Source of the DNA: Candidatus Brocadia sp. | GTDB taxonomy: Bacteria > Planctomycetota > Brocadiia > Brocadiales > Brocadiaceae | Direction: 5' to 3' | Length of the DNA: 64,000 nt | Assembly: GCA_021646415.1 (NCBI GenBank) | Contig: SOEU01000006.1 | Location: 1 to 64,000, forward strand | Shown: positions 1-64,000 of the stretch, piece by piece | Numbering within the stretch: position 1 is the stretch's first letter | How the letters are laid out: each line of letters opens with the position of its first letter | Notes under the pieces: model-generated | What the model saw: only the letters and a program-made list of their open reading frames with translations | Databases searched by the model: none | Told to the model about the DNA's origin: nothing | Position numbers and translations under genes: made by a program

Positions 1-1046
1 GATTAAAAAAGAGCAAAGAATGGTTATATAAATTGTGTTTATCTTTATTCCGTGAGCGTGGCCTCCAAATTGATGAACGGAAAAATTTCCATCTTCGCTT
101 ATTTGATGCAACAACAGTAAAGGAACCAGGGAAAACAGGAAGTCTTTGGCGCATTCATTATAGTATTGTGATTCCTTCGTTATCTTGCGATTTCTTTAAA
201 CTTACGGAAACTGAAGGAGAAGGTACAGGAGAATCTTTTTTTCAGTTTCCGATAAAAAAAGATGATTATATTATAGCTGACAGAGGCTACTGTACTGGTC
301 AAGGAATTCATTATGCCACAAGGAAAGGCGCTTATCTTAGTGTTAGAGTTAATTCGCAGTCTATACGAATACTCGACGAAAAAAAAATCCCTTTCCTTTA
401 TTGAAAGAAATTCACCATCTAAAAAGACCCCTTGCTATAAAATCATGGAACGTTTTTATTCCAAACCTCGATAATACCGAATATGTCAAAGGTCGACTTT
501 GTGTAATACGCAAAACAGAAGAAGCCATTAAAATAGCCTATAAAAAACTTAAAAGGCATGCAAGCAAAAAGGGCATTGAACTGAAACCAGAGACCCTTAT
601 TTATGCCAAGTATGTAATTGTATTCACAACGTTTCCTGAAAATCAATTTACCGCTTTTGATATCTTAGAATGGTATCGAATTCGATGGCAAATTGAACTG
701 GTCTTTAAAAGATTTAAACAAATAGCACAATTTGGACACTTACCTAAATACGATGATGATAGTTCAAAAGCTTGGCTTTATGGCAAATTATTCGTTGTTC
801 TTTTAACAGAAAAACTAATAGATTTTGCCAAGTCTTTTTCCCCCTGGGGATACAGCATGTTCCAGCCAGAAGACTCAAAGCCAATGGCGTAAATTTGCTT
901 TTATGCTTCATCAAGTAAAACGGGCTATAGAACCAGCGTTATTATTACAGGAAGTTCTTAAGTACTGGAACGATATTGCTTGCTCTTTAGCGGAAAACCC
1001 AAGAACCCGAAAGATGCAAATCTCAAAATACTTCGAGTCCACTTAA
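1..1046 (+). pseudogene. Frameshifted IS4-family transposase (5' end outside window)
   Basis: DDE transposase reading in from the left edge. Visible family features are LFDATTVKEPG (first Asp region), IADRGY (second Asp region) and EWYRIRWQIELVFKRFKQI (the YREK-like C-terminal helix of IS4 enzymes). The coding frame is broken twice. The first break is in a run of nine A at 379-387, where frame 3 passes to frame 2. The second is in the T5/C5 run near 835-844, where frame 2 returns to frame 3 and continues as WRKFAFMLHQVKRAIEP to a stop at 1046. Two independent shifts make an active enzyme unlikely. It lies 41 bases from the last repeat of the CRISPR array, so it was probably inserted at, or deleted up to, the trailer end. 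Confidence 0.85.
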
Positions 1047-1061
1047 AACAAGTTAGCGCTT

Positions 1062-1077
1062 ATGGGGCTTGCCCCAT
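1062..1077. repeat. Short perfect hairpin after the transposase remnant
   Basis: ATGGGGC-TT-GCCCCAT forms a perfect 7-bp stem with a two-base loop, between the transposase stop and the first CRISPR repeat. It could belong to the right end of the insertion sequence or be a weak terminator. There is no T-tract, so I do not call it a terminator. Confidence 0.5.
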
Positions 1078-1087
1078 TCCATTGTAA

Positions 1088-3188
1088 GTTTCAATTCCTT
1101 ATAGGTTCAATGAAAGTTCTTAAACGGCATGTGAAATTTCTTGGGAAAAAAGTTTCAATTCCTTATAGGTTCAATGAAAGCCATCGTTTGACGCCGATTT
1201 TCTTGAGCACAAAAGGGTTTCAATTCCTTATAGGTTCAATGAAAGTTTTTCCCACTCCTTTCAGCCCGGATTACCGGCACCGTTTCAATTCCTTATAGGT
1301 TCAATGAAAGGAAGCAGATATATTGTTGTCGGCAGATATTTTCAGGTTTCAATTCCTTATAGGTTCAATGAAAGCACGCAGGTCAGCACAATACTTAACG
1401 ACATTGCATTAGTTTCAATTCCTTATAGGTTCAATGAAAGTATTGCACGAATAACCATAAAAGGATAATCCTGTCGTTTCAATTCCTTATAGGTTCAATG
1501 AAAGGACGCCGCTGGATGATCTCATAAATGCCCTGGAAAAGTTTCAATTCCTTATAGGTTCAATGAAAGTTGCTATTTTGCGAGGAAAAAATAAGATAAA
1601 TATCAGTTTCAATTCCTTATAGGTTCAATGAAAGCCCTCCTGGGATGCGCCATCGGAAACCAGATGATACCGTTTCAATTCCTTATAGGTTCAATGAAAG
1701 TTCACCCAGAAGGCGCCGCTGCAATGGTCGGTCATCGTTTCAATTCCTTATAGGTTCAATGAAAGCTTTTCTCCCCGAATCGAATCCATATGCCTTTGCC
1801 AGTTTCAATTCCTTATAGGTTCAATGAAAGCGCCAACGGTCTTATGACGCAGACAGCTCCATCGTCGTTTCAATTCCTTATAGGTTCAATGAAAGCGCAA
1901 AATGCGGGTAGCTGCGCTCAAGGAACTCAAAGTTTCAATTCCTTATAGGTTCAATGAAAGGGGAGTTGCCAGGGTATTTGAGATATCTCAAAAGGCGTTT
2001 CAATTCCTTATAGGTTCAATGAAAGACTATGACTACGCCGCAGGCACACGGAAAAAGATCAGTTTCAATTCCTTATAGGTTCAATGAAAGGCTGTACTGA
2101 AAGATGCCGAGGGCGATCTTTCGCGTTTCAATTCCTTATAGGTTCAATGAAAGTCCGAAATCCAAAACTTGTCCCCGAATGTTTTGGTGTTTCAATTCCT
2201 TATAGGTTCAATGAAAGCGTCTCGTATCTGCCATAGACCTTCCAACCACCCACGTTTCAATTCCTTATAGGTTCAATGAAAGAGTACAATACCGCAGGTG
2301 TTGGCATCGCCCTTTCGCGTTTCAATTCCTTATAGGTTCAATGAAAGGAGCGGCAAACGGGTGCTGGACAAGAGGCTGGTCAGTTTCAATTCCTTATAGG
2401 TTCAATGAAAGTTTTCACCTCATGCCGTGTCATTAATTCTCCCTCACAGTTTCAATTCCTTATAGGTTCAATGAAAGGGGATGATGGCGCCGCTGATGAC
2501 CGTTGCGCCCGGGTTTCAATTCCTTATAGGTTCAATGAAAGGCGGCATTTGTCGGACTGCGCAAGCAGGAAAGTTCCGTTTCAATTCCTTATAGGTTCAA
2601 TGAAAGTTATCTTTATTGGCGAGCTTCTTATTCCAGGTTTCAGTTTCAATTCCTTATAGGTTCAATGAAAGAGTGCAAGGGTATGGAAACAATGTGCGCA
2701 AAACCAGTTTCAATTCCTTATAGGTTCAATGAAAGCCTGTCGCAGGATGATATTGAGAGTGAGGGGTTGAGTTTCAATTCCTTATAGGTTCAATGAAAGG
2801 AAACCCGGCGGGGGTAATATCAGGAGAAAAGAGAGTTTCAATTCCTTATAGGTTCAATGAAAGACGGGCAATATGTCAGCTGCCGGTGGTTGGGTAGTAG
2901 TTTCAATTCCTTATAGGTTCAATGAAAGGAAAATACCAATTCAGACGGCCAATGGTTTAGATCCCGTTTCAATTCCTTATAGGTTCAATGAAAGATTATT
3001 GATCAAGGATATGGATCGTTTACTCTCCCGTTTCAATTCCTTATAGGTTCAATGAAAGCGCATACCGGAGGTAAGCACGCGTGGTTGTGGTACCGTTTCA
3101 ATTCCTTATAGGTTCAATGAAAGATTTCAGGGCATCGCCCATATCGCGTAATTCCTTCAGTTTCAATTCCTTATAGGTTCAATGAAAG
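1088..3188 (-). CRISPR. CRISPR array, 33 repeats of 29 bp, 32 spacers
   Basis: I counted 33 copies of a 29-bp repeat, the first at 1088-1116 and the last at 3160-3188, at intervals of about 63-66 bp, so spacers are about 34-37 bp. On the plus strand the repeat begins GTTTCAATTCC and ends GGTTCAATGAAAG. I saw no degenerate copy at either end. On the minus strand the repeat ends in ATTGAAAC, the 8-base crRNA handle typical of many type I-B and III repeats, so the array is assigned to the minus strand. That puts the leader at 3189-3504, next to cas2, and makes the cas genes, leader and array collinear. The left end (1088) is then the oldest, trailer end, beside the transposase remnant. Confidence 0.98.
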
Positions 3189-3370
3189 CCGTTTTACCGA
3201 TACAGTAAATACAAGGGTTTTCGGGCCTGTTTGAGGTTAAAAACGACCACTTTTCTCGTCGACCTTCAGTTATGTAAAAAAACCGATAGGTTGACATGAT
3301 GAATACAAATTGTTGTTTCTTAATGGGTTAATCCTCATACTACACCTGCCGATTAAATCTGGCATGGGTT

Positions 3371-3399
3371 ATATTACCCTATTTGTCGTGGGTTGACAA
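3371..3399 (-). promoter_or_regulatory. Candidate sigma-70 promoter for the CRISPR array
   Basis: On the minus strand TTGTCA (3399-3394) and TAATAT (3376-3371) are separated by exactly 17 bases. Transcription would start near 3364 and reach the first repeat about 175 bases later. The -35 matches the consensus at five of six positions, the -10 less well. Confidence 0.4.
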
Positions 3400-3463
3400 A
3401 TTCACTTGGAATACTTTTGCCGCGAATGAATGCCAATTGCTCAAATGATCAGGGCCATTTTAC

Positions 3464-3487
3464 AGGGACACGGCACACCGTGTCCCT
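3464..3487. repeat. Perfect 10-bp hairpin after cas2 (REP-like)
   Basis: AGGGACACGG and CCGTGTCCCT pair perfectly around a four-base loop (CACA). It lies 17 bases beyond the cas2 stop codon and could limit read-through from the cas operon into the leader. The flanks look like a dispersed palindromic unit. There is no T-tract on either strand. Confidence 0.6.
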
Positions 3488-3504
3488 ACGATAACATTCC
3501 GTAA

Positions 3505-3771
3505 TCACAGTATGTTATCCACTGGCCTTTTTTCTGCCCCGACAATTTCCTTATCCAGCCATTTTTCATTCCTTGATTTGAATATAATAAGCGAATCCTC
3601 ATCCTCTTCGTTCATTATTTTTTTCGCCCTGATCTTCAACTCTTCCAGTCGTGCCTCCGTAATCTCCCCTTCAAAAACCGAATTCTGGATATGATGGAGA
3701 TAACTCCTGCAAAGTTTCAGCATCTTCCCGCATCTTTTCTGATCCACATCATACACAACAATAACGTACAT
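3505..3771 (-). CDS. cas2: CRISPR-associated endoribonuclease Cas2
   Basis: 88 residues, the usual Cas2 length. It starts MYVIVVYDVDQKR, the first beta-strand and conserved Asp of the ferredoxin-like Cas2 fold, followed by LHHIQNSVFEGEIT (the conserved S-V-FEG segment). Cas2 dimers bridge two Cas1 dimers in the spacer-integration complex. The gene is the last of the cas operon, with the leader and array immediately downstream on the same strand. A run of short tandem repeats separates it from cas1. No missing key residues are visible. Confidence 0.95.
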   Translation of the reverse strand: MYVIVVYDVDQKRCGKMLKLCRSYLHHIQNSVFEGEITEARLEELKIRAKKIMNEEDEDSLIIFKSRNEKWLDKEIVGAEKRPVDNIL

Positions 3772-3780
3772 AGTAATTCA

Positions 3781-3918
3781 AACAGGGATATACAAGATGA
3801 ACTGGATATTTTTTTAATATCTTTTTATCCTGCATATTCTGTTTATCCCTTTAAAAAAATAAACTGTCTTTATCCTGTCTATCCTGTCTATCCTGTCTAT
3901 CCTGTCAATCCCTGTTTA
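3781..3918. repeat. Mini-repeat family A cluster between cas1 and cas2
   Basis: The gap is filled by variants of a 9-base unit. TATCCTGTC occurs four times head to tail at 3871-3906, then AATCCCTGT; inverted or diverged copies (AACAGGGATATACAAGATG) lie at 3781-3800. The same family recurs at 4917-5041, 5446-5530, 7617-7688, 14847-14875 and inside cas6 at 15904-15937. Confidence 0.85.
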
Positions 3919-3921
3919 AAG

Positions 3922-4914
3922 TCACCACCATATCTTAAACCCTTCGTACTCCTGCTCGCCGATCAGGTGCTTCACCAATTTGTAACATTCTAATCGAATA
4001 AGATACCGGTAAGAAACCTGTCTTTCAAGTTTTTTATGGGTAATAATGGTCTTTAGCCTATCGTCATATTCCTGGGTAACAGTCTTTCTGCCCTTTTCGT
4101 TGAGGTAACAGAGGTTTACCTCCGTCATGAAATCATTTTCAGTGATCTGCTGGCGATTGAGCAGGGTAAATATGGTCCTGTCACTGAAGATGGGCTTAAA
4201 TATCTCTGCCATGTCCAGGCTCAGGGAAAACCGCCGTTCCCCTGGCTCATGGAGATACGAGATAAGCGGGTTTAGCTGTGTATGGTATATCTCGCCAAGG
4301 CAGGTTGTATAGACCATAGAATTGAGATAGGAAATCAGGGCATTGACCATATTGTCTGGCGGCTGCTTGACCCTGCGTTCAAATTCTATCTCCTGGTCGA
4401 TAATGGCGGGCCATGCCTTGTAATAGGTATTCCGGATATTCCCTTCGAGCCCCATCAACTCCTCTACGGCATCAATTTTTCCTATCTGTGCCCTGAATCC
4501 TTCGATAGTATTGATAAACTCGTCCAACCCTTTGCCTCTGTTGCTGTAATATCTCAGATTCTTCAGGATGTTGAAACTGGCCGCATCGACAAACGCCCTT
4601 GCCAGTGCAATCCTCTTCTGGCGGTTCGTATAGTGGTTTACCTGTTTCACGAGGAGCTGCCCTGAGTTTAAGTATTCTCTTGGATAATAAGTGCCTGAAT
4701 AATAACCATAGTAATTGAAGACATGAACAGGTATGCCCTTCTGTGCCAGGTAATTAAAGAGTTTGGTATTGAAATCGATCTCCCCGAAGGCATACAGGGC
4801 CTCGGTGTTCTCAATAGGTATAATGGACCTGGTGCCATCCTCCTTTTCCAGGAAGATGGTGTTTTCCTGCCTTTTCAGGCGGCCGTTTTTAAAGATGTAA
4901 TAATTCTGTTTCAT
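3922..4914 (-). CDS. cas1: CRISPR-associated integrase Cas1
   Basis: About 330 residues starting at MKQNYYIFKNGRLKR. An in-frame ATG 24 codons upstream would translate mini-repeat DNA, so I prefer the start at 4914. The Cas1 active site is visible: E in MGLEGNIRNTYYKAW, H in YHTQLNPLISYLHEPG, and D in SLDMAEIFKP. Family knowledge: Cas1 cuts and joins the leader-repeat junction to insert new spacers, with Cas2 and Cas4. The N-terminal beta domain and C-terminal helical domain are both complete. The sequence looks like the Cas1 of type I-B systems. Mini-repeats flank the gene on both sides. Confidence 0.96.
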   Translation of the reverse strand: MKQNYYIFKNGRLKRQENTIFLEKEDGTRSIIPIENTEALYAFGEIDFNTKLFNYLAQKGIPVHVFNYYGYYSGTYYPREYLNSGQLLVKQVNHYTNRQKRIALARAFVDAASFNILKNLRYYSNRGKGLDEFINTIEGFRAQIGKIDAVEELMGLEGNIRNTYYKAWPAIIDQEIEFERRVKQPPDNMVNALISYLNSMVYTTCLGEIYHTQLNPLISYLHEPGERRFSLSLDMAEIFKPIFSDRTIFTLLNRQQITENDFMTEVNLCYLNEKGRKTVTQEYDDRLKTIITHKKLERQVSYRYLIRLECYKLVKHLIGEQEYEGFKIWW

Positions 4915-4916
4915 AG

Positions 4917-5041
4917 GAATAAACAGGGATATACAGGATAAACAGGATTCTTCTGCCTCATGAACAGGGATACACAGGATGGACAAGATATGTATCTTTT
5001 TTTATAATTACCTTTTTTATCCTGTCCATCACTGTTTATTC
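4917..5041. repeat. Mini-repeat family A cluster between the GxxExxY gene and cas1
   Basis: AACAGGGATATACAGGATAA followed by AACAGGAT, then GAACAGGGATACACAGGATG and, in the opposite orientation, TTATCCTGTCCATCACTG at 5015-5032. With the copies at 5446-5530 they bracket the GxxExxY gene. Confidence 0.8.
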
Positions 5042-5044
5042 TCT

Positions 5045-5413
5045 CTATTTATGCAATCGCCTGTATTCGAGTTTGGGATTCCCAAAATTAATCAACAGAC
5101 CAACTTCTACCCCCGTTGCCTTAAGATAATTGATCACTTGTGCCTTATGCTCTGGCGCTAATTTCGTAACTGCTTTCAGTTCTAAAATAACCGTATTCTC
5201 AACCAATATATCAGCAAAATACTCTCCTACTTCCACCCCACGAAATTCAACATTAAGAGGAAATTGAGATTTTGTATTCAATCCCTTATCTTTTAAAGCA
5301 ATAAGCAACGCCTTCTCATATACAGATTCTAAGAACCCAGCGCCAAGTTCATTACTCACTTCAAAACATGCCTCAAGTATCTTTGCTGTTAATTCCTCAT
5401 GAATCATGGCCAT
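5045..5413 (-). CDS. GxxExxY family protein (putative nuclease-like fold)
   Basis: 122 residues. The family motif is seen as GAGFLESVYEKAL near residues 24-36. A later FADILVENTVILELKAV (D...ExK) resembles a PD-(D/E)XK nuclease core; that resemblance is an inference. It starts at the first ATG because GGAGG lies 7 bases upstream. The family is widespread in environmental bacteria and has no settled function. It sits between cas4 and cas1, collinear with them, but is not a standard cas gene, and family A mini-repeats lie on both sides. I regard it as a passenger gene. Confidence 0.85.
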   Translation of the reverse strand: MAMIHEELTAKILEACFEVSNELGAGFLESVYEKALLIALKDKGLNTKSQFPLNVEFRGVEVGEYFADILVENTVILELKAVTKLAPEHKAQVINYLKATGVEVGLLINFGNPKLEYRRLHK

Positions 5414-5445
5414 TATTACACCTCCTTAATTGTAATCATTTCCAT

Positions 5446-5530
5446 ATCCCGTTCATCCTGTCCATCCCTGTCAATTTTTCAGAGAATCTTTCCATGACTT
5501 TATCCTGTTTATCCTGTGAATCCCTGTTTT
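5446..5530. repeat. Mini-repeat family A cluster between cas4 and the GxxExxY gene
   Basis: Two units: CGTTCATCCTGTCCATCCCTG near 5450-5470 (first base excluded from the unit) and TTATCCTGTTTATCCTGTGA at 5500-5519 with TCCCTGT after it. All share the 9-base ATCCTGTNN period. Confidence 0.8.
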
Positions 5531-5533
5531 AAA

Positions 5534-6052
5534 TTAAACCCAGCAAATATCCCCATAACTGCACTTTTTGCACATCTTCATCCTTTGTATAGGGGGAGGC
5601 AATTCAGCTTCCACAATTCCTTTGATATCGTTTAATATTGCCTGAACCTTCTCATCATCTCCCGGTTCTAAAAACACGTCCAGGGTCTTTCTGAGCTTTG
5701 GGTAATTAATTTTACCCGTAATTCCTTCTACGCCTTTCTGTTTCAGATACCAGAGGTAATACTTCAGTTGCCAGATATGTGGTTCTTCAACCTTGTCTGA
5801 CTTCTTTACCTCGTGGATGACCCTGTCCTTCCCGATGAAGTCTATCTTAATCGTGCCGTCAATTTCGATCTCCTTCTTTTCCCGTTCATAGGACGTCTCA
5901 TGGATCAGTTTGCCGAGGTAAACTGCATCGCTCGTCTGCTCCATCTCAATATTTTTGGTAAAATACCAGAGCTTCTTTTTACAGAGGAAGTAGTAGTTTA
6001 TCTGGGTGCCGGTGAAGCGAATGCTATTTAGAGCACTATTCATATTCTGCAT
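5534..6052 (-). CDS. cas4: CRISPR-associated exonuclease Cas4
   Basis: 172 residues, typical of Cas4. The RecB-type nuclease core is visible as IDFIGKDRVIHEVKKSDK (D...ExK) followed by QLKYYLWYL (the Q-h-x-x-Y motif IV). Four cysteines that would bind a 4Fe-4S cluster are one in FLCKKKLW near the N-terminus and three in MCKKCSYGDIC at the C-terminus. Cas4 trims prespacers and checks the PAM before integration by Cas1-Cas2. It is separated from cas1 by the GxxExxY passenger gene and repeats. MQNMN could also start at the second Met. Confidence 0.93.
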   Translation of the reverse strand: MQNMNSALNSIRFTGTQINYYFLCKKKLWYFTKNIEMEQTSDAVYLGKLIHETSYEREKKEIEIDGTIKIDFIGKDRVIHEVKKSDKVEEPHIWQLKYYLWYLKQKGVEGITGKINYPKLRKTLDVFLEPGDDEKVQAILNDIKGIVEAELPPPIQRMKMCKKCSYGDICWV

Positions 6053-6108
6053 CCGCTACGAATTTTCACAAACTCCCTCGAATTACCTTCGAAGAGGATG
6101 GGAAAAAG

Positions 6109-6248
6109 CAAGAATCCAGAAGTCAGAAGACAGAATAAAAACATTTTTTTCCCTTTTTGAAGATAGAAGGAAAAGTCTCGAAAACCCAATCTACATAAGT
6201 TATACTTTATAGCCGTTTTAAACTGCTCAAACCGTTTAATCAGTTCCA
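6109..6248. repeat. Mini-repeats of two families upstream of cas4
   Basis: At 6109-6136 a short repetitive AGAATCCAGAAGTCAGAAGA-type unit (family E). At 6212-6248 GCCGTTTTAAACTGCTCAAA followed by CCGTTTAATCAG (family B), like the units around 13.7 and 14.25 kb. A 69-codon open frame across this stretch mostly translates the repeats and is not called. Confidence 0.65.
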
Positions 6249-6257
6249 TGAGTGGAT

Positions 6258-7556
6258 TTAAGCTATCTTCTCAATCTGCTTTTTGATACTTCTTGCTTCT
6301 GCAGCAAGATGATAAAGATGTTCCGGGGAGAATCTTTCTACGGCTTCAGCAATCCGTTCCAGGCATTCCATGGCGAACAGATAAACACCTTTCCTCGGCG
6401 CTTCGTGTCCGACGTTTTCAACCCATACTCCACACGAGGATATTCGTACCTGTGCCTTGAGGGCAAGAATTATTACATAATGCTCCAGAGGCGAACGCAT
6501 CTCAGTTTCTTCGCTTTTGCTTTTTTTATCCCGACGGAGATTGTCCTGTTTCAGACTTTCAAAAAGGTTAAGCACAAAAGGATTAAGCAGAAGGTATACC
6601 GGATCATCTTCAAAATCCTGACGGAATAATTCCGAATCGTCAAAGGATGATTTTTGGGTAATTTTATTCCAATCGCTAAGTTCTGGCAGGGAACTTGCCC
6701 AGGGTTCAGGTGGTTCTTCTTCCTCTTCCTCGTAATGGAGGTCTATAGCCCTGACTTCATAATCATCATCGTCCTCGTCTTTTATATCCGGAATCTCTGA
6801 AAGGTCTAAGAACCCTTCCGGATATTCCGCGCTAAAGGCTGCATCCCTGTTTCTCATCAGTTTATACGTGATTAACTGTCTTTCCATCATCTTATCCCTT
6901 TGTGCGCTTTCTTCCATCATCCGCTTCATACCTTTTTCAAGGCTTGCCACAGAGAGTCCTTCGGCATCAACCATGGCGATGAGGGGTTCTTCAAGTCGGG
7001 CTTGTTCCCTGTAATAATCCAACCAGCATTCAGGCGACCACGATGTATTGTCTTCCGGTTCCCTGGGTCTTATTCGTCTGTTTTCCCGGAATCCTTCAAA
7101 CATATCAAGAATAATCTGAAAGTCCGGCGCAATTCTCGTTATGTCGCGAAGGAAACGGATGCCGGATTGGGATTTTTTACCGGAAAGCTTGTCTACCTTT
7201 GACAGGGCATCCCTGAGTAAATTGAGCGCGCCGTCGACATCATCCTGGAGATAATAGACCAATACACTCTTTATGCCTTCTTTTATTGCATGCAGACCTT
7301 CTATGATTGATGCAACATTTTCACCTTCTTTATTCTTAGATATATCTTCCTCAAGGCGGTTGATTATACAGGGTATGAGGGACATCAATCGGTCAAGACC
7401 GGGGAGGCGGCCGATTCCTTCCCGCGGGTCGTCCGGGTCATGGGAAATATTTTCATCTGACTTGCGGAAAAAATCATCCAGTTCGGCAAAAACATCCCTG
7501 GTTTTGGATATCTCCGCGAGAACCTGTTTGTGACCTGCTGTGTTTTGTCTCTTCAT
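6258..7556 (-). CDS. Unrecognised acidic helical protein inside the cas operon
   Basis: 432 residues from MKRQNTAGHKQVLAE; a TTG nine codons upstream is an alternative. I do not recognise the family. The N-terminal half is predicted helical by eye (LDRLMSLIPCIINRLEEDI, IKEGIKSVLVYYLQDDVDGA). The middle has a strongly acidic linker (DEDDDDYEV ... YEEEEEEPPEP, about residues 265-290), and the C-terminal part is again helical and ends AEARSIKKQIEKIA. There is no signal peptide, membrane segment, nuclease or nucleotide-binding motif. It lies between cas5 and cas4 on the same strand. It could be an ancillary CRISPR protein, a small-subunit-like effector partner or a passenger gene; nothing in the sequence decides between these. 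Confidence 0.75.
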   Translation of the reverse strand: MKRQNTAGHKQVLAEISKTRDVFAELDDFFRKSDENISHDPDDPREGIGRLPGLDRLMSLIPCIINRLEEDISKNKEGENVASIIEGLHAIKEGIKSVLVYYLQDDVDGALNLLRDALSKVDKLSGKKSQSGIRFLRDITRIAPDFQIILDMFEGFRENRRIRPREPEDNTSWSPECWLDYYREQARLEEPLIAMVDAEGLSVASLEKGMKRMMEESAQRDKMMERQLITYKLMRNRDAAFSAEYPEGFLDLSEIPDIKDEDDDDYEVRAIDLHYEEEEEEPPEPWASSLPELSDWNKITQKSSFDDSELFRQDFEDDPVYLLLNPFVLNLFESLKQDNLRRDKKSKSEETEMRSPLEHYVIILALKAQVRISSCGVWVENVGHEAPRKGVYLFAMECLERIAEAVERFSPEHLYHLAAEARSIKKQIEKIA

Positions 7557-7956
7557 TATATCAAAGTCAATAAACTCGTACAACTTTTTAAAGAAGTACA
7601 GTCTTTCCTATTTTTAACAGGGATTAAGGGGATAAATAGGATGTTTTCAGGATATTTTCTTATCCTGTTCATCCTGTCCATCCCTGATAATGAAAATCGT
7701 CTTCATCGCTGTCCACCTTGCCCTTTTCCCTTCTATTAAGAAGGAATTTCGAACCTCCCCTCTATCAAGAGGGGTTAGGGGTGTGTTCTTCATGCCTGCC
7801 TTGAACCATGCTATTTATCATACAGGTTCAATTATAATTTTACTCACGTTTCTGAAATCCTTATCGATGGCATATACCAATTACCCGTATAAAACCAAGG
7901 ATTCATGTTACAAACCTGATAACTCCATCAAATGATTAAATTGTCGATTTATCCTT
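7557..7956. other. Gap with repeats and degraded sequence
   Basis: No credible gene. It holds family A mini-repeats at 7617-7688 (AACAGGGATTAAGGGGATAA and TATCCTGTTCATCCTGTCC), a family D unit at 7752-7788 (CTCCCCTCTATCAAGAGGGG), and a possible 20-codon minus-strand remnant near 7815-7880 reading AIDKDFRNVSKIIIEP, too short to identify. Confidence 0.6.
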
Positions 7957-8724
7957 TTAATCTTTCCGATAAATTTTACCTCTACTTGTTCCTTCAAATC
8001 TTCCCTTGATAAGATATGGAACCTGTTCTGTATTATCTCCGCCAGCCATCCACCAATGCGGCAAAGTCGGTTCAATAGCTGCATTCTTAAACCGTGAAAG
8101 AGTCACAGCCGTGCAACCTGATTGTATATTGGTTTTCCACTGTTCCGGCGGCATGTAAACCACATATTTCGGTTCAGAACAGTTTTCTACGCTACCGACC
8201 AGTGAACACATGGAATCATGTGTTCCCAAATGCCCCAAATTTGTAAGAGCCAATGTTGCCGCTTCACAATGTTCTTCAGGGATTCCCCCATAAATGGTAG
8301 TATGCCCTTCAACCAAGCCGTATTCACGAGTTCCCTGGTTAATGTTGGTCAGACCAATTCTGGCATTTGGCTTAAATTTTTCTTTGCTCGTTTTCATTGC
8401 TCCCGTCTCATATCGCCTTAATTGATGGAACGCCCTAAAAAATATGATTCCATCAGGCGCATCCACCACAACACTGCAATGGTGAACAGCACTGAGAAAA
8501 GACTTTGCCTCGCTTTCTTTTCCTAATGAAAATAGAGTTGAAGCAATCCCAAGCAAGACGGTTGTTGGAGAAACAACCGGCGAACCCATTGCCGATGCAG
8601 AGGCAGAGCGTGGGTCACGATAGGCATAGGTATGGAACTTATATGCTGCCTTTAACCAGACTAACGGGGGGATTGGCGGAGGTATGACTGATTTTGAATC
8701 CGCTTTAATCTTTTTTTTCGGCAT
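7957..8724 (-). CDS. cas5: CRISPR-associated protein Cas5
   Basis: 255 residues. The N-terminal part fits the Cas5 RAMP fold: LVWLKAAYKFHTYAYRDPRS followed by SPVVSPTTVLLGIASTLFSLG, the conserved serine/proline-rich turn and helix after the first strand. Cas5 caps the 5' handle of the crRNA and joins the large subunit to the Cas7 backbone in type I Cascade. It begins 5 bases after the cas7 stop. The first 20 residues (KKKIKADSKSVIPPPIPP) are an unusual basic/proline-rich lead. Assignment rests on the fold-like N-terminus and the position after cas7; sequence similarity in this family is low. Confidence 0.75.
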   Translation of the reverse strand: MPKKKIKADSKSVIPPPIPPLVWLKAAYKFHTYAYRDPRSASASAMGSPVVSPTTVLLGIASTLFSLGKESEAKSFLSAVHHCSVVVDAPDGIIFFRAFHQLRRYETGAMKTSKEKFKPNARIGLTNINQGTREYGLVEGHTTIYGGIPEEHCEAATLALTNLGHLGTHDSMCSLVGSVENCSEPKYVVYMPPEQWKTNIQSGCTAVTLSRFKNAAIEPTLPHWWMAGGDNTEQVPYLIKGRFEGTSRGKIYRKD

Positions 8725-8729
8725 GGTTA

Positions 8730-9761
8730 CTAACCCTCTAATTTGGCTTTTATCTGTGATATTTTTTCAAGAAGTTCTTTGACATTGTTGAATTTCCATA
8801 CCCATGTATCAGTATTATTATTAAGGTCTTCCATTGTCTTTGCATAACTTGAATCTGCCTGCACCGGTGTATCTTTTTTAGTTAAATCCACTTTTATTGG
8901 AGAAGCAAACGGCGCTGTTCTGGCTGATGTGAGGAGAATTGCGCCTTCTGTTAGAAATACATGGGGTGCCCATCCTGCCGTCTTTGCTCCAGTCGGTGAA
9001 GCAATGAAATTTATTATCGCCTCAATAAGGGCTACTTGGCGTTTTTTTTGCTCCTCAGGGGTAATAGCCAACCGATTTTGTCCATTCTGCAAATACCAGT
9101 AATCATCAGTTCCAATACGGTGCAGATCAGCCCGAATGACGCCACCATAGGTGTTGGAGCGCATAGACTGAGCATATCTGCTGTTCATTGAAGCGGTGTC
9201 ACGAAATGCCGAATGCTGTGTAACTGTCAAATCTTGAGGATTTTCGCTAATTAACCATGCCACATCAAAACAAGATTCTCTTTTTACAGGATCAACACCT
9301 CCGATCGTGGCGCAACACCGGTTGATGTAATCGCTTTCTGCAATATAATTGCCTGCATTGGCGCCACCTTGCGCATCTTTCCATGCGGCAAGAAATCCAC
9401 CAGCGTCAAGGACTGCACATTTTTCAATTGCCGCTCGAACGCTTGGAAAAAGATTGCTTGCGTCGAGCGTGACAGCACTGGCGTCATTATTTCTTGCAGC
9501 CGCACGAATTCCAATTGGTCCTCTATCTGGATGCAAACCTTCGCTTAATGGCAGCATTGCAATTGTTTGGCTCCGGCAAACATCAACAAAATTTTCCAAA
9601 ATATGCCGCCTGACAATTTCTCCACTTATTCCATCATAAGTTACACTGCCAACATCAATACGGCGTGGCTGCATTAAATTACTTCCGTCAGACCCCTCAT
9701 TATTTAAGGCATGAAAACCAAGACCCAAACGATAGGCAAATGAAATGCTCCACAGTTTCAT
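8730..9761 (-). CDS. cas7: CRISPR-associated protein Cas7 (DevR/Cst2-like)
   Basis: 343 residues. The N-terminus MKLWSISFAYRLGLGFHALNNEG followed by VTYDGISGEIVRRHILENFVDV matches the first RAMP strand and the conserved SG-x-hhRR helix of Cas7/DevR proteins. Cas7 forms the helical backbone of Cascade along the crRNA spacer. The start codon overlaps the cas8 stop (ATGA), showing translational coupling. The gene is complete and its length is normal for Cas7 of type I-A/I-B-related systems. Confidence 0.8.
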   Translation of the reverse strand: MKLWSISFAYRLGLGFHALNNEGSDGSNLMQPRRIDVGSVTYDGISGEIVRRHILENFVDVCRSQTIAMLPLSEGLHPDRGPIGIRAAARNNDASAVTLDASNLFPSVRAAIEKCAVLDAGGFLAAWKDAQGGANAGNYIAESDYINRCCATIGGVDPVKRESCFDVAWLISENPQDLTVTQHSAFRDTASMNSRYAQSMRSNTYGGVIRADLHRIGTDDYWYLQNGQNRLAITPEEQKKRQVALIEAIINFIASPTGAKTAGWAPHVFLTEGAILLTSARTAPFASPIKVDLTKKDTPVQADSSYAKTMEDLNNNTDTWVWKFNNVKELLEKISQIKAKLEG

Positions 9762-11203
9762 TGTAATTCCTCCTCTGTATTTGAATTATTAACCTCAGAA
9801 ATATCTCTATCAGGCACATCTACCGTCTCTTTTGCTTTATAAGTACTTTCCTGAATCAGATACATCCTGAACAGATCACGGAAAGTCTCAAAGTCACGTC
9901 CCTCTCCAATGCTTGCCAATAACGCCGAAGGATTGTAGTCTTCGTTTCTGTGAACTGTTCCGATTTGTCCGTGCTCACGATGCCCCTGTTCAAGAAGGAT
10001 TAAAGCCCTTTCCCGGAAGGCTCTTGCGGAAGGTGCAGAACGAAGCATAACGACTTCGTCATACCACGCCTTCCCCTTTTCACCTTCACCAGCTTTGCTC
10101 TGTCGGGCAAAATAGATGGCTGATGCCACGGCTTTTGCAAACTTGCGTACTGCCTCATGATCCCCTTTCCAATCCCCATAGCTCATGCTAAACACCTCCT
10201 TTACATATACCTGTTTTATAAAAATGTGTGAATATCCTTTAGCCTTCATTCGTTCCTGTGATGTAATCATTGACGATAGATGCTTCCCTACCGGTTGCAT
10301 GAGCCAATAAGCCATTGCAAGGGTATCAGAAGCAAATTCTGTAGCCTTATAATCTCTTCCCTTCTTGCTCCACCCCTTGCTCACTAAATTTCTGAAGATG
10401 CGATATACATGAGATGTGAAATCAGCAGTCCCAATTTTATCTATGGCTGTTGATTTTATTGAAATCAGGCCAGAATAGTTGTCGCTTCGCTGACTTCCCA
10501 AGTTAGTGTTAAAAACGACCGCAGATAACTTTTTTTCGTAGCCCTCCGAAAAAAGCGAGGATTTAAGGGACAACAAAGCTAATGCCTGCGAGCAGATGAC
10601 ATTTGGCAATCCAAGCCAGGCACGCAAAGGGCTTACAACTTTGGATAGATCAATCCGTCCTTCAAACACGGGTAAAAATAAAATATTTCCTAAACTTTCC
10701 GTTCTCTTCCTCCCTGCATAGGCGAGCAATCCTTGCCCTAATGGAATGTCAGCTTTGCACTCCGCTTTGGATGTTTGACCCGTTTGCAAGGTTTCGTAAC
10801 TGCAAGCTGATATACCCCTGATTCCAGTCTGTAATGCTGCATCGTATTTCTTTTCTCCTTCTACGGAATAACTCTCGGAAATGATTTGTCCCTTGAATAA
10901 ATATGGTTGCAGGTGGTTACTGCAATACTCATTTGCTTCCGGTCGTCTCTTGCCCCACACTTGTTTAAAGGCAGCCTCATCACGACCGTCCAAATAGGCT
11001 CGTCTCCTTCCAGTTATTTCCCACTCATTCCCCTTATCACAGATTTCTACATCTTCCCGTAGTCCAATATATAAATCAATCGCTCCATAAAGCTGCAACA
11101 CATCAAAAAATAGCAAACCGGTTTTTGGGACAAATAATGTAACCGCTTCTCCTCCAAAGTCCTTCAGCGTTGACGACGCCTTTGACCAGTCAAAAGTCAT
11201 CAT
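9758..11203 (-). CDS. cas8: Putative Cas8 large subunit of Cascade
   Basis: 481 residues from the ATG that overlaps the cas3 stop (ATGA); GGAGG lies 8 bases upstream. An ATG five codons earlier is possible. I recognise no catalytic motif, which is normal for Cas8, a fast-diverging family that recognises the PAM. The call depends mainly on position, between cas3 and cas7 in a coupled operon. The size and the place in the order cas3-cas8-cas7-cas5 are reminiscent of the Myxococcus dev-type (Csx13/DevT) locus. The acidic C-terminal tail (SEVNNSNTEEELQ) is probably disordered. A small subunit could be encoded within its C-terminal helical part. Confidence 0.68.
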   Translation of the reverse strand: MMTFDWSKASSTLKDFGGEAVTLFVPKTGLLFFDVLQLYGAIDLYIGLREDVEICDKGNEWEITGRRRAYLDGRDEAAFKQVWGKRRPEANEYCSNHLQPYLFKGQIISESYSVEGEKKYDAALQTGIRGISACSYETLQTGQTSKAECKADIPLGQGLLAYAGRKRTESLGNILFLPVFEGRIDLSKVVSPLRAWLGLPNVICSQALALLSLKSSLFSEGYEKKLSAVVFNTNLGSQRSDNYSGLISIKSTAIDKIGTADFTSHVYRIFRNLVSKGWSKKGRDYKATEFASDTLAMAYWLMQPVGKHLSSMITSQERMKAKGYSHIFIKQVYVKEVFSMSYGDWKGDHEAVRKFAKAVASAIYFARQSKAGEGEKGKAWYDEVVMLRSAPSARAFRERALILLEQGHREHGQIGTVHRNEDYNPSALLASIGEGRDFETFRDLFRMYLIQESTYKAKETVDVPDRDISEVNNSNTEEELQ

Positions 11204-13608
11204 TGTTCTGTCCTCCACATCTCCAATTCCTCCCCTGCTGCGTCCTCCCTGTCTGCCATTAGAATCGCACGACCAACAAGGGCATAGATGGGGAAGAGGT
11301 CTACATTCGGCAATAACAACGGCACATCTTCCTTTGAAGGCGTTTTCTTGGCTGCTTCAAGGATTTCACCGGATTGATTTAATATTGCTTCAGGGGCGGA
11401 AATGTTTTTTAAGACTGCTTTTATAAAGTCATCTGTTAGCGGATGAGGTTCAAAATGATGCTTTACCAGAGACGGATTCAAAAAGCTTGAATGGTGGCGG
11501 GCTGCTGACAAAGCAACGGAACGGATTAGATATTCGGATGAACCAAGAGAGCCGATCAATAAAACAGAGGCTTTTATCATGGCGTTATATCCAGGCGGTG
11601 TATGCGGAACACCTATAGAATCTCCTGTTTTTGAAGTGCGACCAATAAATTCCGAAATGGGTTCACCCTGAATTTTTGCAGCTTTCTCCTGCCATCTCTT
11701 GTCCGCCTTTCCCAAGTCGTGAAAGCCGGCAGCAAGCATACTCAACATTGCAACGAGATCCATAAGGCTGTCAGCATCTTTATCAGGCTCAAGAAATTGA
11801 AGAATCTTTTTAAGTGTTTTACGATACATGCCATCTTCCGTAAAACGCTGATGAACTTTTTCCATAACACCTGATGTGTGGCCCCAAAGGGTTTGCAGCT
11901 TTCTGCCTTCTTTCTTAAAAGATTCTTCTGATCTTCCTTTCTTTTCCAGCCAGTTGCTGTTCAGAATTGCGTCTTGTATTTCAATTCCATCTTTGGCAAA
12001 GCACAGTCCTTTAGTTCTGTGCAGATAGGCTACAGATGATGGAACAATCAAGATATCACTGGGTCTGACAGAATCTGTCGGTGTGATAATCAATTCCCCA
12101 TCTTCGTTATACTGGACTACAGCGCACTTGCCCGGCGCTTTCTTTATTAACCCCCATGCGCTGCCAAGAGAAATAGAAGATGTCTCAGGGTATTGACCTT
12201 GCATAAGCATGTTTTGCAGGTCTCGCTGCGCCAAGTCGTCTATGTGAACCGAATCGCCCTCTTCGACAGCAACTTCCACAGATAAAATCTCCCTGAATAC
12301 GCTTGCAATCTCGCCGGGTTTCTGCTCTTGTGCGGCACGGTCGAAAAGGTTTAAGGCAAAGGTTGTTTCATTCAGCGATTTTTCTACTGATTCAACAGCT
12401 TTTTTAGAATCGCCGCCCCAAGCTTGATTTATCCATGATTGCTCAGTTGTCCAAGTAAGTAGTTGATCTGCGGGAAGAGATTCTAAAGCGGCCATGACTA
12501 ACGCTAATGGCTTATAAGGCAAGGATAATTTTTCTATTTCCGTTTTAGGCGCCTTTAAAACAATGAATTGTCCCTTGGCTTCACCGTTCCTGAACCATCT
12601 GCCACATCGTCCAGCCCTTTGCACCAGTGTATCCACAGGCGCGGGATCAGAGATGACTAATGGAGCAGAAATATCAAGACCTGCTTCCGCAACCTGATTT
12701 GTCAGTAAAATCCAATCACCATTCAGCGATTCTTTCCCAAAACAAGCATAGGCCTTCTGCTCTGCATCAGCCCTCCATGAACGAGGCATACGGTTGTGGA
12801 GAACGATGATTTTGTCAGCGCTTACATTGGCCTTTATCAATCGGTCATAGGTTTCTTGTAGTCGTTCAACAGTATTAGCAAAGTATATCCGCTTGTCCTG
12901 AGTATTTTTCAATCTATCATCAAGTTGCTGCCAGTCAAGCTTCTTATCCTCACCCTTTCCCTTGTTTTTCAGTTCAAGCATTGAGATAGTCACTTTTCTG
13001 TTTTTTTCTCGGAGTTGCAGCCCTTTATCCTCTGCAACCTCTTCTTCACCCACGATAACCAATTCCAAGCCCAATCGGCCGGAAATGATCTCTGCTACTT
13101 TTTTTGGCAGGGTGGCTGTCAGCACAACGGTTTGCAAACCAAGTTTTTGTCTAAAATCTATAATTGCCAGCAAAATTGACAATGCCTTTTCAGAGATACT
13201 CCAAGCCAAATGAGTTTCATCTAGGATCAGACGCGACATCAGCAATGCCCCTGCTATGGCATGCCCTGCCTTGAGAGGCAGACTGAGCGGCAAGCCGGGG
13301 ACAGCACAGACAACCTGGTCATAGGTTGTTATAACAACTTCTTCACCGAACAACTTGCTTTCTTGAACATCCCCATGATGGATAACGGCTGGTATTTGCT
13401 TACCATTTCGGTTCAGGGTGGAAATCTCTTTTTGAATTCCATTGCCAAGCGACCTTAACGGGACGGCATAAACCATTTTACAAAACCTATCCTGAATATC
13501 TCCCGTGACGGCAAGAGTTTTCCCTAAGCCAGTTGGAGCAACAAGAAGCAGCGACTTACCATCTTTCAATTTGTTAATTACATGCTTCTGAAATTGCGTA
13601 AATTCCAT
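11200..13608 (-). CDS. cas3: CRISPR-associated helicase-nuclease Cas3, helicase-HD order
   Basis: 802 residues. The helicase comes first: APTGLGKT (Walker A, 24-31), LDETH (DExH box), LTATLPKK (motif III) and QRAGRCGRW (motif VI). The HD nuclease is at the C-terminus: GHTSGVMEKVH, AAGFHDLGKADKRW (H630, D631), VPHTPPGYNAM and ARHHSSF supply the metal-binding His/Asp set. Most Cas3 proteins carry the HD domain at the N-terminus; the reversed order is known from type I-G and a few other lineages. Cas3 is recruited by Cascade and degrades the unwound target strand. The stop overlaps the cas8 start. Confidence 0.93.
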   Translation of the reverse strand: MEFTQFQKHVINKLKDGKSLLLVAPTGLGKTLAVTGDIQDRFCKMVYAVPLRSLGNGIQKEISTLNRNGKQIPAVIHHGDVQESKLFGEEVVITTYDQVVCAVPGLPLSLPLKAGHAIAGALLMSRLILDETHLAWSISEKALSILLAIIDFRQKLGLQTVVLTATLPKKVAEIISGRLGLELVIVGEEEVAEDKGLQLREKNRKVTISMLELKNKGKGEDKKLDWQQLDDRLKNTQDKRIYFANTVERLQETYDRLIKANVSADKIIVLHNRMPRSWRADAEQKAYACFGKESLNGDWILLTNQVAEAGLDISAPLVISDPAPVDTLVQRAGRCGRWFRNGEAKGQFIVLKAPKTEIEKLSLPYKPLALVMAALESLPADQLLTWTTEQSWINQAWGGDSKKAVESVEKSLNETTFALNLFDRAAQEQKPGEIASVFREILSVEVAVEEGDSVHIDDLAQRDLQNMLMQGQYPETSSISLGSAWGLIKKAPGKCAVVQYNEDGELIITPTDSVRPSDILIVPSSVAYLHRTKGLCFAKDGIEIQDAILNSNWLEKKGRSEESFKKEGRKLQTLWGHTSGVMEKVHQRFTEDGMYRKTLKKILQFLEPDKDADSLMDLVAMLSMLAAGFHDLGKADKRWQEKAAKIQGEPISEFIGRTSKTGDSIGVPHTPPGYNAMIKASVLLIGSLGSSEYLIRSVALSAARHHSSFLNPSLVKHHFEPHPLTDDFIKAVLKNISAPEAILNQSGEILEAAKKTPSKEDVPLLLPNVDLFPIYALVGRAILMADREDAAGEELEMWRTEQ

Positions 13609-13686
13609 ATCTTATTCCCCCTCGCATCCACCACCCACGGATTCCCGTCCGATTGAATAATGGCATGGTCAATTCCTTATAAAAGT

Positions 13687-13770
13687 GTTCAAGCAGTTTA
13701 AACCGTACAAGCTGTTCAAGCCGAATAAACTGTTTAAACCGTTTAAACGGCTTAAGCGGATTAATCGGTT
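13687..13770. repeat. Mini-repeat family B, left of the S23-type gene
   Basis: Tandem variants of a roughly 12-base unit: TTCAAGCAGTTTAAACCGTA, CAAGCTGTTCAAGCCG, AACTGTTTAAACCG, TTTAAACGGCTTAAGCGG. The stop codon of the neighbouring four-helix-bundle gene (13761-13763) lies inside this block. Confidence 0.8.
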
Positions 13771-14216
13771 TTATCGTTCTTTACATTTATTTTCCTCATC
13801 ATTTCATCTAACGTTTCTTTCATACTCTTTCGCTTTGGCATCTTGTACTTTGAGCCTTTGTAACCGCTACCTTTTAGATGCTCCATAAAGTTGTTAATCA
13901 TTATTGACAGTTTTTTAAAGGCATCGAGTAATCGCTTACATTCATTCTCATCAACATAGCCTTGATCCAAAGCAACGTATATCTGACTGCGGACTTCTCC
14001 GCTTGACCCTTTTGCTATTGACAAAAACTGGATAAGTTCCTGATTGCCTCCTCTTTCGTATCCTTCGGCTATGTTTGACATGACAGAGACCGAGGCACGT
14101 CTTATTTGGCTTCTAAGATCAAAGTCTTTTGAAAAAGAACCATTACTTGTAATTTTGTAAATTTTGTTTGTTAATTCTCTTGCTGCCTTCCACACTTCTA
14201 AATCTTCGAAGTACAT
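13761..14216 (-). CDS. Four-helix-bundle protein, S23 / rRNA-intervening-sequence family
   Basis: 151 residues from [15 protein letters not shown], the classic start of this family; AAAGGAG stands just upstream. An in-frame start 19 codons earlier would translate repeat DNA. Diagnostic segments are [47 protein letters not shown] and a helical C-terminus. Relatives occur in 23S rRNA intervening sequences and as free-standing genes; the crystal structures are pentameric four-helix bundles, and the function is unknown. It sits between cas3 and the nucleotidyltransferase pair, bracketed by family B mini-repeats that overlap its stop codon. The C-terminal tail is basic ([12 protein letters not shown]). 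Confidence 0.9.
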
Positions 14217-14236
14217 GGTTATCTCCTTTATAAAAA

Positions 14237-14296
14237 AACTGTTCAGGCAGATTAAGCCGTTTAAACAGTTCAAGCTGATTAAGCGGTTTAAGCCGT
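14237..14296. repeat. Mini-repeat family B, right of the S23-type gene
   Basis: AAACTGTTCAGGCAGATTAA, GCCGTTTAAACAGTTCAAGC, TGATTAAGCGGTTTAAGCCG: the same unit as at 13687-13770, on the upstream side of the gene. Confidence 0.8.
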
Positions 14297-14307
14297 GAAT
14301 AAAATGG

Positions 14308-14530
14308 TCAAAGCCTATACAACGCTAATTTTTTCATAACCGTTTTATAGACTTTGCTTGGGCTAAGTTTTGTTGTATCAATTCTAATATCTGCGGGTAT
14401 CTTCCTGAATTCTTTGAATAACTTTCTTACGAACTCGTATTTATCCCGGTAATTTTTGCTAAACAACCACTCGCCGCCTTGCTCGTCTTTCTTTTTCTTC
14501 TGAATCCTTTCATAGACTCTTTTACCGTAT
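14308..14530 (-). pseudogene. Remnant of a C-terminal coding region, unidentified
   Basis: An open minus-strand frame of about 73 codons without a start codon, closed upstream by a TAA at 14531-14533. It reads RVYERIQKKKKDEQG, then GGEWLFSKNYRDKYEFVRKL, then IDTTKLSPSKVYKTVMKK before the stop at 14308. The amino acid pattern is protein-like, so this looks like the 3' part of a decayed gene. I do not recognise the family. Confidence 0.5.
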
Positions 14531-14616
14531 TACCTTTTGTGTAAATATTCCATATACAAAAACATACTTTGAATTACATAAAAGGGTATCATATTTCAAC
14601 GACCTTTTCGCTATTG

Positions 14617-14784
14617 CTAAAAGATCCAAAATAATCCAAATTCATTATCCTTGGTCGCCTGGAGACATAGGCCAAGCGGGCCAGACATGAAGTCATGCCA
14701 TTTGCCCGTGTGTCGAAAGTAGGCGAGGCTGTAGTCGTCTCCTCCAATTCTTCCAAATATGCCTGAAGGCCATCCCCTTTTAGT
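14617..14784 (-). pseudogene. Remnant of a small conserved protein, unidentified
   Basis: An open minus-strand frame of 56 codons without a start, closed upstream by TAA at 14785-14787. It reads GWPSGIFGRIGGDDYSLAYF then RHTGKWHDFMSGPLGLCLQA and stops at 14617. The GGDDYSLAYFRHTGKW segment looks like real, constrained coding sequence. Another frame break must lie upstream. I cannot name the family. Confidence 0.5.
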
Positions 14785-14846
14785 TTACAGTTATCTTTAG
14801 CCCACCCCCCTTTTATCCTTGCTTCAACGCTGTCTCTGCAGAATTA

Positions 14847-14875
14847 TCCTGTTTATCCTGTGCATCCCTGTTCCC
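14847..14875. repeat. Mini-repeat family A unit
   Basis: TTATCCTGTTTATCCTGTGC followed by ATCCCTGTT, downstream of the nucleotidyltransferase gene. Confidence 0.75.
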
Positions 14876-14922
14876 AATTACGTCGTTTAAAAAATTCACT
14901 CGTATTTGTAACACTAGCTACC

Positions 14923-15486
14923 TTATTCCTCCAACCGCCTTAATACTGCATCCCAGATTTCACGAGTGCCCAATCTGTCTGCCCATTGGGTGACGTAGTC
15001 TCTGTCGATGATGTCACCTGATATTTTGAGGATTCCGGTAATATCTCTCAGGTGTTTTTCAGAAGCACCTTCTTTATACAATTCCATCTTCTTTATGATA
15101 ACGTCTTCCGGGGATGAGAAGTTTGCCTGGTATGTTTCAGCTGGATAGATGCGATGTATCCGTTTAAACCGGCACTCGTCAAATGGTGTATTTTTCTTTA
15201 TGATTACATCTATCTTAAAACCTGATACCGGATGTATTATGTTGAACTGTCCTTTACAACGAATTGCATTCCTTATCATTTCTTCACTAATATAGAATTC
15301 CTGAATAGGAAAGGCATTGAGCAAGCCGGGAATATGTTCTTCTTTTATATCTGCTATAATGTCAATGTCATTCGTTAATCGTGACTCTCCATATGCCATA
15401 GCAGCGACAGACCCGGTTACCAGATAAGGAATCCGAAGTCGTTCAAGGATTTCAACAATCTTTTGTAGCAGTTCAAACGGCCCCAT
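14923..15486 (-). CDS. Nucleotidyltransferase (AbiEii / MNT-like)
   Basis: 187 residues from MGPFELLQKIVEILER; AGGAGG stands about 9 bases upstream of the ATG at 15486. The nucleotidyltransferase core is visible: VTGSVAAMAYGESRLTNDID (GS...DxD, the metal site), with a third acidic position in FKIDVIIKK. The C-terminal half is helical. Families of this type include toxin-like enzymes of toxin-antitoxin or abortive-infection modules and housekeeping-like orphans. The start overlaps the stop of a small upstream gene by 14 bases, giving a two-gene module between cas6 and cas3. Substrate and role are unknown. Confidence 0.8.
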   Translation of the reverse strand: MGPFELLQKIVEILERLRIPYLVTGSVAAMAYGESRLTNDIDIIADIKEEHIPGLLNAFPIQEFYISEEMIRNAIRCKGQFNIIHPVSGFKIDVIIKKNTPFDECRFKRIHRIYPAETYQANFSSPEDVIIKKMELYKEGASEKHLRDITGILKISGDIIDRDYVTQWADRLGTREIWDAVLRRLEE

Positions 15487-15706
15487 GCGTAAGCCTCCTG
15501 GCCACTTCCTGGGCAAGTCTTTTGGCATCCCATTCAGGATGAGTTTTTTTCAGGTAAGTCATGAGCATATTACGCGCTGATATCCACATGTTAAAACCAA
15601 TGCGGATCCTTTCTGCCGGTGTTTTGTGGCATAGCACTTCCGCCATAGCATCGTCCACAACTTCAATCTGCCCTTTATCCAGTCTCATAATATCTAACCC
15701 GAACAT
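15473..15706 (-). CDS. Small partner protein of the nucleotidyltransferase
   Basis: 77 residues from MFGLDIMRLDKGQ; an ATG eight codons upstream is also possible. The C-terminal half, AERIRIGFNMWISARNMLMT followed by THPEWDAKRLAQEVARRL, matches a small helical family often found directly upstream of such nucleotidyltransferases (typical pattern HP-W-hhhEVARRhhHG). It overlaps the downstream gene by 14 bases, so the two are translationally coupled. I infer an antitoxin-like or adaptor role from the gene pairing only. Confidence 0.75.
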   Translation of the reverse strand: MFGLDIMRLDKGQIEVVDDAMAEVLCHKTPAERIRIGFNMWISARNMLMTYLKKTHPEWDAKRLAQEVARRLTHGAV

Positions 15707-15862
15707 GTCGGAAGAGATTATCAATACCATGAACTTTTATCGTCTTATAATAAATCAACTTTCCGGCATTTAAAAAAAATACGAACTTCTATGAATTGGC
15801 TTGGAAGTCTTGTATTATTTGACAACAATTCTGACTCCCATTCATTATCATTCCTACCCCGC

Positions 15863-16894
15863 CTATCTCTGTTTCAAAGATGCAAGATATTGCGTCTCTA
15901 CAAATTTATCCTGCCTATCCTGTCCATCCCTGTTCATTTCCACATATCCGCATCCCATGCTGTTGTTTTGCCCAAAGCCGCACTCAAGGCCGATCCTGAT
16001 CAATTCTTCCGCCCCCGTTACGGTGAACGGCTGCAGTGTTCCTTTTATGTTAACGGGCTTTTTGCTGCCGTCTGATCCCTTTTTAAATATAGTAAACTGC
16101 TTCACAGACTTTCCATTGATTGTGTGAAAATCAAATTTCAGAGGTTCGCCACCAAAAAGCTTACCATGAAGGGTCTCGTATTTGTGCAAAAGATTCTGAT
16201 TGAGGAATTCTGCATACCCTTCGTCCCCTGGGAATAAGAAGATGTCCTGCCGGCCGGGCGGCATGGGCTTTTTGATGAAGATGGGAGATTCAAGCGGTTT
16301 CAGTAAGATTTCGGATTTTGGATTTTGGATTTCGGAATTAAAAGCAACAGGATCCGGAAGGGTTTCTATTCTATAAATTGTTATTTTTTGTCGTCCCAGG
16401 GTTATTTCATTCCCTTCCCGGAATATGCCATCTATGAGGTGTTGAATGAATTTATCAACCGGCGATGCGATCTGAAAGGAGAAGGTGAAGGGATGGGTTT
16501 GAGAAGCTTTGAATGAAAAGCCAGTAGATATGGTTAAACTGTTTGGTGGTTGCTTAACGCCCAGAGTGATACCAAGGGATTTTGACCACCCCCTATCCCC
16601 CTCCTTCGCAAGGCGGGGAGATTCTTCCATGTTATATTGGTTAGCTACATTATTTGAATGGTTTGTGTTATTTAAACGGATTATTTTGATCGGGCCGTCG
16701 AATATTATGCCGGAAAAGACAAAGAGCTTGAACCGCTTGTCTTTTTTGTAAATAAAACCCTGCTGGTGAAGCCATTGGGCATAGTCGGGATTTGACCTGG
16801 ACAGGAAACCATAGATGATGGCCTGGATCTGGTGCTGGTAGTTGAAGACGATGACACCGGATCTATCTGCCGAGAGGGTTATTCTTATTCTCAT
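15863..16894 (-). CDS. cas6: CRISPR crRNA-processing endonuclease Cas6, with in-frame repeat insertions
   Basis: 343 residues. Cas6 features: MRIRITLSADRSGVIVFNYQ (first RAMP strand), YAQWLHQQGF, RFKLFVFSG, ASPVDKFIQHLIDGI and the glycine-rich loop GLECGFGQNNSMGCGYVEM near the C-terminus. Cas6 cuts the array transcript in each repeat to leave the 8-base handle. It is longer than most Cas6 proteins because three stretches are translated mini-repeats: residues around 90-102 (EESPRLAKEGDRGWSK, family D), around 185-196 (NSEIQNPKSEILL, family C) and the C-terminal tail after GYVEM (NRDGQDRQDKF, family A). The frame is kept in all three. It is the first cas gene on the strand, upstream of the passenger genes. 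Confidence 0.88.
   Translation of the reverse strand: MRIRITLSADRSGVIVFNYQHQIQAIIYGFLSRSNPDYAQWLHQQGFIYKKDKRFKLFVFSGIIFDGPIKIIRLNNTNHSNNVANQYNMEESPRLAKEGDRGWSKSLGITLGVKQPPNSLTISTGFSFKASQTHPFTFSFQIASPVDKFIQHLIDGIFREGNEITLGRQKITIYRIETLPDPVAFNSEIQNPKSEILLKPLESPIFIKKPMPPGRQDIFLFPGDEGYAEFLNQNLLHKYETLHGKLFGGEPLKFDFHTINGKSVKQFTIFKKGSDGSKKPVNIKGTLQPFTVTGAEELIRIGLECGFGQNNSMGCGYVEMNRDGQDRQDKFVETQYLASLKQR
15904..15937. repeat. Mini-repeat family A inside the cas6 3' end
   Basis: TTATCCTGCCTATCCTGTCC then ATCCCTGTTC; on the minus strand it encodes MNRDGQDRQDK just after the Cas6 glycine-rich loop. Confidence 0.85.
16306..16340. repeat. Mini-repeat family C inside cas6
   Basis: GATTTCGGATTTTGGATTTT then GGATTTCGGA; it encodes SEIQNPKSEI on the minus strand. 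A second copy lies upstream of cas6 at 16967-16996. Confidence 0.8.
16587..16630. repeat. Mini-repeat family D inside cas6
   Basis: CACCCCCTATCCCCCTCCTT then CGCAAGGCGGGGAG; it encodes SPRLAKEGDRGW on the minus strand. A related unit lies at 7752-7788. Confidence 0.75.
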
Positions 16895-16966
16895 TTTTGT
16901 GGTCTTTCCACAATTTTATTGGCAAATAACCATTGAGGTACAGAGGCACGGAATAATTGATGTGTT

Positions 16967-16996
16967 CATTTCGGATTGCGGATTTTGGATTTTATA
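16967..16996. repeat. Mini-repeat family C upstream of cas6
   Basis: CATTTCGGATTGCGGATTTT then GGATTTTATAG, in the divergent gap between cas6 and eno (16895-17213). Apart from this unit and the eno promoter I see nothing in that gap. Confidence 0.7.
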
Positions 16997-17116
16997 GCGA
17001 AAAATCAAAATTCCTGCACCTGTGTTTTCTTGTGACTTTTGGCTCCTGTCTGCACCTTATTTTTCAACACAATAGCAAATTAGAAAGAGATGTCAATTGT
17101 TTTTTCAAGAATCTGT

Positions 17117-17145
17117 TTGACAAGTTCCGGGAAATTTACTATAAA
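17117..17145 (+). promoter_or_regulatory. Sigma-70 promoter for eno
   Basis: TTGACA (17117-17122) and TATAAA (17140-17145) with a 17-base spacer, about 65 bases upstream of the eno start codon. Confidence 0.75.
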
Positions 17146-17168
17146 ACGGATACTTTTGTTTTTTATAA

Positions 17169-19054
<1,886 letters not shown>

Positions 19055-20276
19055 AAATGCAAAATCGGCATCACGCGTTATTGCCTCTGCCAGCACTGTT
19101 ACAAAAAATGCAGCACTGAACAATATTGCCGATGGCATTATCTCTTCTGCTGCCACACTCATAACCGAGAATGAAAAAGACCTTATGGCTGCGCAAAAGG
19201 CAGGACTTTCCGGAGCCATCCTCGACAGGCTCCGTCTTACCGATGTCCGGATCAAGGGTATGGCCGAAGGGGTCAGGCAGATTGTGAATCTTACCGACCC
19301 TGTCGGAGAACTCATACAGGGAAACACCCGCCCAAATGGTCTGCAAATTCAAAAAATACGCGTACCCATTGGCGTCGTCGTTATTATTTATGAATCCCGG
19401 CCCAACGTAACTGCTGATGCGGCGGCATTATGCCTGAAGGCAGGTAATGCGGTCATCCTGCGTGGCGGGAAGGAGTCTATCCACTCAAACATTGCTATTT
19501 ACAGGATACTTACATCCGCACTGGAAAAGGCCGGTTTGGACAAACGATGCATTCAGCTCGTGGAGGTTATCGAACGTGAGGCTATTGACTATTTACTCAA
19601 AGCGGATCAATATGTGGACGTCGTTATTCCCAGAGGTGGCGAAGCCCTTATTCGCACGGTAGTGGAAAAATCCACCATCCCTGTCATCAAACATTATAAA
19701 GGGGTCTGTCATACCTATGTGGATGAATTTGCAAATCTCAAAATGGCAGAGGAGATTTGCCTTAATGCAAAGGTACAGCGCCCTGCCACCTGTAATGCCA
19801 TGGAAACCATGCTGGTACACGAAAAGATTGCACCAATACTTTTGCCGGGTATAGCAAAAAAATTGCAGGATGCCGGAGTAGAAATCCGGGGCTGTAACCA
19901 GACATGCAGCATTTTAGGCAATATAAAACAAGCCACCGAAGATGATTATTACAATGAATATCTTGACTTGATCCTCAACGTAAAAGTTGTACATACAATA
20001 GATGATGCTATTACGCATATTACCAAATATGGGTCGAATCATTCCGATGCGATTGTCACAGATAATGTCTGTAATGCCATGAAATTTACCAGAGAGGTGG
20101 ATTCGGCCGCTGTGTACGTCAATGCCTCTACGCGATTTACTGACGGCTATGAATTTGGTATGGGAGCAGAGATTGGTATTAGCACCGACAAACTCCACGC
20201 CCGGGGCCCCATGGGTCTTGAAGAACTCACGTCGTATAAATTCGTAGTCTTTGGGAATGGGCAATTAAGGAAGTAA

Positions 20277-20627
20277 AATAGTCAAAGCCATTTTTTTTAA
20301 AAATTTCTACTCATTTCCTTACAATTGTTACCTAAATTTTGAAATTCCAATTTGTTTGACTATATCCATAGATTATAACCCTGGATAAATTAAATACAGA
20401 ACAAACAACAACGAGTCCCAGAGGGGCGAAAGAAAAATCCTTACTGACAAGAGATTGATTTTCCCATCTCATGGGTAAATGACAACAATATTCTTTCACC
20501 CCTTGGGGGTTTACATATGTACCATTTTATTTCCAGGTGGCTTCACCCCCTGCTATATACTAACGGCCTTTCAGGCCTAACGATATATAATCAACCAAAT
20601 TAGATTTCGAAATTTTGGTAAAAATTA
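20277..20627. repeat. Intergenic stretch with dispersed-repeat character
   Basis: No gene. From about 20412 to 20600 there are short palindromes and a partial inverted repeat: CCCAGAGGGGCGAAAGAAAA near 20416 against ATTCTTTCACCCCTTGGGGG near 20491, and GGCCTTTCAGGCC at 20567. This resembles the GGGGCGAA-rich elements also seen at 22.6-22.9 kb and may be a related mobile palindromic unit. Confidence 0.45.
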
Positions 20628-21674
20628 ATGAGAATTGATAAAATGGCGTTTATGAAAAATAACTTTACCAATCGCAGGAATTTTCTTAAAGGTACTTTCA
20701 CCGTTGCCCTGGGTCTGGGTTTTACAAAGAATTTGCATCATGGTTTCCCGGTAGACATGGTTTCTTTTGCAACAACAGATGATAAAAACGAAGGGGTGCC
20801 TAAACGTCGTCTGGGTAAAACAGAAAAGATGGTTTCCATCCTCTGTGCAGGAGGTTATCACATTGGTCGAATGAGAGATGAACGTTACGCCATCCGGATG
20901 ATTCACGCTGCCCTCGATGAAGGGGTTAATTTTTTCGATTCAGCCTGGAGTTACAATAATGGTGACAGCGAGAGGCGCCTTGGGACAGCGCTAAAAGACC
21001 GGCGGGACAAGGCATTTATCATGACCAAAAGTCGTAGGCGGGACAAGACCGGAGCAATGAATGAATTGCACGAAAGCCTCAAACGGCTGCAAACCGATTA
21101 CCTTGATTTGTGGCAGTTCCATGATGTGCAAACGGTGGAGGATGCAGATGCCATTTTCAGGAACGGAGGTGCCATTGAGGCGGCCCTTCAGGCAAAGAAA
21201 GAAGGAAAGATCCTGCATGTGGGGTTTACCGGGCATCGGAACCCGGCAGTGCTCGCGAAAGCCATTCAAAGGCATCACAACAGTATTGAAACGGTGCAGA
21301 TTCCCGTGAATCTTGTGGACCCACATTATCTGAGTTTTGTTCGACAGGTCATTCCGGAAGCGGTGAAATACGATATTGGGATTCTTGCAATGAAAACAAC
21401 AGCAAACGGAACATTACTGGAAGATAAAGTAGCTACGGTAAAAGAATGCTTATATTTTGCCTGGAGTCAGCACGTCAGTACTTTAGTTTCAGGTATGGAT
21501 AGTATTGAGCAGCTTAAAGAGAATGTAAGTTTTGCACACCAGTTTAAGACCCTCTCAGAGAAAGATCAATCTAAACTGCTCGCCCGAACAGAGCCTTTTG
21601 GTGGAATCGAAAGAGAGTTTTACAAACACCCCTCTGATAATTGGCGCGTTTACCCTACCCGCCCTTTACATTAA
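20628..21674 (+). CDS. Tat-exported aldo/keto reductase
   Basis: 348 residues. The N-terminus carries a twin-arginine signal (TNRRNFLKGTFTVALGLGF), so the protein is predicted to be exported folded. The starts at Met6 or Met9 would give a more usual short n-region. The aldo/keto reductase barrel follows: KRRLGKTEKMVSILCAGGYH, the catalytic Asp and Tyr in VNFFDSAWSYNNGDSERRLG, Lys in AFIMTKSR, and His in LDLWQFHDV. The substrate is unknown. Export suggests a role outside the cytoplasm, possibly in the anammoxosome or periplasm. No operon partner is evident upstream. Confidence 0.87.
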   Translation: MRIDKMAFMKNNFTNRRNFLKGTFTVALGLGFTKNLHHGFPVDMVSFATTDDKNEGVPKRRLGKTEKMVSILCAGGYHIGRMRDERYAIRMIHAALDEGVNFFDSAWSYNNGDSERRLGTALKDRRDKAFIMTKSRRRDKTGAMNELHESLKRLQTDYLDLWQFHDVQTVEDADAIFRNGGAIEAALQAKKEGKILHVGFTGHRNPAVLAKAIQRHHNSIETVQIPVNLVDPHYLSFVRQVIPEAVKYDIGILAMKTTANGTLLEDKVATVKECLYFAWSQHVSTLVSGMDSIEQLKENVSFAHQFKTLSEKDQSKLLARTEPFGGIEREFYKHPSDNWRVYPTRPLH

Positions 21675-21683
21675 CAATCTTTC

Positions 21684-21911
21684 ATGAAAAAACACATTAT
21701 GCCTATTGGTGAGCTAAGCCTCAGTGAACAGGAGCGTCAGACCCGCAGGAACTTTTTAGATTTTACAGAACGGGACGTAACTTTGCTAAAAGAATTAAAA
21801 GGGCTCATTCACCAACATGCCGATGACATAATTAATAAGTTTTATACTCACCTTCTCCGATTCAAAGAAACGAAGGGTTTTTTATCCGATGAAGAAGGGA
21901 ACGTATTCTAA
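21684..21911 (+). pseudogene. Truncated protoglobin / globin-coupled sensor remnant
   Basis: 75 codons reading RNFLDFTERDVTLLKELKGL then IHQHADDIINKFYTHLLRFK, the first helices of a protoglobin sensor domain, and ending FLSDEEGNVF just before the haem-pocket helices would be expected. Protoglobin domains are about 150-170 residues, so half the domain, including the proximal-histidine region, is missing. No continuation is found in other frames before the next gene. It is probably a decayed gene, though translation of the short product cannot be excluded. Confidence 0.7.
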
Positions 21912-21953
21912 AGGGCGATTCCTGAGTGACATCGCCAGTTTGAGGAAATATTG

Positions 21954-22511
21954 ATGATTAAAAATGTGCGCTGTTTACTTATTGCATTCACTTTACTATG
22001 CCTTTATCAGAGTACAGGTCAATTTTACACCAATACTGCAGGAGGAAATACTATGGAAATCAAAATGAAAAGCACTGCCTTCGGGGAAGGTGGCATGATA
22101 CCGAAGAAGTATACCTGTGATGGTCTTGATATCTCTCCTCCCCTTTCATGGACTTCAGTTCCCGAAGGTACAAAGAGTCTTGCCCTTATCTGTGACGATC
22201 CAGATGCACCAATGGGTACATGGGTACATTGGGTTCTCTTCAATTTACCTGCAGATGTCCAGGAGTTACCAGAAAATATACCTCCTCAGAAGATACTTGC
22301 AAATGGCGCCAGGCAAGGAATAACAGATTTTCGTAAAATCGGCTACGGCGGACCATGCCCACCGGGTGGTACACACAGATATTATTTCAAACTGTATGCG
22401 CTGGACACAGAAATTAATCTTGAGGCCGGATCTACGAAAAAGCAATTGCTGGAGGCTATGGAAGGACATATCCTGGCTGAAGGCCAATTGATGGGGAAAT
22501 ATAAAAGATAA
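21954..22511 (+). CDS. YbhB/YbcL (PEBP) family protein, exported
   Basis: 185 residues from the ATG (a TTG one codon earlier is possible); GAGG lies upstream. A signal peptide (CLLIAFTLLCLYQSTGQ) precedes the PEBP domain. Conserved segments are DGLDISPPLSWTSVPEGTKS, DDPDAPMGTWVHWVLFNLP and GGPCPPGGTHRYYFKLYALD, which form the anion-binding pocket of the family. Bacterial members are often called Raf-kinase-inhibitor-like; their ligand is generally unknown. It follows the globin remnant directly. Confidence 0.92.
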   Translation: MIKNVRCLLIAFTLLCLYQSTGQFYTNTAGGNTMEIKMKSTAFGEGGMIPKKYTCDGLDISPPLSWTSVPEGTKSLALICDDPDAPMGTWVHWVLFNLPADVQELPENIPPQKILANGARQGITDFRKIGYGGPCPPGGTHRYYFKLYALDTEINLEAGSTKKQLLEAMEGHILAEGQLMGKYKR

Positions 22512-22618
22512 GAGATTGCAGATTACAAGAGTTAGAAGCAACTACCTGATGCAGAAATTTCTTTTTATGCGACGTCGTGATGTTTCCAGTAAGGGGACAT
22601 ATCGAAACATCGAAACAG

Positions 22619-22894
22619 TTTAGTTTTTTGAAAGATGAGTTGTGCTTTTTAAGTCCCTATAGGGACGTGAGGCAATAGGCAGGCAATTTATTGCCTGTAT
22701 TTTTATCAAAGAGAAATACAGTCCCGTAGGGACGATTGAGACGATTGTGTATCCATAATCTTCATTCGCCCCTACAGGGCTTATTTTTATCTTTCTCTTA
22801 ACACAGGCAATAAATTGCCTGCCTATGAGCAATTTGCCCCTCCGGGGCGAAATCAGCACAAGGCTTTGCCTTGATAGTTTTTCAAAAAACTAAA
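22619..22894. mobile_element. MITE-like element with terminal and internal inverted repeats
   Basis: A 276-bp non-coding unit. TTTAGTTTTTTGAAA at 22619-22633 and its exact complement at 22880-22894 form 15-bp perfect terminal repeats. Inside, 24-bp perfect inverted repeats lie at 22675-22698 and 22803-22826, each holding the palindrome CAGGCAATTTATTGCCTG. Smaller palindromes include GTCCCTATAGGGAC, GTCCCGTAGGGAC, GCCCCTACAGGGC and GCCCCTCCGGGGC. No transposase is encoded. The rest of the gap (22512-22972) holds nothing else I can identify. Confidence 0.7.
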
Positions 22895-22972
22895 GTGTTA
22901 CGAAACATTTAAAATGTCTTCAAGATTTCAATGTGCCGCTTTCGTGGCATGGCGACTGTGTCAAAAAAACCA

Positions 22973-25573
22973 TTAAATTTTTGTACAGGTTCCCATGCCT
23001 TTCGCTATAGGGTTAAAGATGTCTGTGTCTTTTGACCTTGCGTTAATACTGCTATTGGCACCTATACTATTCACTGGCAGGCCAATATAAAAATCTGTTC
23101 CAATCCCTTCCTTGCTTTCTACATAAATGCCTCCCTCATGATCCTTTATAATTCTGTACACAACGGCAAGGCCGAGTCCGGTGCCTTTATCTTTATTCGA
23201 AAAGAAAGGTTCGAAGATATGTGAAATCTTTTCAGCAGGTATACCCGTACCATTATCTGAGATTTTTATAACAAAATACTGCTTACTCAGATTATTTGAG
23301 AGAGACGAGACAAACGAGAAGAATACGCTGCCAGAGTGTTCTTTTGCCATCCTTTTAAACTCCGAAAGATTATCAACCAGGTAAGTGCTTACCTGAATAT
23401 GTCCCTTGCTTGACAATGCATCAAGGCTGTTTTGCAGAATGTTTAAGAACACTTGTTTTACCTTGTCTTCATCTGCAATGAGTTGGCATCTATTTCCGTC
23501 TAACATTGTTGTTATCTCAATATCTTTCTTTGCAGCATCATTCTTTAACAAGTTTATAGTATCCATTATCACACAATGGGGATCTATGTGTTGTATAACG
23601 AGCTTTGAAGGTTTTGCCAGATTTAACATATCTTCGATAATTCTGTTAATTCTTCCTATTTCCTTTAAAGCAATTTCCCGAAAATTACTGTGGAATTCCG
23701 GATCGTCTTTCTTGTATGGAAGCAGTTGAAAATAAGTGTTTATGGCCACAAGGGGATTTTTTATCTCGTGGGCAATATTAGAAGCAAGGGAGCCCAAATG
23801 GGCAAGTCGGTCGGCATGTTGCTTTTCCACCTGAAGTAATTTTAATTCGGTTTGGTCTGTCAGAATTATCAATGCCCCAAGCTTCTCTCCGGATTCGGTT
23901 TTGAGCTGTGTTATGGTTACACTGCACGGGACCCTGGTACTACCTCTTTCAATAAAAGTTTCAATGTCAGTATGATCTCTATTATTTTTAAGCGTATATT
24001 TCAATAGTTTGTAAATATCGTTATTAAGGGCATTCAGTATCATTTCAGTTGAACTTGTACTTTCCAGTCCCAGGATATTTCTTGCCTCATTATTTAAAAG
24101 GGTAACCTCTTCATGATTATTTATCGTGATAACCCCACACTTGAGACTCTGAAGGATATTCTCCCTGTAGGTCTTGGCTTCTTTCAACCCTGAGTAGAGG
24201 CAAGCATTATTAGCTGCCATAGCCAATTGACCCGAAAAGGCGAGGAACATCTGGATATCTTCTTGTGTAAATACCTTTTTATCAACCTTTTTACCCAATA
24301 GAATTATGCCAAAGAGATCTTTCCCGTGAAGGATAGGGATACAACTATCTACATCCATTGATATTAATGTTTTTTCTAACAGACGGTCAAGCTTATCATG
24401 CGAAAAGCGATTTAACTGTTCCCGTGAGAGAACAGTTTTATTTTGGCAAAGCCACGTAACAACAGCAGCATCGCCGGGAAGGAATAAATCTTCTTTGGAT
24501 GAAAAATTTATAGCTGCCTTTAAACTGTATTGTTTGATTTTTTCATCCTTTATTAGTATTGCTATCTTCTCGATACCTACGGAATCATATAAATATTGAA
24601 TTGCAAAACGGAGAAGTCTATCCAAATCATGAATAGATGAAAACATTACTGTAGAGTTACTGAGTATTTTTGGATAACTATACTTGGTATGGAACAGATG
24701 ATTCTCGATAAAGTGGTGAATTGATTCCCGGGCAGGCACAAAGATTAAGACCATTATTATGATTGAAATTACATTACTAACCGTCTCTGTATACTCTGAT
24801 ACAGGAAGTATATTACTCACAACGAGCCCAACGGCAAAATAGATTAAGCTGAGGATAATAGAGAGAATAGCGTAAACCGTGCTTTTCTTGATTACTACAC
24901 TAATATCCATAAGGTGATACTTTACAATAGCGTAAGCCACTGCTGTCGGGATAGGGATAGTAACCAGGGGCACAAAGCTCTCAACTTGCCATATTCCCAT
25001 TGCCGGCAAGAGGAAATTCGTGATGGCCCCCAGGAGCACAGACACTGCTACTCCAAAGTATAAGTATTGAATCTGTAATCTTTTTATTCCATAAAAGCGT
25101 ATGCTTTTTTTATAAAGAACATACAAAGAATACACCATACATACTATGAAGTAAGACCAGAATACAGGAAATAATGGACCATACTTTGCTTGTGGTAATC
25201 GATTGATGAAGGACAAAGTCTCGACAATAGAAGAAGAAGAGAACGCCAAAACGATACTTACGATGAAGAAAATTATGCTAAAGTATCGGTCGATAGGTCT
25301 TTCCACGCGATCGGGAAAGACGGAAATAAAAAAGAAAAAAGCAGAAGGAATAAAGGCGGCCGCACAAAAAACCAATTTCAGCCTGAAGGCAGCCAACACA
25401 GGGTCTGCAGCCTGAAGTGTAAAAAAAACAAGGAATGACCAAACACAGAAAACATTCGCAACGATACAAAATCTTTTGTTAATGACGCTGGAAGGATTTC
25501 TCAAGAATACAAAAAATCCAAGCCCTGCGTATAGCAAAGATATGAAAATGTTCACGATGTGGGTTGCAAGCAT
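22973..25573 (-). CDS. Membrane sensor histidine kinase (7TM-GAF-PAS-HisKA-HATPase)
   Basis: 866 residues. Seven to nine hydrophobic segments cover residues 5-280, followed by a GAF domain (about 310-460), a PAS domain (about 470-580), the H-box AHLGSLASNIAHEIKNPLVA with H602, and the ATPase domain with NGTGIPAEKI, FEPFF and GTGLGLAVVY. The architecture resembles PrsK-type kinases of exosortase/PEP-CTERM systems. It is the last gene of the minus-strand ketosynthase operon, 12 bases after a ketosynthase stop. It probably phosphorylates the NtrC-type regulator encoded near the start of the same operon; this pairing is an inference from synteny. Confidence 0.92.
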   Translation of the reverse strand: MLATHIVNIFISLLYAGLGFFVFLRNPSSVINKRFCIVANVFCVWSFLVFFTLQAADPVLAAFRLKLVFCAAAFIPSAFFFFISVFPDRVERPIDRYFSIIFFIVSIVLAFSSSSIVETLSFINRLPQAKYGPLFPVFWSYFIVCMVYSLYVLYKKSIRFYGIKRLQIQYLYFGVAVSVLLGAITNFLLPAMGIWQVESFVPLVTIPIPTAVAYAIVKYHLMDISVVIKKSTVYAILSIILSLIYFAVGLVVSNILPVSEYTETVSNVISIIIMVLIFVPARESIHHFIENHLFHTKYSYPKILSNSTVMFSSIHDLDRLLRFAIQYLYDSVGIEKIAILIKDEKIKQYSLKAAINFSSKEDLFLPGDAAVVTWLCQNKTVLSREQLNRFSHDKLDRLLEKTLISMDVDSCIPILHGKDLFGIILLGKKVDKKVFTQEDIQMFLAFSGQLAMAANNACLYSGLKEAKTYRENILQSLKCGVITINNHEEVTLLNNEARNILGLESTSSTEMILNALNNDIYKLLKYTLKNNRDHTDIETFIERGSTRVPCSVTITQLKTESGEKLGALIILTDQTELKLLQVEKQHADRLAHLGSLASNIAHEIKNPLVAINTYFQLLPYKKDDPEFHSNFREIALKEIGRINRIIEDMLNLAKPSKLVIQHIDPHCVIMDTINLLKNDAAKKDIEITTMLDGNRCQLIADEDKVKQVFLNILQNSLDALSSKGHIQVSTYLVDNLSEFKRMAKEHSGSVFFSFVSSLSNNLSKQYFVIKISDNGTGIPAEKISHIFEPFFSNKDKGTGLGLAVVYRIIKDHEGGIYVESKEGIGTDFYIGLPVNSIGANSSINARSKDTDIFNPIAKGMGTCTKI

Positions 25574-25585
25574 AGCCGAACTTAC

Positions 25586-26830
25586 CTACGAGTATTTTTT
25601 TAGCACGAGAACAGCGTGTGTTCCACCCACGCTATGAGTATTTATAAGCGCAGTTTCCCCACTGAAATACCTTGCGGTGTGCGGAACATAGTCAAGATTG
25701 CAAAGCGGATCGGGTACATCAAGATTAATTGTTGGAGGAATAATACCGTTCTTTAAACTAAGGCTTGTTGCCACTACCTGGAAACCGCCTGCTGCAGCGA
25801 AGGCATGACCTGTCATGGACTTAATTGAGCTTATGGGGATGTTGTATACATGATTACCAAAGAAAGTTTTAAAGGCATTTGTTTCTGCCAAGTCATAACT
25901 AGGGATGGCGTTTCCGTGAGCACAAATATAGTCTATTTCATCTCCTCTGATTTTTCCTGTGATTAATGCCTGTTTCAGTGCAAAGAGCAACGTCTGCCCG
26001 CTTAATTCCACATGAAAAACATCTTGCGCCTCGCATGCAGTGGCATAAGATACGATCTCAGCATATATATTTGCATCTCTATTCAAGGCATGATTCAATT
26101 CCTCAACCACGATTGATACCCCACCTTCACTTGCTACGAGACCATCCCGATTCTTATCATACGGCCTCGATGCCTTCTCAGGTTCTTTATTTCTTTTTGA
26201 GAGTATTCCCAGGGAACAAAAAGTTGACAGTGCAAAGGGAAAAATCATGGCATCTGCACAACCCACAACTGCCACATCCACATCTCCGCGCTTTACCATA
26301 CTATATCCCCAGTTTACAACGTCAAGCCCGCTTGAACATCCCGAGGACAAAGTCGAATTTGGCCCATTAATCTTTAGTTCTGCACATATATAACCTGTTG
26401 CCACATGCGGTGTAACCTCTGGTGCAGTATAGCGGCCAACTGCCGTTGGGCCAGACTCCAAGAATTTCCTGTGCTGGTGTTCGTATATATCATTTTCAGC
26501 ACCTATCGTAGTTCCAAAACAAACGCCACATCTGTTACTATCCTCCTTGCTGAGATCAATACCTGAGTCCGCTACTGCCATTTTTGCCGTAGCAACACCA
26601 AAATGGCAGAACTTTGCGCTTCTTTTGACCAATTTCGGGTCAAAGTAATCACACGGGTTAAAGTTTTTCACTTCACCAGCAATCTGAGTACTGAAAGGAG
26701 TAGGATCGAAAGAGGTGATCCTCTTTATACCTGATCGTCCGTTAATAAGTGCATCCCAATATGCATCTTTTCCGTTACCATTAGGAGCTAATATTCCCAG
26801 ACCCGTAATAACGACACGTCTTTTTATCAA
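25586..26830 (-). CDS. Beta-ketoacyl-ACP synthase, FabF-like (intact triad)
   Basis: 414 residues. The Cys-His-His triad is present: C165 in STLSSGCSSGLDVV, H305 in YICAHGNAIPSYD and H342 in KSMTGHAFAAAGG. The loop after the first His (NAIPSYD rather than TSTPLND) departs from FabF, suggesting altered substrate or partner. It condenses malonyl-ACP with an acyl-ACP. The start overlaps the radical SAM gene stop (ATGA), so the two are translationally coupled. It is the third ketosynthase of the cluster and groups by position with lipid or polyene synthesis, probably not with housekeeping fatty acid synthesis. Confidence 0.92.
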   Translation of the reverse strand: MIKRRVVITGLGILAPNGNGKDAYWDALINGRSGIKRITSFDPTPFSTQIAGEVKNFNPCDYFDPKLVKRSAKFCHFGVATAKMAVADSGIDLSKEDSNRCGVCFGTTIGAENDIYEHQHRKFLESGPTAVGRYTAPEVTPHVATGYICAELKINGPNSTLSSGCSSGLDVVNWGYSMVKRGDVDVAVVGCADAMIFPFALSTFCSLGILSKRNKEPEKASRPYDKNRDGLVASEGGVSIVVEELNHALNRDANIYAEIVSYATACEAQDVFHVELSGQTLLFALKQALITGKIRGDEIDYICAHGNAIPSYDLAETNAFKTFFGNHVYNIPISSIKSMTGHAFAAAGGFQVVATSLSLKNGIIPPTINLDVPDPLCNLDYVPHTARYFSGETALINTHSVGGTHAVLVLKKYS

Positions 26831-28650
26831 GGGACTTCCCCCCCAGAAGAAATTTCTTTCTTTTTTGAAGTGAAGTTTTTTTCTGCCAGTAAACGGCTGT
26901 GTGTGTTTATTTTCTGATAGACATCATTAAGGAAGCCATAGTCTGTTGTTAAGAGAGATAAATCACTTCTCATCTTGAATTCCTCTAAACCTCTCTGCCC
27001 CAGGAATCCTGCGCTCCTCGCTGCGAGACAATGTTCGTCGGAGACGTTTACTACGTAACCCATTTCTCTGACCTTTTTCTCCATGAGTCCGGACATCTTA
27101 AGCATATCCACGAACTTTATTCCATGTAAGGAGATATTCAACTCAGGCCACGTGCTTGGATCCTTCGTCAGTTCATACTCATAACGGAGGACAGTCTGGT
27201 AATAATTATCAGGCAGATCGAATCCGAATTTTTCAGGCTCTTTTTGCCATGCAGTACCAGGAAGAGGCGCAGCCGGAGTTACAAGGACTGAATCCGGTTT
27301 GAAATTCTCATTTTTTAACTTTTGAAGTAAATACAGATTTTCTTCTAAAATTTGTTCATGGGTAATCGTGCTACCCGAAGGTATTGGGCAAGGATAAATA
27401 AAACTTACACCTACATCAAGATGTGTTCTTTGCTTGTAAGATGCCTGCTTTAGGGCTTTAACGGTATAATATATATCTTCCACAGAATTACCTTTGTCCA
27501 TAACCCTTGAAAGGATATCATTGTTCGCCGTTTCAACACCAAGGAAAACAGCTTTAAGGCCGGAACGTATGATTTTTTCATAAGCATCAGTCAGCTCAGG
27601 CATCCGTTCCTTTGCCCTGGTTTCCGCCCGGACGAACATTGAATACTCAATATGTAACCCTTCTGCCAATAAAGCCTCAGCGATCCGGCTGCTGAGAGAA
27701 ACTGGTGTTGTTGATCCTGCAAATCTGAAGAGTCCGATGCCCATCTCCATGATAGTTTCCCTGATCTCTTGCATGGTTATATTGATATCTCTGGTTTGGT
27801 ATTTTCCGGTAATATTTGGATGTGTACAAAAATTACATTTCCCATAATAGCAACCAGACGATTCATTTATTACTGCAATATTTACTTTTCCATCATCTTT
27901 TTCATAGAGAGGGAAAGGTTTTGAGTTCAAAGAAAGCCTTTGAATGAATGTTTCTTTTACCTCACCGTTGTTGTTTTTATATATCATATTAGAAATTTTA
28001 CCTGCTTCTGCAAGGTCAGTAATTCTTTTTATAACATCAGATTTAGACCCTCCCTGGGAATATAGTTCTTTTACAATATTCACAATCTGTATAAGGGTTA
28101 CTTCGCCCTCAACATCGATACAAAACTCAAAAGGGCTATTTTCCAATGTATGTGTCTTAAATTGATTAACCTGAGGGCCACCAGCAATCACCAAGGTGCT
28201 TGAACTCAGTTCTTTGACCCTTTGTGCAAGTTTTTCAGAGTAGGCAAATCTATCGCCAAGCCAGGTCTTGATCCCAAGCACTTTTACCCGATTCTCGCAT
28301 ACCTTTTGAGCCAGACCTTCAACATATTTCTCCATTTTTTCTTTGATCGCACTCGCAAGATTATTCTGGAGCAGGTCCCATTCTTGTCTTAAAGATACTG
28401 TATCTTCACACTTTTTCGTGTCAAAGACGTTCACAGCGAGTTCAGATAGCCTTGGCATAAAATCGTTTTTTGTGAATGCGGTATAAAATTCGATTCTTGC
28501 CGGGTCCTCTATAACAATGTTAAAATCCGCATTCTTACATGCCCTGGCGAGTACTCCAATACCGTTTTCCTTAAAGCAGTCACTAACGGAATAGGCCTTT
28601 CCCATGAACGAATTCCATAACATAAGGTCTACACTGCCAGAATCACTCAT
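26827..28650 (-). CDS. B12-binding-type radical SAM protein
   Basis: 607 residues. An N-terminal Rossmann-like region (KVLGIKTWLGDRFAY, STLVIAGGPQVNQF) corresponds to the cobalamin-binding domain of class B enzymes, although the DxHxxG motif is not obvious. The SAM-cleaving cluster motif is SSGCYYGKCNFCTHP with C267, C272 and C275 (C-X4-C-X2-C, as in several B12-type families). Later segments include FRFAGSTTPVSL, FLGVETANNDILSRVMDKGN and VSFIYPCPIPSGST. It sits between the acyl carrier protein and a ketosynthase, and is coupled to the latter. Radical chemistry on an ACP-bound acyl chain, such as ring closure or methylation, is a reasonable hypothesis; the reaction is not known. Confidence 0.88.
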   Translation of the reverse strand: MSDSGSVDLMLWNSFMGKAYSVSDCFKENGIGVLARACKNADFNIVIEDPARIEFYTAFTKNDFMPRLSELAVNVFDTKKCEDTVSLRQEWDLLQNNLASAIKEKMEKYVEGLAQKVCENRVKVLGIKTWLGDRFAYSEKLAQRVKELSSSTLVIAGGPQVNQFKTHTLENSPFEFCIDVEGEVTLIQIVNIVKELYSQGGSKSDVIKRITDLAEAGKISNMIYKNNNGEVKETFIQRLSLNSKPFPLYEKDDGKVNIAVINESSGCYYGKCNFCTHPNITGKYQTRDINITMQEIRETIMEMGIGLFRFAGSTTPVSLSSRIAEALLAEGLHIEYSMFVRAETRAKERMPELTDAYEKIIRSGLKAVFLGVETANNDILSRVMDKGNSVEDIYYTVKALKQASYKQRTHLDVGVSFIYPCPIPSGSTITHEQILEENLYLLQKLKNENFKPDSVLVTPAAPLPGTAWQKEPEKFGFDLPDNYYQTVLRYEYELTKDPSTWPELNISLHGIKFVDMLKMSGLMEKKVREMGYVVNVSDEHCLAARSAGFLGQRGLEEFKMRSDLSLLTTDYGFLNDVYQKINTHSRLLAEKNFTSKKKEISSGGEVP

Positions 28651-28702
28651 AAAACCCTCTAAAATGAATGGTTTGTTTGATGCAGCAAGTACGGTGATTT
28701 TA

Positions 28703-28966
28703 TTATCTAGATTTTGCGCTAATTTTTTCCTTCACTAGATCGGCCATCTTTTGTATTGTTAAATTTTTGCTTGCTTCTTCATTAGAAATTTCCACGTCAA
28801 ACTCTGTTTCGATATTATACAATAAATTTATCATTTCAGCTGATTCTACACCAATATCATCCGCAATATGTGAGTCATCGGTAATATCTTCAAGTTCTAC
28901 TTTCAGTTCCTTTGTTAATATTTTTTTTAGCTTTTCTTTAATCAAATTTTCTGCCACATTCTCCAT
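28703..28966 (-). CDS. Acyl carrier protein, variant attachment motif
   Basis: 87 residues from MENVAENLIKEKLKKIL; AGGAGG lies upstream of this ATG, so an in-frame start 30 codons earlier is rejected. Helix 1, the DDSHIADDIG loop, GVESAEMINLLYNIETEFDV and helix 4 all fit an ACP. The serine that takes 4'-phosphopantetheine is in GVESAEM, where most ACPs have GADSLDT: Asp is replaced by Glu and Leu by Ala. It is separate from any fatty-acid synthesis gene and lies between the ketosynthase and radical SAM genes, so it is probably dedicated to this pathway. Confidence 0.93.
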   Translation of the reverse strand: MENVAENLIKEKLKKILTKELKVELEDITDDSHIADDIGVESAEMINLLYNIETEFDVEISNEEASKNLTIQKMADLVKEKISAKSR

Positions 28967-29215
28967 TGTCCTAACCTCCTGGTTCGAAAATAAGGCCTGG
29001 TAAATAAGTGTAAACATAAATATACCAACACTATAGGACAGAAATCGCATTTTCATCGTTTCAGGGTGTTGCTAGTGCAACATGATGACTAACCCGAAAA
29101 AGTCAGAAAAAGACAAAATCCGAAGTACGAAATTCGTGAGTCAACCCTGTCAGGGTTCATTGTTTTGTTTCTGCCAGATAAATTATTGATCAGATACATC
29201 ATCTCTGCGATAGAT

Positions 29216-30454
29216 TCAGGCATTAAACCTTTTTATTATTATGGTTGAATTATTTCCTCCAAAGCCAAAAGAGTTCGAAAGAGCGGTATTAATTTCTTTC
29301 CTTCTTGCTCTATTTGCAACATAATCCAGATCGCATTCAGGGTCAGCATTTTCTAAATTTATGGTAGGAGGGATCATACCTTTTTTGATTGCTAAAATAC
29401 AGGTTATGAGTTCAACCGCGCCAGCAGCACCCATTAAATGTCCCGTCATTGACTTTGTTGAGCTTACTGGTATACTGTAAGCGTTGTTTCCGAAAACAGT
29501 TTTTATCGCCTTTGTTTCTCCCCGATCATTTGCTAATGTAGATGTCCCATGTGCATTAATATAATCGATGTCGGTAATATTCAGTTCGGCATCTTCTATT
29601 GCCAAACTCATTGCCTTACATATTTGCATCCTGTCCGGTGATGGCATGGTCATATGAAAGGCATCACTGGTTGCTCCATAACCGGCGATTTCACCATAAA
29701 TATGTGCTCCCCTTTCGCAAGCCTTTTCTTCCTTTTCAAGAATCAATATACCGGCGCCCTCACCCATTACAAACCCATCCCTGTCCTTATCAAAAGGCCT
29801 GCTGGCCTTTGTCGGTTGGTCATTTCTTTTCGACATTATTCTCAATGAACAAAAAGCCGCGAGATTAAGCGGAAAAATAGGCGCCTCAACTCCTCCGGCA
29901 AAAACGGTATCAACCTGACCTGATTGAATCATATCTCTTGCAATACCAATAGATTGATTTCCACTTGAACAAGCTGTAGCTACAACTAAGTTTTGACCTG
30001 TAAAGTGAAAAAAATCTGAAATTACACTTGCAATGTTCTTGTTTTCTGCGGGAGGTTTCGTTCGTAAAATATAATTGTTATTCTCAATTGCAGTTTTTTC
30101 ATCGTAGTATAATAATGTTTCAGCTCCTACTCCGATTGATACCCCGACTTTGTTTAAACTGCTTACTTCTAAATCTGCGTCTTGCACTGCCATTCGGGCT
30201 GCTGCTAAACCTAATTGAGAATATCTGCACAAAGTGTCGGCAAAATCATCAGACATGTATTTTTCAGGATTGAAATTCCTTATCTCACCGGCAATCTTTG
30301 TTGGATAACCTTCGACATTAAATCTCGAAATTGTTGATATTCCTGATTTCCCATTTATGGCAGATTCCCAATACGCATCTATTCCAATTCCGATTGGTGT
30401 AATGATTCCTATTCCCGTTACAACGACTCTGTTTTTTCCAATGTGTCCGCCCAT
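29216..30454 (-). CDS. Beta-ketoacyl-ACP synthase, FabF-like (KS-alpha role)
   Basis: 412 residues. Full catalytic triad: C162 in VVATACSSGNQSIG, H302 in DYINAHGTSTLANDRGET and H339 in SSTKSMTGHLMGAAGA. It is the most FabF-like of the three and directly follows the gene for a ketosynthase that lacks the triad, recalling the KS-alpha/chain-length-factor pairs of type II polyketide, aryl polyene and related systems. Role in the cell: chain extension on the dedicated ACP. A short hairpin (AACCCTGTCAGGGTT at 29138-29152) follows the gene. Confidence 0.94.
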   Translation of the reverse strand: MGGHIGKNRVVVTGIGIITPIGIGIDAYWESAINGKSGISTISRFNVEGYPTKIAGEIRNFNPEKYMSDDFADTLCRYSQLGLAAARMAVQDADLEVSSLNKVGVSIGVGAETLLYYDEKTAIENNNYILRTKPPAENKNIASVISDFFHFTGQNLVVATACSSGNQSIGIARDMIQSGQVDTVFAGGVEAPIFPLNLAAFCSLRIMSKRNDQPTKASRPFDKDRDGFVMGEGAGILILEKEEKACERGAHIYGEIAGYGATSDAFHMTMPSPDRMQICKAMSLAIEDAELNITDIDYINAHGTSTLANDRGETKAIKTVFGNNAYSIPVSSTKSMTGHLMGAAGAVELITCILAIKKGMIPPTINLENADPECDLDYVANRARRKEINTALSNSFGFGGNNSTIIIKRFNA

Positions 30455-30563
30455 TTTCTCTTAGTACAGTTCCTGTGAGTTTTGTGAATAACTGTTTCTA
30501 CCGCAGAGCATGCAAAAGATATAAATCTTTTTCACCATTCTCCACACCCTTCTGTCAATGATC

Positions 30564-31793
30564 TCAAAATCTCTTGAATAGCAGTGATACATTATTACCG
30601 TTGTAATCGAAGTTGTTTGACAGTATTGTGTTTACAGGCCTGAAATCCGGTTTTTTAAGTATAAAAATTGAACTGCATTTTGGATCAATATTCTCAAGGT
30701 TATTTGTTTGCAGTAAAACCTGTTTTTTTAAAGATAATAACGAAAAGATTGCATCAATTGGTCCCGATGCACCAATTGAAAACCCTAAACTACCCTTCGT
30801 TGAACTTACTGGAATCTTATGAACATTTTTGCCAAAAACAGACTTTATCACCTCAGATTCCTCTCTGTCTTCTCTTATTCCCGAAATACCACTTGCATTA
30901 ATATAATCCACATCTGATGGAACAGTGGACGCAGAATCCAATGCCTGTTTTATACAGGAAACTTTAGAATAAAAACCAGATTTTCTCTGATTTGCGTAAT
31001 CAGTATTACCATAAGAGACCCCGAATCCAACGAGTTCTCCATAGATATCTGCCCCCCGTTTCTCAGCGCTACTCAGCGTCTCTAAAACAATAATACCTGC
31101 TCCCTCACTCAAAACAAAGCCTTTTCTGTCAATATCAAATGGACAGCTAGCTCGATTTAAACCAGGGATATTTGAATGAAACAATCCTTTCTGTCTTAAT
31201 TCTTCAAAAACTCTTGGACACAGTGGTGCTTCAGTCCCGCCTGCAACCACTGCATCGATATCGTGCTGTTGTATTGTATTAAATGCATGAATTATTGCAT
31301 AATTCCCTGAACATGCACCGCTTGAAAAGCCTATATTAGGACCTTTAAGAGTAAATTCTATTGCAATTTCACCAGATGGGGCATTCGTAAGATTCTTTTG
31401 CATTAAAAGGGGATGAACTCTTCTTGGACCATCTTCGTAAAGCATTTTAATTTGCTCTTCTATGATGTTAAGCCCGCTAAAAGCGCTACCGATAAAGACC
31501 CCAATCTTTTCCTTGTCAAATTCGTTACCAATTTTTGCATCGGTTAATGCAATCTTTGCAGCGGCCAAAGCAAAACGGCTAAAAGTATCTGTCTTATCTT
31601 TTTTTGCTTCGGGAATACATGTTTCGGATTCAAAATCGGGCACACTGCCAGCATATACTTTTGTGTCTCTACCTTCTGTTTCGATTTGCTTAATCCCCGA
31701 TATGCCAGACAGATATCTCTCCCAGTTTTCATGTATGCCAATGCCAAGCGGGCTAACAATACCTATACCTGTTACTACTATACGTTTTTTCAT
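30564..31793 (-). CDS. Ketosynthase-like protein without catalytic residues (chain-length-factor-like)
   Basis: 409 residues from MKKRIVVTGIGIVSPLG; a longer frame begins inside the upstream gene. The overall FabF fold is clear, but an ungapped comparison with the neighbouring ketosynthase shows the nucleophile Cys replaced by Ala160 (FSSGACSGNY; the Cys seen there is one position later), the first His by Ser301 (DYINASGISGIRED) and the second His by Phe338 (STKGSLGFSIGASG). The active-site Lys (K333) remains. Loss of the triad with conservation of the fold is the hallmark of KS-beta/CLF subunits, which set chain length in a heterodimer with an active ketosynthase. It starts 7 bases after the NtrC-type gene. 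Confidence 0.88.
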   Translation of the reverse strand: MKKRIVVTGIGIVSPLGIGIHENWERYLSGISGIKQIETEGRDTKVYAGSVPDFESETCIPEAKKDKTDTFSRFALAAAKIALTDAKIGNEFDKEKIGVFIGSAFSGLNIIEEQIKMLYEDGPRRVHPLLMQKNLTNAPSGEIAIEFTLKGPNIGFSSGACSGNYAIIHAFNTIQQHDIDAVVAGGTEAPLCPRVFEELRQKGLFHSNIPGLNRASCPFDIDRKGFVLSEGAGIIVLETLSSAEKRGADIYGELVGFGVSYGNTDYANQRKSGFYSKVSCIKQALDSASTVPSDVDYINASGISGIREDREESEVIKSVFGKNVHKIPVSSTKGSLGFSIGASGPIDAIFSLLSLKKQVLLQTNNLENIDPKCSSIFILKKPDFRPVNTILSNNFDYNGNNVSLLFKRF

Positions 31794-31800
31794 CAATACT

Positions 31801-33177
31801 CTAATTCCCGGAATCTCTGATTCCATACTTTTGCATCTTGTAATTAATAATGCGCCGGGTAGTGCCAAGGAGCTTTGCAGCTTTTGATTTCACACCACCG
31901 GATTTTTGAAGCGCCTGTTCAATGAGTTGCTTTTCAACCCGCGCCACTTCATCTTCCAGGGAAATTCTCCAATTTATATTTGCTTTCACTCTTTGAAGAT
32001 TACCAGAAATACCCGTGATTTCCGAAGGTAGATATTCAGGGAGAAGGGTAGTCTCGTTGCCATAGAGAGCAATAGTTCTTTCCATTATATTTTTTAATTC
32101 CCTTACGTTTCCAGGCCAATGATATTTCGACAATGCATCCACAGCTTCTTTAGAAATAAATTCTGTTTTTGCGTGACACTCTTTTCGAAAGATGTTGAAG
32201 AAGTGTTCCACTAATTGTGGAATGTCTTCTGTTCTCTCGCGAAGGGGTGGTAGATAAATAGGAACAACGTTGATACGATAGTACAAATCTTCCCGGAAGC
32301 GTCCGTCCTTAATCATTGCTTCTAAATCTTTATTCGTTGCGGCAATTATTCGTACATCCGACTTTATAACAGAATGACTACCAACGCGGGAAAACTCTTT
32401 TTCTTGTAAAACACGTAAAAGTTTTGCCTGCAAAGGAAGATTTATCTCGCTAATTTCATCAAGGAATATGGTACCACCTTCAGCTATTTCAAACTTCCCC
32501 AATCTCCTTTCATATGCACCAGTAAATGACCCCTTCTCATGGCCAAAGAGTTCAGCTTCTAACAAGTCGCCTGCCAGATTTGGACAACTTACAACAATAA
32601 ACGGATTCTCTCGCCGGTTGCTGTCGAAGTGTATCGCACGCGCCACTAATTCCTTGCCCGTTCCGCTTTCTCCCCTTAAAAGGACCGTTGAATCCACCCG
32701 TGATACCCTGGAAACTATATCAATTATATACTCCATCATTCGACTGTGCCCGTGGATTAACCTGTCTATGGAATGGTATCTAAATTCCGAGCGGAGATAA
32801 CGAACTTCCCTGGTTAAACTTTTAAACTCCAATGCCTTTTCAATAGTTATCTTGATTTCCTCAATTTCAAATGGTTTCACAATATAATCTAAAGCGCCTA
32901 GCTTCACAGCCTCAACAACCGATTTGACGTCATTTACAGCAGTCAATACCACTACGCCTGTCTCATGATAAGAGGGTTGCAATCTCCTTAGCAGTTCTAT
33001 CCCATCCATTTCATGCATCCTCAAATCAAGCAGCACGAGATCTATGCGTTCTTTATCCAGTATCTTTAAGGCCTCTTTTCCACTATTCGTGCTTATAACC
33101 TTATAATTGTCTTTTAAGATAAGCCGCAGGGACTCTACAACACTGATTTCGTCATCAACTAACAATATGGTTTTCAT
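31801..33177 (-). CDS. NtrC-type sigma-54-dependent response regulator
   Basis: 458 residues. Receiver domain with D51 as phosphorylation site (DLVLLDLRMHEMDG); AAA+ domain with GESGTGKE (Walker A), a GAFTGA-type loop as GSFTGA, and GGTIFLDEIS (Walker B); a C-terminal Fis-type helix-turn-helix (LIEQALQKSGGVKSKAAKLL then GTTRRIINYKMQKYGI). It activates sigma-54 RNA polymerase. A near-consensus sigma-54 promoter lies upstream of the operon's first gene, so self-activation is likely. The partner kinase is probably the membrane kinase at the end of the operon. Confidence 0.96.
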   Translation of the reverse strand: MKTILLVDDEISVVESLRLILKDNYKVISTNSGKEALKILDKERIDLVLLDLRMHEMDGIELLRRLQPSYHETGVVVLTAVNDVKSVVEAVKLGALDYIVKPFEIEEIKITIEKALEFKSLTREVRYLRSEFRYHSIDRLIHGHSRMMEYIIDIVSRVSRVDSTVLLRGESGTGKELVARAIHFDSNRRENPFIVVSCPNLAGDLLEAELFGHEKGSFTGAYERRLGKFEIAEGGTIFLDEISEINLPLQAKLLRVLQEKEFSRVGSHSVIKSDVRIIAATNKDLEAMIKDGRFREDLYYRINVVPIYLPPLRERTEDIPQLVEHFFNIFRKECHAKTEFISKEAVDALSKYHWPGNVRELKNIMERTIALYGNETTLLPEYLPSEITGISGNLQRVKANINWRISLEDEVARVEKQLIEQALQKSGGVKSKAAKLLGTTRRIINYKMQKYGIRDSGN

Positions 33178-33466
33178 AGCAAATTCTCAGTAATCGGCCG
33201 GTAAGATATGAAAATTATGACCTCTCCCCTTTATATCATGACACCATAATTCAGCATATTAACTGATTGTTATCTGAACTATTGAAAAAACCAATACGAA
33301 ATTATATACTTTTTCTAACACAGATGGAAGCGGGATATTTTGCATTCTTCCTGAAGACCTGCCCCATCCGGGACTAATCCTTCGATAATACTTACTATGG
33401 ATTGTCAAATTTACCTCCTCTTCCCGTATTATAGGCAAAATGTTCCACAAGCTTTTTTCCCAGTAA

Positions 33467-34921
33467 TCAGGCTGGCTGTGTGACAAGCTCATTACTTAAC
33501 ATATGAGAAATACCAGATGAGAATGTTCGGGTTTCTAAATTCTTTATTTTCGTTTCCAGTTTCTCAACATTACTTAAGCTCGATTGCAATTTCTTAATCT
33601 CACTTATATCTGAAAATATTATAATCGCTCCTAATTCACCCGCGCTATCTAATAAAGAAGTGCTCACTGCATAGGCAGAACGGGTAATGGGGTGCTCAAT
33701 CTCAGTCGCCTCATAAGTTTTTTTGTCTTTTAAAGTTCTCAGGATAATATTTGCAAATATAGAGCCAATATGTTTGACATCCTTTCCTATTACATCATCC
33801 GGAGAAATTTTGAGCATCTTTGCAGCACTTTTGTTAAAAGTATTAATCTTACCGTTATTGTTTATGGCAATTACACCGCAAGGGATATTTTCTAAGATAT
33901 TCTCATTTCGAATTTTCCTGAGATTTACCTCCCGGTAAAGAAATGCATTCTCCACTGCCATGCCTATATATCCTGCCAGCATGGATAGCAATTCGATATC
34001 CTCATCAAAGAACGTTTTTCCTGTAACCTTGTTCCCCAAAGCGATTACACAACTAAGACTCCCATGAGCAAAGATAGGAACGCACAGTTGCGATTGTAAA
34101 AGCTCTATTTCCCTCTGCATGTTTATCGCCTCACGCATAGTTAATTTGTTCGTTGCAACTTCCCTATCGATAACATCCTTATTTAATATCTGATGATTCT
34201 TGGCCAACCACTGCATGGTTCCGTGATTAATATCGAAGCACACATTTTTAGCGGCTACCTCATCCAGACCCTGGCAACGGTATAGCCGGCTTAGGCCCTC
34301 CTTTCTATATATCAGCATAAAGCCTACCCTGCCCACCCTGAATATCTCTGCCATTGCCTCAACTGTCATATCGGCAAGTTTCCCAAGATCGTGAACACGC
34401 GTTAATACCTTCGAGAACTTCTGGAAGACTTCCTTGTAGGTAAGATGCATGTCGCCGGTACTTGTTTGCTTATTACACGCCATTTCGGATAACCCATTCT
34501 CTTTCCCCACTGGCATTAAATTTTTTATTTGAGACTGAAGAAAACCCAATTCTCTTCTTATTTCGTGCTTTTCCAGGGCTCTCTGTGAGACATGCTGTAT
34601 TTCCTCTTTTCGAAGAGGTTTTTCAAGGAGTTCGTACGCTCCCATTCTCAGGGCTTCTTCGGATAGCATCGGCTGCGACTCAGGGACTAACACAACAATT
34701 GGCGGGTCAATATTCGTTTGTCTCAATTTCTCCAAGAATTTGTTTGTTCCATCATCATTTAATAAAATATCTAAAAAAATTACATCAATATCTCTTCTGA
34801 GGCATATTTGTAACGCTTCTTCAGGTGTCCTGGCAGTATAAACGATATTAACCCCATTTAAAGACTTTTTAAATAACCCACACACCGAACTATCGTTTGA
34901 GACCACCAAAAAAGAGTGCAT
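33467..34921 (-). CDS. REC-GAF-PAS regulator ending at a vestigial H-box
   Basis: 484 residues. N-terminal receiver (D51 in IDVIFLDILLNDDG), GAF domain (about 165-335) and PAS domain (about 345-450). The last residues, TFSSGISHMLSNELV, align with the H-box of the operon's kinase (SLASNIAHEIKNPLV) including the His, and then the protein stops with no ATPase domain. The GAF and PAS parts are paralogous to those of the operon kinase (NILENIPCGVIAINN against NILQSLKCGVITINN). It may act as a signal integrator or phosphate sink for the system. It is the first gene of the operon, about 75 bases behind the sigma-54 promoter. No kinase domain is found in other frames downstream (33178-33466). Confidence 0.9.
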   Translation of the reverse strand: MHSFLVVSNDSSVCGLFKKSLNGVNIVYTARTPEEALQICLRRDIDVIFLDILLNDDGTNKFLEKLRQTNIDPPIVVLVPESQPMLSEEALRMGAYELLEKPLRKEEIQHVSQRALEKHEIRRELGFLQSQIKNLMPVGKENGLSEMACNKQTSTGDMHLTYKEVFQKFSKVLTRVHDLGKLADMTVEAMAEIFRVGRVGFMLIYRKEGLSRLYRCQGLDEVAAKNVCFDINHGTMQWLAKNHQILNKDVIDREVATNKLTMREAINMQREIELLQSQLCVPIFAHGSLSCVIALGNKVTGKTFFDEDIELLSMLAGYIGMAVENAFLYREVNLRKIRNENILENIPCGVIAINNNGKINTFNKSAAKMLKISPDDVIGKDVKHIGSIFANIILRTLKDKKTYEATEIEHPITRSAYAVSTSLLDSAGELGAIIIFSDISEIKKLQSSLSNVEKLETKIKNLETRTFSSGISHMLSNELVTQPA

Positions 34922-34992
34922 ATCGATCTCCTTTCAAACTAGTAAAAGGTCTTTTAAGTCACAGTAGTTCTATTTGAACAATTATGAGCAAG

Positions 34993-35010
34993 AAGCAACT
35001 TTCGTGCCAA
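34993..35010 (-). promoter_or_regulatory. Sigma-54 promoter of the ketosynthase operon
   Basis: On the minus strand TTGGCACGAAAGTTGCTT matches the sigma-54 consensus TGGCAC-N5-TTGC almost exactly, with GG and GC 10 bases apart. Transcription would start near 34981, about 60 bases before the start codon at 34921. The second gene of the operon encodes a sigma-54 activator. Confidence 0.85.
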
Positions 35011-35231
35011 CAGTAAAATATTTTATTTATCAATAGAAAGTTCTTTTTAATTCTATACTTACAACCATTAAACAATTGGAAGGATGGCTGTACTTAAGGC
35101 CTTGAAGTGAAATAGTGTACATTTCCGCAACAGATTTTGTTGAAATATTTTTCCTTTTTAGATAGCTGCTGACAAAATTAGTCATTTATAATTTTTATAA
35201 TTAACTAATGTAAAATACTACCGCAAATAGG

Positions 35232-35249
35232 CAAAAATGATCATTTTTG
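35232..35249. promoter_or_regulatory. Perfect 18-bp palindrome, candidate operator or enhancer
   Basis: CAAAAATGATCATTTTTG is fully self-complementary. It lies 222 bases upstream of the sigma-54 promoter and 249 bases before the divergent REC-HD-GYP gene. Its position suits an upstream activator site for the NtrC-type protein, but an A/T-rich palindrome may also be chance. The rest of the divergent region 34922-35497 is AT-rich with no credible gene. Confidence 0.4.
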
Positions 35250-35497
35250 TAAAATATACGCCCTCATCAAGGCAGCAATAGAAACAAATGGACAATTATG
35301 GACAAAACGAGCAAGATTGTTTCTAAAAATAGAAAGAATAAACAATGTTGTAAAATAGCGCGCGAGCAGCGGCTTATTTACAGATTCAACAAAATAGTCA
35401 TTAGTCTTGAAAATTTCACATGTTGCAGTTTTTCATTGAATTTTTCCTGCAGATTTGGTACAAAAAATGTCATAGTCAAATATAAAGGGCTTATGCT

Positions 35498-36523
35498 ATG
35501 GAACAAAAAATGAAACCGGCAAGCATACTTGTAATCGATGACGACCTTGGTGTAAGGGAGTCATTAAGAATGATTTTGAAGGAAAAGTATTCCATTTCTG
35601 CCACGTCAAGCATTGATGAAGCCCTTAACAGCCTAAACAACATAAAGCCAGAAATGATTTTCCTCGACATAAAAATGCCCAGGGCAAACGGTCTGGATTT
35701 TTTGAAGCAGATGCGTTCTGTAAATGCTACAATTCCAATAATCATGATCACGGCATTCCCTTCTACACAAACCACTATTACAGCCTTACGAAATGGTGCG
35801 TTTGATTATATAATCAAACCCTTTCAACCTTCTGAAATCCTTGCAGTAACGGAAAAGGCCTTAAGCCATCACATCGAATTATCGGAAAAAGACAGGTTGG
35901 TGGAGAATCTGAGAATGGCTGTTCAACAGAATTTTTTTTCAACCGCAGAAGCCCTTTTGCTTGCCATAGATGCCAAAGACTCCTATACAGCGGGTCACTC
36001 GAAAAGAGTGTCTCAGCTGTTTGCCTTTGTAGCTGAAGAACTGGGTATTCATAAGTCACGAATTGAAGTGTTGCGATACGGTGCATTCCTTCATGATATA
36101 GGAAAGATTGGGGTTGGTGACGTTGTACTGGCAAAACCGAGCTTCCTTACAGAGGAGGAATTTCTTGTCATGAAGCGTCATTCGGAGATAGGTTATAAAA
36201 TTCTTGAGCCTATAGATTTCTTAAAAGAATGCTTACCCATAGTACGTCACCATCATGAATGGTATAACGGTAATGGCTATCCTGATCGCCTGAAAGGAGA
36301 TGAAATTCCCTTTGAGGCCAGTATTCTCTCGATAGTAGATGCTTATGATGCGCTAACTACCGACAGACATTACCATAAAAAATATTCCCATCAGAAGGCA
36401 TTTGAAATTATCCGGGAAGGGATATATATTCAATTTGTGCCTGCCTTAACTGAAAAAATACTTACCATCATCGCCAGATACCGCGAATTATGCACGAGAG
36501 ATGAACAGGGAGAAGAATCATAA
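35498..36523 (+). CDS. Response regulator with HD-GYP output domain
   Basis: 341 residues. Receiver domain (D57 in PEMIFLDIKMPRANG) and a C-terminal HD-GYP domain: AGHSKRV, FLHDIGKIG (HD), HHHEWYNGNGYPDRLKG (GYP) and SIVDAYDALTTDRHY. HD-GYP enzymes hydrolyse cyclic di-GMP. The metal and GYP residues are present. It is transcribed divergently from the ketosynthase operon and could link that regulatory system to cyclic di-GMP, although the window shows no diguanylate cyclase. Confidence 0.95.
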   Translation: MEQKMKPASILVIDDDLGVRESLRMILKEKYSISATSSIDEALNSLNNIKPEMIFLDIKMPRANGLDFLKQMRSVNATIPIIMITAFPSTQTTITALRNGAFDYIIKPFQPSEILAVTEKALSHHIELSEKDRLVENLRMAVQQNFFSTAEALLLAIDAKDSYTAGHSKRVSQLFAFVAEELGIHKSRIEVLRYGAFLHDIGKIGVGDVVLAKPSFLTEEEFLVMKRHSEIGYKILEPIDFLKECLPIVRHHHEWYNGNGYPDRLKGDEIPFEASILSIVDAYDALTTDRHYHKKYSHQKAFEIIREGIYIQFVPALTEKILTIIARYRELCTRDEQGEES

Positions 36524-36577
36524 ATCTCTTTTATAACCTGCTTAACAAACGCGGGCATCCATTTATTAGGAGATAAC

Positions 36578-37843
36578 ATGAAGCGACTTGCTTTCGTTTG
36601 CGCCATTTTCCTTTTGTTCTCCTTCAGGTCTGCCTGCGCCACTGCACAGATTGCTTCGGGATTCCACAATCCTGTCTTTAGCGCTCTGGCGCTCGCACAG
36701 GGAAACGCTTTTGTAGCCCGTGCAGACGATGCATCTGCAATCGCATTTAATCCAGCTGGGCTAACACAATTAGAAAGACCTCAGATTTCATTGGGTTCTT
36801 GTTTTGTCCTCCCTTCAGTAGAATATCACGGCAATGGTATCAGTGAAGATATGGATACAGGTATAAACATCATACCAAATTTATTTTTTGCCACTCCCAT
36901 CTTAGGAAATAAAGTAGCCGCTGGTTTGGGCATAACAGTTCCTTACGGACTCCAGGGTGAATGGGACGAAGATGGATTTTCACGGTATGTAATAACGGAT
37001 TTTGAATTGACTATTATTAACATCAACCCCACCATTACTTTTAAACCTTTCTCTTTTCTTTCGATCGGCGCAGGACTTGATTACTATTATGCCGATTCCA
37101 ATCAGGAAAGTCGCATACCCCCTTTAGTATCAGGCGCTCCTGAGGGATTTCGGGATCTTGAAATGAATGGCGATGCCTTTGGGTATAATGCCGGAATACT
37201 CTGTAATATCACGCCACAACACAGTATTGGTATTTCTTTCCGAAGCAAGGCAGATATAGGCTTTGATGGTAATCTGGAACTCAGCGGATTACCCGCTGCA
37301 GTAACCGGCTTCGATCGTTTTGATTCAGATACCAGCACAACTGCCACAATACCGGAGATGCTTTCTTTTGGTTATGCGTATAGACAGGGGAATCTTTGGA
37401 GTATTGAAGCAGACGTCCAGTGGACCAACTGGTCACGTTTTGACGTTCTCGGAATTGACCTTGATCCGCCAAATCCCCTCCTTGGAACAGAAATTGAGGA
37501 TGTTCGGAAATGGCATGATACCTGGGGTTTTGCGCTGGGTGGAGAATATAAATTCTCTGAAACACTGAAAGCGAGAGGAGGTTATGCCTTCCATGAGTCC
37601 CCCGTTCCGAGTGAAACCTTTGAGCCCTCTGTCCCTCAGAGTAGCCGGCATGCATTGTTTACAGGACTTGGATACGGTTGGGGAAAAAAGGGAAACAAAT
37701 GGGTAGACCTCGCTTACGGTGTGGTATTTTACGAAAACAGGAAGATAGATAATACCGTTGGAGATGCTCTTGGAGGACCTATAGATGGACGCTACGACCT
37801 CATTACCCATCTTATTGCAATAAATTTTAACTACAGATTCTAA
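36578..37843 (+). CDS. OmpP1/FadL-family outer-membrane transport protein
   Basis: 421 residues. Signal peptide (KRLAFVCAIFLLFSFRSACA), then the family N-terminus GNAFVARADDASAIAFNPAG with the NPAG motif, and a 14-strand barrel ending in an aromatic residue (HLIAINFNYRF). FadL proteins carry hydrophobic compounds such as long-chain fatty acids across the outer membrane. AGGAG precedes the ATG. It follows the HD-GYP gene and ends with a 4-base tail-to-tail overlap with cinA. Its nearness to a lipid cluster is suggestive only. Confidence 0.93.
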   Translation: MKRLAFVCAIFLLFSFRSACATAQIASGFHNPVFSALALAQGNAFVARADDASAIAFNPAGLTQLERPQISLGSCFVLPSVEYHGNGISEDMDTGINIIPNLFFATPILGNKVAAGLGITVPYGLQGEWDEDGFSRYVITDFELTIININPTITFKPFSFLSIGAGLDYYYADSNQESRIPPLVSGAPEGFRDLEMNGDAFGYNAGILCNITPQHSIGISFRSKADIGFDGNLELSGLPAAVTGFDRFDSDTSTTATIPEMLSFGYAYRQGNLWSIEADVQWTNWSRFDVLGIDLDPPNPLLGTEIEDVRKWHDTWGFALGGEYKFSETLKARGGYAFHESPVPSETFEPSVPQSSRHALFTGLGYGWGKKGNKWVDLAYGVVFYENRKIDNTVGDALGGPIDGRYDLITHLIAINFNYRF

Positions 37844-39087
37844 CAGACGTTCAGCAATTTGATACGTATCATATTCAATGCAGTATTTGCCGAAAAAATT
37901 TTAATATCTATCCTGGAACCTCTGAACTGACATTCTTTTACCTCATCAAAACTATCCCCTGCTATGGCAATATAGACTAAACCCACAGGTTTTCCCTTTG
38001 TAGCACCAGCAGGTCCCGCAATCCCTGTGATACCGACACCAATGTTTGTCAAAGCCCTCTTTTTTATACCCTCAGCCATGGCTTTTGCCACCTCTGGACT
38101 CACCGCACCGTGCTTCAGGATTAACTCCTCTGGAACATCCAACAGATCAATCTTCGCCTTATTACTATAAGCAACAACACCTTCCAAAAAAAATTCAGAA
38201 ATTCCCGGAATGTTCGTGAGTTTGTCTGAAACCAGTCCCCCAGTACAGGATTCAGCGACGGCAATCGTCTTGTTACATTTTTTCAGGAGCAGGACAACTG
38301 CATGTTCTAGTGTCTCGTCACCAACTCCAAATATTGCATGACCAAGTTTCTTTCGAATATCCTGCTCTGCCCTGTCTAAAATTTTTACAGTATTTTCTTT
38401 TTCTGTTGCAGTTGCAAGGATATTTATTGTTACAATGCCATCGTGTACCAATGTCATTGCCTTCCTTTGTCCTTCTGTTGCCATGTAATCTTTTACTCTG
38501 TCTTCCACAGCACGCTCGGAAATACCAAAGGTATGTACGTTTCTTGTCAATGTACATCCTTCATCTGACTTGCGTTGTTTGTGATAAATCTCCAAATATT
38601 TATTCATCATGGACTGCATTTCTCCCGGAACACCTGGTAAACAGACGATTATTTTGTTATCGTACTGAAGGACAAACCCCGTTGCAGTCCCATTGTCATT
38701 GCAGATTATAAGGGCGCCTTCAGGGATTAAGGCCTGCTTCATATATCCATCCAGCATATTTCCGTGTTGACTCTCCAGATATTTCCTGATACGAATACTG
38801 GCTTCTTTGTCGGATACCAGTGGAACGCCAAAAAGTTCTGATACGGCTTCGCGGGTTATGTCATTTGCCGTGGGGCCTAATCCTCCTGTTGTAATAATCA
38901 GGCTTGCCCGATCTCCGGCAATCTTCAAGACAGATTTCAATAATTCTTTATCGTCACGAACGGATGTCTGGAAGAGTACCTGAATTCCTTTTTCAATTAA
39001 ACTTTTTGCAACATACGGAGCGTTTATATCCACAATCTGCCCCAGTATGATTTCGGTTCCTATAGTAATAATTTCTGCTGTCGTCAT
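37840..39087 (-). CDS. cinA: CinA family protein (nucleotide pyrophosphatase / NMN deamidase)
   Basis: 415 residues from MTTAEIITIGTEIILGQIVD; an in-frame start 15 codons earlier is less likely. N-terminal MoCF-like domain with TTGGLGPTANDITREA and CLPGVPGEMQSMM; C-terminal CinA domain with VAESCTGGLVSDKLTNIPG and GITGIAGPAGATKGKPVG. The N-terminal domain family has ADP-ribose pyrophosphatase activity and the C-terminal domain deamidates nicotinamide mononucleotide. It lies 53 bases downstream of uvrC on the same strand. Confidence 0.95.
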   Translation of the reverse strand: MTTAEIITIGTEIILGQIVDINAPYVAKSLIEKGIQVLFQTSVRDDKELLKSVLKIAGDRASLIITTGGLGPTANDITREAVSELFGVPLVSDKEASIRIRKYLESQHGNMLDGYMKQALIPEGALIICNDNGTATGFVLQYDNKIIVCLPGVPGEMQSMMNKYLEIYHKQRKSDEGCTLTRNVHTFGISERAVEDRVKDYMATEGQRKAMTLVHDGIVTINILATATEKENTVKILDRAEQDIRKKLGHAIFGVGDETLEHAVVLLLKKCNKTIAVAESCTGGLVSDKLTNIPGISEFFLEGVVAYSNKAKIDLLDVPEELILKHGAVSPEVAKAMAEGIKKRALTNIGVGITGIAGPAGATKGKPVGLVYIAIAGDSFDEVKECQFRGSRIDIKIFSANTALNMIRIKLLNVC

Positions 39088-39140
39088 AGAGCAGTTCTCA
39101 AATTTTATTTTGCCACAAATGGAAACATGCATGCTTGGGT

Positions 39141-41000
39141 TTATTCGTGATAATTCGTGGCCTGAGTAGCTGCTGTTTCAGACTTATGAAAGTAATTAAA
39201 GATCTCATTTGCCTGCCTTGATGGTATTTTACTGATTTCCCTCAATTGTTCAACTGTGGCGTTTCGTATGCCTTCGATGCTACCGAAACACCTCATGAGT
39301 TTCTTTTTGCGTGCAATCCCGATTCCGGGAATTTTATCAAGGGGTGATCTGTAATATTCCTTATCACGGAGCTTTCTATGATACGAAATAGCAAATCGGT
39401 GGGCCTCATCTCGTATCTTATCGAGGAATAAGAGTTCCGGTGAAGATGGTGCCAGTGCGATAGGTTCTGACATATGCGGTACAAAGATCTGTTCTCCAAT
39501 CTTTTCGCCCAGCGCATTGCTTTCCTTCCTGCCTTTGGCCAGGGCAATCAAGTCAACATTACCTATTGCCAACTCCTCAAACACCTTCAGGGCCACACCC
39601 AATTGACCTTTGCCGCCATCCACCATAATCAAATTTGGTAAATCAGCTTCTTCCACCGCCCGTTTGTATCTCCTGGCTAACACCTCGTGCATCATGGCAT
39701 AATCATCGATTTGCCCCACGGTTTTAATCTTGAATCTTTTGTATCCGGATTTGTCAGGTTTCCCCTGCTCAAACGTGACCAGGGAGCCCACTGCCTGTTT
39801 ACCAAAGATATTGGAGATGTCAAAACACTCTATACGTTCGGGCACTTGTCTTAGCATCAGGGCTTCTTTCAGGGTCTTTAATGTTCTCGTAAAATCTTCT
39901 TCATGGGTCCGGGATACCTGATAGGCATTCTCAGCATTCTTTTGCGCCATTTCAATAAGCCGCACCTTGTCACCGCGCTGAGGATGTATTACTTCGACCT
40001 TCTTGCCTTTCTTTTCCGTGAGCCATTCTTCAAGCAATTTCGCATCTGCAGATTCCACAGGGATAATTACCTCAGAGGGTATAAATCGTGTCTGACTGTA
40101 AAACTGGTTTAAAAAAGACCTGAACACTTCTTCGATAGTAGTATGGTTTGTGGAAAGATGGTAGGAAGCTACATCTTCCATATTACCCGATCGGATAAAC
40201 ATGACCTCAATATACACCTCATTCCTTGCCATATAATAACCAAAAACATCGCGGTCTACAAAGGTCATGGAATGGATTCTCTGCTTTTCGACCGTTTCTT
40301 CAATAGCCCGAATCCGATCCCGGATCTTTGCCGCCTTTTCATATCTCATTTCCTTTGATTCCTCATACATCTGCTGTTTCAGCATCCCGATGAGATCTTC
40401 CTGTTTACCTTTTAAAATCAAGATCACCTGATCTAATAGTCCCTGATACGTGATTTCATCCACGAGGTCACAGCATGGTCCCAGGCATTTATGGATTTGA
40501 TAATAGAGGCATGGTTTTACCCTTGTTTTAAATACATTATCCGGACATTTTCGGATGGGGATAGTGTCATGAATGTACCGTAATGTCTCTCTTACAGCCC
40601 TTGCAGAGGCATAAGGTCCAAAATACATTGCGCCGTCGTCATCGATCTGTCGAACCACCTTTGGATACGGGAATTTCTTGCTGATTTCGAGTTTGATGCT
40701 GATAAAGGTCTTGTCATCACGGAGGTTAATATTAAATTTGGGCTTAAATTGTTTGATCAGATTGTTTTCGAGAATGAGCGCTTCTTTCTCTGTTTCGGTG
40801 AGTACAAAGTCAATATCGGCAACCCGTCGTACCAGATATTCTGTGTATAACCTGTAATCTATGTTCTTTTGGAAATAGCTCTTCACACGGTTTTTCAGAT
40901 TTTTTGCCTTACCCACATAAATTACCTTATGTTTGACATCTTTCATGAGGTAGACGCCCGGTGAAGCGGGGAGATTTTTTAGTTTATTTTCCAAGTTCAT
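39141..41000 (-). CDS. uvrC: Excinuclease ABC subunit C
   Basis: 619 residues, normal length. GIY-YIG nuclease at the N-terminus (SPGVYLMKDVKHKVIYVGKA), a UVR domain (EESKEMRYEKAAKIRDRIRA), the RNase H-like endonuclease domain (ECFDISNIFGKQAVGSLVTF) and C-terminal helix-hairpin-helix (LDKIPGIGIARKKKLMRCFG). It makes the two incisions around bulky DNA lesions in nucleotide excision repair with UvrA and UvrB, neither of which is in the window. A conserved Cys cluster (CLYYQIHKCLGPC) is also present. Confidence 0.98.
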   Translation of the reverse strand: MNLENKLKNLPASPGVYLMKDVKHKVIYVGKAKNLKNRVKSYFQKNIDYRLYTEYLVRRVADIDFVLTETEKEALILENNLIKQFKPKFNINLRDDKTFISIKLEISKKFPYPKVVRQIDDDGAMYFGPYASARAVRETLRYIHDTIPIRKCPDNVFKTRVKPCLYYQIHKCLGPCCDLVDEITYQGLLDQVILILKGKQEDLIGMLKQQMYEESKEMRYEKAAKIRDRIRAIEETVEKQRIHSMTFVDRDVFGYYMARNEVYIEVMFIRSGNMEDVASYHLSTNHTTIEEVFRSFLNQFYSQTRFIPSEVIIPVESADAKLLEEWLTEKKGKKVEVIHPQRGDKVRLIEMAQKNAENAYQVSRTHEEDFTRTLKTLKEALMLRQVPERIECFDISNIFGKQAVGSLVTFEQGKPDKSGYKRFKIKTVGQIDDYAMMHEVLARRYKRAVEEADLPNLIMVDGGKGQLGVALKVFEELAIGNVDLIALAKGRKESNALGEKIGEQIFVPHMSEPIALAPSSPELLFLDKIRDEAHRFAISYHRKLRDKEYYRSPLDKIPGIGIARKKKLMRCFGSIEGIRNATVEQLREISKIPSRQANEIFNYFHKSETAATQATNYHE

Positions 41001-41080
41001 AAAGTAATTTATAACATGCCCCCCTTCTTTTGTAAATATTCTTTGACAATCATCAGAAGCGATGTTACCATGCAGGCGTT

Positions 41081-41980
41081 ATGGAAATTAAAGACCGTTC
41101 CCAACTGCTAACCGAACAGCGCAATCCCCGCACTACCAATATTGACTGCAAAACCACCCTGGAGATTATTGATGGTATTAATGCTGAGGATGCGAGGGTT
41201 TTTACCGCTGTTCATAGAGAAAGAGAACCCATAGCAAAGGCGGTTGATATGATCGTCGATGCTTTTAAGGAAGGTGGCCGTCTTATCTATGTGGGTGCAG
41301 GAACCAGTGGAAGACTGGGCATACTGGATGCCGCAGAATGCCCCCCTACTTTTGGTACCGATCCCAACATGATTGTGGGTATTATTGCAGGCGGTGAGAA
41401 GGCGATGTTTCAGTCGATTGAGGGTGCCGAGGACTTTCCCGAAGATGGCGCAAGAGATATCCAACAAAAAGAGGTAAATCATCGGGACGTCGTTGTGGGT
41501 ATTACCACAGGTGGTACGACCCCGTATGTAATGGGTGCCCTTTTTGAGGCAAAAAAGCGCAATGCAAGGACAATCTTTTTATGCTGTAACATAGAGACCA
41601 CGCCAAGTTTTGATGTCGATATCACCATCCGGCCAATCGTTGGACCAGAGATCATAACCGGATCTACCCGGATGAAGGCTGGCACAGCTACCAAGCTCAT
41701 ACTAAACATGTTAACCACAACAACGATGATCAAGATAGGGAAGGTTTATGAAAATCTTATGGTAGACTTACGTGCAGTAAATGCAAAACTCTCCGATCGT
41801 GCCGAACGTATTATTATGACCGTTACAGGTATCAACCGGGAAGATGCCAAGATGTTATTAGCCTCTGCGTTTGGTAATGCAAAGGCTGCCATTGTTATGC
41901 AAAAATTGGGTCTTGATTATGAAGAAGCCAAAAAAAGGCTTGATGCGCAGGGCGGATTTGTAAGAAGGGTCTTGTCGTAA
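41081..41980 (+). CDS. murQ: N-acetylmuramic acid 6-phosphate etherase
   Basis: 299 residues. SIS-domain enzyme with LIYVGAGTSGRLGILDAAEC, PPTFG and the signature GPEIITGSTRMKAGTATKLI. It converts MurNAc-6-phosphate to GlcNAc-6-phosphate and lactate in cell-wall recycling. Anammox bacteria do have peptidoglycan, so a recycling enzyme fits. Divergent from uvrC with a short shared upstream region. Complete and ordinary. Confidence 0.97.
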   Translation: MEIKDRSQLLTEQRNPRTTNIDCKTTLEIIDGINAEDARVFTAVHREREPIAKAVDMIVDAFKEGGRLIYVGAGTSGRLGILDAAECPPTFGTDPNMIVGIIAGGEKAMFQSIEGAEDFPEDGARDIQQKEVNHRDVVVGITTGGTTPYVMGALFEAKKRNARTIFLCCNIETTPSFDVDITIRPIVGPEIITGSTRMKAGTATKLILNMLTTTTMIKIGKVYENLMVDLRAVNAKLSDRAERIIMTVTGINREDAKMLLASAFGNAKAAIVMQKLGLDYEEAKKRLDAQGGFVRRVLS

Positions 41981-42435
41981 TATTCAACACAGCGCAACAA
42001 GTATGTACAAAATTTAAACATCGGTTCTTTTTTGGCACAATAAATACAATAAACTATATCAATTTCGTGCATTAATGCCCGGAATTGATACCCTCATCAA
42101 AAAGTCATCCCGAAAATAAACAAATCAAAAATAGAGAACGTTAGCCTGCTGTATATTGTTGCAACACCTGATGTTTGCATAATATATAGCATAACGCATA
42201 TACTCGCAATGAAGTGCCGGAAGAATTATTTTGTTAGTGCTTATCAGAATCGTTGTATTTGGCATAATTTATGCGAAATTTACTACCGTGAGTCGGTATT
42301 GGGGTACCTAAAAGACCCATACTCCGGCCACGAATTCATATCCTCCTTCTCATCTTCCTTCTTACGGGGATGTCGTCAATAATGACGGCATCCCTGTAAA
42401 AGGGGGTACAATCAATTCACTGAAATTTCACCTCT
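41981..42435. other. Intergenic stretch with one strong hairpin
   Basis: I see no gene. The stretch is AT-rich on the left. At 42367-42394 GGGATG-T-CGTCA pairs with TGACG-G-CATCCC (12 pairs including one G-T) around an ATAA loop, close to the 3' end of the DCC-family gene on the minus strand. The hairpin has no T-tract and resembles a dispersed palindromic unit. Confidence 0.55.
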
Positions 42436-42819
42436 TTATTCCTGGATAAGTGGTTTTATGAAACGCGAAATACTATACCTGTTCTTCGCAATCCTGTGAT
42501 AGACAGCATACAAAAGTGATCTGATTATGGGCACCTTGAATAGCGGGTGCAACCACCTGAAACCCTTCAATCGGTTCAGTATCTCCGGCAATGCCTTATC
42601 GCCTGCTAAAATTTGTTTATGAGAAAGCACCAATTGAATGGACTGTAAACAAGCTGCATCTGTTATATCCGGGAATCGGGTGCGGCACTCATCTGATTGG
42701 CAGGGGATAAACTCAAAGGCGTCTTTTCGGATAGAATGGAGTTCGATCCATTTCATACATCCACGACATAAACTGCACCTGGCATCATAAATAAGTACCG
42801 CAGTTCCCATCTTATTCAT
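42436..42819 (-). CDS. DCC family thiol-disulfide oxidoreductase-like protein (DUF393)
   Basis: 127 residues. The family motif is at the N-terminus: VLIYDARCSLCRGCMKWIEL (D-x-x-C-x-x-C). The middle helix DECRTRFPDITDAACLQSIQ and LAGDKALPEILNRL are also typical. DUF393 proteins are small thioredoxin-like proteins of uncertain role. The gene stands alone between a palindromic repeat and the 42.37-kb hairpin. Confidence 0.88.
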   Translation of the reverse strand: MNKMGTAVLIYDARCSLCRGCMKWIELHSIRKDAFEFIPCQSDECRTRFPDITDAACLQSIQLVLSHKQILAGDKALPEILNRLKGFRWLHPLFKVPIIRSLLYAVYHRIAKNRYSISRFIKPLIQE

Positions 42820-42872
42820 ATCTGCAGGAAATGGAGTATTCCAATGATTTTTAAAATATCATAAGAAGAGTG

Positions 42873-42916
42873 GTCAGCAATCAGCCTTCAGCGGTCAGCT
42901 TTAGCTGATTGCTGAC
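42873..42916. repeat. Hairpin-forming mini-repeat (family F)
   Basis: GTCAGCAATCAGC at 42873-42885 and GCTGATTGCTGAC at 42904-42916 form a perfect 13-bp stem with an 18-base loop (also of TCAGC-type repeats). It lies between two minus-strand genes. This type of TCAGC/GCTGA repeat recurs in many bacterial genomes. Confidence 0.75.
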
Positions 42917-42943
42917 AACTGAAAACTGATGGCTCTAAATTAA

Positions 42944-43459
42944 TTAGCGAATTTCAACCTCGCAGAGTTCAATTCCAGATAGATTGGAGATGTCTTTTAC
43001 TGGCAGACTGCCGTCGTATCTACTTTCCAGAATGGCATTGCCATTATTGTAAACGGTAATAGGTACGTTATTGATATTCCTTTGAAGCATGAATTTATAG
43101 TGAAATCGGGTGCGGTCTCCTGAATTTCGAGTAATAACGGCCACAACCCTATTTTTCCCGGGTAATAGTTTGTCTCCCGCATTACAAAACCCTTTCCCCT
43201 TCAATTTTTCAGCATTTTGAGTTTCTATAAAAATCAAAGCTACCTCATCCCCCTCCGTTAATTCAGTAAGGTCGAATCCCAACCCCTCCAATCCATCTGT
43301 AATGATAACATTTATTGGTCTCTTGTGGATAATTTTTTTTGTGTCATCCCAGGCCTTCGGGTTTTTTAAAAAATAATCAACAATATTTCCATGAGCAAAA
43401 CTGATATTATGTATTATGAAAAGAAGAAGTATTACAAATACAGAGTGAATATATTTCAT
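42944..43459 (-). CDS. Exported protein of unknown function
   Basis: 171 residues. A signal peptide (KYIHSVFVILLLFIIHNISFAHG) is followed by a mixed soluble domain: KRPINVIITDGLEGLGFDLT, EVALIFIETQNAEKLKGKGF and RTRFHYKFMLQRNINNVPIT. Two cysteines (GFCNAG and ELCEVEI) might pair. No family recognised. It lies 4 bases after nadD on the same strand, so it is probably cotranscribed with it. Confidence 0.75.
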   Translation of the reverse strand: MKYIHSVFVILLLFIIHNISFAHGNIVDYFLKNPKAWDDTKKIIHKRPINVIITDGLEGLGFDLTELTEGDEVALIFIETQNAEKLKGKGFCNAGDKLLPGKNRVVAVITRNSGDRTRFHYKFMLQRNINNVPITVYNNGNAILESRYDGSLPVKDISNLSGIELCEVEIR

Positions 43460-43463
43460 TTTA

Positions 43464-44105
43464 CTACCTCACGTATAAATTATGAGCTTTGATATAATTT
43501 TCCACACAGCGTGGGACCAGGTATCTTATGTTTCGCCCACTTTTTAATCTTGCTCTGATTTCAGTTGAGGAGATACCGATGGGTGGAATTACAACTTTTA
43601 ATCGTTCGATCTCTGCCTTTTTTTCATCTGAAAATACCTTCATCCCACTTACTTCCCCTTTTGGAAAAAGGGATTTATGGAGATTTCCATTGGTTGAAAC
43701 CGGAAAACGATTGACAACAACAAAGTGGCACATCCTAGAAAGTCTGTCAATGTCTTTCCAGGTGCCTATTTCATTTATCATATCAGTTCCTACAATCAAA
43801 AACAAATGGTGATTTTCTCCGTATATCTCTTTTAGCTGTCCAATGGTATCAATCGTATATGATTTTCCGGCACGTTTTATTTCCAAATCAGAAACCTCAA
43901 AATGTTCGTTGTCGTGTATTGCCTCTTTTACCATTTGGTACCGATGAAATGATGCTAACAAGTCGCTGGATTCCTTGTGGGGAGATATTCCTGTCGGCAT
44001 AAAGAGTACTTTTGCTAATGCGCGCTGTTGGCAAACTTCTTCAGCCACAATTAAATGACCTATATGAATTGGATTAAATGACCCACCAAATATACCGATG
44101 TCCAT
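43464..44105 (-). CDS. nadD: Nicotinate-nucleotide adenylyltransferase
   Basis: 213 residues. The nucleotidyltransferase motif GIFGGSFNPIHIGHLIVAEE, the substrate segment FMPTGISPHK, and the C-terminal ISSTEIRARLKSGRNIRYLV signature identify NadD. It adenylates nicotinate mononucleotide in NAD synthesis. The length is normal. It is transcribed divergently from larC across a 205-base gap. Confidence 0.97.
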   Translation of the reverse strand: MDIGIFGGSFNPIHIGHLIVAEEVCQQRALAKVLFMPTGISPHKESSDLLASFHRYQMVKEAIHDNEHFEVSDLEIKRAGKSYTIDTIGQLKEIYGENHHLFLIVGTDMINEIGTWKDIDRLSRMCHFVVVNRFPVSTNGNLHKSLFPKGEVSGMKVFSDEKKAEIERLKVVIPPIGISSTEIRARLKSGRNIRYLVPRCVENYIKAHNLYVR

Positions 44106-44310
44106 TTTATTTTCTAATTATTTTTCATCGCGAAGACTCAAAATACACGAAAAAAACGAGACCTTTTGAAAAGTTGCATTATATAAATGGATATCTATAA
44201 GTCAATAAAAATGGGATCGTTTTTCATTGACTCATGGGAAAACGTGTGCTAGCATCTGATATACATTACATAACGATTCCGAGTATTCTCTACAAGCAGA
44301 AAGGGTTTAA

Positions 44311-45513
44311 TTGAAGATAGCATATTTTGACTGTTTTTCCGGGATTAGCGGTGATATGACCCTTGGTGCCCTTGTAGATGCAGGACTTGATATTAACCTG
44401 CTAAGGGATGAGCTTGCGCAACTCCACCTCCATGGGTACGAAATATCCGCAGAAAAGGTAAAACGTACCGGGATAAGTGGAACAAAGGTTCATGTAACAA
44501 TCTCCCCAAAGGATAACCATGTCCGCGGATTCCATCATGGTCACCATCACAATTCACACTTAAAACTTTCTGATATACAGGCCATTATAGAAAAAAGCCC
44601 CCTTCGCCACGACATTAAGGATGATAGTATCAGGATTTTTCAAAGGCTCGCAATGGCCGAGGCAAAAATCCATGATACCCCAATAGACAATATCCATTTC
44701 CACGAAGTTGGCGCAATCGACTCAATAATCGACATCGTTGGCTCTGTAATTGCCATAAAGCGTTTAGGGATTGAAAAGATATATTTTTCTCCTATTCCCA
44801 CAGGATGCGGATTCACAACCTGTGAACACGGCACATTCCCAGTTCCAGCTCCTGCAACAGCGGAACTTCTGAAGAATCAATTGCTAAAATCTGTCAATAT
44901 AGAAAAGGAATTAACCACACCCACCGGGGCTGCCATAGTAACCACGCTGGGCGAGGGCCTGTTCACAAATCCGGAAATGAAAACCCTTCAGATTGGTTAT
45001 GGCGCCGGCAGTAATGATAATCCTAACATCCCTAATTTATTACGTATTTTTATTGGAGAAACGTCAGACCAGAAATCCGATGAAATGTGGGTTGTCGAGA
45101 CAAACATAGACAATATGCCGGGTGAGATCCTGGGCTATGTTATGGATAAATTATTTCAAGCCGGTGCCGTGGATGTTTATTTCACATCAATTCAGATGAA
45201 AAAGGAACGGCCTGGAATAATCATTGGCATTATAGTATCTGAATTGAATCTGCTCTCGGTTGAATCAGTCTTGTTCAATCAAACAACCACCTTTGGCATA
45301 AGGAAATATAAAGTAATCCGTAAAGTACTCACACGGGAATTCAAAGAATTGGATAGCCCGTTAGGGAAAATAAAAATCAAGATCGGGACATTTGATGGCG
45401 ATATCAAAAACATTTCTCCTGAATATGAAGATTGCAAGAGAATTGCGGAGGAAAAAGGCATCCCTCTCAAACAAGTTTATAACATCGTTTCAAAAGAATT
45501 TGGCAAATTCTGA
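44311..45513 (+). CDS. larC: Nickel-pincer cofactor synthesis protein LarC
   Basis: 400 residues from a TTG start (KIAYFDCFSGISGDMTLGAL follows it); AAAGGG lies upstream. Conserved parts are DNIHFHEVGAIDSIIDIVG, SPIPTGCGFTTCEHGTFPVP and the C-terminal DNMPGEILGYVMDKLFQAGA. A His-rich loop (HVRGFHHGHHHNSH) fits nickel binding. LarC inserts nickel into the lactate-racemase-type pincer cofactor. LarA, LarB and LarE are not in the window. A terminator follows. Confidence 0.95.
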   Translation: MKIAYFDCFSGISGDMTLGALVDAGLDINLLRDELAQLHLHGYEISAEKVKRTGISGTKVHVTISPKDNHVRGFHHGHHHNSHLKLSDIQAIIEKSPLRHDIKDDSIRIFQRLAMAEAKIHDTPIDNIHFHEVGAIDSIIDIVGSVIAIKRLGIEKIYFSPIPTGCGFTTCEHGTFPVPAPATAELLKNQLLKSVNIEKELTTPTGAAIVTTLGEGLFTNPEMKTLQIGYGAGSNDNPNIPNLLRIFIGETSDQKSDEMWVVETNIDNMPGEILGYVMDKLFQAGAVDVYFTSIQMKKERPGIIIGIIVSELNLLSVESVLFNQTTTFGIRKYKVIRKVLTREFKELDSPLGKIKIKIGTFDGDIKNISPEYEDCKRIAEEKGIPLKQVYNIVSKEFGKF

Positions 45514-45531
45514 TTTCTTGAAACAAGACCC

Positions 45532-45557
45532 TGCCAGGCCATCTGGCATAATTTTTT
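45532..45557 (+). terminator. Rho-independent terminator after larC
   Basis: TGCCAG-GCCAT-CTGGCA hairpin followed by TAATTTTTT, 19 bases after the larC stop. Confidence 0.75.
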
Positions 45558-45605
45558 GATAACTACTCAGCCATCAAACCGTTCCCAGGTTCAGGGTGAT
45601 AACAC

Positions 45606-47558
45606 ATGAAAATAATGAAAACCCCAAACCTCCCTATTCTTATTTTAATCCTTGTGGCTTCATCACAACTCATCTACCTAAACTCTTTATCAAATCAATT
45701 TGTTTACGATGATGAATTTACCATCGTAAATAATCATTTTATAAAAACATGGAGCAATTTACCGTTACTTTTTAATCAGGAATATTTCAGGTTTTCTGGA
45801 GAATTGAGTTATCGTCCGGTAGTCACCCTGACATATTTTTTCGATTTTGCTTTGTGGAAACTGAACCCTTTTGGGTTCCACTTCAGTAACTTACTTTTAC
45901 ATACCATCAATTCTGTTTTACTTTTTTTCTTGTTTATGCAGGTATTTAAAAACCGGATGACTTCCTTTACAGCAGTTCTTCTATTCCTAAGCCATCCAGT
46001 CCTTTCTGAAACGGTGAATGCAGTAAGTTATCGTGAAGATCTCCTTGGAGCCACATTTTTTATAGCAGCTTTCTTGCTGTACCTTACATCATGTAAGGAT
46101 GAACGACGGTTTAGCCCCCTTTCTTTTGCCTCTCTGGCATGCTATTTTTTCGGTGTATTCTCCAAGGAAATGGCGGTTACATTGCCATTCTTTATCTTTT
46201 TGTATGATATTATATTTACAAAAAAACCAAACCTCCGCTACAAATTTATCCATTATTACCCAGGCTATATTTTTGTGGCTGCTTTTTATCTCGTGATACG
46301 ATTTGTAATTTTGCACAACCCGGTAGAATCACATGTCGCATATCCTGGCGATAGCATTTTTGTTAACTTTCTGACGATGTCCAAGGTACTCGCCTCTTAT
46401 ATTGTACTCTTCCTCTCCCCTTTTAATCTTTGCGCAGATTATGTTGTACCCAGTTCTAGCTCTCTCTTGGATATATCCTTCATTCTGTCGTTCTTGCTCC
46501 TTTTTACCACTGCTGTTATTGCCTATAGAATGTTTTTTTACTCAAAAATAGCGTTCTTTGCTATTCTGTGGTTTTTTATCAGTTTGTTACCGGTATTAAA
46601 CATAGTACCTATTGAGAACATTATGGCTGAGAGATATCTCTATCTGCCTATCCTGGGTTTTTGTATGCTGGGTGGAAACCTCTTCATGCTTCATGATAAC
46701 AAATTTGGATCTTTCGATAAACCCCGCAGGGTACACGATGGTTGCAACCAGGCACAAAATAAGGATCAGGTGTCTGGAGTCAGAAATCCGGCTCCTTACG
46801 TATACCCGCCGTACTTTGCAAAAAACCTTGTTCAAAAAAAGGGACTTTTAGCGTGGAATGCTATAGCTTTCTCGGTGTTGATTTTTGTATTGATATCTTT
46901 TTCAATTACGACAATACGAAGAAACAATATCTGGATAAATCAAATGGTCTTGTGGACGGATACAGCGAAAAGATCCCCCAATAGTTTCAAGACTCACAAT
47001 AATTTGGGGAACATGTATCGGGATACCGGCAGATTAGATGAGGCAGTAGCAGAGTTTAAACATGCGCTAACATTGTATGATGGCTCTATGGATGCACATA
47101 ATAACCTCGGAGTTACTTACCGGAAAAAAGGTATGCTTGATGAGGCCATGCTTGAATATCAAAAGGTGTTGAGGTTAAATCCACGGTATCCCTATGCCCA
47201 CAATAATCTTGGAGTCCTGTATGCCAAATCCAATCTTCTCGATTTAGCCATCGATGAATTTCATAATGCTATTGCAAGTAAGCCTGATTACTCTGATGCT
47301 CATAACAATCTTGGAGCCACTTATATAAGAAAAGGGCTTCATGAAAAGGCTATACAAGCATGTTTAGAGGCCATCAAATATAATGATCGTTATAAAGACG
47401 CATATTACAACTTAAGCGCGGCCTACTTTAACACGAAACAACTCGATAAAGCACTCGAAGCATCCAGAATGGCTTTATCAATAGACCCAAACCATTGGAA
47501 TGCACAAGAAATATTTCATTTAATTTGTGAACAAAAAGGTTTGGCAGAGAAAAAATGA
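45606..47558 (+). CDS. TMTC/GT-C-like membrane protein with C-terminal TPR repeats
   Basis: 650 residues. The N-terminal 430 residues hold about ten membrane segments; the first luminal loop has FVYDDEFTIVNN, an acidic DDE motif like that of GT-C glycosyltransferases, and SYRPVVTLTYFFDFALWKLN, both characteristic of TMTC-type proteins. The C-terminal 200 residues are five or six TPRs (for example AHNNLGVTYRKKGMLDEAML and AHNNLGATYIRKGLHEKAIQ). It is probably a protein O-glycosyltransferase or a related lipid-sugar enzyme, acting outside the cytoplasm. Substrate unknown. About residues 375-400 are a low-similarity linker. Confidence 0.85.
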   Translation: MKIMKTPNLPILILILVASSQLIYLNSLSNQFVYDDEFTIVNNHFIKTWSNLPLLFNQEYFRFSGELSYRPVVTLTYFFDFALWKLNPFGFHFSNLLLHTINSVLLFFLFMQVFKNRMTSFTAVLLFLSHPVLSETVNAVSYREDLLGATFFIAAFLLYLTSCKDERRFSPLSFASLACYFFGVFSKEMAVTLPFFIFLYDIIFTKKPNLRYKFIHYYPGYIFVAAFYLVIRFVILHNPVESHVAYPGDSIFVNFLTMSKVLASYIVLFLSPFNLCADYVVPSSSSLLDISFILSFLLLFTTAVIAYRMFFYSKIAFFAILWFFISLLPVLNIVPIENIMAERYLYLPILGFCMLGGNLFMLHDNKFGSFDKPRRVHDGCNQAQNKDQVSGVRNPAPYVYPPYFAKNLVQKKGLLAWNAIAFSVLIFVLISFSITTIRRNNIWINQMVLWTDTAKRSPNSFKTHNNLGNMYRDTGRLDEAVAEFKHALTLYDGSMDAHNNLGVTYRKKGMLDEAMLEYQKVLRLNPRYPYAHNNLGVLYAKSNLLDLAIDEFHNAIASKPDYSDAHNNLGATYIRKGLHEKAIQACLEAIKYNDRYKDAYYNLSAAYFNTKQLDKALEASRMALSIDPNHWNAQEIFHLICEQKGLAEKK

Positions 47559-47581
47559 TATACAGAAAATGGCTGTTGCGG

Positions 47582-48076
47582 TTATTTAAAATTTATAAAT
47601 TGCACGGCAAAATCATAATTCTGATCTTTAATCGTCTTTATTATTGTTTGTAAATCATCTATCTTTTGTCCCGATACCCGAACCTTATCTTCCTGAATCT
47701 GTGCCTGTACTTTGAGTTTTAGACCTTTTATAAATTTGACGAGTTCTCTGGCCTTTTCCATAGGGATGCCAGATTGAAAGGTAAGAACCTGCCGGACAGT
47801 ACCCCCTAATGCCTTCTCTGCCTTGCCAAAATTAAGTGCTTTCAGGGGGATTCCTCTTTTTTCGAACTTCTCTTTTAAAATATCTGTCAGGCATCCCATT
47901 TTATAATCATCATCAGCAATTAATGTTATCGAGTTATCACTGTTAAACGTAATGGACGATTTGCTTCCCTTAAAGTCATATCGTACTGCTATCTGTTTTC
48001 TGGCCTGATCAACTGCATTATTAACCTCGTGCATTTCTACCTTACATACGATGTCAAATGAATGCATTTCTGCCAT
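47582..48076 (-). CDS. yajQ: YajQ family nucleotide-binding protein (UPF0234)
   Basis: 164 residues, typical of the family. Landmarks: SFDIVCKVEMHEVNNAVDQA, RYDFKGSKSSITFN, GKAEKALGGTVRQVLTFQSG and KVRVSGQKIDDLQTII. Members bind cyclic di-GMP or other nucleotides in some species. It is convergent with the TPR gene (23-base gap) and downstream of a metallopeptidase-like gene. Confidence 0.95.
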   Translation of the reverse strand: MAEMHSFDIVCKVEMHEVNNAVDQARKQIAVRYDFKGSKSSITFNSDNSITLIADDDYKMGCLTDILKEKFEKRGIPLKALNFGKAEKALGGTVRQVLTFQSGIPMEKARELVKFIKGLKLKVQAQIQEDKVRVSGQKIDDLQTIIKTIKDQNYDFAVQFINFK

Positions 48077-48172
48077 GCTGTTATCTCCTTAAAATCTATG
48101 TTCAAAACGGGATATCAAATTTTATTTTTCAATTGCTTTTCACTATTTCGAAGCTGCACCTTAATCTTGTTA

Positions 48173-48904
48173 TTAATAGCCCAATTTTCTTATTTCTTCC
48201 TCAGTAAAACCAACAAAATGTGCCACTTCGTGGCGTATTACTTCTTTTATTCTTTGCTTAATCTCCTCATCAGAACAGCAGATTTTTTCAATATTTTTTT
48301 GAAACAGGGTAATCCTTTCCGGCATGGTACCGGATTGCCAAACACTTTTCTTGCTGAGCGGCACACCCTGAAATAAACCAAGTAATGTTGTATTTGACAT
48401 CAACCTCAATTTTTCCAACACATACCTGTTTGGTTTGTCCTCTACAACAACAGATACATTTGATAGTCGATCCTTCAATTTTTGCGGCAAATCATTAATA
48501 GCATCAATCACAAATTGGTCGAAAACTGCCCCATGCTGTATGCCATGATCTTTCGGAACTGTTTCACTAGATAAGTACTCACCAATTTCACTAATCTTAT
48601 ATTTACTCATAAATATTTTACTTATGAAAAAGATTATTCCGCCTACCATGGCAAACGTGACCCAGAAGTTCCAGCCATGCACCAGCATAACACCCCCTAT
48701 TGCTCCCAAAAGGGCAATAATCGTGAAAAATCCTAATAGCACATAAAACCCTTTTGTATTCCTGAAGATTATTTTACCGGCAATAAGAGGAACCAACTCC
48801 ATACCGCAGCCAAAACATTTCATACTCCTGTTCTGACTGTATTCATCGGGATGAAACACTTTACCACAATGAAAGCATTTTAATAACTCCGGGTTTTTCT
48901 CCAT
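48173..48904 (-). CDS. Zinc-ribbon, two-TM, zincin-like metallopeptidase
   Basis: 243 residues in three parts. An N-terminal zinc ribbon (LKCFHCGKVFHPDEY ... MKCFGCGMELVP, two CxxC pairs), two membrane segments (about 50-95, FYVLLGFFTIIALLGAIGGV and WVTFAMVGGIIFFISKIF) and a C-terminal domain of the minimal metallopeptidase family, with the zinc site RHEVAHFVGFTEEEIRKLGY (HExxH and a downstream Glu). Most members are only about 120 residues and soluble, so the membrane-anchored, zinc-ribbon form is unusual. The substrate is unknown. Confidence 0.82.
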   Translation of the reverse strand: MEKNPELLKCFHCGKVFHPDEYSQNRSMKCFGCGMELVPLIAGKIIFRNTKGFYVLLGFFTIIALLGAIGGVMLVHGWNFWVTFAMVGGIIFFISKIFMSKYKISEIGEYLSSETVPKDHGIQHGAVFDQFVIDAINDLPQKLKDRLSNVSVVVEDKPNRYVLEKLRLMSNTTLLGLFQGVPLSKKSVWQSGTMPERITLFQKNIEKICCSDEEIKQRIKEVIRHEVAHFVGFTEEEIRKLGY

Positions 48905-48921
48905 AAATTTTGCCTATGTAA

Positions 48922-50100
48922 TTAGAAATTATACCCAGCGCTGCCAATGAACACCCTGTCCTCTTTTTCCTTACCCTCACCTGGTGTATTGTCGTACTGA
49001 TCGAGTAATTCCAGATTTACTAATAAAGACTTTGTAAGGTTTTGCTTTATTCCCACACCTGAATCCAATCGCCAGTCATTAAGATCTTCAGCACTCTGTA
49101 CATATTCAGCTTTTGCATAAAATGCAGTAGTAGGAAGGATTTTCCAATCGAAATATTGTCCTACCCTTATACCCAATGTTTCCTCTACACCCCCCTCCTG
49201 AAACCTTTCGCGGGTATAAGCTGGTCCTCCTTCAGCTTTATATTTTAGGACATCATTCTTAAGAATAAAACGATAACCCATACCAGGCGATGAAATAAGG
49301 CGATAATTTAAATTCTCAATCTCATCATGCTCAAAGTACTGATTGAAAAAGGAATATAACCTGAGGGTGTGCTTATATTCGTATTTCGCAGTAGCACGTT
49401 GTTCATTAACAGTTTCTACATCTTCATCTGTATCTTTGTTAGTTACTACTTCATAAAGGGCGAGCGCATCAAAAAACATATTATCTCGTTTTCTTTCATT
49501 AGTGAAACTTCCCTTTACATTCGTTGATGTTGACTCTGTATTTCCATCTTTAATATTAATACCGGCACCAACATTTCCTTTCCACGTCTTAGGCGGGGTA
49601 GAAGGACTCTGTCCAGGCATAACTTTTGTTTCGAAAGTACCGGGAGAAGTACCTTGCGGTTCTGATTTCCCTACTTTTTTTATGTCAGAAACAGTGGGAC
49701 TAACAGCGTCTGTTTGTGCCAATTGTTTCAGTCCTTGCTCAAATAAAGGACGACGTGTTATCTTCTCTTCGGGATAAATATCCGATATCTTATCCGTTGT
49801 CGTAAGATTTATGCCTTTAACAGATAAACTATTCTCAGTTTTAAGAATAGAAAATTTTTTCTGTGTTTCACCATGATGTACTATAATGATCTCCTTGTCT
49901 CTTGAAATAAGACTGATAATGCGCCATTGAAGAAAGCTAATGCTGTCACCACTGTGTCTGATAGAAAGATAGTCCTTATCGACGTCCACCACTTCTCCTT
50001 CTATAATATCGCCGTCGATTGTTTTGATCTCATCAGGAAATACCCTATCCATAAGACATAAATATACAAATAAAAAAAATAAAAATCCTAACTTACGCAT
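48922..50100 (-). CDS. DUF481 family outer-membrane protein
   Basis: 392 residues. A signal peptide (KLGFLFFLFVYLCLMDRVFP) is followed by a small beta domain (KTIDGDIIEGEVVDVDKDYL), a linker, and a C-terminal DUF481 barrel beginning WKGNVGAGINIKDGNTESTS and ending GSAGYNF with a terminal Phe. DUF481 proteins are predicted outer-membrane barrels of unknown cargo. The start overlaps the stop of the giant MscS gene by 13 bases, so the two are cotranscribed. Confidence 0.9.
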   Translation of the reverse strand: MRKLGFLFFLFVYLCLMDRVFPDEIKTIDGDIIEGEVVDVDKDYLSIRHSGDSISFLQWRIISLISRDKEIIIVHHGETQKKFSILKTENSLSVKGINLTTTDKISDIYPEEKITRRPLFEQGLKQLAQTDAVSPTVSDIKKVGKSEPQGTSPGTFETKVMPGQSPSTPPKTWKGNVGAGINIKDGNTESTSTNVKGSFTNERKRDNMFFDALALYEVVTNKDTDEDVETVNEQRATAKYEYKHTLRLYSFFNQYFEHDEIENLNYRLISSPGMGYRFILKNDVLKYKAEGGPAYTRERFQEGGVEETLGIRVGQYFDWKILPTTAFYAKAEYVQSAEDLNDWRLDSGVGIKQNLTKSLLVNLELLDQYDNTPGEGKEKEDRVFIGSAGYNF

Positions 50101-53100
50101 CCGCCTTCTTTATCCTGATTGCCATCTTGTTTAACATGTTCCTGTATATCTTGGAAAGGAAAAGGTACTACTGAACGTATATGAATATCCCTTTGGGGGA
50201 AGGCAATTTGGATTTGATTCCTTTGAAATACTTCATCGATAGCAAAATTGAGCTCGCTCATGGTAAACCAGCGTTTCCCGGGATCATCCGCCCAAAAATA
50301 CAATTCAAATTTCAGTGCAGAGTCACCAAATTCAGAGAACCGCACAAAAGGTTCCGGATACGATCTTACATTAGGATTCTGTTTGGCAATTTCCAGCAAA
50401 CACTTTTTCACCAACGCTGTATCGGAACCATACACTACTCCCACCTTTACGGAACCTCTCATACGAGTTGATGGATGAGTCCAGTTGGTGATCCTGCTTT
50501 CAATAAACTTTGAATTGGGTACCGTTATAGTAATCTCATCGGGTGTGGTAATCGTTGTGCTCCTTGCACTGATTTTGTCGATTGTGCCTAAGGTGCCGTC
50601 CTCCAGTGTAATAACATCTCCAACACGCATGGGACGTTCAAAAAGAAGGATAATTCCGCTTACGAAATTACTGATAATATTTTGCATTCCAAATCCGATT
50701 CCTATACCAAAAGCACCTGCAAAGAAAGCCAGGCTCCTTAATGGAATTCCAGCTATACTAAGGCCAATAAGCGCCGAGATACCTATGATGATATAGCGTG
50801 TAATGGTAGAGAGTGTTTGCTTCAACCCACGCTCCAGGCGGAGCTTATAAAACACCTTTTGATCAAGCAACTTTTTTATATGCCGTGCAATAAAAAAGGA
50901 TGCAAATAGTACAACTAATGCTATGATAATCTTTATCGGCGTTGTGTATCTGCCTTCTTCTATGAAGAAACGATACCTTAGTCCGCTACCAATAGCCCCG
51001 AAAATCATCCCTATCTGCCCAAATATTTTTTGGATCAGATAAGGGGCAGCAGGAGAACCTATCGCATCACGAAAGGTACTGACCCATACGCGAATAATAA
51101 TTATTGCAGCAATAATTGAAATAAGATAATTCAATGAAATATGACATATTGCAGTGATGGCATGAAATCTTTTTTCCTCAGGGGTGTCTTTTTTGAGATT
51201 TTCCCTCTTAAAACGCATTTCTCTCAGGTGAACCAAACGATGATACAAATATTTCCATATCCAAAAAGCGATACATGCGATAACAAAACTCTTTATGCAC
51301 GTCTTCAATAATACATAGGAAAGGACTGGATATCCCAGTGTTCTTATCGCGAACAACAATACAACAAAGGAAATAAAAATCGGATAGATTATTGTTATTA
51401 TGCGATGAATAAGTTTTCCAAATTGTGTTTCTGCACTCGGCAATAATTTGAATATCAGTGTTTTCTGTGTTGCAAGCCACAGCAAAAGGATTAAAATCCC
51501 CACACGGTACACAAACCAGAGTAATTCGACTACATCACTCCTGTACCCAAATGTACTGAGAACTACGATTAGTGATAAAGTAATAAAGGAAAACAATACA
51601 ATGATATTTACTGATTTATAAAGATGTTTGGGAGAGATGTATGCTAAAGAGGTGACTAATTTTTTATCACCCTTTTCCGGGCTGAAGGACTCAACGAGAA
51701 AGCATTTGAGAATTCTATATACTGCAAAAAAGGTTAATACATATATCGTTGCTGTTATTACAGGGGTTTTAATACTCAGAATGCCAGGTATAGATACAGA
51801 AATGATGGCCAGCCATATGGCATTTATACTCTTCTGAAGCACGATTAAAAGACTGGGAAAAAGCCTCGATTTATAGTAAGATACGCCAGTGGCTTCATAC
51901 AATGCCTGCGTTTTGAATGTGCTCCATCGGTGAATGTATTTTTTTGAAAAATAAAATCCTGCAATGAGCCCGATTAATCCGCATAATCTTATCCAAAAAG
52001 TAACTGTATGTCTTTTATGGGAGATATACGATATAAAATTCTTTGCCTGAGCCGGAATTATGTTATAGAACGAATCCCGCCGGTCATAGCAATCCATTAA
52101 ATCCTTATACACTGCTGTTACTGTCTGGGAAGAAATGGTACTTTCTATTCTCATCCAAACATTGGCTGCCTTCATAGTAATTAACTTTTCTTTGGTCTTT
52201 TCCAGCAGTATCAGTGCATTTTTTTTGATCTCCAATCGTTCCTGCAATCTGTCCAGTCTCGTAGATATAAGTCCAACTTGTTCTTCTATCGCTTTCGCGA
52301 TATGGTTTGCATACTCTATTGCCTGACGCGCCAATTCTTTATCCGAGAAAGAGGTCGCTTCATTTTCAATTGTTGCTATTTCCTCTTTGGACTTGGCAAA
52401 ATTGTCAGAAATGAACTTTTTTTCTTCTTTTACCGATGGGATGAGGCTTTCTATAGTTGCAACCGATTCAGTGAACCGCTTTAAATCGGACTCTATTTTT
52501 GTTAATGATTCTTCAATCTCTTTTGTTGTTCCTCCCCTGCTCAATAGAAGGCCAATATCCGCCTCTAACTTTTTATATTCTGTAAAATCTTTGTATCTCT
52601 GAGCACCTTCCGTAATAAGCTCGTCTTTTCTTTTGGCAATAAGCCCAGCTTGTTTGTGAACCTCAGACTCTAACTCCAATACCCGTTTCTTTTCCGGGGA
52701 GGTCGTCACCATTTGCTCCAGTGCAATTTCCTCACTTTTCCTTGCAGCTTCCTGCAAGGTCTTTTCAACTTCGGCCTTAGTCCTTTCCGCAATCTTTCGG
52801 CTTTCCTCCTCGGCTCTTTTCGCTGCCTCCAACTCTGCCTGTTTCTTTGCTAATTCTTCCGATCTCAACCTTTCTTCCAAGCGTGTTGCCTTTTCGGCTA
52901 AAAACGCAGCGTTGAATTCTGCATTTTTTAATTCCAGCAGGCCTTTATCATAACGAATCCTGGACGTTCCCAACCGGGTCTCAAATATGGCAATCCACTG
53001 TGCGCCGATGGCCTTTTTCCATAGTAAAATACTGTCAATTTTTTCCTGTATCGTATTAGTAAGTTCAGTATCTCCGATCTCCGATTTTAAAGTGTCCAGA

Positions 53101-53819
53101 TACTCTGCAAGATTCCTTTCATCTTCAGATACCTTAGCTTTAATCTCTTCCAATCTGTTCGTAAAAAAAGATATCACCGATTCCTTCTCTTTAATACCGG
53201 CTTGCACTGCCGTAATGTAACTTTTCGCAATATCAGCCTCTTTTTTTACTATGGGGACTTGTTCATGAGAAGTTAAAAGTGTCTCTTCCAACCCCAGGAT
53301 TGACTTTAATAATACAACTATTTCATCATGAGCTTTTGACTGATCATGGAGTACTTCAATACGATCCTCATATGTCTCTATTTGCTCATTGTCTATATCT
53401 ATCTTTTCTTTAACTATGTCAATTTCTTTATCCAGTAATTCTAAAAACTTTTGACTAATTCCCTTACCCAAATAATCCTCTTTTTCCTGCCGGAGTCTTT
53501 CCAGGTAAGCATCCATCGCTTTTCTGTCTCTTTCCAAATTAGATATAGAGGATTTTATTTCGTCCATGGATTTTGCAACGTTCGTTTTTACCTCTTCATC
53601 TTTTATTCGAGCCTTTTCAATGTCATCTGTTGTTACTTTTACTCCCATCTCAGAGAGTTTTACTTCAACTTCCTTTTTTTCTATAGTTTGTGCCTGAATA
53701 TCGATACAGCAGCCCAACCAAAAGAAGCAAATACCCAGATACAGCACTAACCCGGTTTTAGAGAAAGGGATGAGCATGAAAATATTTCTTTTTTTTACTC
53801 TTGTATACTTCAAAGACAT
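50088..53819 (-). CDS. Large mechanosensitive channel of the MscS/MscK type
   Basis: 1243 residues from MSLKYTRVKKRN; GGGAGA stands 7 bases upstream. A signal peptide precedes a long periplasmic coiled coil (about residues 50-560, with KKQAELEAAKRAEEESRKIA). About eleven membrane segments follow, and the last part is the MscS core: IAGIPLRSLAFFAGAFGIGI, GFGMQNIISNFVSGIILLFE, RPMRVGDVITLEDGTLGTID and TTITTPDEITITVPNSKFIE. It releases solutes under membrane tension. The size and layout match KefA/MscK or MscM proteins. A TetR gene lies just upstream. Confidence 0.94.
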   Translation of the reverse strand: MSLKYTRVKKRNIFMLIPFSKTGLVLYLGICFFWLGCCIDIQAQTIEKKEVEVKLSEMGVKVTTDDIEKARIKDEEVKTNVAKSMDEIKSSISNLERDRKAMDAYLERLRQEKEDYLGKGISQKFLELLDKEIDIVKEKIDIDNEQIETYEDRIEVLHDQSKAHDEIVVLLKSILGLEETLLTSHEQVPIVKKEADIAKSYITAVQAGIKEKESVISFFTNRLEEIKAKVSEDERNLAEYLDTLKSEIGDTELTNTIQEKIDSILLWKKAIGAQWIAIFETRLGTSRIRYDKGLLELKNAEFNAAFLAEKATRLEERLRSEELAKKQAELEAAKRAEEESRKIAERTKAEVEKTLQEAARKSEEIALEQMVTTSPEKKRVLELESEVHKQAGLIAKRKDELITEGAQRYKDFTEYKKLEADIGLLLSRGGTTKEIEESLTKIESDLKRFTESVATIESLIPSVKEEKKFISDNFAKSKEEIATIENEATSFSDKELARQAIEYANHIAKAIEEQVGLISTRLDRLQERLEIKKNALILLEKTKEKLITMKAANVWMRIESTISSQTVTAVYKDLMDCYDRRDSFYNIIPAQAKNFISYISHKRHTVTFWIRLCGLIGLIAGFYFSKKYIHRWSTFKTQALYEATGVSYYKSRLFPSLLIVLQKSINAIWLAIISVSIPGILSIKTPVITATIYVLTFFAVYRILKCFLVESFSPEKGDKKLVTSLAYISPKHLYKSVNIIVLFSFITLSLIVVLSTFGYRSDVVELLWFVYRVGILILLLWLATQKTLIFKLLPSAETQFGKLIHRIITIIYPIFISFVVLLFAIRTLGYPVLSYVLLKTCIKSFVIACIAFWIWKYLYHRLVHLREMRFKRENLKKDTPEEKRFHAITAICHISLNYLISIIAAIIIIRVWVSTFRDAIGSPAAPYLIQKIFGQIGMIFGAIGSGLRYRFFIEEGRYTTPIKIIIALVVLFASFFIARHIKKLLDQKVFYKLRLERGLKQTLSTITRYIIIGISALIGLSIAGIPLRSLAFFAGAFGIGIGFGMQNIISNFVSGIILLFERPMRVGDVITLEDGTLGTIDKISARSTTITTPDEITITVPNSKFIESRITNWTHPSTRMRGSVKVGVVYGSDTALVKKCLLEIAKQNPNVRSYPEPFVRFSEFGDSALKFELYFWADDPGKRWFTMSELNFAIDEVFQRNQIQIAFPQRDIHIRSVVPFPFQDIQEHVKQDGNQDKEGGCVS

Positions 53820-53885
53820 AATCGATTCTCCCGGCACTTCGTACTCATTTTCATTTCTGCGTATTCATTATAGACACCAAGCAAA

Positions 53886-54476
53886 TTAAATGCCTATTCC
53901 GCGTTTGTAAACATCCCACAGATCCGCATGAATTTTTTGAGGTACAAATCTGAAATTTTTATATGACCACACAGTTATCGTAGACTGAATAAGTCCCATA
54001 AATACGATTGCAGATGTCGTTGGATTAATGTCTTTTTTTATCAATCCTAATTTTAGAGCACTGACAAGTAACTTTTCTATTCTCCGGAGATACTTTTGTA
54101 TCAATTGCGAAATCTTTCTTCGTATGAAGGGATCACTAAACTGCATAGCCCCCATGATAACAATAAAGGATGTTTTGCGTCGGGTTTTTGCAAGAATAAG
54201 TTGGGCAAGCAAGATATTTTTCAGATTTTGTATTGGGTCTTTTTCTGCCATTGCCTTATCTAAGGCCTCCATGAGGGTTTCCTCAACATTATCTATTAAC
54301 AGACTTAATATATCTCTTTTGCTCTTAAAATGCCGGTAAATAGCCCCCTTGGTCGTTCCTATTTCTCCGGCTATTTCACTTATGGTAACACGTTCAATTC
54401 CTTTGGAAGAAATAATAGTTCGAATAATGTCCACAATTTGCTGTCTCCTAATCTCCGTAGATTTTCTGATCTGCAC
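53886..54476 (-). CDS. TetR/AcrR family transcriptional regulator
   Basis: 196 residues. The N-terminal DNA-binding domain is clear: RQQIVDIIRTIISSKGIERV, TISEIAGEIGTTKGAIYRHF, KSKRDILSLLIDNVEE. The C-terminal ligand domain is helical and not recognisable further. It lies 66 bases upstream of the MscS gene on the same strand and may control that gene and the DUF481 porin; ligand unknown. Confidence 0.94.
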   Translation of the reverse strand: MQIRKSTEIRRQQIVDIIRTIISSKGIERVTISEIAGEIGTTKGAIYRHFKSKRDILSLLIDNVEETLMEALDKAMAEKDPIQNLKNILLAQLILAKTRRKTSFIVIMGAMQFSDPFIRRKISQLIQKYLRRIEKLLVSALKLGLIKKDINPTTSAIVFMGLIQSTITVWSYKNFRFVPQKIHADLWDVYKRGIGI

Positions 54477-54596
54477 GGTACCTCCTTCTTAAGTATATGG
54501 GTTATGATCTAGCTGCATATTTTATTGCCATTATGAGTGTATGCAAAAAATACATACCATTATAAACAGAAAGATGCAAGATTAAAAATAAAACTT

Positions 54597-54630
54597 AAAA
54601 AAAGGCCAGCGTTACAACGCCGGCCTTTTC
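54597..54630 (-). terminator. Rho-independent terminator
   Basis: On the minus strand AAAAGGCCGGCG-TTGTAA-CGCTGGCC is followed by seven T. Eight base pairs with one mismatch. It lies between narK and the TetR gene and would stop minus-strand transcripts before the TetR gene; the shorter T4 on the plus strand makes it weakly bidirectional. Confidence 0.7.
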
Positions 54631-55233
54631 TGCACTGAGACTTTTCTAGCGCTACTGCCATGGATGAAAGGGGTGCTGGGAAGCCCTTTGTGCACTCAGA
54701 TTTTCCTAACGATTTCCTGATTATTGCCTCATCTTGGAACTCGTTTCGGATTTATTGTTTCATCTTCACCTTAATATCTTTAATCTCCTCTCCTATTTTT
54801 AGTGGTTTTAATGATTCAGATGATAAAATTCCTCCAAACACCTTCTTTCGTTAACTTCTCAACTATTTTTCTTCGGTCATCCAAATCATTCAAAGGTGTT
54901 GAAATATTGAGTGTTTATAGAATATGAGGGCAAGTATACCTATGGTTACCAACTGGAATTATGATTGATGATATTTAATGAAGCAGCCTTTTCTACTACG
55001 TTCACAAATGACCGGAAAAATGGTGTGAGATACTTATGAGAGAATAATCGGGCCATGATTTTGCAAATTAACCTGAAGGAATTATAACCCAACTATGTAG
55101 TGGCAATGAGCATTGCCACTACTGTTACAGAAGTTGCTACAGGCTTAATTTAACGTTTGGGAAGTTTACACAGGCGAATGGTAGGGAGGCTTTCGCCTCC
55201 CTACCATTCAAACCAAATGCAAAAAAGCTGACT
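54631..55233. other. Intergenic stretch with two perfect hairpins
   Basis: No credible gene; the open frame at 54660-54854 lacks family character. Two palindromes stand near the narK end: GTAGTGGCAATG / CATTGCCACTAC at 55097-55122 (12-bp perfect stem, AG loop) and GAATGGTAGGGAGGC / GCCTCCCTACCATTC at 55176-55209 (15-bp perfect stem; GAAA loop on the minus strand, a stable GNRA tetraloop). The second lies 25 bases after the narK stop and may protect the 3' end of its mRNA. Confidence 0.7.
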
Positions 55234-56448
55234 TCAGTGCATTGCAGGTGCTACATTTCGGTGTGCATTTGTCAGGGTTTTTTCTTCCATAAATGAAAGA
55301 CACATGAGACAAACGAGGGACACGAAGATATACCCGAGAGAATAATTGTTGGTATAATCTTTAATTGTGCCTAAAATTATAGGGAGAAAGAAACCACCGA
55401 GGCCGCCTGCTGCACCTACCAGCCCCCCCACTGCCCCCGTATCTTTTGGAAAGTATTCTGCCACGAGTTTGTAGACAACACCATTGCCAATGCCGAGACA
55501 AGTTCCCATAACATAGAACACCACAAGTGAGGTTGCCAGTGATACGTTTAAATTGAGGAATACCGCTATGACAAGCACAATTACCGTAAGAAGCACCATT
55601 ATTTTTCTTCCATTGAATCTGTCACCGAGATATCCCCCCAGAATTCGGGTAAATGAAGAAAGAAAAACAAATATCGATGTGAACCCCCCGGCCTTTACTG
55701 GGGAAATATTATAAAAATCACAAAGATACGATGGCAGCCATATCGAAAAGCACACGAAGAATCCAAAAAACATGAAATAAAACAAGCAAAAGACCCAGGC
55801 CAGCCTGGAAGATTTGAAGAGTTTCAGTTTATCGCTTAGGGTAGAAACCTTAACATTTACTGATTTTGGGGCATTGGAAGTAAAAAACCAGTAGACAAAT
55901 GCCATCAAGAGCAATGGGATTGCATAAATGATAAATGCCTTATTCCATCCCAAAGATTCTGCGATAAAAGGCGCTCCAAAAGCCGAGAGGGCAGTGCCGG
56001 CGTTTCCCACGCCATAAACTCCCAATGCAAAGCCTTGTTTCTTCTTTGGATACCATTCTGAAACATGCGGGATTCCAACCGCGAATGAAGAACCTATTAA
56101 ACCAAAAAATAAGCCACACACTAACAAGAAGCCGTAACTATGCGCAAAACCAGTAAAAAACAGAGATACGGCCCCGAACAGAAGCATAATCGTAAAAACG
56201 AGTCTCCCGCCAAACTTGTCTGTCACAATACCCATAGGAATTTTGGCGAGGGAACCAAGTAATACCGGAGTTGCAAGTAATAATCCTACTGATGTGGAAG
56301 ACAGATTAAATTCTTCCTGAAAATATATTGCCAAAGGGGCAAACAGTGTCCAACCAGCAAAGCATAATGCAAATGCTAAGGTTGCGAGTATCATTACCCT
56401 TGTATTGCCATTAGGTGTTTGTATCGATTCATTTGCTAACATATTCAT
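55234..56448 (-). CDS. narK: Nitrate/nitrite transporter, NarK (MFS, NNP family)
   Basis: 404 residues from MNMLANESIQTPNG; AGGAGA lies 7 bases upstream, and an ATG six codons earlier is less likely. Twelve membrane segments. NNP signatures are GVYGVGNAGTALSAFGAPF (TM5) and the second glycine-rich motif AVGGLVGAAGGLGGFFLP (TM11). It moves nitrate or nitrite across the cell membrane, probably supplying or exporting the substrates of anammox metabolism. A small PAS-domain gene and a haem-binding Cache sensor gene lie upstream on the same strand. Confidence 0.93.
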   Translation of the reverse strand: MNMLANESIQTPNGNTRVMILATLAFALCFAGWTLFAPLAIYFQEEFNLSSTSVGLLLATPVLLGSLAKIPMGIVTDKFGGRLVFTIMLLFGAVSLFFTGFAHSYGFLLVCGLFFGLIGSSFAVGIPHVSEWYPKKKQGFALGVYGVGNAGTALSAFGAPFIAESLGWNKAFIIYAIPLLLMAFVYWFFTSNAPKSVNVKVSTLSDKLKLFKSSRLAWVFCLFYFMFFGFFVCFSIWLPSYLCDFYNISPVKAGGFTSIFVFLSSFTRILGGYLGDRFNGRKIMVLLTVIVLVIAVFLNLNVSLATSLVVFYVMGTCLGIGNGVVYKLVAEYFPKDTGAVGGLVGAAGGLGGFFLPIILGTIKDYTNNYSLGYIFVSLVCLMCLSFMEEKTLTNAHRNVAPAMH

Positions 56449-56541
56449 AAAAAAATCTCCTGACAATGAAAGTTTATCATCTCAGTAAAATAATTGTAGT
56501 TTTCTGATGATAATAAAAAAATATTCCGTTTCAAACGACTG

Positions 56542-56934
56542 TTAACTTGAGTGTACATACTGAAAAAGTATAAATTCGGTCTTTACCTTTAATGGACATT
56601 TATATAATCCTTCCGTGATTAAAGAACTTGTTTGCTTTATGTAAAACAAGGTATCATTTTTTGTCTTCATTAAAGTAAAATAACCATATACTTGCCCATC
56701 CCGAAAGAGCATAGACAATGTCTTTTCATGGTCAAATGGATGCGCATACAATTCTTTGACTTGCTTCCCGATTACATCATCGGCTGAATGAAATCCAAAA
56801 AGCCTTGCACCACTGGTATCAATATGAGTAATGACGCCATCGTAAGAAGGCTCATACTCATACCAACCCTTTGCATCCTTTATATCAGGAAGCATTTTTG
56901 GTACGCTCTTTGTTGATACCTGCAGATTATCCAT
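56542..56934 (-). CDS. Small PAS-domain protein
   Basis: 130 residues, almost entirely one PAS domain: PSYDGVITHIDTSGARLFGF, SADDVIGKQVKELYAHPFD and FRDGQVYGYFTLMKTKNDTL. There is no output domain. It probably senses a ligand or redox state and acts on a partner by protein contact. It lies between narK and the Cache-domain sensor gene, all on the minus strand, with 28 bases to the latter, so it is likely cotranscribed with it. Confidence 0.82.
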   Translation of the reverse strand: MDNLQVSTKSVPKMLPDIKDAKGWYEYEPSYDGVITHIDTSGARLFGFHSADDVIGKQVKELYAHPFDHEKTLSMLFRDGQVYGYFTLMKTKNDTLFYIKQTSSLITEGLYKCPLKVKTEFILFQYVHSS

Positions 56935-56962
56935 ACAGATCCTCCTCTTTCATAAACATTTT

Positions 56963-58375
56963 TTACTGTTTTAATTCCCATGCTATTACTGATTTTTCTG
57001 GAGATTGTTTTGCATTACTTCCGGCAATCTCATTTTCCTTGCTACCTTGAAAAATTGTATTTTCAGATTTTAGGACTGGAAGCTCCTTTTTAAACTTGGA
57101 AATTTTACTCTTGATAAAATCTTCATCCCTCTTTGCTACAAGAGAGCCCAGTGTATTTAATGGATTGTGTATTTTGTATTTTTGCTCCCGAAGATACCCG
57201 CGTTCCTTCCTTAATTCATAACCATCCAGGACTGCTATAATAAATCCGATGGTAACGATAGTTGTTACTCCCAGCAGCGCCTTATGAGGTACCGATAAAT
57301 TTTTGAGCATATAACCGGTACTTAATTTTCTGTAAGTCAATATTGCCATTGCAAATGCCGGAATGATCATCGCTATCATAAGAGACTTTATCATCGAGCT
57401 AATATTATTCAAGGCACCGAAAGCTTCATCGGCATCAATTTCAACAATAAGGCCCATATTGAAATCTTTTAGCCAACTCCATGCACCTACTACTTGTAAT
57501 CCACCGTAATCCCTGTATCCTTCAAGATCATAGCCGGTTGCTTTTTCCGTAATGCACCTTTTTACCCCTCTTGTAATTATTTTGTTCTCAGGGTCTGCGA
57601 CAACATGACATGTTTTACAAGTATCACCGGTATTCCGGATGTGTTCTGAAAATCTTGATTGGGTGATCATGATCCCTTCTTTATTTACCAGATAAGCTTC
57701 TCCGGTCTTTCCCAGTACAACATTTTTCATGGCTTGATTCAGCATCGAGGTGTCCATCCATAACACAACGGCGCCAATTACATCGCGATTTTCACCTTTA
57801 ATGGGATAAGATAAAAACAGGGAAGGTATTTCATGTTCTATGTTATCTTTGTTGCTGTTACTATAAGAATAGTGGATTACATCTGAATAATATGTTTTCC
57901 CATCATATAAGGTTTCCTGAATATTGCGAAATGCCTTTTCCTTCATAATATTTGTGCCGATCATAGATTTTTCAGTTTCTGTTGCCACGTGAATAATACC
58001 TGCACCATCGCAAATGAAAATTCCTCTATATCCATAATCCGCCTTTGTGCATTCCAACTGTGTTTCTAGTCTGAGATATTCATGCTCGTTTTTCCCATTT
58101 ATGAGATTTACAAATTTTTCATCACCATGAATCAATAATGTGCTGAGAATGGAATCTGAAATGGCCCTGGCATGCGATTCCCTTTCGTATCGCAAGAGCA
58201 TGAGCATATCTTTTTGCTTATTGAGTATACCCTCCAGATTATTTTTTATTCCGTATTTTAACTCTGTACTCGCCTTTGGAAATGCAAGCATTCTGAACAA
58301 TACCAGCGGAAGCAGCCCAAAAAAGAGAAACGTAACAATGACTATGACAATTCTTTTTTTTAATATATTCATCAT
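56963..58375 (-). CDS. Membrane Cache-domain sensor with a CXXCH haem c motif
   Basis: 470 residues. TM1 (IVIVIVTFLFFGLLPLVLF), then an extracytoplasmic double-Cache domain (about 35-320; GYRGIFICDGAGIIHVATET, LGKTGEAYLVNKEGIMITQS). Inside it is GDTCKTCHVVADPENK with C253, C256 and H257, a covalent haem c attachment site. Two more TMs follow (SLMIAMIIPAFAMAILTY; ALLGVTTIVTIGFIIAVL), then a short polar C-terminus without kinase, GGDEF or methyl-accepting motifs. It may sense redox state, NO or nitrite and signal through the adjacent PAS protein or another partner; that link is inferred from gene order. Divergent from the PII gene. Confidence 0.85.
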   Translation of the reverse strand: MMNILKKRIVIVIVTFLFFGLLPLVLFRMLAFPKASTELKYGIKNNLEGILNKQKDMLMLLRYERESHARAISDSILSTLLIHGDEKFVNLINGKNEHEYLRLETQLECTKADYGYRGIFICDGAGIIHVATETEKSMIGTNIMKEKAFRNIQETLYDGKTYYSDVIHYSYSNSNKDNIEHEIPSLFLSYPIKGENRDVIGAVVLWMDTSMLNQAMKNVVLGKTGEAYLVNKEGIMITQSRFSEHIRNTGDTCKTCHVVADPENKIITRGVKRCITEKATGYDLEGYRDYGGLQVVGAWSWLKDFNMGLIVEIDADEAFGALNNISSMIKSLMIAMIIPAFAMAILTYRKLSTGYMLKNLSVPHKALLGVTTIVTIGFIIAVLDGYELRKERGYLREQKYKIHNPLNTLGSLVAKRDEDFIKSKISKFKKELPVLKSENTIFQGSKENEIAGSNAKQSPEKSVIAWELKQ

Positions 58376-58484
58376 ACTTGTGCCCTTTCGAAAGTAAAAT
58401 TACATCCCAGGATAATTATTCATCTCTGGTAAATTATTTTCATAATTGATTATACCTTTCTATTCTATGTATACGATTATATAC

Positions 58485-58513
58485 TTGACATATTATAATT
58501 CACAAAGTATCTT
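58485..58513 (+). promoter_or_regulatory. Candidate sigma-70 promoter upstream of the PII gene
   Basis: TTGACA (58485-58490), 17-base spacer, TATCTT (58508-58513). It would give a 5' leader of about 185 bases to the PII gene at 58706. The remainder of the divergent gap 58376-58705 holds only a small stem (GATGAGACC...CTCATC near 58667-58688) before GGAGGG. Confidence 0.4.
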
Positions 58514-58705
58514 ATGTCAATAGATAGTATACCATTGTTTACATAATATAGTGATGAGGTCTGAATACAAACGCACCGGAAGTAAGCAATCTCCCGGGAA
58601 AATTCGCCCGTTTGGCCTGAATATCCAGATATTATGACAGAGATGAATAAGGTGATATACCACACAGCGAGATGAGACCTTTCTCATCGGAGGGAATGTT
58701 ATTTC

Positions 58706-59044
58706 ATGAAAAAAATAGAGGCAATAATCCGGCCCGAAAAATTTGAAGTTGTGAAAGATGCTTTATTAAAGATGGGCTATCCGGGAATGACCGTTACGCA
58801 GGTTAATGGACACGGTAATCAAAAAGGTATAAGTCAGGTATGGCGTGGAAGGAGATTCCGGATTGATCTGCTCTTAAAGCTTAAAATTGAGATAACCGTT
58901 AAGGATATTGATGTAGAAAATATTGTAAATACTATTATCAGCGAATCTCAGACGGGAAGCATTGGCGACGGAAAGATATTCGTCTCTCAGGTGGAAAACG
59001 TTTACCGTGTTCGTACAAAGGAATCAGGCGAAGCCGCAATCTAG
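58706..59044 (+). CDS. PII-family nitrogen regulatory protein with altered T-loop
   Basis: 112 residues, the usual PII length. Landmarks: MKKIEAIIRPEKFEVVKDAL, GMTVTQVNGHGNQKG, KLKIEITVKDIDVENIVNTI and TGSIGDGKIFVSQVENVYRV (the B-loop and C-terminal nucleotide-binding region). In the T-loop, ISQVWRGRRFRIDLLLKLKI replaces the usual TELYRGAEYVVDFLPKVKI, so the uridylylated Tyr51 is Phe and the loop is strongly basic. It can probably bind ATP/ADP and 2-oxoglutarate but not be uridylylated. Its partner is unknown; narK and the Cache sensor are divergent neighbours. Confidence 0.93.
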   Translation: MKKIEAIIRPEKFEVVKDALLKMGYPGMTVTQVNGHGNQKGISQVWRGRRFRIDLLLKLKIEITVKDIDVENIVNTIISESQTGSIGDGKIFVSQVENVYRVRTKESGEAAI

Positions 59045-59082
59045 AATGAAAAGTATAGAAAGATTGCATTGGTATTTTCATT

Positions 59083-61467
59083 TTATTTATATCGCAGATA
59101 AATTTCGCTGGTTTTTTCATCAACAGTGACATGAAACTTTTCAGAAAGACGTTTTTTTTGTCTAACCCATGATGCCTTCAAAAAAGAAGGACACAGAACG
59201 GACGTAAACACAATTACCATAATAACCGAGGAAAATACAACATCGTCCAATATCCCAATATCCCTGCCTATCCCGGCAAGTATTAAGGTCCCCTCCAGTT
59301 TCATCGCCATCCCTATGCCTATGATTGTGCGGTTTATACGCCTTTCAATCGGGCAAACAGAACAAAACATCTTTCCAATAATGGCGGCGCCTGTTATAGC
59401 AAGACCGAGGAGGACTGCATTCAGATTCAAAAAGCTTTCCAGTTCAACCTGTGCCCCTACCCGAACAAAGAGTATTGGCACAAGGATCGTGTAATACGGT
59501 CGTATTATCCGTTCGATGGCGCCATATTCCATGTAATGGGAATCATTTAACTTTACATTCCGGAGTAATAAACCTGCAACAAAGGCTCCTATTACCGTAT
59601 GGAGTCCGATTGACCCTGACATAAAGGCTAGCAAAAGAGCAGAAATTACCACAATCGGTATATTCAAACCCTCTGTTACTCTTTTTGTTAAAAAATTCCC
59701 GAATCCCTCACCATACCGCAGAATGATTACCAAAATAATGGCAAGGAATGATATAGCTATACCAATGGTAACCAATATGTGTGGTACAGAAGTCCCGCCC
59801 CGAACAACAAACCCACTGATCAGGCCAAAGGTTAGAATTACGATAATTTCGGTAATAACGGCTGCGCCTGTTAAAATCCTGCCCTCAGGGGTATTTATTA
59901 TCTTTAGCTCACCCAGAACTGCCATTAATAATCCCATACCGGTATTACAAAGAAGAATGGCAATAAGAAGTTTTGTGCCGGTAGAGGCATCAGGGAGCAG
60001 AAAATGGCCCACGATAAGCCCAAGCCATGCAGGCACAATAATACCGCCGATGGCTACCAGAAAGGAAGAAGCACCCACCTTCAATAACGCCCTGATGTCA
60101 GTATGAAGACCGGCTGTGAAAAGAAGTAGCAACGTTCCGAAGTATGAAACCATTTTTAAGAACGGCATAGTCCTGAGAAAATGGAAAAAATCCCATCCGG
60201 TAAAGGTAAAGATGTTACCCAAAAGCATCCCTATGATCAGATTTCCAACTACAGCAGGAAGTCGCAACATCCTGGCGATCCATTCTGCTATCTTGGCAGC
60301 AATAAGAGTAATGGCAATGGCAAGGATCACACCGTGAGTTGGATCGTGATGCCATATGTCCCAGGCTGGTTTTGAATCTTCTGCCTCTTTTCCTGTCTCT
60401 GCTGCAGGCTCAGGTGAGGATATTCCTTTTTCAGGTTCTTTTGCCTCTTTAATCAATACGTCTGGACTCCCTTCCTTCGCAATATATGAAGATTCCTCTG
60501 CAGGAGTGAAAGTCGATCTGTTCTCATCTGTAGTCTGGTGGGATTTATCTTCCTTTACAAGTGTTTGAGTTCCCCTTGCCTCTACCGGCAGGGATTCCCT
60601 GCCAGCAATAGTTTCACTCTGATGTTCAGGTGTGGCTATTGCCATTGGTGCGCTTCCTTCTAAAGTTTCTTGCGGGGTCTCTGAAAAAGAGGCACCCGGC
60701 CGGTGGCCTTCGCCACGCAGATATTTTTCCAGATAACCCTTTTTCTCCGTAAAGGCAGGAAATAAGAATTCTTCCCCGGTCAAAGGCGGGATTGGCTTGT
60801 TATCCTCCAGGTACCTTTGAGCCAGGCTTTCATCAACTGCAGGAAACTGTTGTTCAGCGGTAAACGTGGTCGCAGAACCCGGCATAGTTGGTGTTGAACG
60901 GACATCTGTTTTTAGATTGTCAGCAGATATTTCCTTCTCTGTGGCCTTTGATTGGGAATCTTCGGCAACTAGGGTGTCCTCATGGACACCTATTTCCTCC
61001 ACAACAGACGGAGGAGAAGGAGATTTCTGCCCTGTAACAGCCTGGAGAGATGCGTTATTCATAGCCGGGGTTTGTGTGCCCTTCGCCTCTCCGATGAGGG
61101 ATTGTTCTTCGGTAACAGGCGTGGTGGTATCTCCCGCCGGGGAAACAGCCGGGTAGGCAACATTTTCTGCGTCGGTTGAGGGTATCTCTTTCTCCACGAT
61201 AATTTGCGGATGTTCTTGATCTGGAGATTTTTCCGGGAGATATTCTTTCCTTGCAGTCTCCAAATATCTCATTATGTATTTCTTTGGAGAAAGTATTTCC
61301 TCAATAGTAAAAGACCCAGGTTCCTTTTTAATAACAACAGAAGATGGTTTGGAAACTTGAGAAAACGATGAAGTCTCTTTTTCTAATGGAGGTGATCCAA
61401 TTACGACATGGCAATAAAAGGAAATGAAGATGATTCCGAAGATCAGGCTATAATTGAAAGTACGCAT
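59083..61467 (-). CDS. CPA2-type cation/proton antiporter with long N-terminal extension
   Basis: 794 residues. A signal-like N-terminus (RTFNYSLIFGIIFISFYCHV) is followed by about 340 residues of polar, Glu/Pro/Ser/Thr-rich sequence with imperfect internal repeats (EAKGTQTPAM, EARGTQTLVK; EKEIPSTD, EKEISADN). The membrane domain (about 375-770) has twelve segments with the Kef-type signature VVGNLIIGMLLGNIFTF and GLHTVIGAFVAGLLLRNVK. It exchanges K+ or Na+ for protons. The extension would lie outside the cytoplasm, or in the anammoxosome if targeted there, and is atypical for CPA2 proteins. Confidence 0.87.
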   Translation of the reverse strand: MRTFNYSLIFGIIFISFYCHVVIGSPPLEKETSSFSQVSKPSSVVIKKEPGSFTIEEILSPKKYIMRYLETARKEYLPEKSPDQEHPQIIVEKEIPSTDAENVAYPAVSPAGDTTTPVTEEQSLIGEAKGTQTPAMNNASLQAVTGQKSPSPPSVVEEIGVHEDTLVAEDSQSKATEKEISADNLKTDVRSTPTMPGSATTFTAEQQFPAVDESLAQRYLEDNKPIPPLTGEEFLFPAFTEKKGYLEKYLRGEGHRPGASFSETPQETLEGSAPMAIATPEHQSETIAGRESLPVEARGTQTLVKEDKSHQTTDENRSTFTPAEESSYIAKEGSPDVLIKEAKEPEKGISSPEPAAETGKEAEDSKPAWDIWHHDPTHGVILAIAITLIAAKIAEWIARMLRLPAVVGNLIIGMLLGNIFTFTGWDFFHFLRTMPFLKMVSYFGTLLLLFTAGLHTDIRALLKVGASSFLVAIGGIIVPAWLGLIVGHFLLPDASTGTKLLIAILLCNTGMGLLMAVLGELKIINTPEGRILTGAAVITEIIVILTFGLISGFVVRGGTSVPHILVTIGIAISFLAIILVIILRYGEGFGNFLTKRVTEGLNIPIVVISALLLAFMSGSIGLHTVIGAFVAGLLLRNVKLNDSHYMEYGAIERIIRPYYTILVPILFVRVGAQVELESFLNLNAVLLGLAITGAAIIGKMFCSVCPIERRINRTIIGIGMAMKLEGTLILAGIGRDIGILDDVVFSSVIMVIVFTSVLCPSFLKASWVRQKKRLSEKFHVTVDEKTSEIYLRYK

Positions 61468-61675
61468 GATATATGAAAATTTAATGTTTTTAAAATGAAC
61501 TTATTACAAATTAACCGCTATTATACACCACGACAAACCCTTTCACGCTATTCACAGATTTATTTATGATACTTTGCGATACCATCTTTAGTCAAATCAT
61601 TTCAAACCCGAAAAGTGCTTGTGCATTATTTCTCTCTTTATCTCTGACTTCATATAAGTTAAACAAGAGTGACCT

Positions 61676-62863
61676 TTAATTGGTTCCTGATTTCGGAATT
61701 TTTTCCCATACCTTTTTTCTTTCAAGAAACCACTTTATAAACCATTCCGATTCTTTCATCATGATGCTGCCAAGAATTGCGCTGAGCAATACATAGACCC
61801 CGGTAAGTGACTGCAACGGGTAAGCATGGGAATTCATAGTAATGGCCCCTGCCAGGATAATGGAAAACTCTCCTCTTGGAACAAGACTAAATCCAAGTCT
61901 TAGCCCAGCTCTTTTGTTCAAATCGTATTTTTTTCCAATGAAATAACCGCAAATAATCTTACTGAAAGAAGAGATAATAAATATGATTATCCCTATGGGG
62001 ACAAGACTTCCTAAATGCTTATAATCTATCGACATTCCGAATGCAACAAAGAAGATTGCTGTGGAAAATTGTTGAAAGGGTTTAATTGCATCTGAAATCC
62101 TGTGTTTTTGTTTTGTTTCTGACAATAAAAGTCCTGCTAGAAATGCACCAATCGCCTCAGAAAGTCCTATTCTGGATGCTGCGCCTGCTGAAAGTACGAT
62201 AATTGAAAGAATCAATATCACGAATAATTCTGTGTGTTCAATATCAATGATCTTTTCGATGTATTTCTTTGAAGTTCTGGCAAGTATGATAAAAAACAGA
62301 AAAAATGCCGAGGTCTTTAGCATAACGAAGAAGGCGCCCATTGTATCCATGGAACCGTAATTAACAATGCCAATAATAAATGCAAGGAACACGGCAATAA
62401 ACATGTCCTCGAAAAGAAGGACGTTAAGAATATATTCGGTTTCCGGATTTGCCGAACGTCTCAAATCAATGATAGATTTGGCCACAATTACTGAACTGGT
62501 CACGTAAATAATCCCTGCAAGTAAGATTGACTGTATTAAACCATATCCCAAAAACCAGCCTAAAACCAGACCAACCGGGAAATTAAACAACAAGTCATAC
62601 ATTCCTGTATTGAATAATTTTCTTTTACTATTAATCAAACTCCCGACTGAGAATTCAAGGCCGAACATAAATAACATAAAGATAATCCCTAGTTTGGCGA
62701 TAAATTCTGTGATGATCGTAACAGGGAAAAAATTCTGAAGGATAATGCCGACTACGATAAAAATGGCAACGAGGGATTGGTTTATTTTGGCGCCTAAAAA
62801 GCCTGCTAAAAATAAGGCGATGAGGGAAATGCCCAGCGAGAATACGCTTTCATTGACGATCAT
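61676..62863 (-). CDS. CPA2-type cation/proton antiporter
   Basis: 395 residues, twelve predicted membrane segments, no regulatory C-terminal domain. Characteristic segments: FMLFMFGLEFSVGSLINSKR, IGLSEAIGAFLAGLLLSETK and FSLVPRGEFSIILAGAI. It starts 11 bases after the CARDB-like gene and is therefore in the same transcript, behind nxrA. It probably exchanges K+ or Na+ for protons. A second antiporter gene follows about 210 bases downstream. Confidence 0.93.
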   Translation of the reverse strand: MIVNESVFSLGISLIALFLAGFLGAKINQSLVAIFIVVGIILQNFFPVTIITEFIAKLGIIFMLFMFGLEFSVGSLINSKRKLFNTGMYDLLFNFPVGLVLGWFLGYGLIQSILLAGIIYVTSSVIVAKSIIDLRRSANPETEYILNVLLFEDMFIAVFLAFIIGIVNYGSMDTMGAFFVMLKTSAFFLFFIILARTSKKYIEKIIDIEHTELFVILILSIIVLSAGAASRIGLSEAIGAFLAGLLLSETKQKHRISDAIKPFQQFSTAIFFVAFGMSIDYKHLGSLVPIGIIIFIISSFSKIICGYFIGKKYDLNKRAGLRLGFSLVPRGEFSIILAGAITMNSHAYPLQSLTGVYVLLSAILGSIMMKESEWFIKWFLERKKVWEKIPKSGTN

Positions 62864-62874
62864 TTTTCATCACC

Positions 62875-63315
62875 TTAAGGAATTAAAAAAACATTTACTT
62901 GCCGTATGTTATCGTCGACATACGTCTCTCCAGGTATCTGCTCTAATTCTGCCCGTATCGTATAAGTATCTTCCTTTAGCCCGCTGGTATCCCAGCCATA
63001 AACGATTTTTTTTGAAGACAGGCCGTCCAGCGTTTCAGCCTCACGCCCTATGAGTTGATTTGCTGTAGGACAATCTACTGTCAATATTGTCGTCACCTTT
63101 GTTGTCCTCTCGTTGCCTATAACAACTTCAACATTGATTCGATTCCCGATAGTTTCCAGCAAAGGGACATCCATAGATACAATCATTACCCCATGTACTA
63201 TCGGTTCGTATTTTTTCTTCTCGTCAGCAAGACTATCCGGTACCCCACAGAATAATATATATCCAAAAAAATAAATCATACATAACTTCCAGCCATTTGT
63301 CTTGTATATCTTCAT
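62875..63315 (-). CDS. Exported CARDB-like protein downstream of nxrA
   Basis: 146 residues from MKIYKTNGWKLCMIYFFGYI; GGAAGG precedes this ATG, and an in-frame start 15 codons earlier is less likely. After a signal peptide (cleavage near DSLADEKKK) there is one Ig-like beta domain of the CARDB type: GNRINVEVVIGNERTTKVTT and YTIRAELEQIPGETYVDDN. Such domains serve in adhesion or assembly. It follows nxrA after a hairpin and precedes an antiporter gene by 11 bases. A structural role beside the nitrite oxidoreductase is possible but unproven. Confidence 0.8.
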   Translation of the reverse strand: MKIYKTNGWKLCMIYFFGYILFCGVPDSLADEKKKYEPIVHGVMIVSMDVPLLETIGNRINVEVVIGNERTTKVTTILTVDCPTANQLIGREAETLDGLSSKKIVYGWDTSGLKEDTYTIRAELEQIPGETYVDDNIRQVNVFLIP

Positions 63316-63400
63316 AACGGCCTTCCTTCCTTTTAACGAATACTTCATAAACAAATTCACTCTGCTTTAAAAGGCAATTTCGGCTCTCGAATGGTAGTCA

Positions 63401-63438
63401 GTGAGCTAACAAATGTGGGTATCCATCTGTTAGCTCAC
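63401..63438. terminator. Hairpin between nxrA and the CARDB-like gene
   Basis: GTGAGCTAACA (63401-63411) and TGTTAGCTCAC (63428-63438) form an 11-bp perfect stem with a 16-base loop. On the minus strand, the direction of nxrA, no T-tract follows, so it is more likely an attenuator or mRNA-processing/stability element than a full terminator. TTTT follows on the plus strand. Confidence 0.5.
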
Positions 63439-63457
63439 TTTTGACTTATCGAAGAGC

Positions 63458-64000
63458 TTAATCCTTCTCTATCTTTATTAATTCACCATTCAGGTACCTC
63501 CTCATGAAATCGTTCTCATTTCCTGCGGTATAACCCGTTTTAGCAGGATCCCATAATCCCTTTCCACCAATACCGCCATCTTCTGCCTTGGTAATCTTCA
63601 CCAGGGTCTCCTTAGGAACTGTATTGATGCCATGATTATCAGCTTCATAACCAAAAACAAACTTCATGCTTGTCTTTGATTTGTGGAATAAGCTATCCAA
63701 CTGATGCATCGGCATGGACCAGTCCCGCGTGATACTCTGCTGGGAACCATAACGGAAACTGGATTGATATCCCGTACCAGCCGACAGTGCTCTGCCATCC
63801 GGTCTTGTCTCATGAGCCTTTACACTTCTTTCCGTTGAAATCCATGCAGAATGTTTCATCATTGTTACTCCATATGGGTAAGCTGGATTATACTTGCACC
63901 GTAACATGAGCCTTGCCACCTTATAAAATGGATCGTTTGGTTTCCAGCCTTCATATGGTCTATCGGCTGGATTTGCATCGACGTAGACATAATCACCATC
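63458..64000 (-). CDS. nxrA: Nitrite oxidoreductase subunit A, C-terminal part (runs off window)
   Basis: 181 codons of the 3' end; the frame is open to the window edge (DGDYVYVDANPADRPYEGW at the edge), so the gene continues beyond it. Segments GVTMMKHSAWISTERSVKAH, YGSQQSITRDWSMPMHQLDS and NENDFMRRYLNGELIKIEKD agree with what I recall of the anammox NxrA sequence, a molybdopterin enzyme of the DMSO-reductase family. NxrA oxidises nitrite to nitrate and supplies electrons for carbon fixation in anammox bacteria, on tubules in the anammoxosome. The identification is from remembered sequence similarity; the catalytic domains are outside the window. Confidence 0.88.
   Translation of the reverse strand, partial: DGDYVYVDANPADRPYEGWKPNDPFYKVARLMLRCKYNPAYPYGVTMMKHSAWISTERSVKAHETRPDGRALSAGTGYQSSFRYGSQQSITRDWSMPMHQLDSLFHKSKTSMKFVFGYEADNHGINTVPKETLVKITKAEDGGIGGKGLWDPAKTGYTAGNENDFMRRYLNGELIKIEKD

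Follow-up and report, generated by a model that had tools for sequence, protein, structure and literature searches.

The window, meaning the whole analysed stretch of 64,000 nucleotides from a Candidatus Brocadia genome, carries a CRISPR-cas locus with a cas6 gene (Table 1). The identity of the encoded protein was supported by a match to TIGR01877 (3.7e-24, 86.3 bits against a cut-off of 58.65), by matches to both PF01881 (4.9e-20) and PF21350, and by Foldseek, which related the predicted fold to the solved Cas6 structure 5yi6 (E 1e-14) and also to 3ufc. The open reading frame was intact, without frame breaks, and dN/dS in the core was 0.06-0.14 between the window genome (G000) and its relatives, indicating purifying selection. 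The residues Y28, H43 and K53 and the glycine-rich loop GFGQNNSMGCGY were kept across the Cas6 copies; from general knowledge of Cas6 enzymes, we take these to be candidate catalytic residues. The repeat RNA GTTTCAATTCCTTATAGGTTCAATGAAAG is the putative substrate for processing by Cas6.

Three segments of this protein had been read, in an initial annotation made from the sequence alone, as translations of the genomic repeats D, C and A. This was confirmed by matches to the three families and by two controls. Among 500 codon-shuffled versions of cas6 there was one D match and none to the other families, and among 5000 random windows of 1032 nt taken from the same contig outside cas6, a single family was present in 152 and two families in none. 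The cas6 gene held four families, compared to a maximum of one in the 5000 random windows. The fourth is the F palindrome, which directly adjoins the A repeat and was overlooked in the initial annotation, where the two were not told apart. Only one arm and the core of D are present in cas6, and this copy is read in the rare phase; it may have decayed or been rearranged.

The core motifs on either side of the inserts had been described as intact, and the conserved flanking motifs in the unbroken frame bore this out. In an AlphaFold2 model of moderate quality (mean pLDDT 68, pTM 0.67, 13 sequences), the block means of pLDDT were 25-34 at residues 81-120 in site 1 and 31-42 at the tail, and both regions are predicted to be disordered. 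Site 2 sits between the strands at residues 169-179 and 194-200. A profile alignment to 5yi6, the closest solved Cas6, which is without inserts, showed gaps where the inserts lie. The inserts thus map to a loop modelled with low confidence, a linker and the C-terminal end, in line with the surface loops and C-terminus that had been anticipated.

Table 1. Features of cas6 and of the surrounding cas locus, in window coordinates.
Feature	Position	Strand	Evidence
cas6, CRISPR-associated endoribonuclease, 343 aa	15863-16894	minus	TIGR01877, PF01881, PF21350, fold match 5yi6
Hypervariable site 1 (residues 72-121), D element	16532-16681	minus	absent or different in orthologs; low pLDDT
D palindrome core CCCCGCCTTGCGAAGGAGGGG, read within SPRLAKEGDRGW	16598-16618	minus	exact palindrome match
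Hypervariable site 2 (residues 183-198), C array	16301-16348	minus	LNG repeats or short loop in orthologs
C heptamer array (AAATCCR)n, read as NSEIQNPKSEI	16307-16338	minus	C-family match
C-terminal tail (residues 320-343), A+F	15866-15937	minus	common to G005; elsewhere absent or different
A repeat GACAGGATAGGCAGGAT, 9-bp units, read as GQDRQDK	15908-15924	minus	A-family match
F palindrome AGAGACGCAATATCTTGCATCTTT, read as VETQYLASLK	15876-15899	minus	directly adjoins A
cas-locus stretch with A loci at 3872, 5446, 7662, 14846 and 15908 (5 of 9 in the genome)	3872-15925	minus	Poisson P 1.6e-10
LNG-type 9-bp array beside the four-helix-bundle gene	13682-13771		repeat search
Second LNG-type array, in inverse orientation to the other (pair I2)	14236-14297		repeat search

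Orthologous Cas6 proteins and reuse of the insertion sites

Matches to Cas6 were found in 18 genomes, the window's own and 17 related ones. When these were aligned, the core was collinear, and length varied at four places only, namely sites 1 and 2, a site 3 that follows residue 256, and the tail. The relatives had filled the same sites with other repeats, chiefly a 9-bp repeat termed LNG. At the DNA level, sites 1 and 2 of most relatives (including G002, G003, G020 and G024) contained TTAAACGGY arrays that are read as LNG. The frame of the 9-bp repeat varied by place, giving LNG at sites 1 and 2, LER/FKR-like peptides at site 3 and QTV in the tail. The sites were short in the Cas6 proteins of G022b, G026b and G013 and nearly missing in those of G039a/b (Candidatus Anammoxibacter), and the deepest relatives had short loops. 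Because the orthologs hold other repeats or short loops at these positions, the segments are insertions and the sites have been reused.

The initial annotation had proposed orthologs as the test of its reading, and these were without the same peptides, except for near relatives that share them by descent. One of these is another Brocadia, G001, whose cas6 resembles that of the window genome in having D at site 1 and C at site 2, both of them degenerate in G001; the D and C inserts are older than the split between the two. The A+F tail was common to G005, a different Brocadia. The idea of three independent insertions peculiar to this Cas6 could therefore not be upheld, since the sites are also filled in relatives, D and C are shared with G001, and A and F with G005, which makes the inserts older than the window genome. 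The recurrent filling of the same sites by unrelated repeats is the newer part of the result; REP elements inserted in frame were already known.

A Cas6 from Nitrospinae (L168, 1713-2518), identical at about half of its positions, carried LNG repeats at sites 1, 2 and 3, which suggests horizontal transfer of the gene together with its repeats.

Genomic distribution of the repeat families

The 3.81-Mb genome contained 39 exact D palindromes, 13 C matches and 11 A matches. The D consensus from 48 copies, AACCaCCCCTCTTTCCCCTCCTTCGCAAGGAGGGGATnAAGGGGaGGT, spans about 47 bp and forms an imperfect inverted repeat, and a second A/T-rich hairpin-like stretch often comes after it. Of 49 copies, 48 from stretches around pattern hits and the one in Cas6, which are not an unbiased sample, 17 lay within predicted genes, a strong depletion compared to a coding density of 0.84. 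The genes near the D copies were called with a simple hexamer model, and most of the matches were in proteins confirmed by Pfam. The D-bearing proteins included CbiD, peptidase U32, a UvrD-like protein, SelA, PriA, YfhO, TruD, a spermidine-synthase-like protein and a PDZ protein. A second Cas6 in the same genome, belonging to another family (PF10040; L079, 1546-2625), also carried an in-frame D insert.

The reading phase was the same in 15 of the 17 coding copies, which gave SPPSQGGD-like peptides (P 8e-5 at an open-frame rate of 0.41), and this bias persisted when each gene was counted once (11/13, P 0.0017). The two exceptions were the Cas6 copy and a copy at L073 that is perhaps non-coding, as the true start of a Cas1 gene probably lies downstream of it. 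In SelA, the D site was empty in G002, G008 and G009, occupied by D in five Brocadia genomes and filled with a different repeat in G013, and the CbiD site showed a similar pattern across the relatives, empty sites included. The SelA insert had an A-run at both ends, either a possible target duplication of the kind that accompanies MITEs or a part of the D element. Many intergenic D copies (at L062, L065, L066, L070, L084 and others) had a module resembling TAACGCAGCAAAGCCGCAACCAAA on their left side, which raises the possibility that D belongs to a larger composite element. In a survey of the phylum, D was found in 14 of 294 sampled genomes, most of them from the window's class, with a concentration in its order. 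A search of viral contigs with the D pattern returned nine stretches.

The resemblance to Rickettsia palindromic elements (RPEs) that the initial annotation had pointed out was borne out for D, a multi-copy element found in frame in unrelated conserved proteins, with empty sites in relatives and a favoured phase. It had further suggested a mobile repeat that prefers or survives in coding sequence. Because D is found in genes far less than the coding density predicts, its genic copies are survivors and do not mark a preference; the distribution reads as an element inserted everywhere and surviving in few places. Nor is there a single mobile repeat, since C, A and LNG are tandem arrays of 7- or 9-bp units and only D and F have the appearance of discrete palindromic elements. 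We also considered D as a REP mobilised by a RAYT transposase. This was rejected, as D occurred within about 1.5 kb at only one of 12 Y1_Tnp (RAYT) loci, which is no association. The D consensus was also searched for a GTAG or CGTC end tag, and none was found, placing D outside the GTAG/CGTC REP super-families.

The A and LNG repeats are clustered at the cas locus, which had gone unnoticed. Five of the nine A loci of the genome lay within 12 kb in the window, and in G005 seven of ten A matches lay within 13 kb at the cas locus. A repeats were seen at several gene junctions of the locus, at cas1, cas4, the four-helix-bundle gene and cas6. The four-helix-bundle gene, which belongs to the 23S rRNA intervening-sequence protein family, adjoins cas6 and is flanked by the inverted LNG arrays (13682-14297), an arrangement that was found again in most relatives. 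LNG arrays clustered at cas6 and this neighbouring gene in most members of the family, and in G002, 10 of 22 raw LNG matches fell within about 3 kb at cas6. Five 20-kb stretches farther along the window's contig contained no copies of the repeats. A general tie between LNG and four-helix-bundle genes (TIGR02436) was considered and discarded, because, among the four-helix-bundle loci located in this genome, only the one adjacent to cas6 has LNG arrays.

Further copies were seen outside the cas locus. In HypD (L067, 6505-6569), a C insert common to G000, G005 and G001 consists of two heptamer arrays in inverted orientation and could fold into a hairpin. In G015, a Mu-like prophage (L042, 7446-17463) had LNG arrays at many of its gene junctions, in-frame LNG in the portal and in another phage protein, and D-like PPLGKGG repeats in the portal. 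The strict LNG pattern had no matches among IMG/VR viral contigs.

Origin of the inserts and recombination of cas6

We consider it likely, with a probability of roughly 0.8, that several families of mini-repeats are involved, that their genic copies survive in frame at tolerant loops, linkers and ends, and that different lineages have filled the same sites in Cas6. The genome holds unrelated families, namely D (REP-like, about 47 bp), C (7-bp tandem), A and LNG (9-bp tandem) and F (a short palindrome), which arise in many places and have the majority of their copies between genes. Under this model, a copy within a gene would be retained only if its length is a multiple of three, if it is free of stop codons and if it lies at the end of the protein, in a linker between domains or in an exposed loop. 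Three internal sites of this kind and the C-terminus are present in Cas6 and are occupied by different repeats in different lineages, with the core kept under purifying selection. The inserts are presumably neutral or close to it. The 7- and 9-bp arrays may grow by replication slippage, D may move by a transposition-like process, and the repeats may aid, or ride on, recombination of cas6 segments.

Such recombination was supported by a comparison of cas6 segment by segment, which had not been part of the initial annotation. The third-position identities along the gene were 0.90/0.56/0.57 for G005-G024, 0.54/0.63/0.78 for G003-G005 and 0.82/0.55/0.50 for G000-G012. The tree of the N segment grouped G005 with G024 (support 100/99), and that of the C segment grouped G005 with G003 and G012 (85/93). 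For clades that were picked after seeing the data, a forced G003+G005 grouping in the N segment was rejected with a p-AU of 1e-9, and a forced G005+G024 grouping in the C segment with a p-AU of 0.02. Because the segment identities and the trees conflict, we conclude that recombination exchanged parts of cas6. The estimated breaks, roughly placed, cluster at residues 61-71 and 151-167, and the gene is a mosaic of recombined segments whose borders lie close to the repeat sites.

The sharp shifts in identity, the tree conflict and the position of the breaks near sites 1 and 2 are also what would be seen if the repeat sites were themselves recombination boundaries and the repeats mainly a by-product or tool of cas6 exchange between species, in place of insertions sorted afterwards by selection. 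We regard this as a tentative possibility, one that is compatible with survival of several repeat families at tolerant sites. However, the breakpoints are rough, uneven conservation along the gene may yield part of the pattern, and the in-frame inserts in SelA, HypD and CbiD are left unexplained. A more speculative version, to which we give little credence, is that mini-repeats at the cas genes of Brocadiaceae, as arrays both in the gaps separating these genes and within the loops of cas6, serve as exchange joints, with Cas6 segments swapped between species and the 9-bp units keeping the frame. If true, Cas6 would be a modular and rapidly reshuffled enzyme of CRISPR RNA processing.

The above-average repeat load at the cas locus and the D inserts in two Cas6 families of one genome could suggest that the inserts were selected for because they tune Cas6, for example in RNA binding or in evasion of anti-CRISPRs. 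We find this quite unlikely, as the inserted sequence is unconstrained among relatives and similar inserts are present in unrelated enzymes. It is even less probable that the repeats mark a decaying pseudogene. In G004 (L015, L043 8483-8635), the reading frame of cas6 is broken next to a long LNG expansion, which represents either real decay or an assembly error, but the window copy has no frame breaks, its core dN/dS is low, and Y28, H43, K53 and the glycine-rich loop are conserved. Finally, the intact frame and conserved flanking motifs would also fit segments that are part of the Cas6 fold and resemble repeats by coincidence, a reading refuted by orthologs of about 70% identity with other sequences or short loops at these positions, by solved Cas6 proteins that are without the segments and by the predicted disorder of site 1 and the tail, so that we give it next to no weight.

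Comparison with known repeat systems

Mini-repeats inserted in frame have precedents. Nearly half of the reviewed RPEs, which are about 150 bp long, lie inside open reading frames (PMC10969869). D resembles them as a palindromic repeat found in frame within unrelated conserved proteins. It differs in its length of about 47 bp, its occurrence in Brocadiales and its clear depletion from genes, and Cas6 differs in that it also contains non-palindromic tandem repeats of 7 and 9 bp. The intragenic GTAG/CGTC REPs are small palindromes that are mostly intergenic, with some in frame in genes including the UvrD/REP helicase, and flexible linkers or loops have been proposed as their role (PMC3733652). 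D is likewise mostly intergenic and in frame in repair genes such as the UvrD-like gene, but its consensus is without the GTAG/CGTC end tag and the link to a RAYT-type transposase was not found. The enterobacterial RU elements, also met within genes, are short mobile repeats of 103-168 bp that supply open reading frames to host proteins (PMC2759123); D is shorter and without a confirmed target duplication. In Geobacter metallireducens, heptanucleotide families such as GGACCGG and MTYCTGA occur as four or five tandem units (PMC2700814). As with C, one heptamer family is found both within and between genes, but the C consensus AAATCCR is unlike the listed heptamers.

For anammox bacteria, a Kuenenia genome paper counted 260 short tandem repeats, giving the number only (PMC5854607), and the open-licence literature that was searched held no description of the present families, which is weak evidence of absence. 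One practical consequence concerns annotation. Because the D insert in a CbiD query pulled in dozens of unrelated loci, we caution that repeat-derived segments in Brocadiaceae proteins can yield spurious matches between unrelated proteins.

Set against these systems, the finding is a real and well-supported instance of an RPE/REP-like phenomenon from a new lineage, to which Cas6 adds recurrent sites that hold unrelated repeats in a recombinant gene. In-frame insertion of REPs and RPEs has been best documented in Rickettsia and scattered other species. The anammox lineage provides a comparative series of about twenty genomes in which one protein can be seen with a site that is full, empty or occupied by something else, and this series permits direct tests of the neutrality of the inserts, of the steering of repeat survival by protein tolerance and of repeat-guided recombination in CRISPR loci.

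Follow-up and report, generated by a model that had tools for sequence, protein, structure and literature searches.

A ketosynthase homologue without its catalytic triad, kept by purifying selection beside an active ketosynthase in Candidatus Brocadia

Genes and features of the locus

The window, i.e., the 64,000-nucleotide stretch of Candidatus Brocadia DNA that was analysed, contains an operon whose core genes follow one another on the minus strand in the order RR2, NtrC-type response regulator (RR), B12-binding radical SAM enzyme, KS-Z and histidine kinase (Table 1). Between the RR and radical SAM genes lies a cassette of three genes that encode two ketosynthase (KS) homologues and an ACP. 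We refer to the protein encoded at 30564-31793 as X and to the neighbouring KS, encoded at 29216-30454, as Y. The open reading frame of X, for which the first-pass annotation gave no strand, begins with an ATG at 31793, and the plus strand over the same interval is full of stop codons.

In all complete loci X, Y and ACP are adjacent and in the same order; in genome G018, RR and X are additionally separated by a gene whose putative product is an outer-membrane protein. In eleven genomes of the family, the radical SAM enzyme, KS-Z and the kinase are encoded and X, Y and ACP are missing altogether. The sigma-54 element, 73 bp upstream of RR2, matches all ten fixed bases; and since 15 of 17 loci have a similar element ahead of RR2, the operon is probably under sigma-54 control.

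Table 1. Features of the operon and of X in the window (residue equivalences are to E. coli FabF).
Feature	Position	Strand	Basis or remark
Sigma-54 -24/-12 element TGGCACGAAAGTTGCT	34994..35009	-	no mismatch
Response regulator with GAF and PAS domains (RR2), first gene of the operon	33467..34921	-	
NtrC-type sigma-54-dependent response regulator (RR)	31801..33177	-	stop 7 bp ahead of the ATG of X
X-Y-ACP cassette	28703..31793	-	its three genes occur together or not at all
X: FabF-like ketosynthase of 409 aa, degenerate; proposed KS-beta (chain-length-factor-like) subunit	30564..31793	-	domains, alignment, AF2 model
GPRRVHPLLMQ segment of X, aligned to FabF 125-135	31398..31430	-	invariant in 7 intact copies; docking roles from PMC7138838
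Ala160 codon, nucleophile position (FabF Cys163)	31314..31316	-	alignment; A/G/T across orthologues
Cys161 codon, nucleophile position +1 (FabF 163+1)	31311..31313	-	alignment; invariant in all X copies
Ser301 codon (FabF His303)	30891..30893	-	alignment; invariant
Lys333 codon (FabF Lys335)	30795..30797	-	alignment; kept
Phe338 codon (FabF His340)	30780..30782	-	alignment; F/Y/L across orthologues
Y: ketosynthase, proposed KS-alpha	29216..30454	-	keeps Cys-His-Lys-His and the GFGG gate; 4-aa deletion where X has its docking/pocket loop
Cassette ACP	28703..29056	-	G-[VA]-E-S phosphopantetheine motif conserved; translation probably starts near 28966
B12-binding radical SAM enzyme (operon core gene)	26827..28650	-	
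KS-Z: third ketosynthase	25586..26830	-	Cys-His-His here, Cys-His-Gln in most orthologues
Membrane histidine kinase (7TM, GAF, PAS, HisKA)	22973..25573	-	domains

The Cys-His-His form of KS-Z occurs in the window and in five other X-bearing genomes, and these constitute one clade; the Cys-His-Gln form occurs in every genome examined that lacks X, as well as in the X-bearing G001 and G018. Presence of X and of the His in KS-Z change in the same direction in independent pairs, of which there are only three, and the association is not significant. One metagenome-assembled genome (G007) contains two additional radical-SAM/KS-Z/kinase copies (L066 and L067, on contigs C105 and C104) that resemble those of other genera and are perhaps contamination.

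Replaced catalytic residues in a conserved fold

Both the N- and C-terminal ketoacyl-synt domains score in X, and the equivalences in Table 1 come from an alignment of X and Y with E. coli FabF and 28 other non-X KSs. The first-pass annotation had claimed that Ala160, Ser301 and Phe338 take the places of the catalytic residues, that the lysine is retained, and that a Cys lies one position past that of the nucleophile: the alignment with Y, FabF and the paralogues bears out each of these readings. Lacking the nucleophile and both catalytic His, X is incapable of condensation by the known mechanism. Against TIGR03150, the curated FabF equivalog model with a curated cutoff of 493.75 bits, X scores 361.8 bits, which is under the cutoff, and Y scores 506.7, which is over it.

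An AF2 model of X (pLDDT 87.5, pTM 0.91), together with a fold search, gives a thiolase-type KS fold along the whole protein; an earlier model from 7 rows (pLDDT 42.5) was set aside. The best fold matches in the PDB are all FabF, with Z about 60, and the chain length factor (CLF) of the actinorhodin synthase (1tqy_B) matches the model with Z 59.4, an rmsd of 1.8 and 29% identity. By sequence, X is nearest to FabF and not to polyketide synthase subunits, and no CLF chain was recognised among its 60 best sequence matches. Bacillus subtilis FabF (4ls5/4ls6), with 37% identity to X, shares the fold over its full length and the lysine at position 335; X differs from FabF in that the triad, Thr305, Thr307 and the GFGG gate are all replaced, and Asp265 is lost in nearly all copies.

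Two other pairs of an active and a degenerate KS are present in the genome of the window, L034/L035 and L037/L036, in which the degenerate members carry Val-Asn-Glu and Phe-Asn-Glu; these residues match those reported for Kuste3606 and Kuste2805 (PMC2649909). X resembles this type in being a degenerate KS beside an active one in an anammox genome, but its residues are Ala, Gly or Thr, then Ser, then Phe, Tyr or Leu, its operon is another one, and it is much rarer. A close relative of L034 and one of L035 occur together in PDB 9s5h and 9s5i, of which 9s5h is absent from the best 50 fold matches listed for the X model; in the literature we found nothing on these two entries, nor on chain length factors in anammox bacteria. 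A further KS-like match (L039, G000:C1:63747-64436) falls within an open frame of 2846 aa, possibly a type I polyketide synthase.

Orthologues, selection and history of X

Among 392 genomes searched across the phylum, X was found in only seven. The intact copies number seven including that of the window, to which are added one frameshifted copy (G004) and one truncated copy (G032). The six other intact orthologues, which come from separate assemblies (five from genomes of the same genus and one from G018, of another genus), are 67-85% identical to X, that of G018 being 67% identical, and each is without all three catalytic residues; those of the contigs that bear names are labelled Candidatus Brocadia. 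The truncated G032 copy likewise lacks all three, and no copy retains any one of them at a position that is readable. The nucleophile position is occupied by Ala in Brocadia, Gly in G018 and Thr in the G032 fragment, that of the first His by Ser in all copies, and that of the second His by Phe, Tyr or Leu. Of the Ala/Ser/Phe set, then, only the Ser is invariant, and what is constrained is the loss of the triad rather than the exact residues that replace it.

Pairwise dN/dS values, obtained by two methods, are 0.08-0.17 for X and 0.07-0.15 for Y, such that X is under purifying selection to about the same degree as Y. The earlier suggestion that X has a selected, non-catalytic role with its fold retained is thus supported by the AF2 model, the fold matches and the dN/dS values alike. 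These values also bear on whether X is a decaying pseudogene or a product of sequencing or assembly errors. The G004 copy has six stops, and in G032 both X and Y are truncated and adjoin a transposase-like gene, as would be seen in a gene undergoing decay. However, X is open in seven genomes with dN/dS of 0.08-0.17, and the G004 copy continues in another frame at 72-83% identity; because RR, RR2 and CinA of this region are split as well, we treat its stops as assembly indels. Sequencing error, which the first-pass annotation had named as something that might explain the changes, is excluded by the multiple separate assemblies in which the triad is lost, and so is the other outcome that it had named as refuting, orthologues with Cys-His-His retained. 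Given that the triad is lost across copies that evolve under constraint, we regard X as neither an error nor a pseudogene: such an origin is extremely improbable overall and, for the intact copies, is ruled out by their open frames and dN/dS.

The G032 copy belongs to a genome from another family of the same order. Its locus (L047, 1-2760) retains X from residue 111 onward and the first 102 aa of Y, beside the transposase-like gene, and is a copy that has decayed and was possibly transferred.

The divergence of X in G018 is about that of the core genes around it, and the history of X fits vertical descent with repeated loss. One such loss is likely in G005, whose RR is 96% identical to that of the window but in which a 234-bp gap stands in place of the cassette: about 9 bp within this gap still match the beginning of X, and in trees of RR2 and of the radical SAM enzyme G005 branches next to the window, amid genomes that carry X. 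When positions 25000-26800 are compared with the corresponding locus of this genome (L055), which is without X-Y-ACP, identity is 69-79% across KS-Z and the beginning of the kinase gene, as compared with 84-96% in most of the flanks, a tract that is likely due to recombination. The best tree puts X alone on a long branch, separate from L035 and L036. Since AU tests reject neither a single clade of X and Y (p = 0.66) nor one of X with L035/L036 (p = 0.28), we make no claim as to the origin of X.

Complementary conservation and a proposed KS-alpha/KS-beta pair

In the structure of AcpP with FabF, the ACP is docked by Arg127, Lys128 and Arg206 and by a hydrophobic patch that includes residues 129-132, and the ACP is contacted mostly by the monomer to which its acyl probe is not crosslinked (PMC7138838). 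Conservation among orthologues of X and Y is complementary. The segment corresponding to FabF 123-146 has an identity of 0.87 in X and 0.60 in Y, with a 4-aa deletion in every Y; over the docking stretch itself (127-132), X reads RRVHPL without variation in the intact copies and Y reads LRTKPP, and the invariant PRRVHPLLMQ of X spans both the ACP-docking and partner-pocket portions. The reverse applies to the gating/Thr270 loop (FabF 262-280; 0.49 in X, 0.92 in Y) and to FabF 206-222 (0.54 in X, 0.89 in Y), and in Y the gate loop has a conservation of 1.00 and the active site is invariant. A mirror-tree approach was uninformative and was set aside as evidence of pairing: pairwise distances of X correlate with those of Y at 0.85, which is below the values for RR (0.92) and for KS-Z (0.97), with which X correlates best.

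Because X keeps the docking/pocket segment and Y keeps the active site, we read the two as a KS-alpha/KS-beta heterodimer, in which X is probably a non-catalytic, chain-length-factor-like subunit paired with Y and served by the ACP of the cassette. The pairing is also favoured by the loss of the triad under purifying selection, by the constant adjacency of X, Y and ACP and their joint absence elsewhere, by the two further active/degenerate pairs of the genome (relatives of L034 and L035 sharing PDB entries), and by the likeness of the X model to FabF and to the actinorhodin CLF. Under this model, whose two-fold geometry is taken from FabF, Y would perform the decarboxylative condensation, and X, across the dimer interface, would offer a platform for docking of the ACP as well as a loop that closes the acyl pocket of Y, which could set the chains that Y accepts and the length they reach. 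The cassette would then feed an operon that also encodes a B12-radical-SAM enzyme and KS-Z, and whose product is therefore probably an acyl chain with modifications, either a lipid or a polyketide-like compound; from the radical SAM gene, this chain may be methylated or altered by some other radical reaction. One observation that counts against the pairing is that X also conserves pocket loops of its own (the Ser301 loop and residues 393-401), such that its pocket may be in use.

These loops lend themselves to another explanation, namely that X has acquired a new catalytic or covalent role in which Cys161 holds or transfers an acyl group, or in which a reshaped pocket with a Ser/aromatic lining promotes cyclisation of an ACP-bound chain modified by the B12-radical-SAM enzyme. 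A role in cyclisation has been proposed for AmcG, which, like X, accompanies an active KS and an ACP and is without the functional motifs (PMC10698177); AmcG is reported to be without some of the secondary structure elements of a CLF (PMC10698177), whereas X keeps a complete FabF fold. That Cys161 is invariant while the residue before it varies among Ala, Gly and Thr, and that a Cys at this position occurs in none of the 30 non-X KSs in the comparison, would be expected if this residue were reactive, though it may instead be structural. With no His at either position and with both its gating loop and Asp265 degenerate, X is very unlikely to carry out a ketosynthase reaction, and we consider a new role of this kind unlikely. 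If true, however, X-Y would represent a new type of KS pair and point to a new anammox lipid.

Given the histidine kinase and two response regulators of the operon, and the conserved docking segment of X, X might alternatively bind ACP as a scaffold or sensor without Y, for example by relaying acyl-ACP status to this two-component system. Such a function is quite improbable: the regulators persist in genomes without X, Y and ACP vanish together with X, and the complementary deletion in Y would be left unexplained. The anammox host itself raises the prospect that the cassette serves specifically in the making of ladderanes, for which atypical FabF paralogues have been proposed as candidates (PMC2649909). 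The candidates in Kuenenia carry other active-site residues (PMC2649909), and the cassette is missing from most genomes of the anammox family, including other Brocadia, and therefore is no general requirement for ladderanes; we give this connection very little credence.

A non-catalytic KS paired with an active KS is an arrangement familiar from polyketide synthases. Among the closest known systems is the actinorhodin CLF (1tqy chain B), which likewise has a FabF fold without the nucleophilic Cys and whose gene adjoins those of an active KS and an ACP. X differs from such CLFs in the residues at its triad positions, in being nearest to FabF by sequence, and in residing in an operon of an anaerobic planctomycete along with a radical SAM enzyme. 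We therefore liken X to a CLF with respect to its proposed function, and claim no descent from CLFs.

Anammox bacteria make unusual lipids whose biosynthetic routes are obscure. A KS subunit with its whole triad replaced is here found in what is probably an anammox lipid operon, where it is kept by selection, most likely for pairing with Y. X-Y adds a third kind of active/degenerate FabF pair in these organisms, with different replaced residues, and offers a readable signature for a division of labour, in which the docking and pocket-closing segment is conserved in one subunit and the active site in the other. Because the cassette is optional among Brocadia, its product could be revealed by comparing the lipid profiles of close strains that have it and that lack it, which is otherwise difficult in organisms that do not grow in pure culture.

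Follow-up and report, generated by a model that had tools for sequence, protein, structure and literature searches.

The stretch of Candidatus Brocadia sp. DNA that we analysed, 64,000 nucleotides in full and referred to here as the window, raises the question of what a membrane protein with a Cache domain and a CXXCH motif is doing next to a narK gene. An earlier note, made from the letters of the sequence, had proposed a Cache sensor with a haem c site that could form part of a split sensory system for nitrate/nitrite transport. Anammox bacteria have to control nitrite uptake and nitrate export across several membranes, and the copy number of their transporters is high.

The gene in question (56963..58375, minus strand) encodes a double-Cache membrane protein of 470 amino acids, as judged from the open reading frame, Pfam dCache_1, the fold match and the orthologues. 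The dCache_1 family (PF02743) matches residues 106-312 at 43.1 and 44.0 bits, where the curated cut-off is 45. A sequence search of solved structures with this protein returned no significant match. The ectodomain of two AlphaFold models (pLDDT 67 for the whole-protein model and 82 for an ectodomain model from a deeper alignment) resembles solved double-Cache domains, with VIA-align Z scores up to about 20 (20.5 at most). The predicted extracytoplasmic dCache domain covers residues ~30-327 (57395..58288, minus strand) and contains CKTCH at residues 253-257, and so the placing of C253, C256 and H257 in an extracytoplasmic Cache domain stands. Hydropathy predicts three transmembrane segments, residues 9-27, 328-346 and 366-384, the third being beyond the usual two. 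The protein consists of the Cache domain and these three segments only. Pfam finds nothing past residue 345 and no kinase or other output domain anywhere in the protein, which is therefore not a two-component sensor kinase by this measure.

The neighbouring genes are arranged as had been described. A stand-alone PAS protein of 130 amino acids, recognized by Pfam, is encoded 28 bases downstream (56542..56934, minus strand) and is followed by a NarK-family MFS transporter (55234..56466, minus strand; TIGR00886 and MFS_1), for which a TTG start is listed and an ATG occurs slightly downstream. The match to TIGR00886, at 230.9 bits, is below the cut-off of 311.7, yet it is the best match by far. 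A PII gene (58706-59044, plus strand) is divergent from the Cache gene. In the window, the Cache, PAS and NarK genes have no kinase gene among them or next to them.

Three features of genes in the neighbourhood are recorded here in their own right. Residue 75 of the window NarK is a lysine in TM2 (GSLAKIPMG), at a position that presumably corresponds to the substrate-binding Arg89 of E. coli NarK; most of the other NarK proteins in such Cache-PAS-NarK triads have arginine, several have lysine, and every lysine-type triad has CXXCH. The PII protein has phenylalanine at what we take to be the position of Tyr51, the uridylylation site of E. coli GlnB. Finally, a sodium/proton-exchanger-type protein encoded at 59083-61467 (minus strand) is extended at its N-terminus by nearly 390 residues with a high content of Glu, Pro, Ser and Thr.

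Is this gene order peculiar to the window? Related Cache domains are present in all 59 of the Brocadiales-order genomes first searched. Of 62 genomes examined from the order, 32 have full-length relatives of the window protein, and these belong to the Brocadiaceae and the Scalindua family; such relatives are absent from the other families, though most genomes of those families have hydrazine synthase. The comparison covered 40 copies, one from the window and 39 from other loci. The window's own genome has two copies (C6 and C20; L053) that are 71% identical and both have CXXCH. Each of the 40 copies is directly followed by a NarK gene in the same orientation (counting L049, which has a second, higher-scoring NarK nearby), even where the Cache proteins are only 48% identical. 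An intact PAS gene separates the two in 35 copies. At the other five loci (L033, L036, L045, L048 and L049), which belong to several Brocadia species, the PAS gene has decayed or is gone altogether, though several of them still have recognizable traces of it, and Cache and NarK remain neighbours. Thus, the order is shared with other anammox genomes, both Brocadiaceae and Scalindua-type. The PII gene, which had also been counted as part of the set, is adjacent in only three copies (the window, L034 and L035) and must be dropped from it. Outside this group, 17 of 80 other Planctomycetota genomes have related Cache domains and none has CXXCH in that loop. A contig scan for the same CXXCH-containing double Cache, with patterns that reach close relatives only, found anammox-type loci only, and three weak matches came from plasmids.

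The apparent lack of an output domain is best considered together with a second set of operons, built around FocA, the main nitrite transporter. In Brocadia these operons have the order HPP, Cache-HAMP-PAS, small membrane protein, FocA; in other anammox genomes the parts are separate genes, in the order HPP, Cache, PAS-PAS, small protein, FocA (the names FocA and HPP come from our reading of the sequences and from the Kuenenia literature). The nearest relatives of the stand-alone PAS protein in the genome, outside the triads, are PAS domains of three Cache proteins (C7, C8 and C38) that also hold relatives of the window Cache domain. Two of these, C8 and C38, have the organization Cache-HAMP-PAS-PAS-PAS with no kinase, as indicated by Pfam for C38 and its G005 counterpart and by sequence for C8. 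Residues ~358-412 of the window protein (57140..57304, minus strand), which include the third transmembrane segment and a GYxREQ tail, are homologous to the N-terminal part of the small membrane protein (143-177 amino acids) encoded just downstream of the Cache-HAMP-PAS genes. A profile of this segment, run with hmmsearch against 4814 reading frames, found the FocA-operon small proteins (best E 2.7e-8) and no other match outside the triad Cache proteins, and hhalign of the segment against the small protein gave 96.1% (E 3.2e-9). FocA-operon genes are also located close to the narK triad at four loci (L031, L034, L040 and L057).

These homologies imply that one set of parts accompanies FocA/HPP in some operons and NarK in others, that the fusions differ, and that no kinase is attached in any of them. 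The statement that the window protein has no output domain holds as far as Pfam is concerned, but the "missing output", to judge from the homologies, is a rearrangement of parts: a small-protein segment is fused to the Cache protein and the PAS domain is a separate gene. The fusion of Cache and PAS in the Brocadia FocA operons and their separation elsewhere also provide a Rosetta-stone argument for contact between the parts, and Cache, PAS and NarK may form a complex. The idea of a sensory system split over several genes and linked to nitrate/nitrite transport is thus supported, both by the gene order across anammox families and by the tracing of Cache and PAS to the FocA-side set. We tentatively read Cache-PAS-NarK as a kinase-less, transporter-linked sensory unit that acts on NarK itself, giving this a little under an even chance.

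Some of the FocA-side genes have been met before in Kuenenia. The gene focA_2 and the adjoining HPP gene are up-regulated under nitrite limitation (PMC7438415), and the genes kuste3050-3055, listed as a cluster for nitrite transport that includes hypothetical proteins, are co-regulated and go down on NO without nitrite (PMC6423088). Two members listed as hypothetical or unknown, kuste3052 and kuste3054, were detected in the proteome (PMC6423088). Based on gene order, kuste3052-3054 should be the Cache, PAS and small proteins. This cluster resembles the window in having homologous Cache and PAS proteins and small membrane protein next to a nitrogen-oxide transporter; it differs in that FocA replaces NarK, CXXCH is absent and the parts are fused in other ways. 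We found no description in the literature of the anammox Cache-PAS-NarK or FocA operons as sensors.

The expression changes of the focA_2/HPP genes also fit the strongest alternative, which is that Cache and PAS are accessory sensors of an unlinked histidine kinase that controls transcription of nitrogen-oxide genes, the linkage to narK reflecting co-expression only. A putative partner is available: at L070 (8302-12913), L073 (9178-13792) and L075 (1054-5824), a Cache protein of ~1065-1100 amino acids and an NtrC-like response regulator are encoded beside a FocA/Cache/PAS operon, so that signalling could go to transcription. However, the window itself has no kinase gene next to the triad, the Cache-NarK linkage outlasts the loss of PAS, and Kuenenia narK1/2 are expressed constitutively when ammonium or nitrite is limiting (PMC7438415). 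We consider this alternative possible, though not very likely.

A sensory unit acting on NarK, the reading that we prefer, leaves the question of whether the sensor binds haem. Outside the membrane, the CXXCH spacing is the attachment motif for c-type haem. In the window protein the motif (57605..57619, minus strand) lies in module 2 of the double Cache, in the loop that joins strand 2 to strand 3, on the predicted extracytoplasmic side; shuffling the protein's own residues gives CXXCH by chance with a probability of 0.0009. The motif is complete and in the same place in 29 of the 40 copies. In eight copies none of the three residues is present, and three copies are partial, with the histidine alone in two and the first cysteine alone in one. 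On a maximum-likelihood tree, built with the motif columns left out, the motif changed state at least five times. Such a tree cannot by itself separate gain from loss, but remnants in the copies without CXXCH (including FRTFH, WKTSH and CRGSY) together with the loop length favour losses, and the pattern suggests that the motif was lost repeatedly. The expectation that CXXCH is conserved among orthologues is thus borne out in 29 copies and weakened by these losses. The operon persists where the motif is lost, and so the unit must be able to do without haem.

The earlier note had called the haem site inserted, and this does not hold. The loop has 25-26 residues in triad proteins with or without CXXCH, except for one copy from which the motif is deleted, and 28 residues in nearly all of the paralogues, where none of 34 Cache domains has CXXCH. 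The triad loop is, therefore, 2-3 residues shorter rather than longer, and the motif arose within an existing, shortened loop and not as an inserted piece. This loop is among the least certain regions of the structure models (pLDDT ~50).

Could the cysteines work without haem, as a thiol/disulphide redox switch or a metal site? In favour of this, C274 (57554..57556, minus strand), which could form a disulphide with C256 or serve as an axial ligand, never varies: it is found in each of the 40 triad proteins, whether or not they have CXXCH, and in every one of the 48 rows of a wider Cache alignment. Furthermore, all seven FocA-linked Cache domains have cysteines at the C256 and C274 positions and no CXXCH, which means that an older pair of cysteines may have been the starting point for CXXCH. 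Set against this are the exact spacing of the motif, its predicted location and the histidine: wherever both cysteines are kept, in 29 proteins, H257 is kept too, and where they are lost it mostly goes as well, and a simple disulphide needs no histidine. A haem-free role is, therefore, improbable in our judgement. The two cysteines and the histidine are kept together wherever CXXCH is present, all or none save for the three partial remnants, which favours haem c, and we think it likely that haem is covalently attached at this site. For the distal ligand, H168 (57872..57874, minus strand) is a weak candidate: all 29 CXXCH proteins have it and a six-member clade that lost the motif has N or D instead, but on the tree this loss of H168 counts as one event.

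A Cache domain with haem c is described in a 2026 preprint on sCache_heme (PF11845; PMC12889525), and apart from that preprint we found no literature description of a double Cache with CXXCH. The sCache_heme family (DUF3365/Tll0287; GSU0582, GSU0935 and Tll0287) likewise has an extracytoplasmic Cache fold with one CXXCH and is often stand-alone. It is a single Cache, however, with a motif between strands 3 and 4 that is ~99% conserved and is said to derive from an inserted fragment (PMC12889525), whereas the window protein is a double Cache with a motif before strand 3 of module 2 that is conserved in 29 of 40 copies and is not an insertion. We considered whether the window protein could belong to PF11845 and rejected this: there was no match at E values up to 1 (a control, L130, scored 125 bits), and a profile-profile comparison with Brocadiales PF11845 proteins was not significant. 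The window's genome does have two true PF11845 proteins (G000:C11:49433-49927 and G000:C8:9906-10382, in frames of 589 and 813 amino acids), which by our reading of the sequences have CXXCH just ahead of the last Cache-core strand. The different loop, the missing PF11845 match and the true members elsewhere in the genome indicate that the window protein, if it binds haem, represents a different haem-Cache arrangement. A third CXXCH position was seen in L194 (G127:C160), a protein from a planctomycete that resembles protein kinases and has a Cache domain, where CRICH at residue ~111 precedes strand 1 of module 1.

The preprint assigns NO binding to sCache_heme domains tied to signalling modules and redox-like roles to stand-alone ones (PMC12889525). 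These redox roles, with the absence of an output domain here, could mean that the window protein is no sensor and that it is anchored in the membrane to transfer electrons through a single haem on a Cache fold. Against this, its constant association with PAS and transporter genes and its kinship with Cache-HAMP-PAS proteins fit sensing, and copies without the haem motif retain the operon. We regard the electron-transfer explanation as very unlikely.

Two other comparisons are useful. The dCache_1 ectodomains of TlpQ, PctA, Mlp24 and DctB share the fold and the transmembrane anchoring, but these sensors bind small ligands without a cofactor and are fused to a chemoreceptor or kinase output. The Amt-histidine kinase KsAmt5 and the AmtB-GlnK pair (mentioned in PMC7438415) also couple a sensory part to a nitrogen transporter; the Cache-PAS-NarK unit differs in having no kinase and, as noted above, only rarely a PII gene beside it.

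The sensory unit acting on NarK would then work as follows. The Cache protein would span the membrane three times, with its double-Cache ectodomain outside the cytoplasm and a c-type haem on C253, C256 and H257. The ectodomain would sense a nitrogen-oxide or redox signal, the best candidates being NO or the nitrite/redox state. The membrane helices, with the helix of the fused small-protein segment among them, would relay a conformational change to NarK and to the PAS protein in the cytoplasm, and nitrate/nitrite exchange by NarK would be tuned, presumably by direct action. The unit would be a rearranged relative of the FocA set of HPP, Cache(-HAMP-PAS), PAS, small membrane protein and FocA. 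This scheme builds on the gene order, the homology of each part, the small-protein fusion, the position and co-conservation of CXXCH, and the lack of a recognizable kinase domain in the three proteins. A more general version, which we regard as rather unlikely, is that a modular kinase-less complex of Cache, small membrane protein and PAS docks on and gates either FocA/HPP or NarK, and that the Cache of the NarK branch evolved haem c independently, by point changes in an existing loop, as a second type of haem-Cache.

In conclusion, the locus is real and conserved. Its interest lies more in a modular sensor linked to transporters, with haem c probably acquired in the NarK branch, than in an oddity of haem binding. 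Conserved "hypothetical" genes beside the main nitrite transporter and beside NarK now have names and homologies, and the analysis predicts which Cache, PAS, small and transporter proteins belong together in joint tests. If the haem reading is true, a double Cache has haem c in a new position, so that Cache domains would have gained haem more than once, and here the gain would have come by substitution and not by insertion of a cytochrome fragment.
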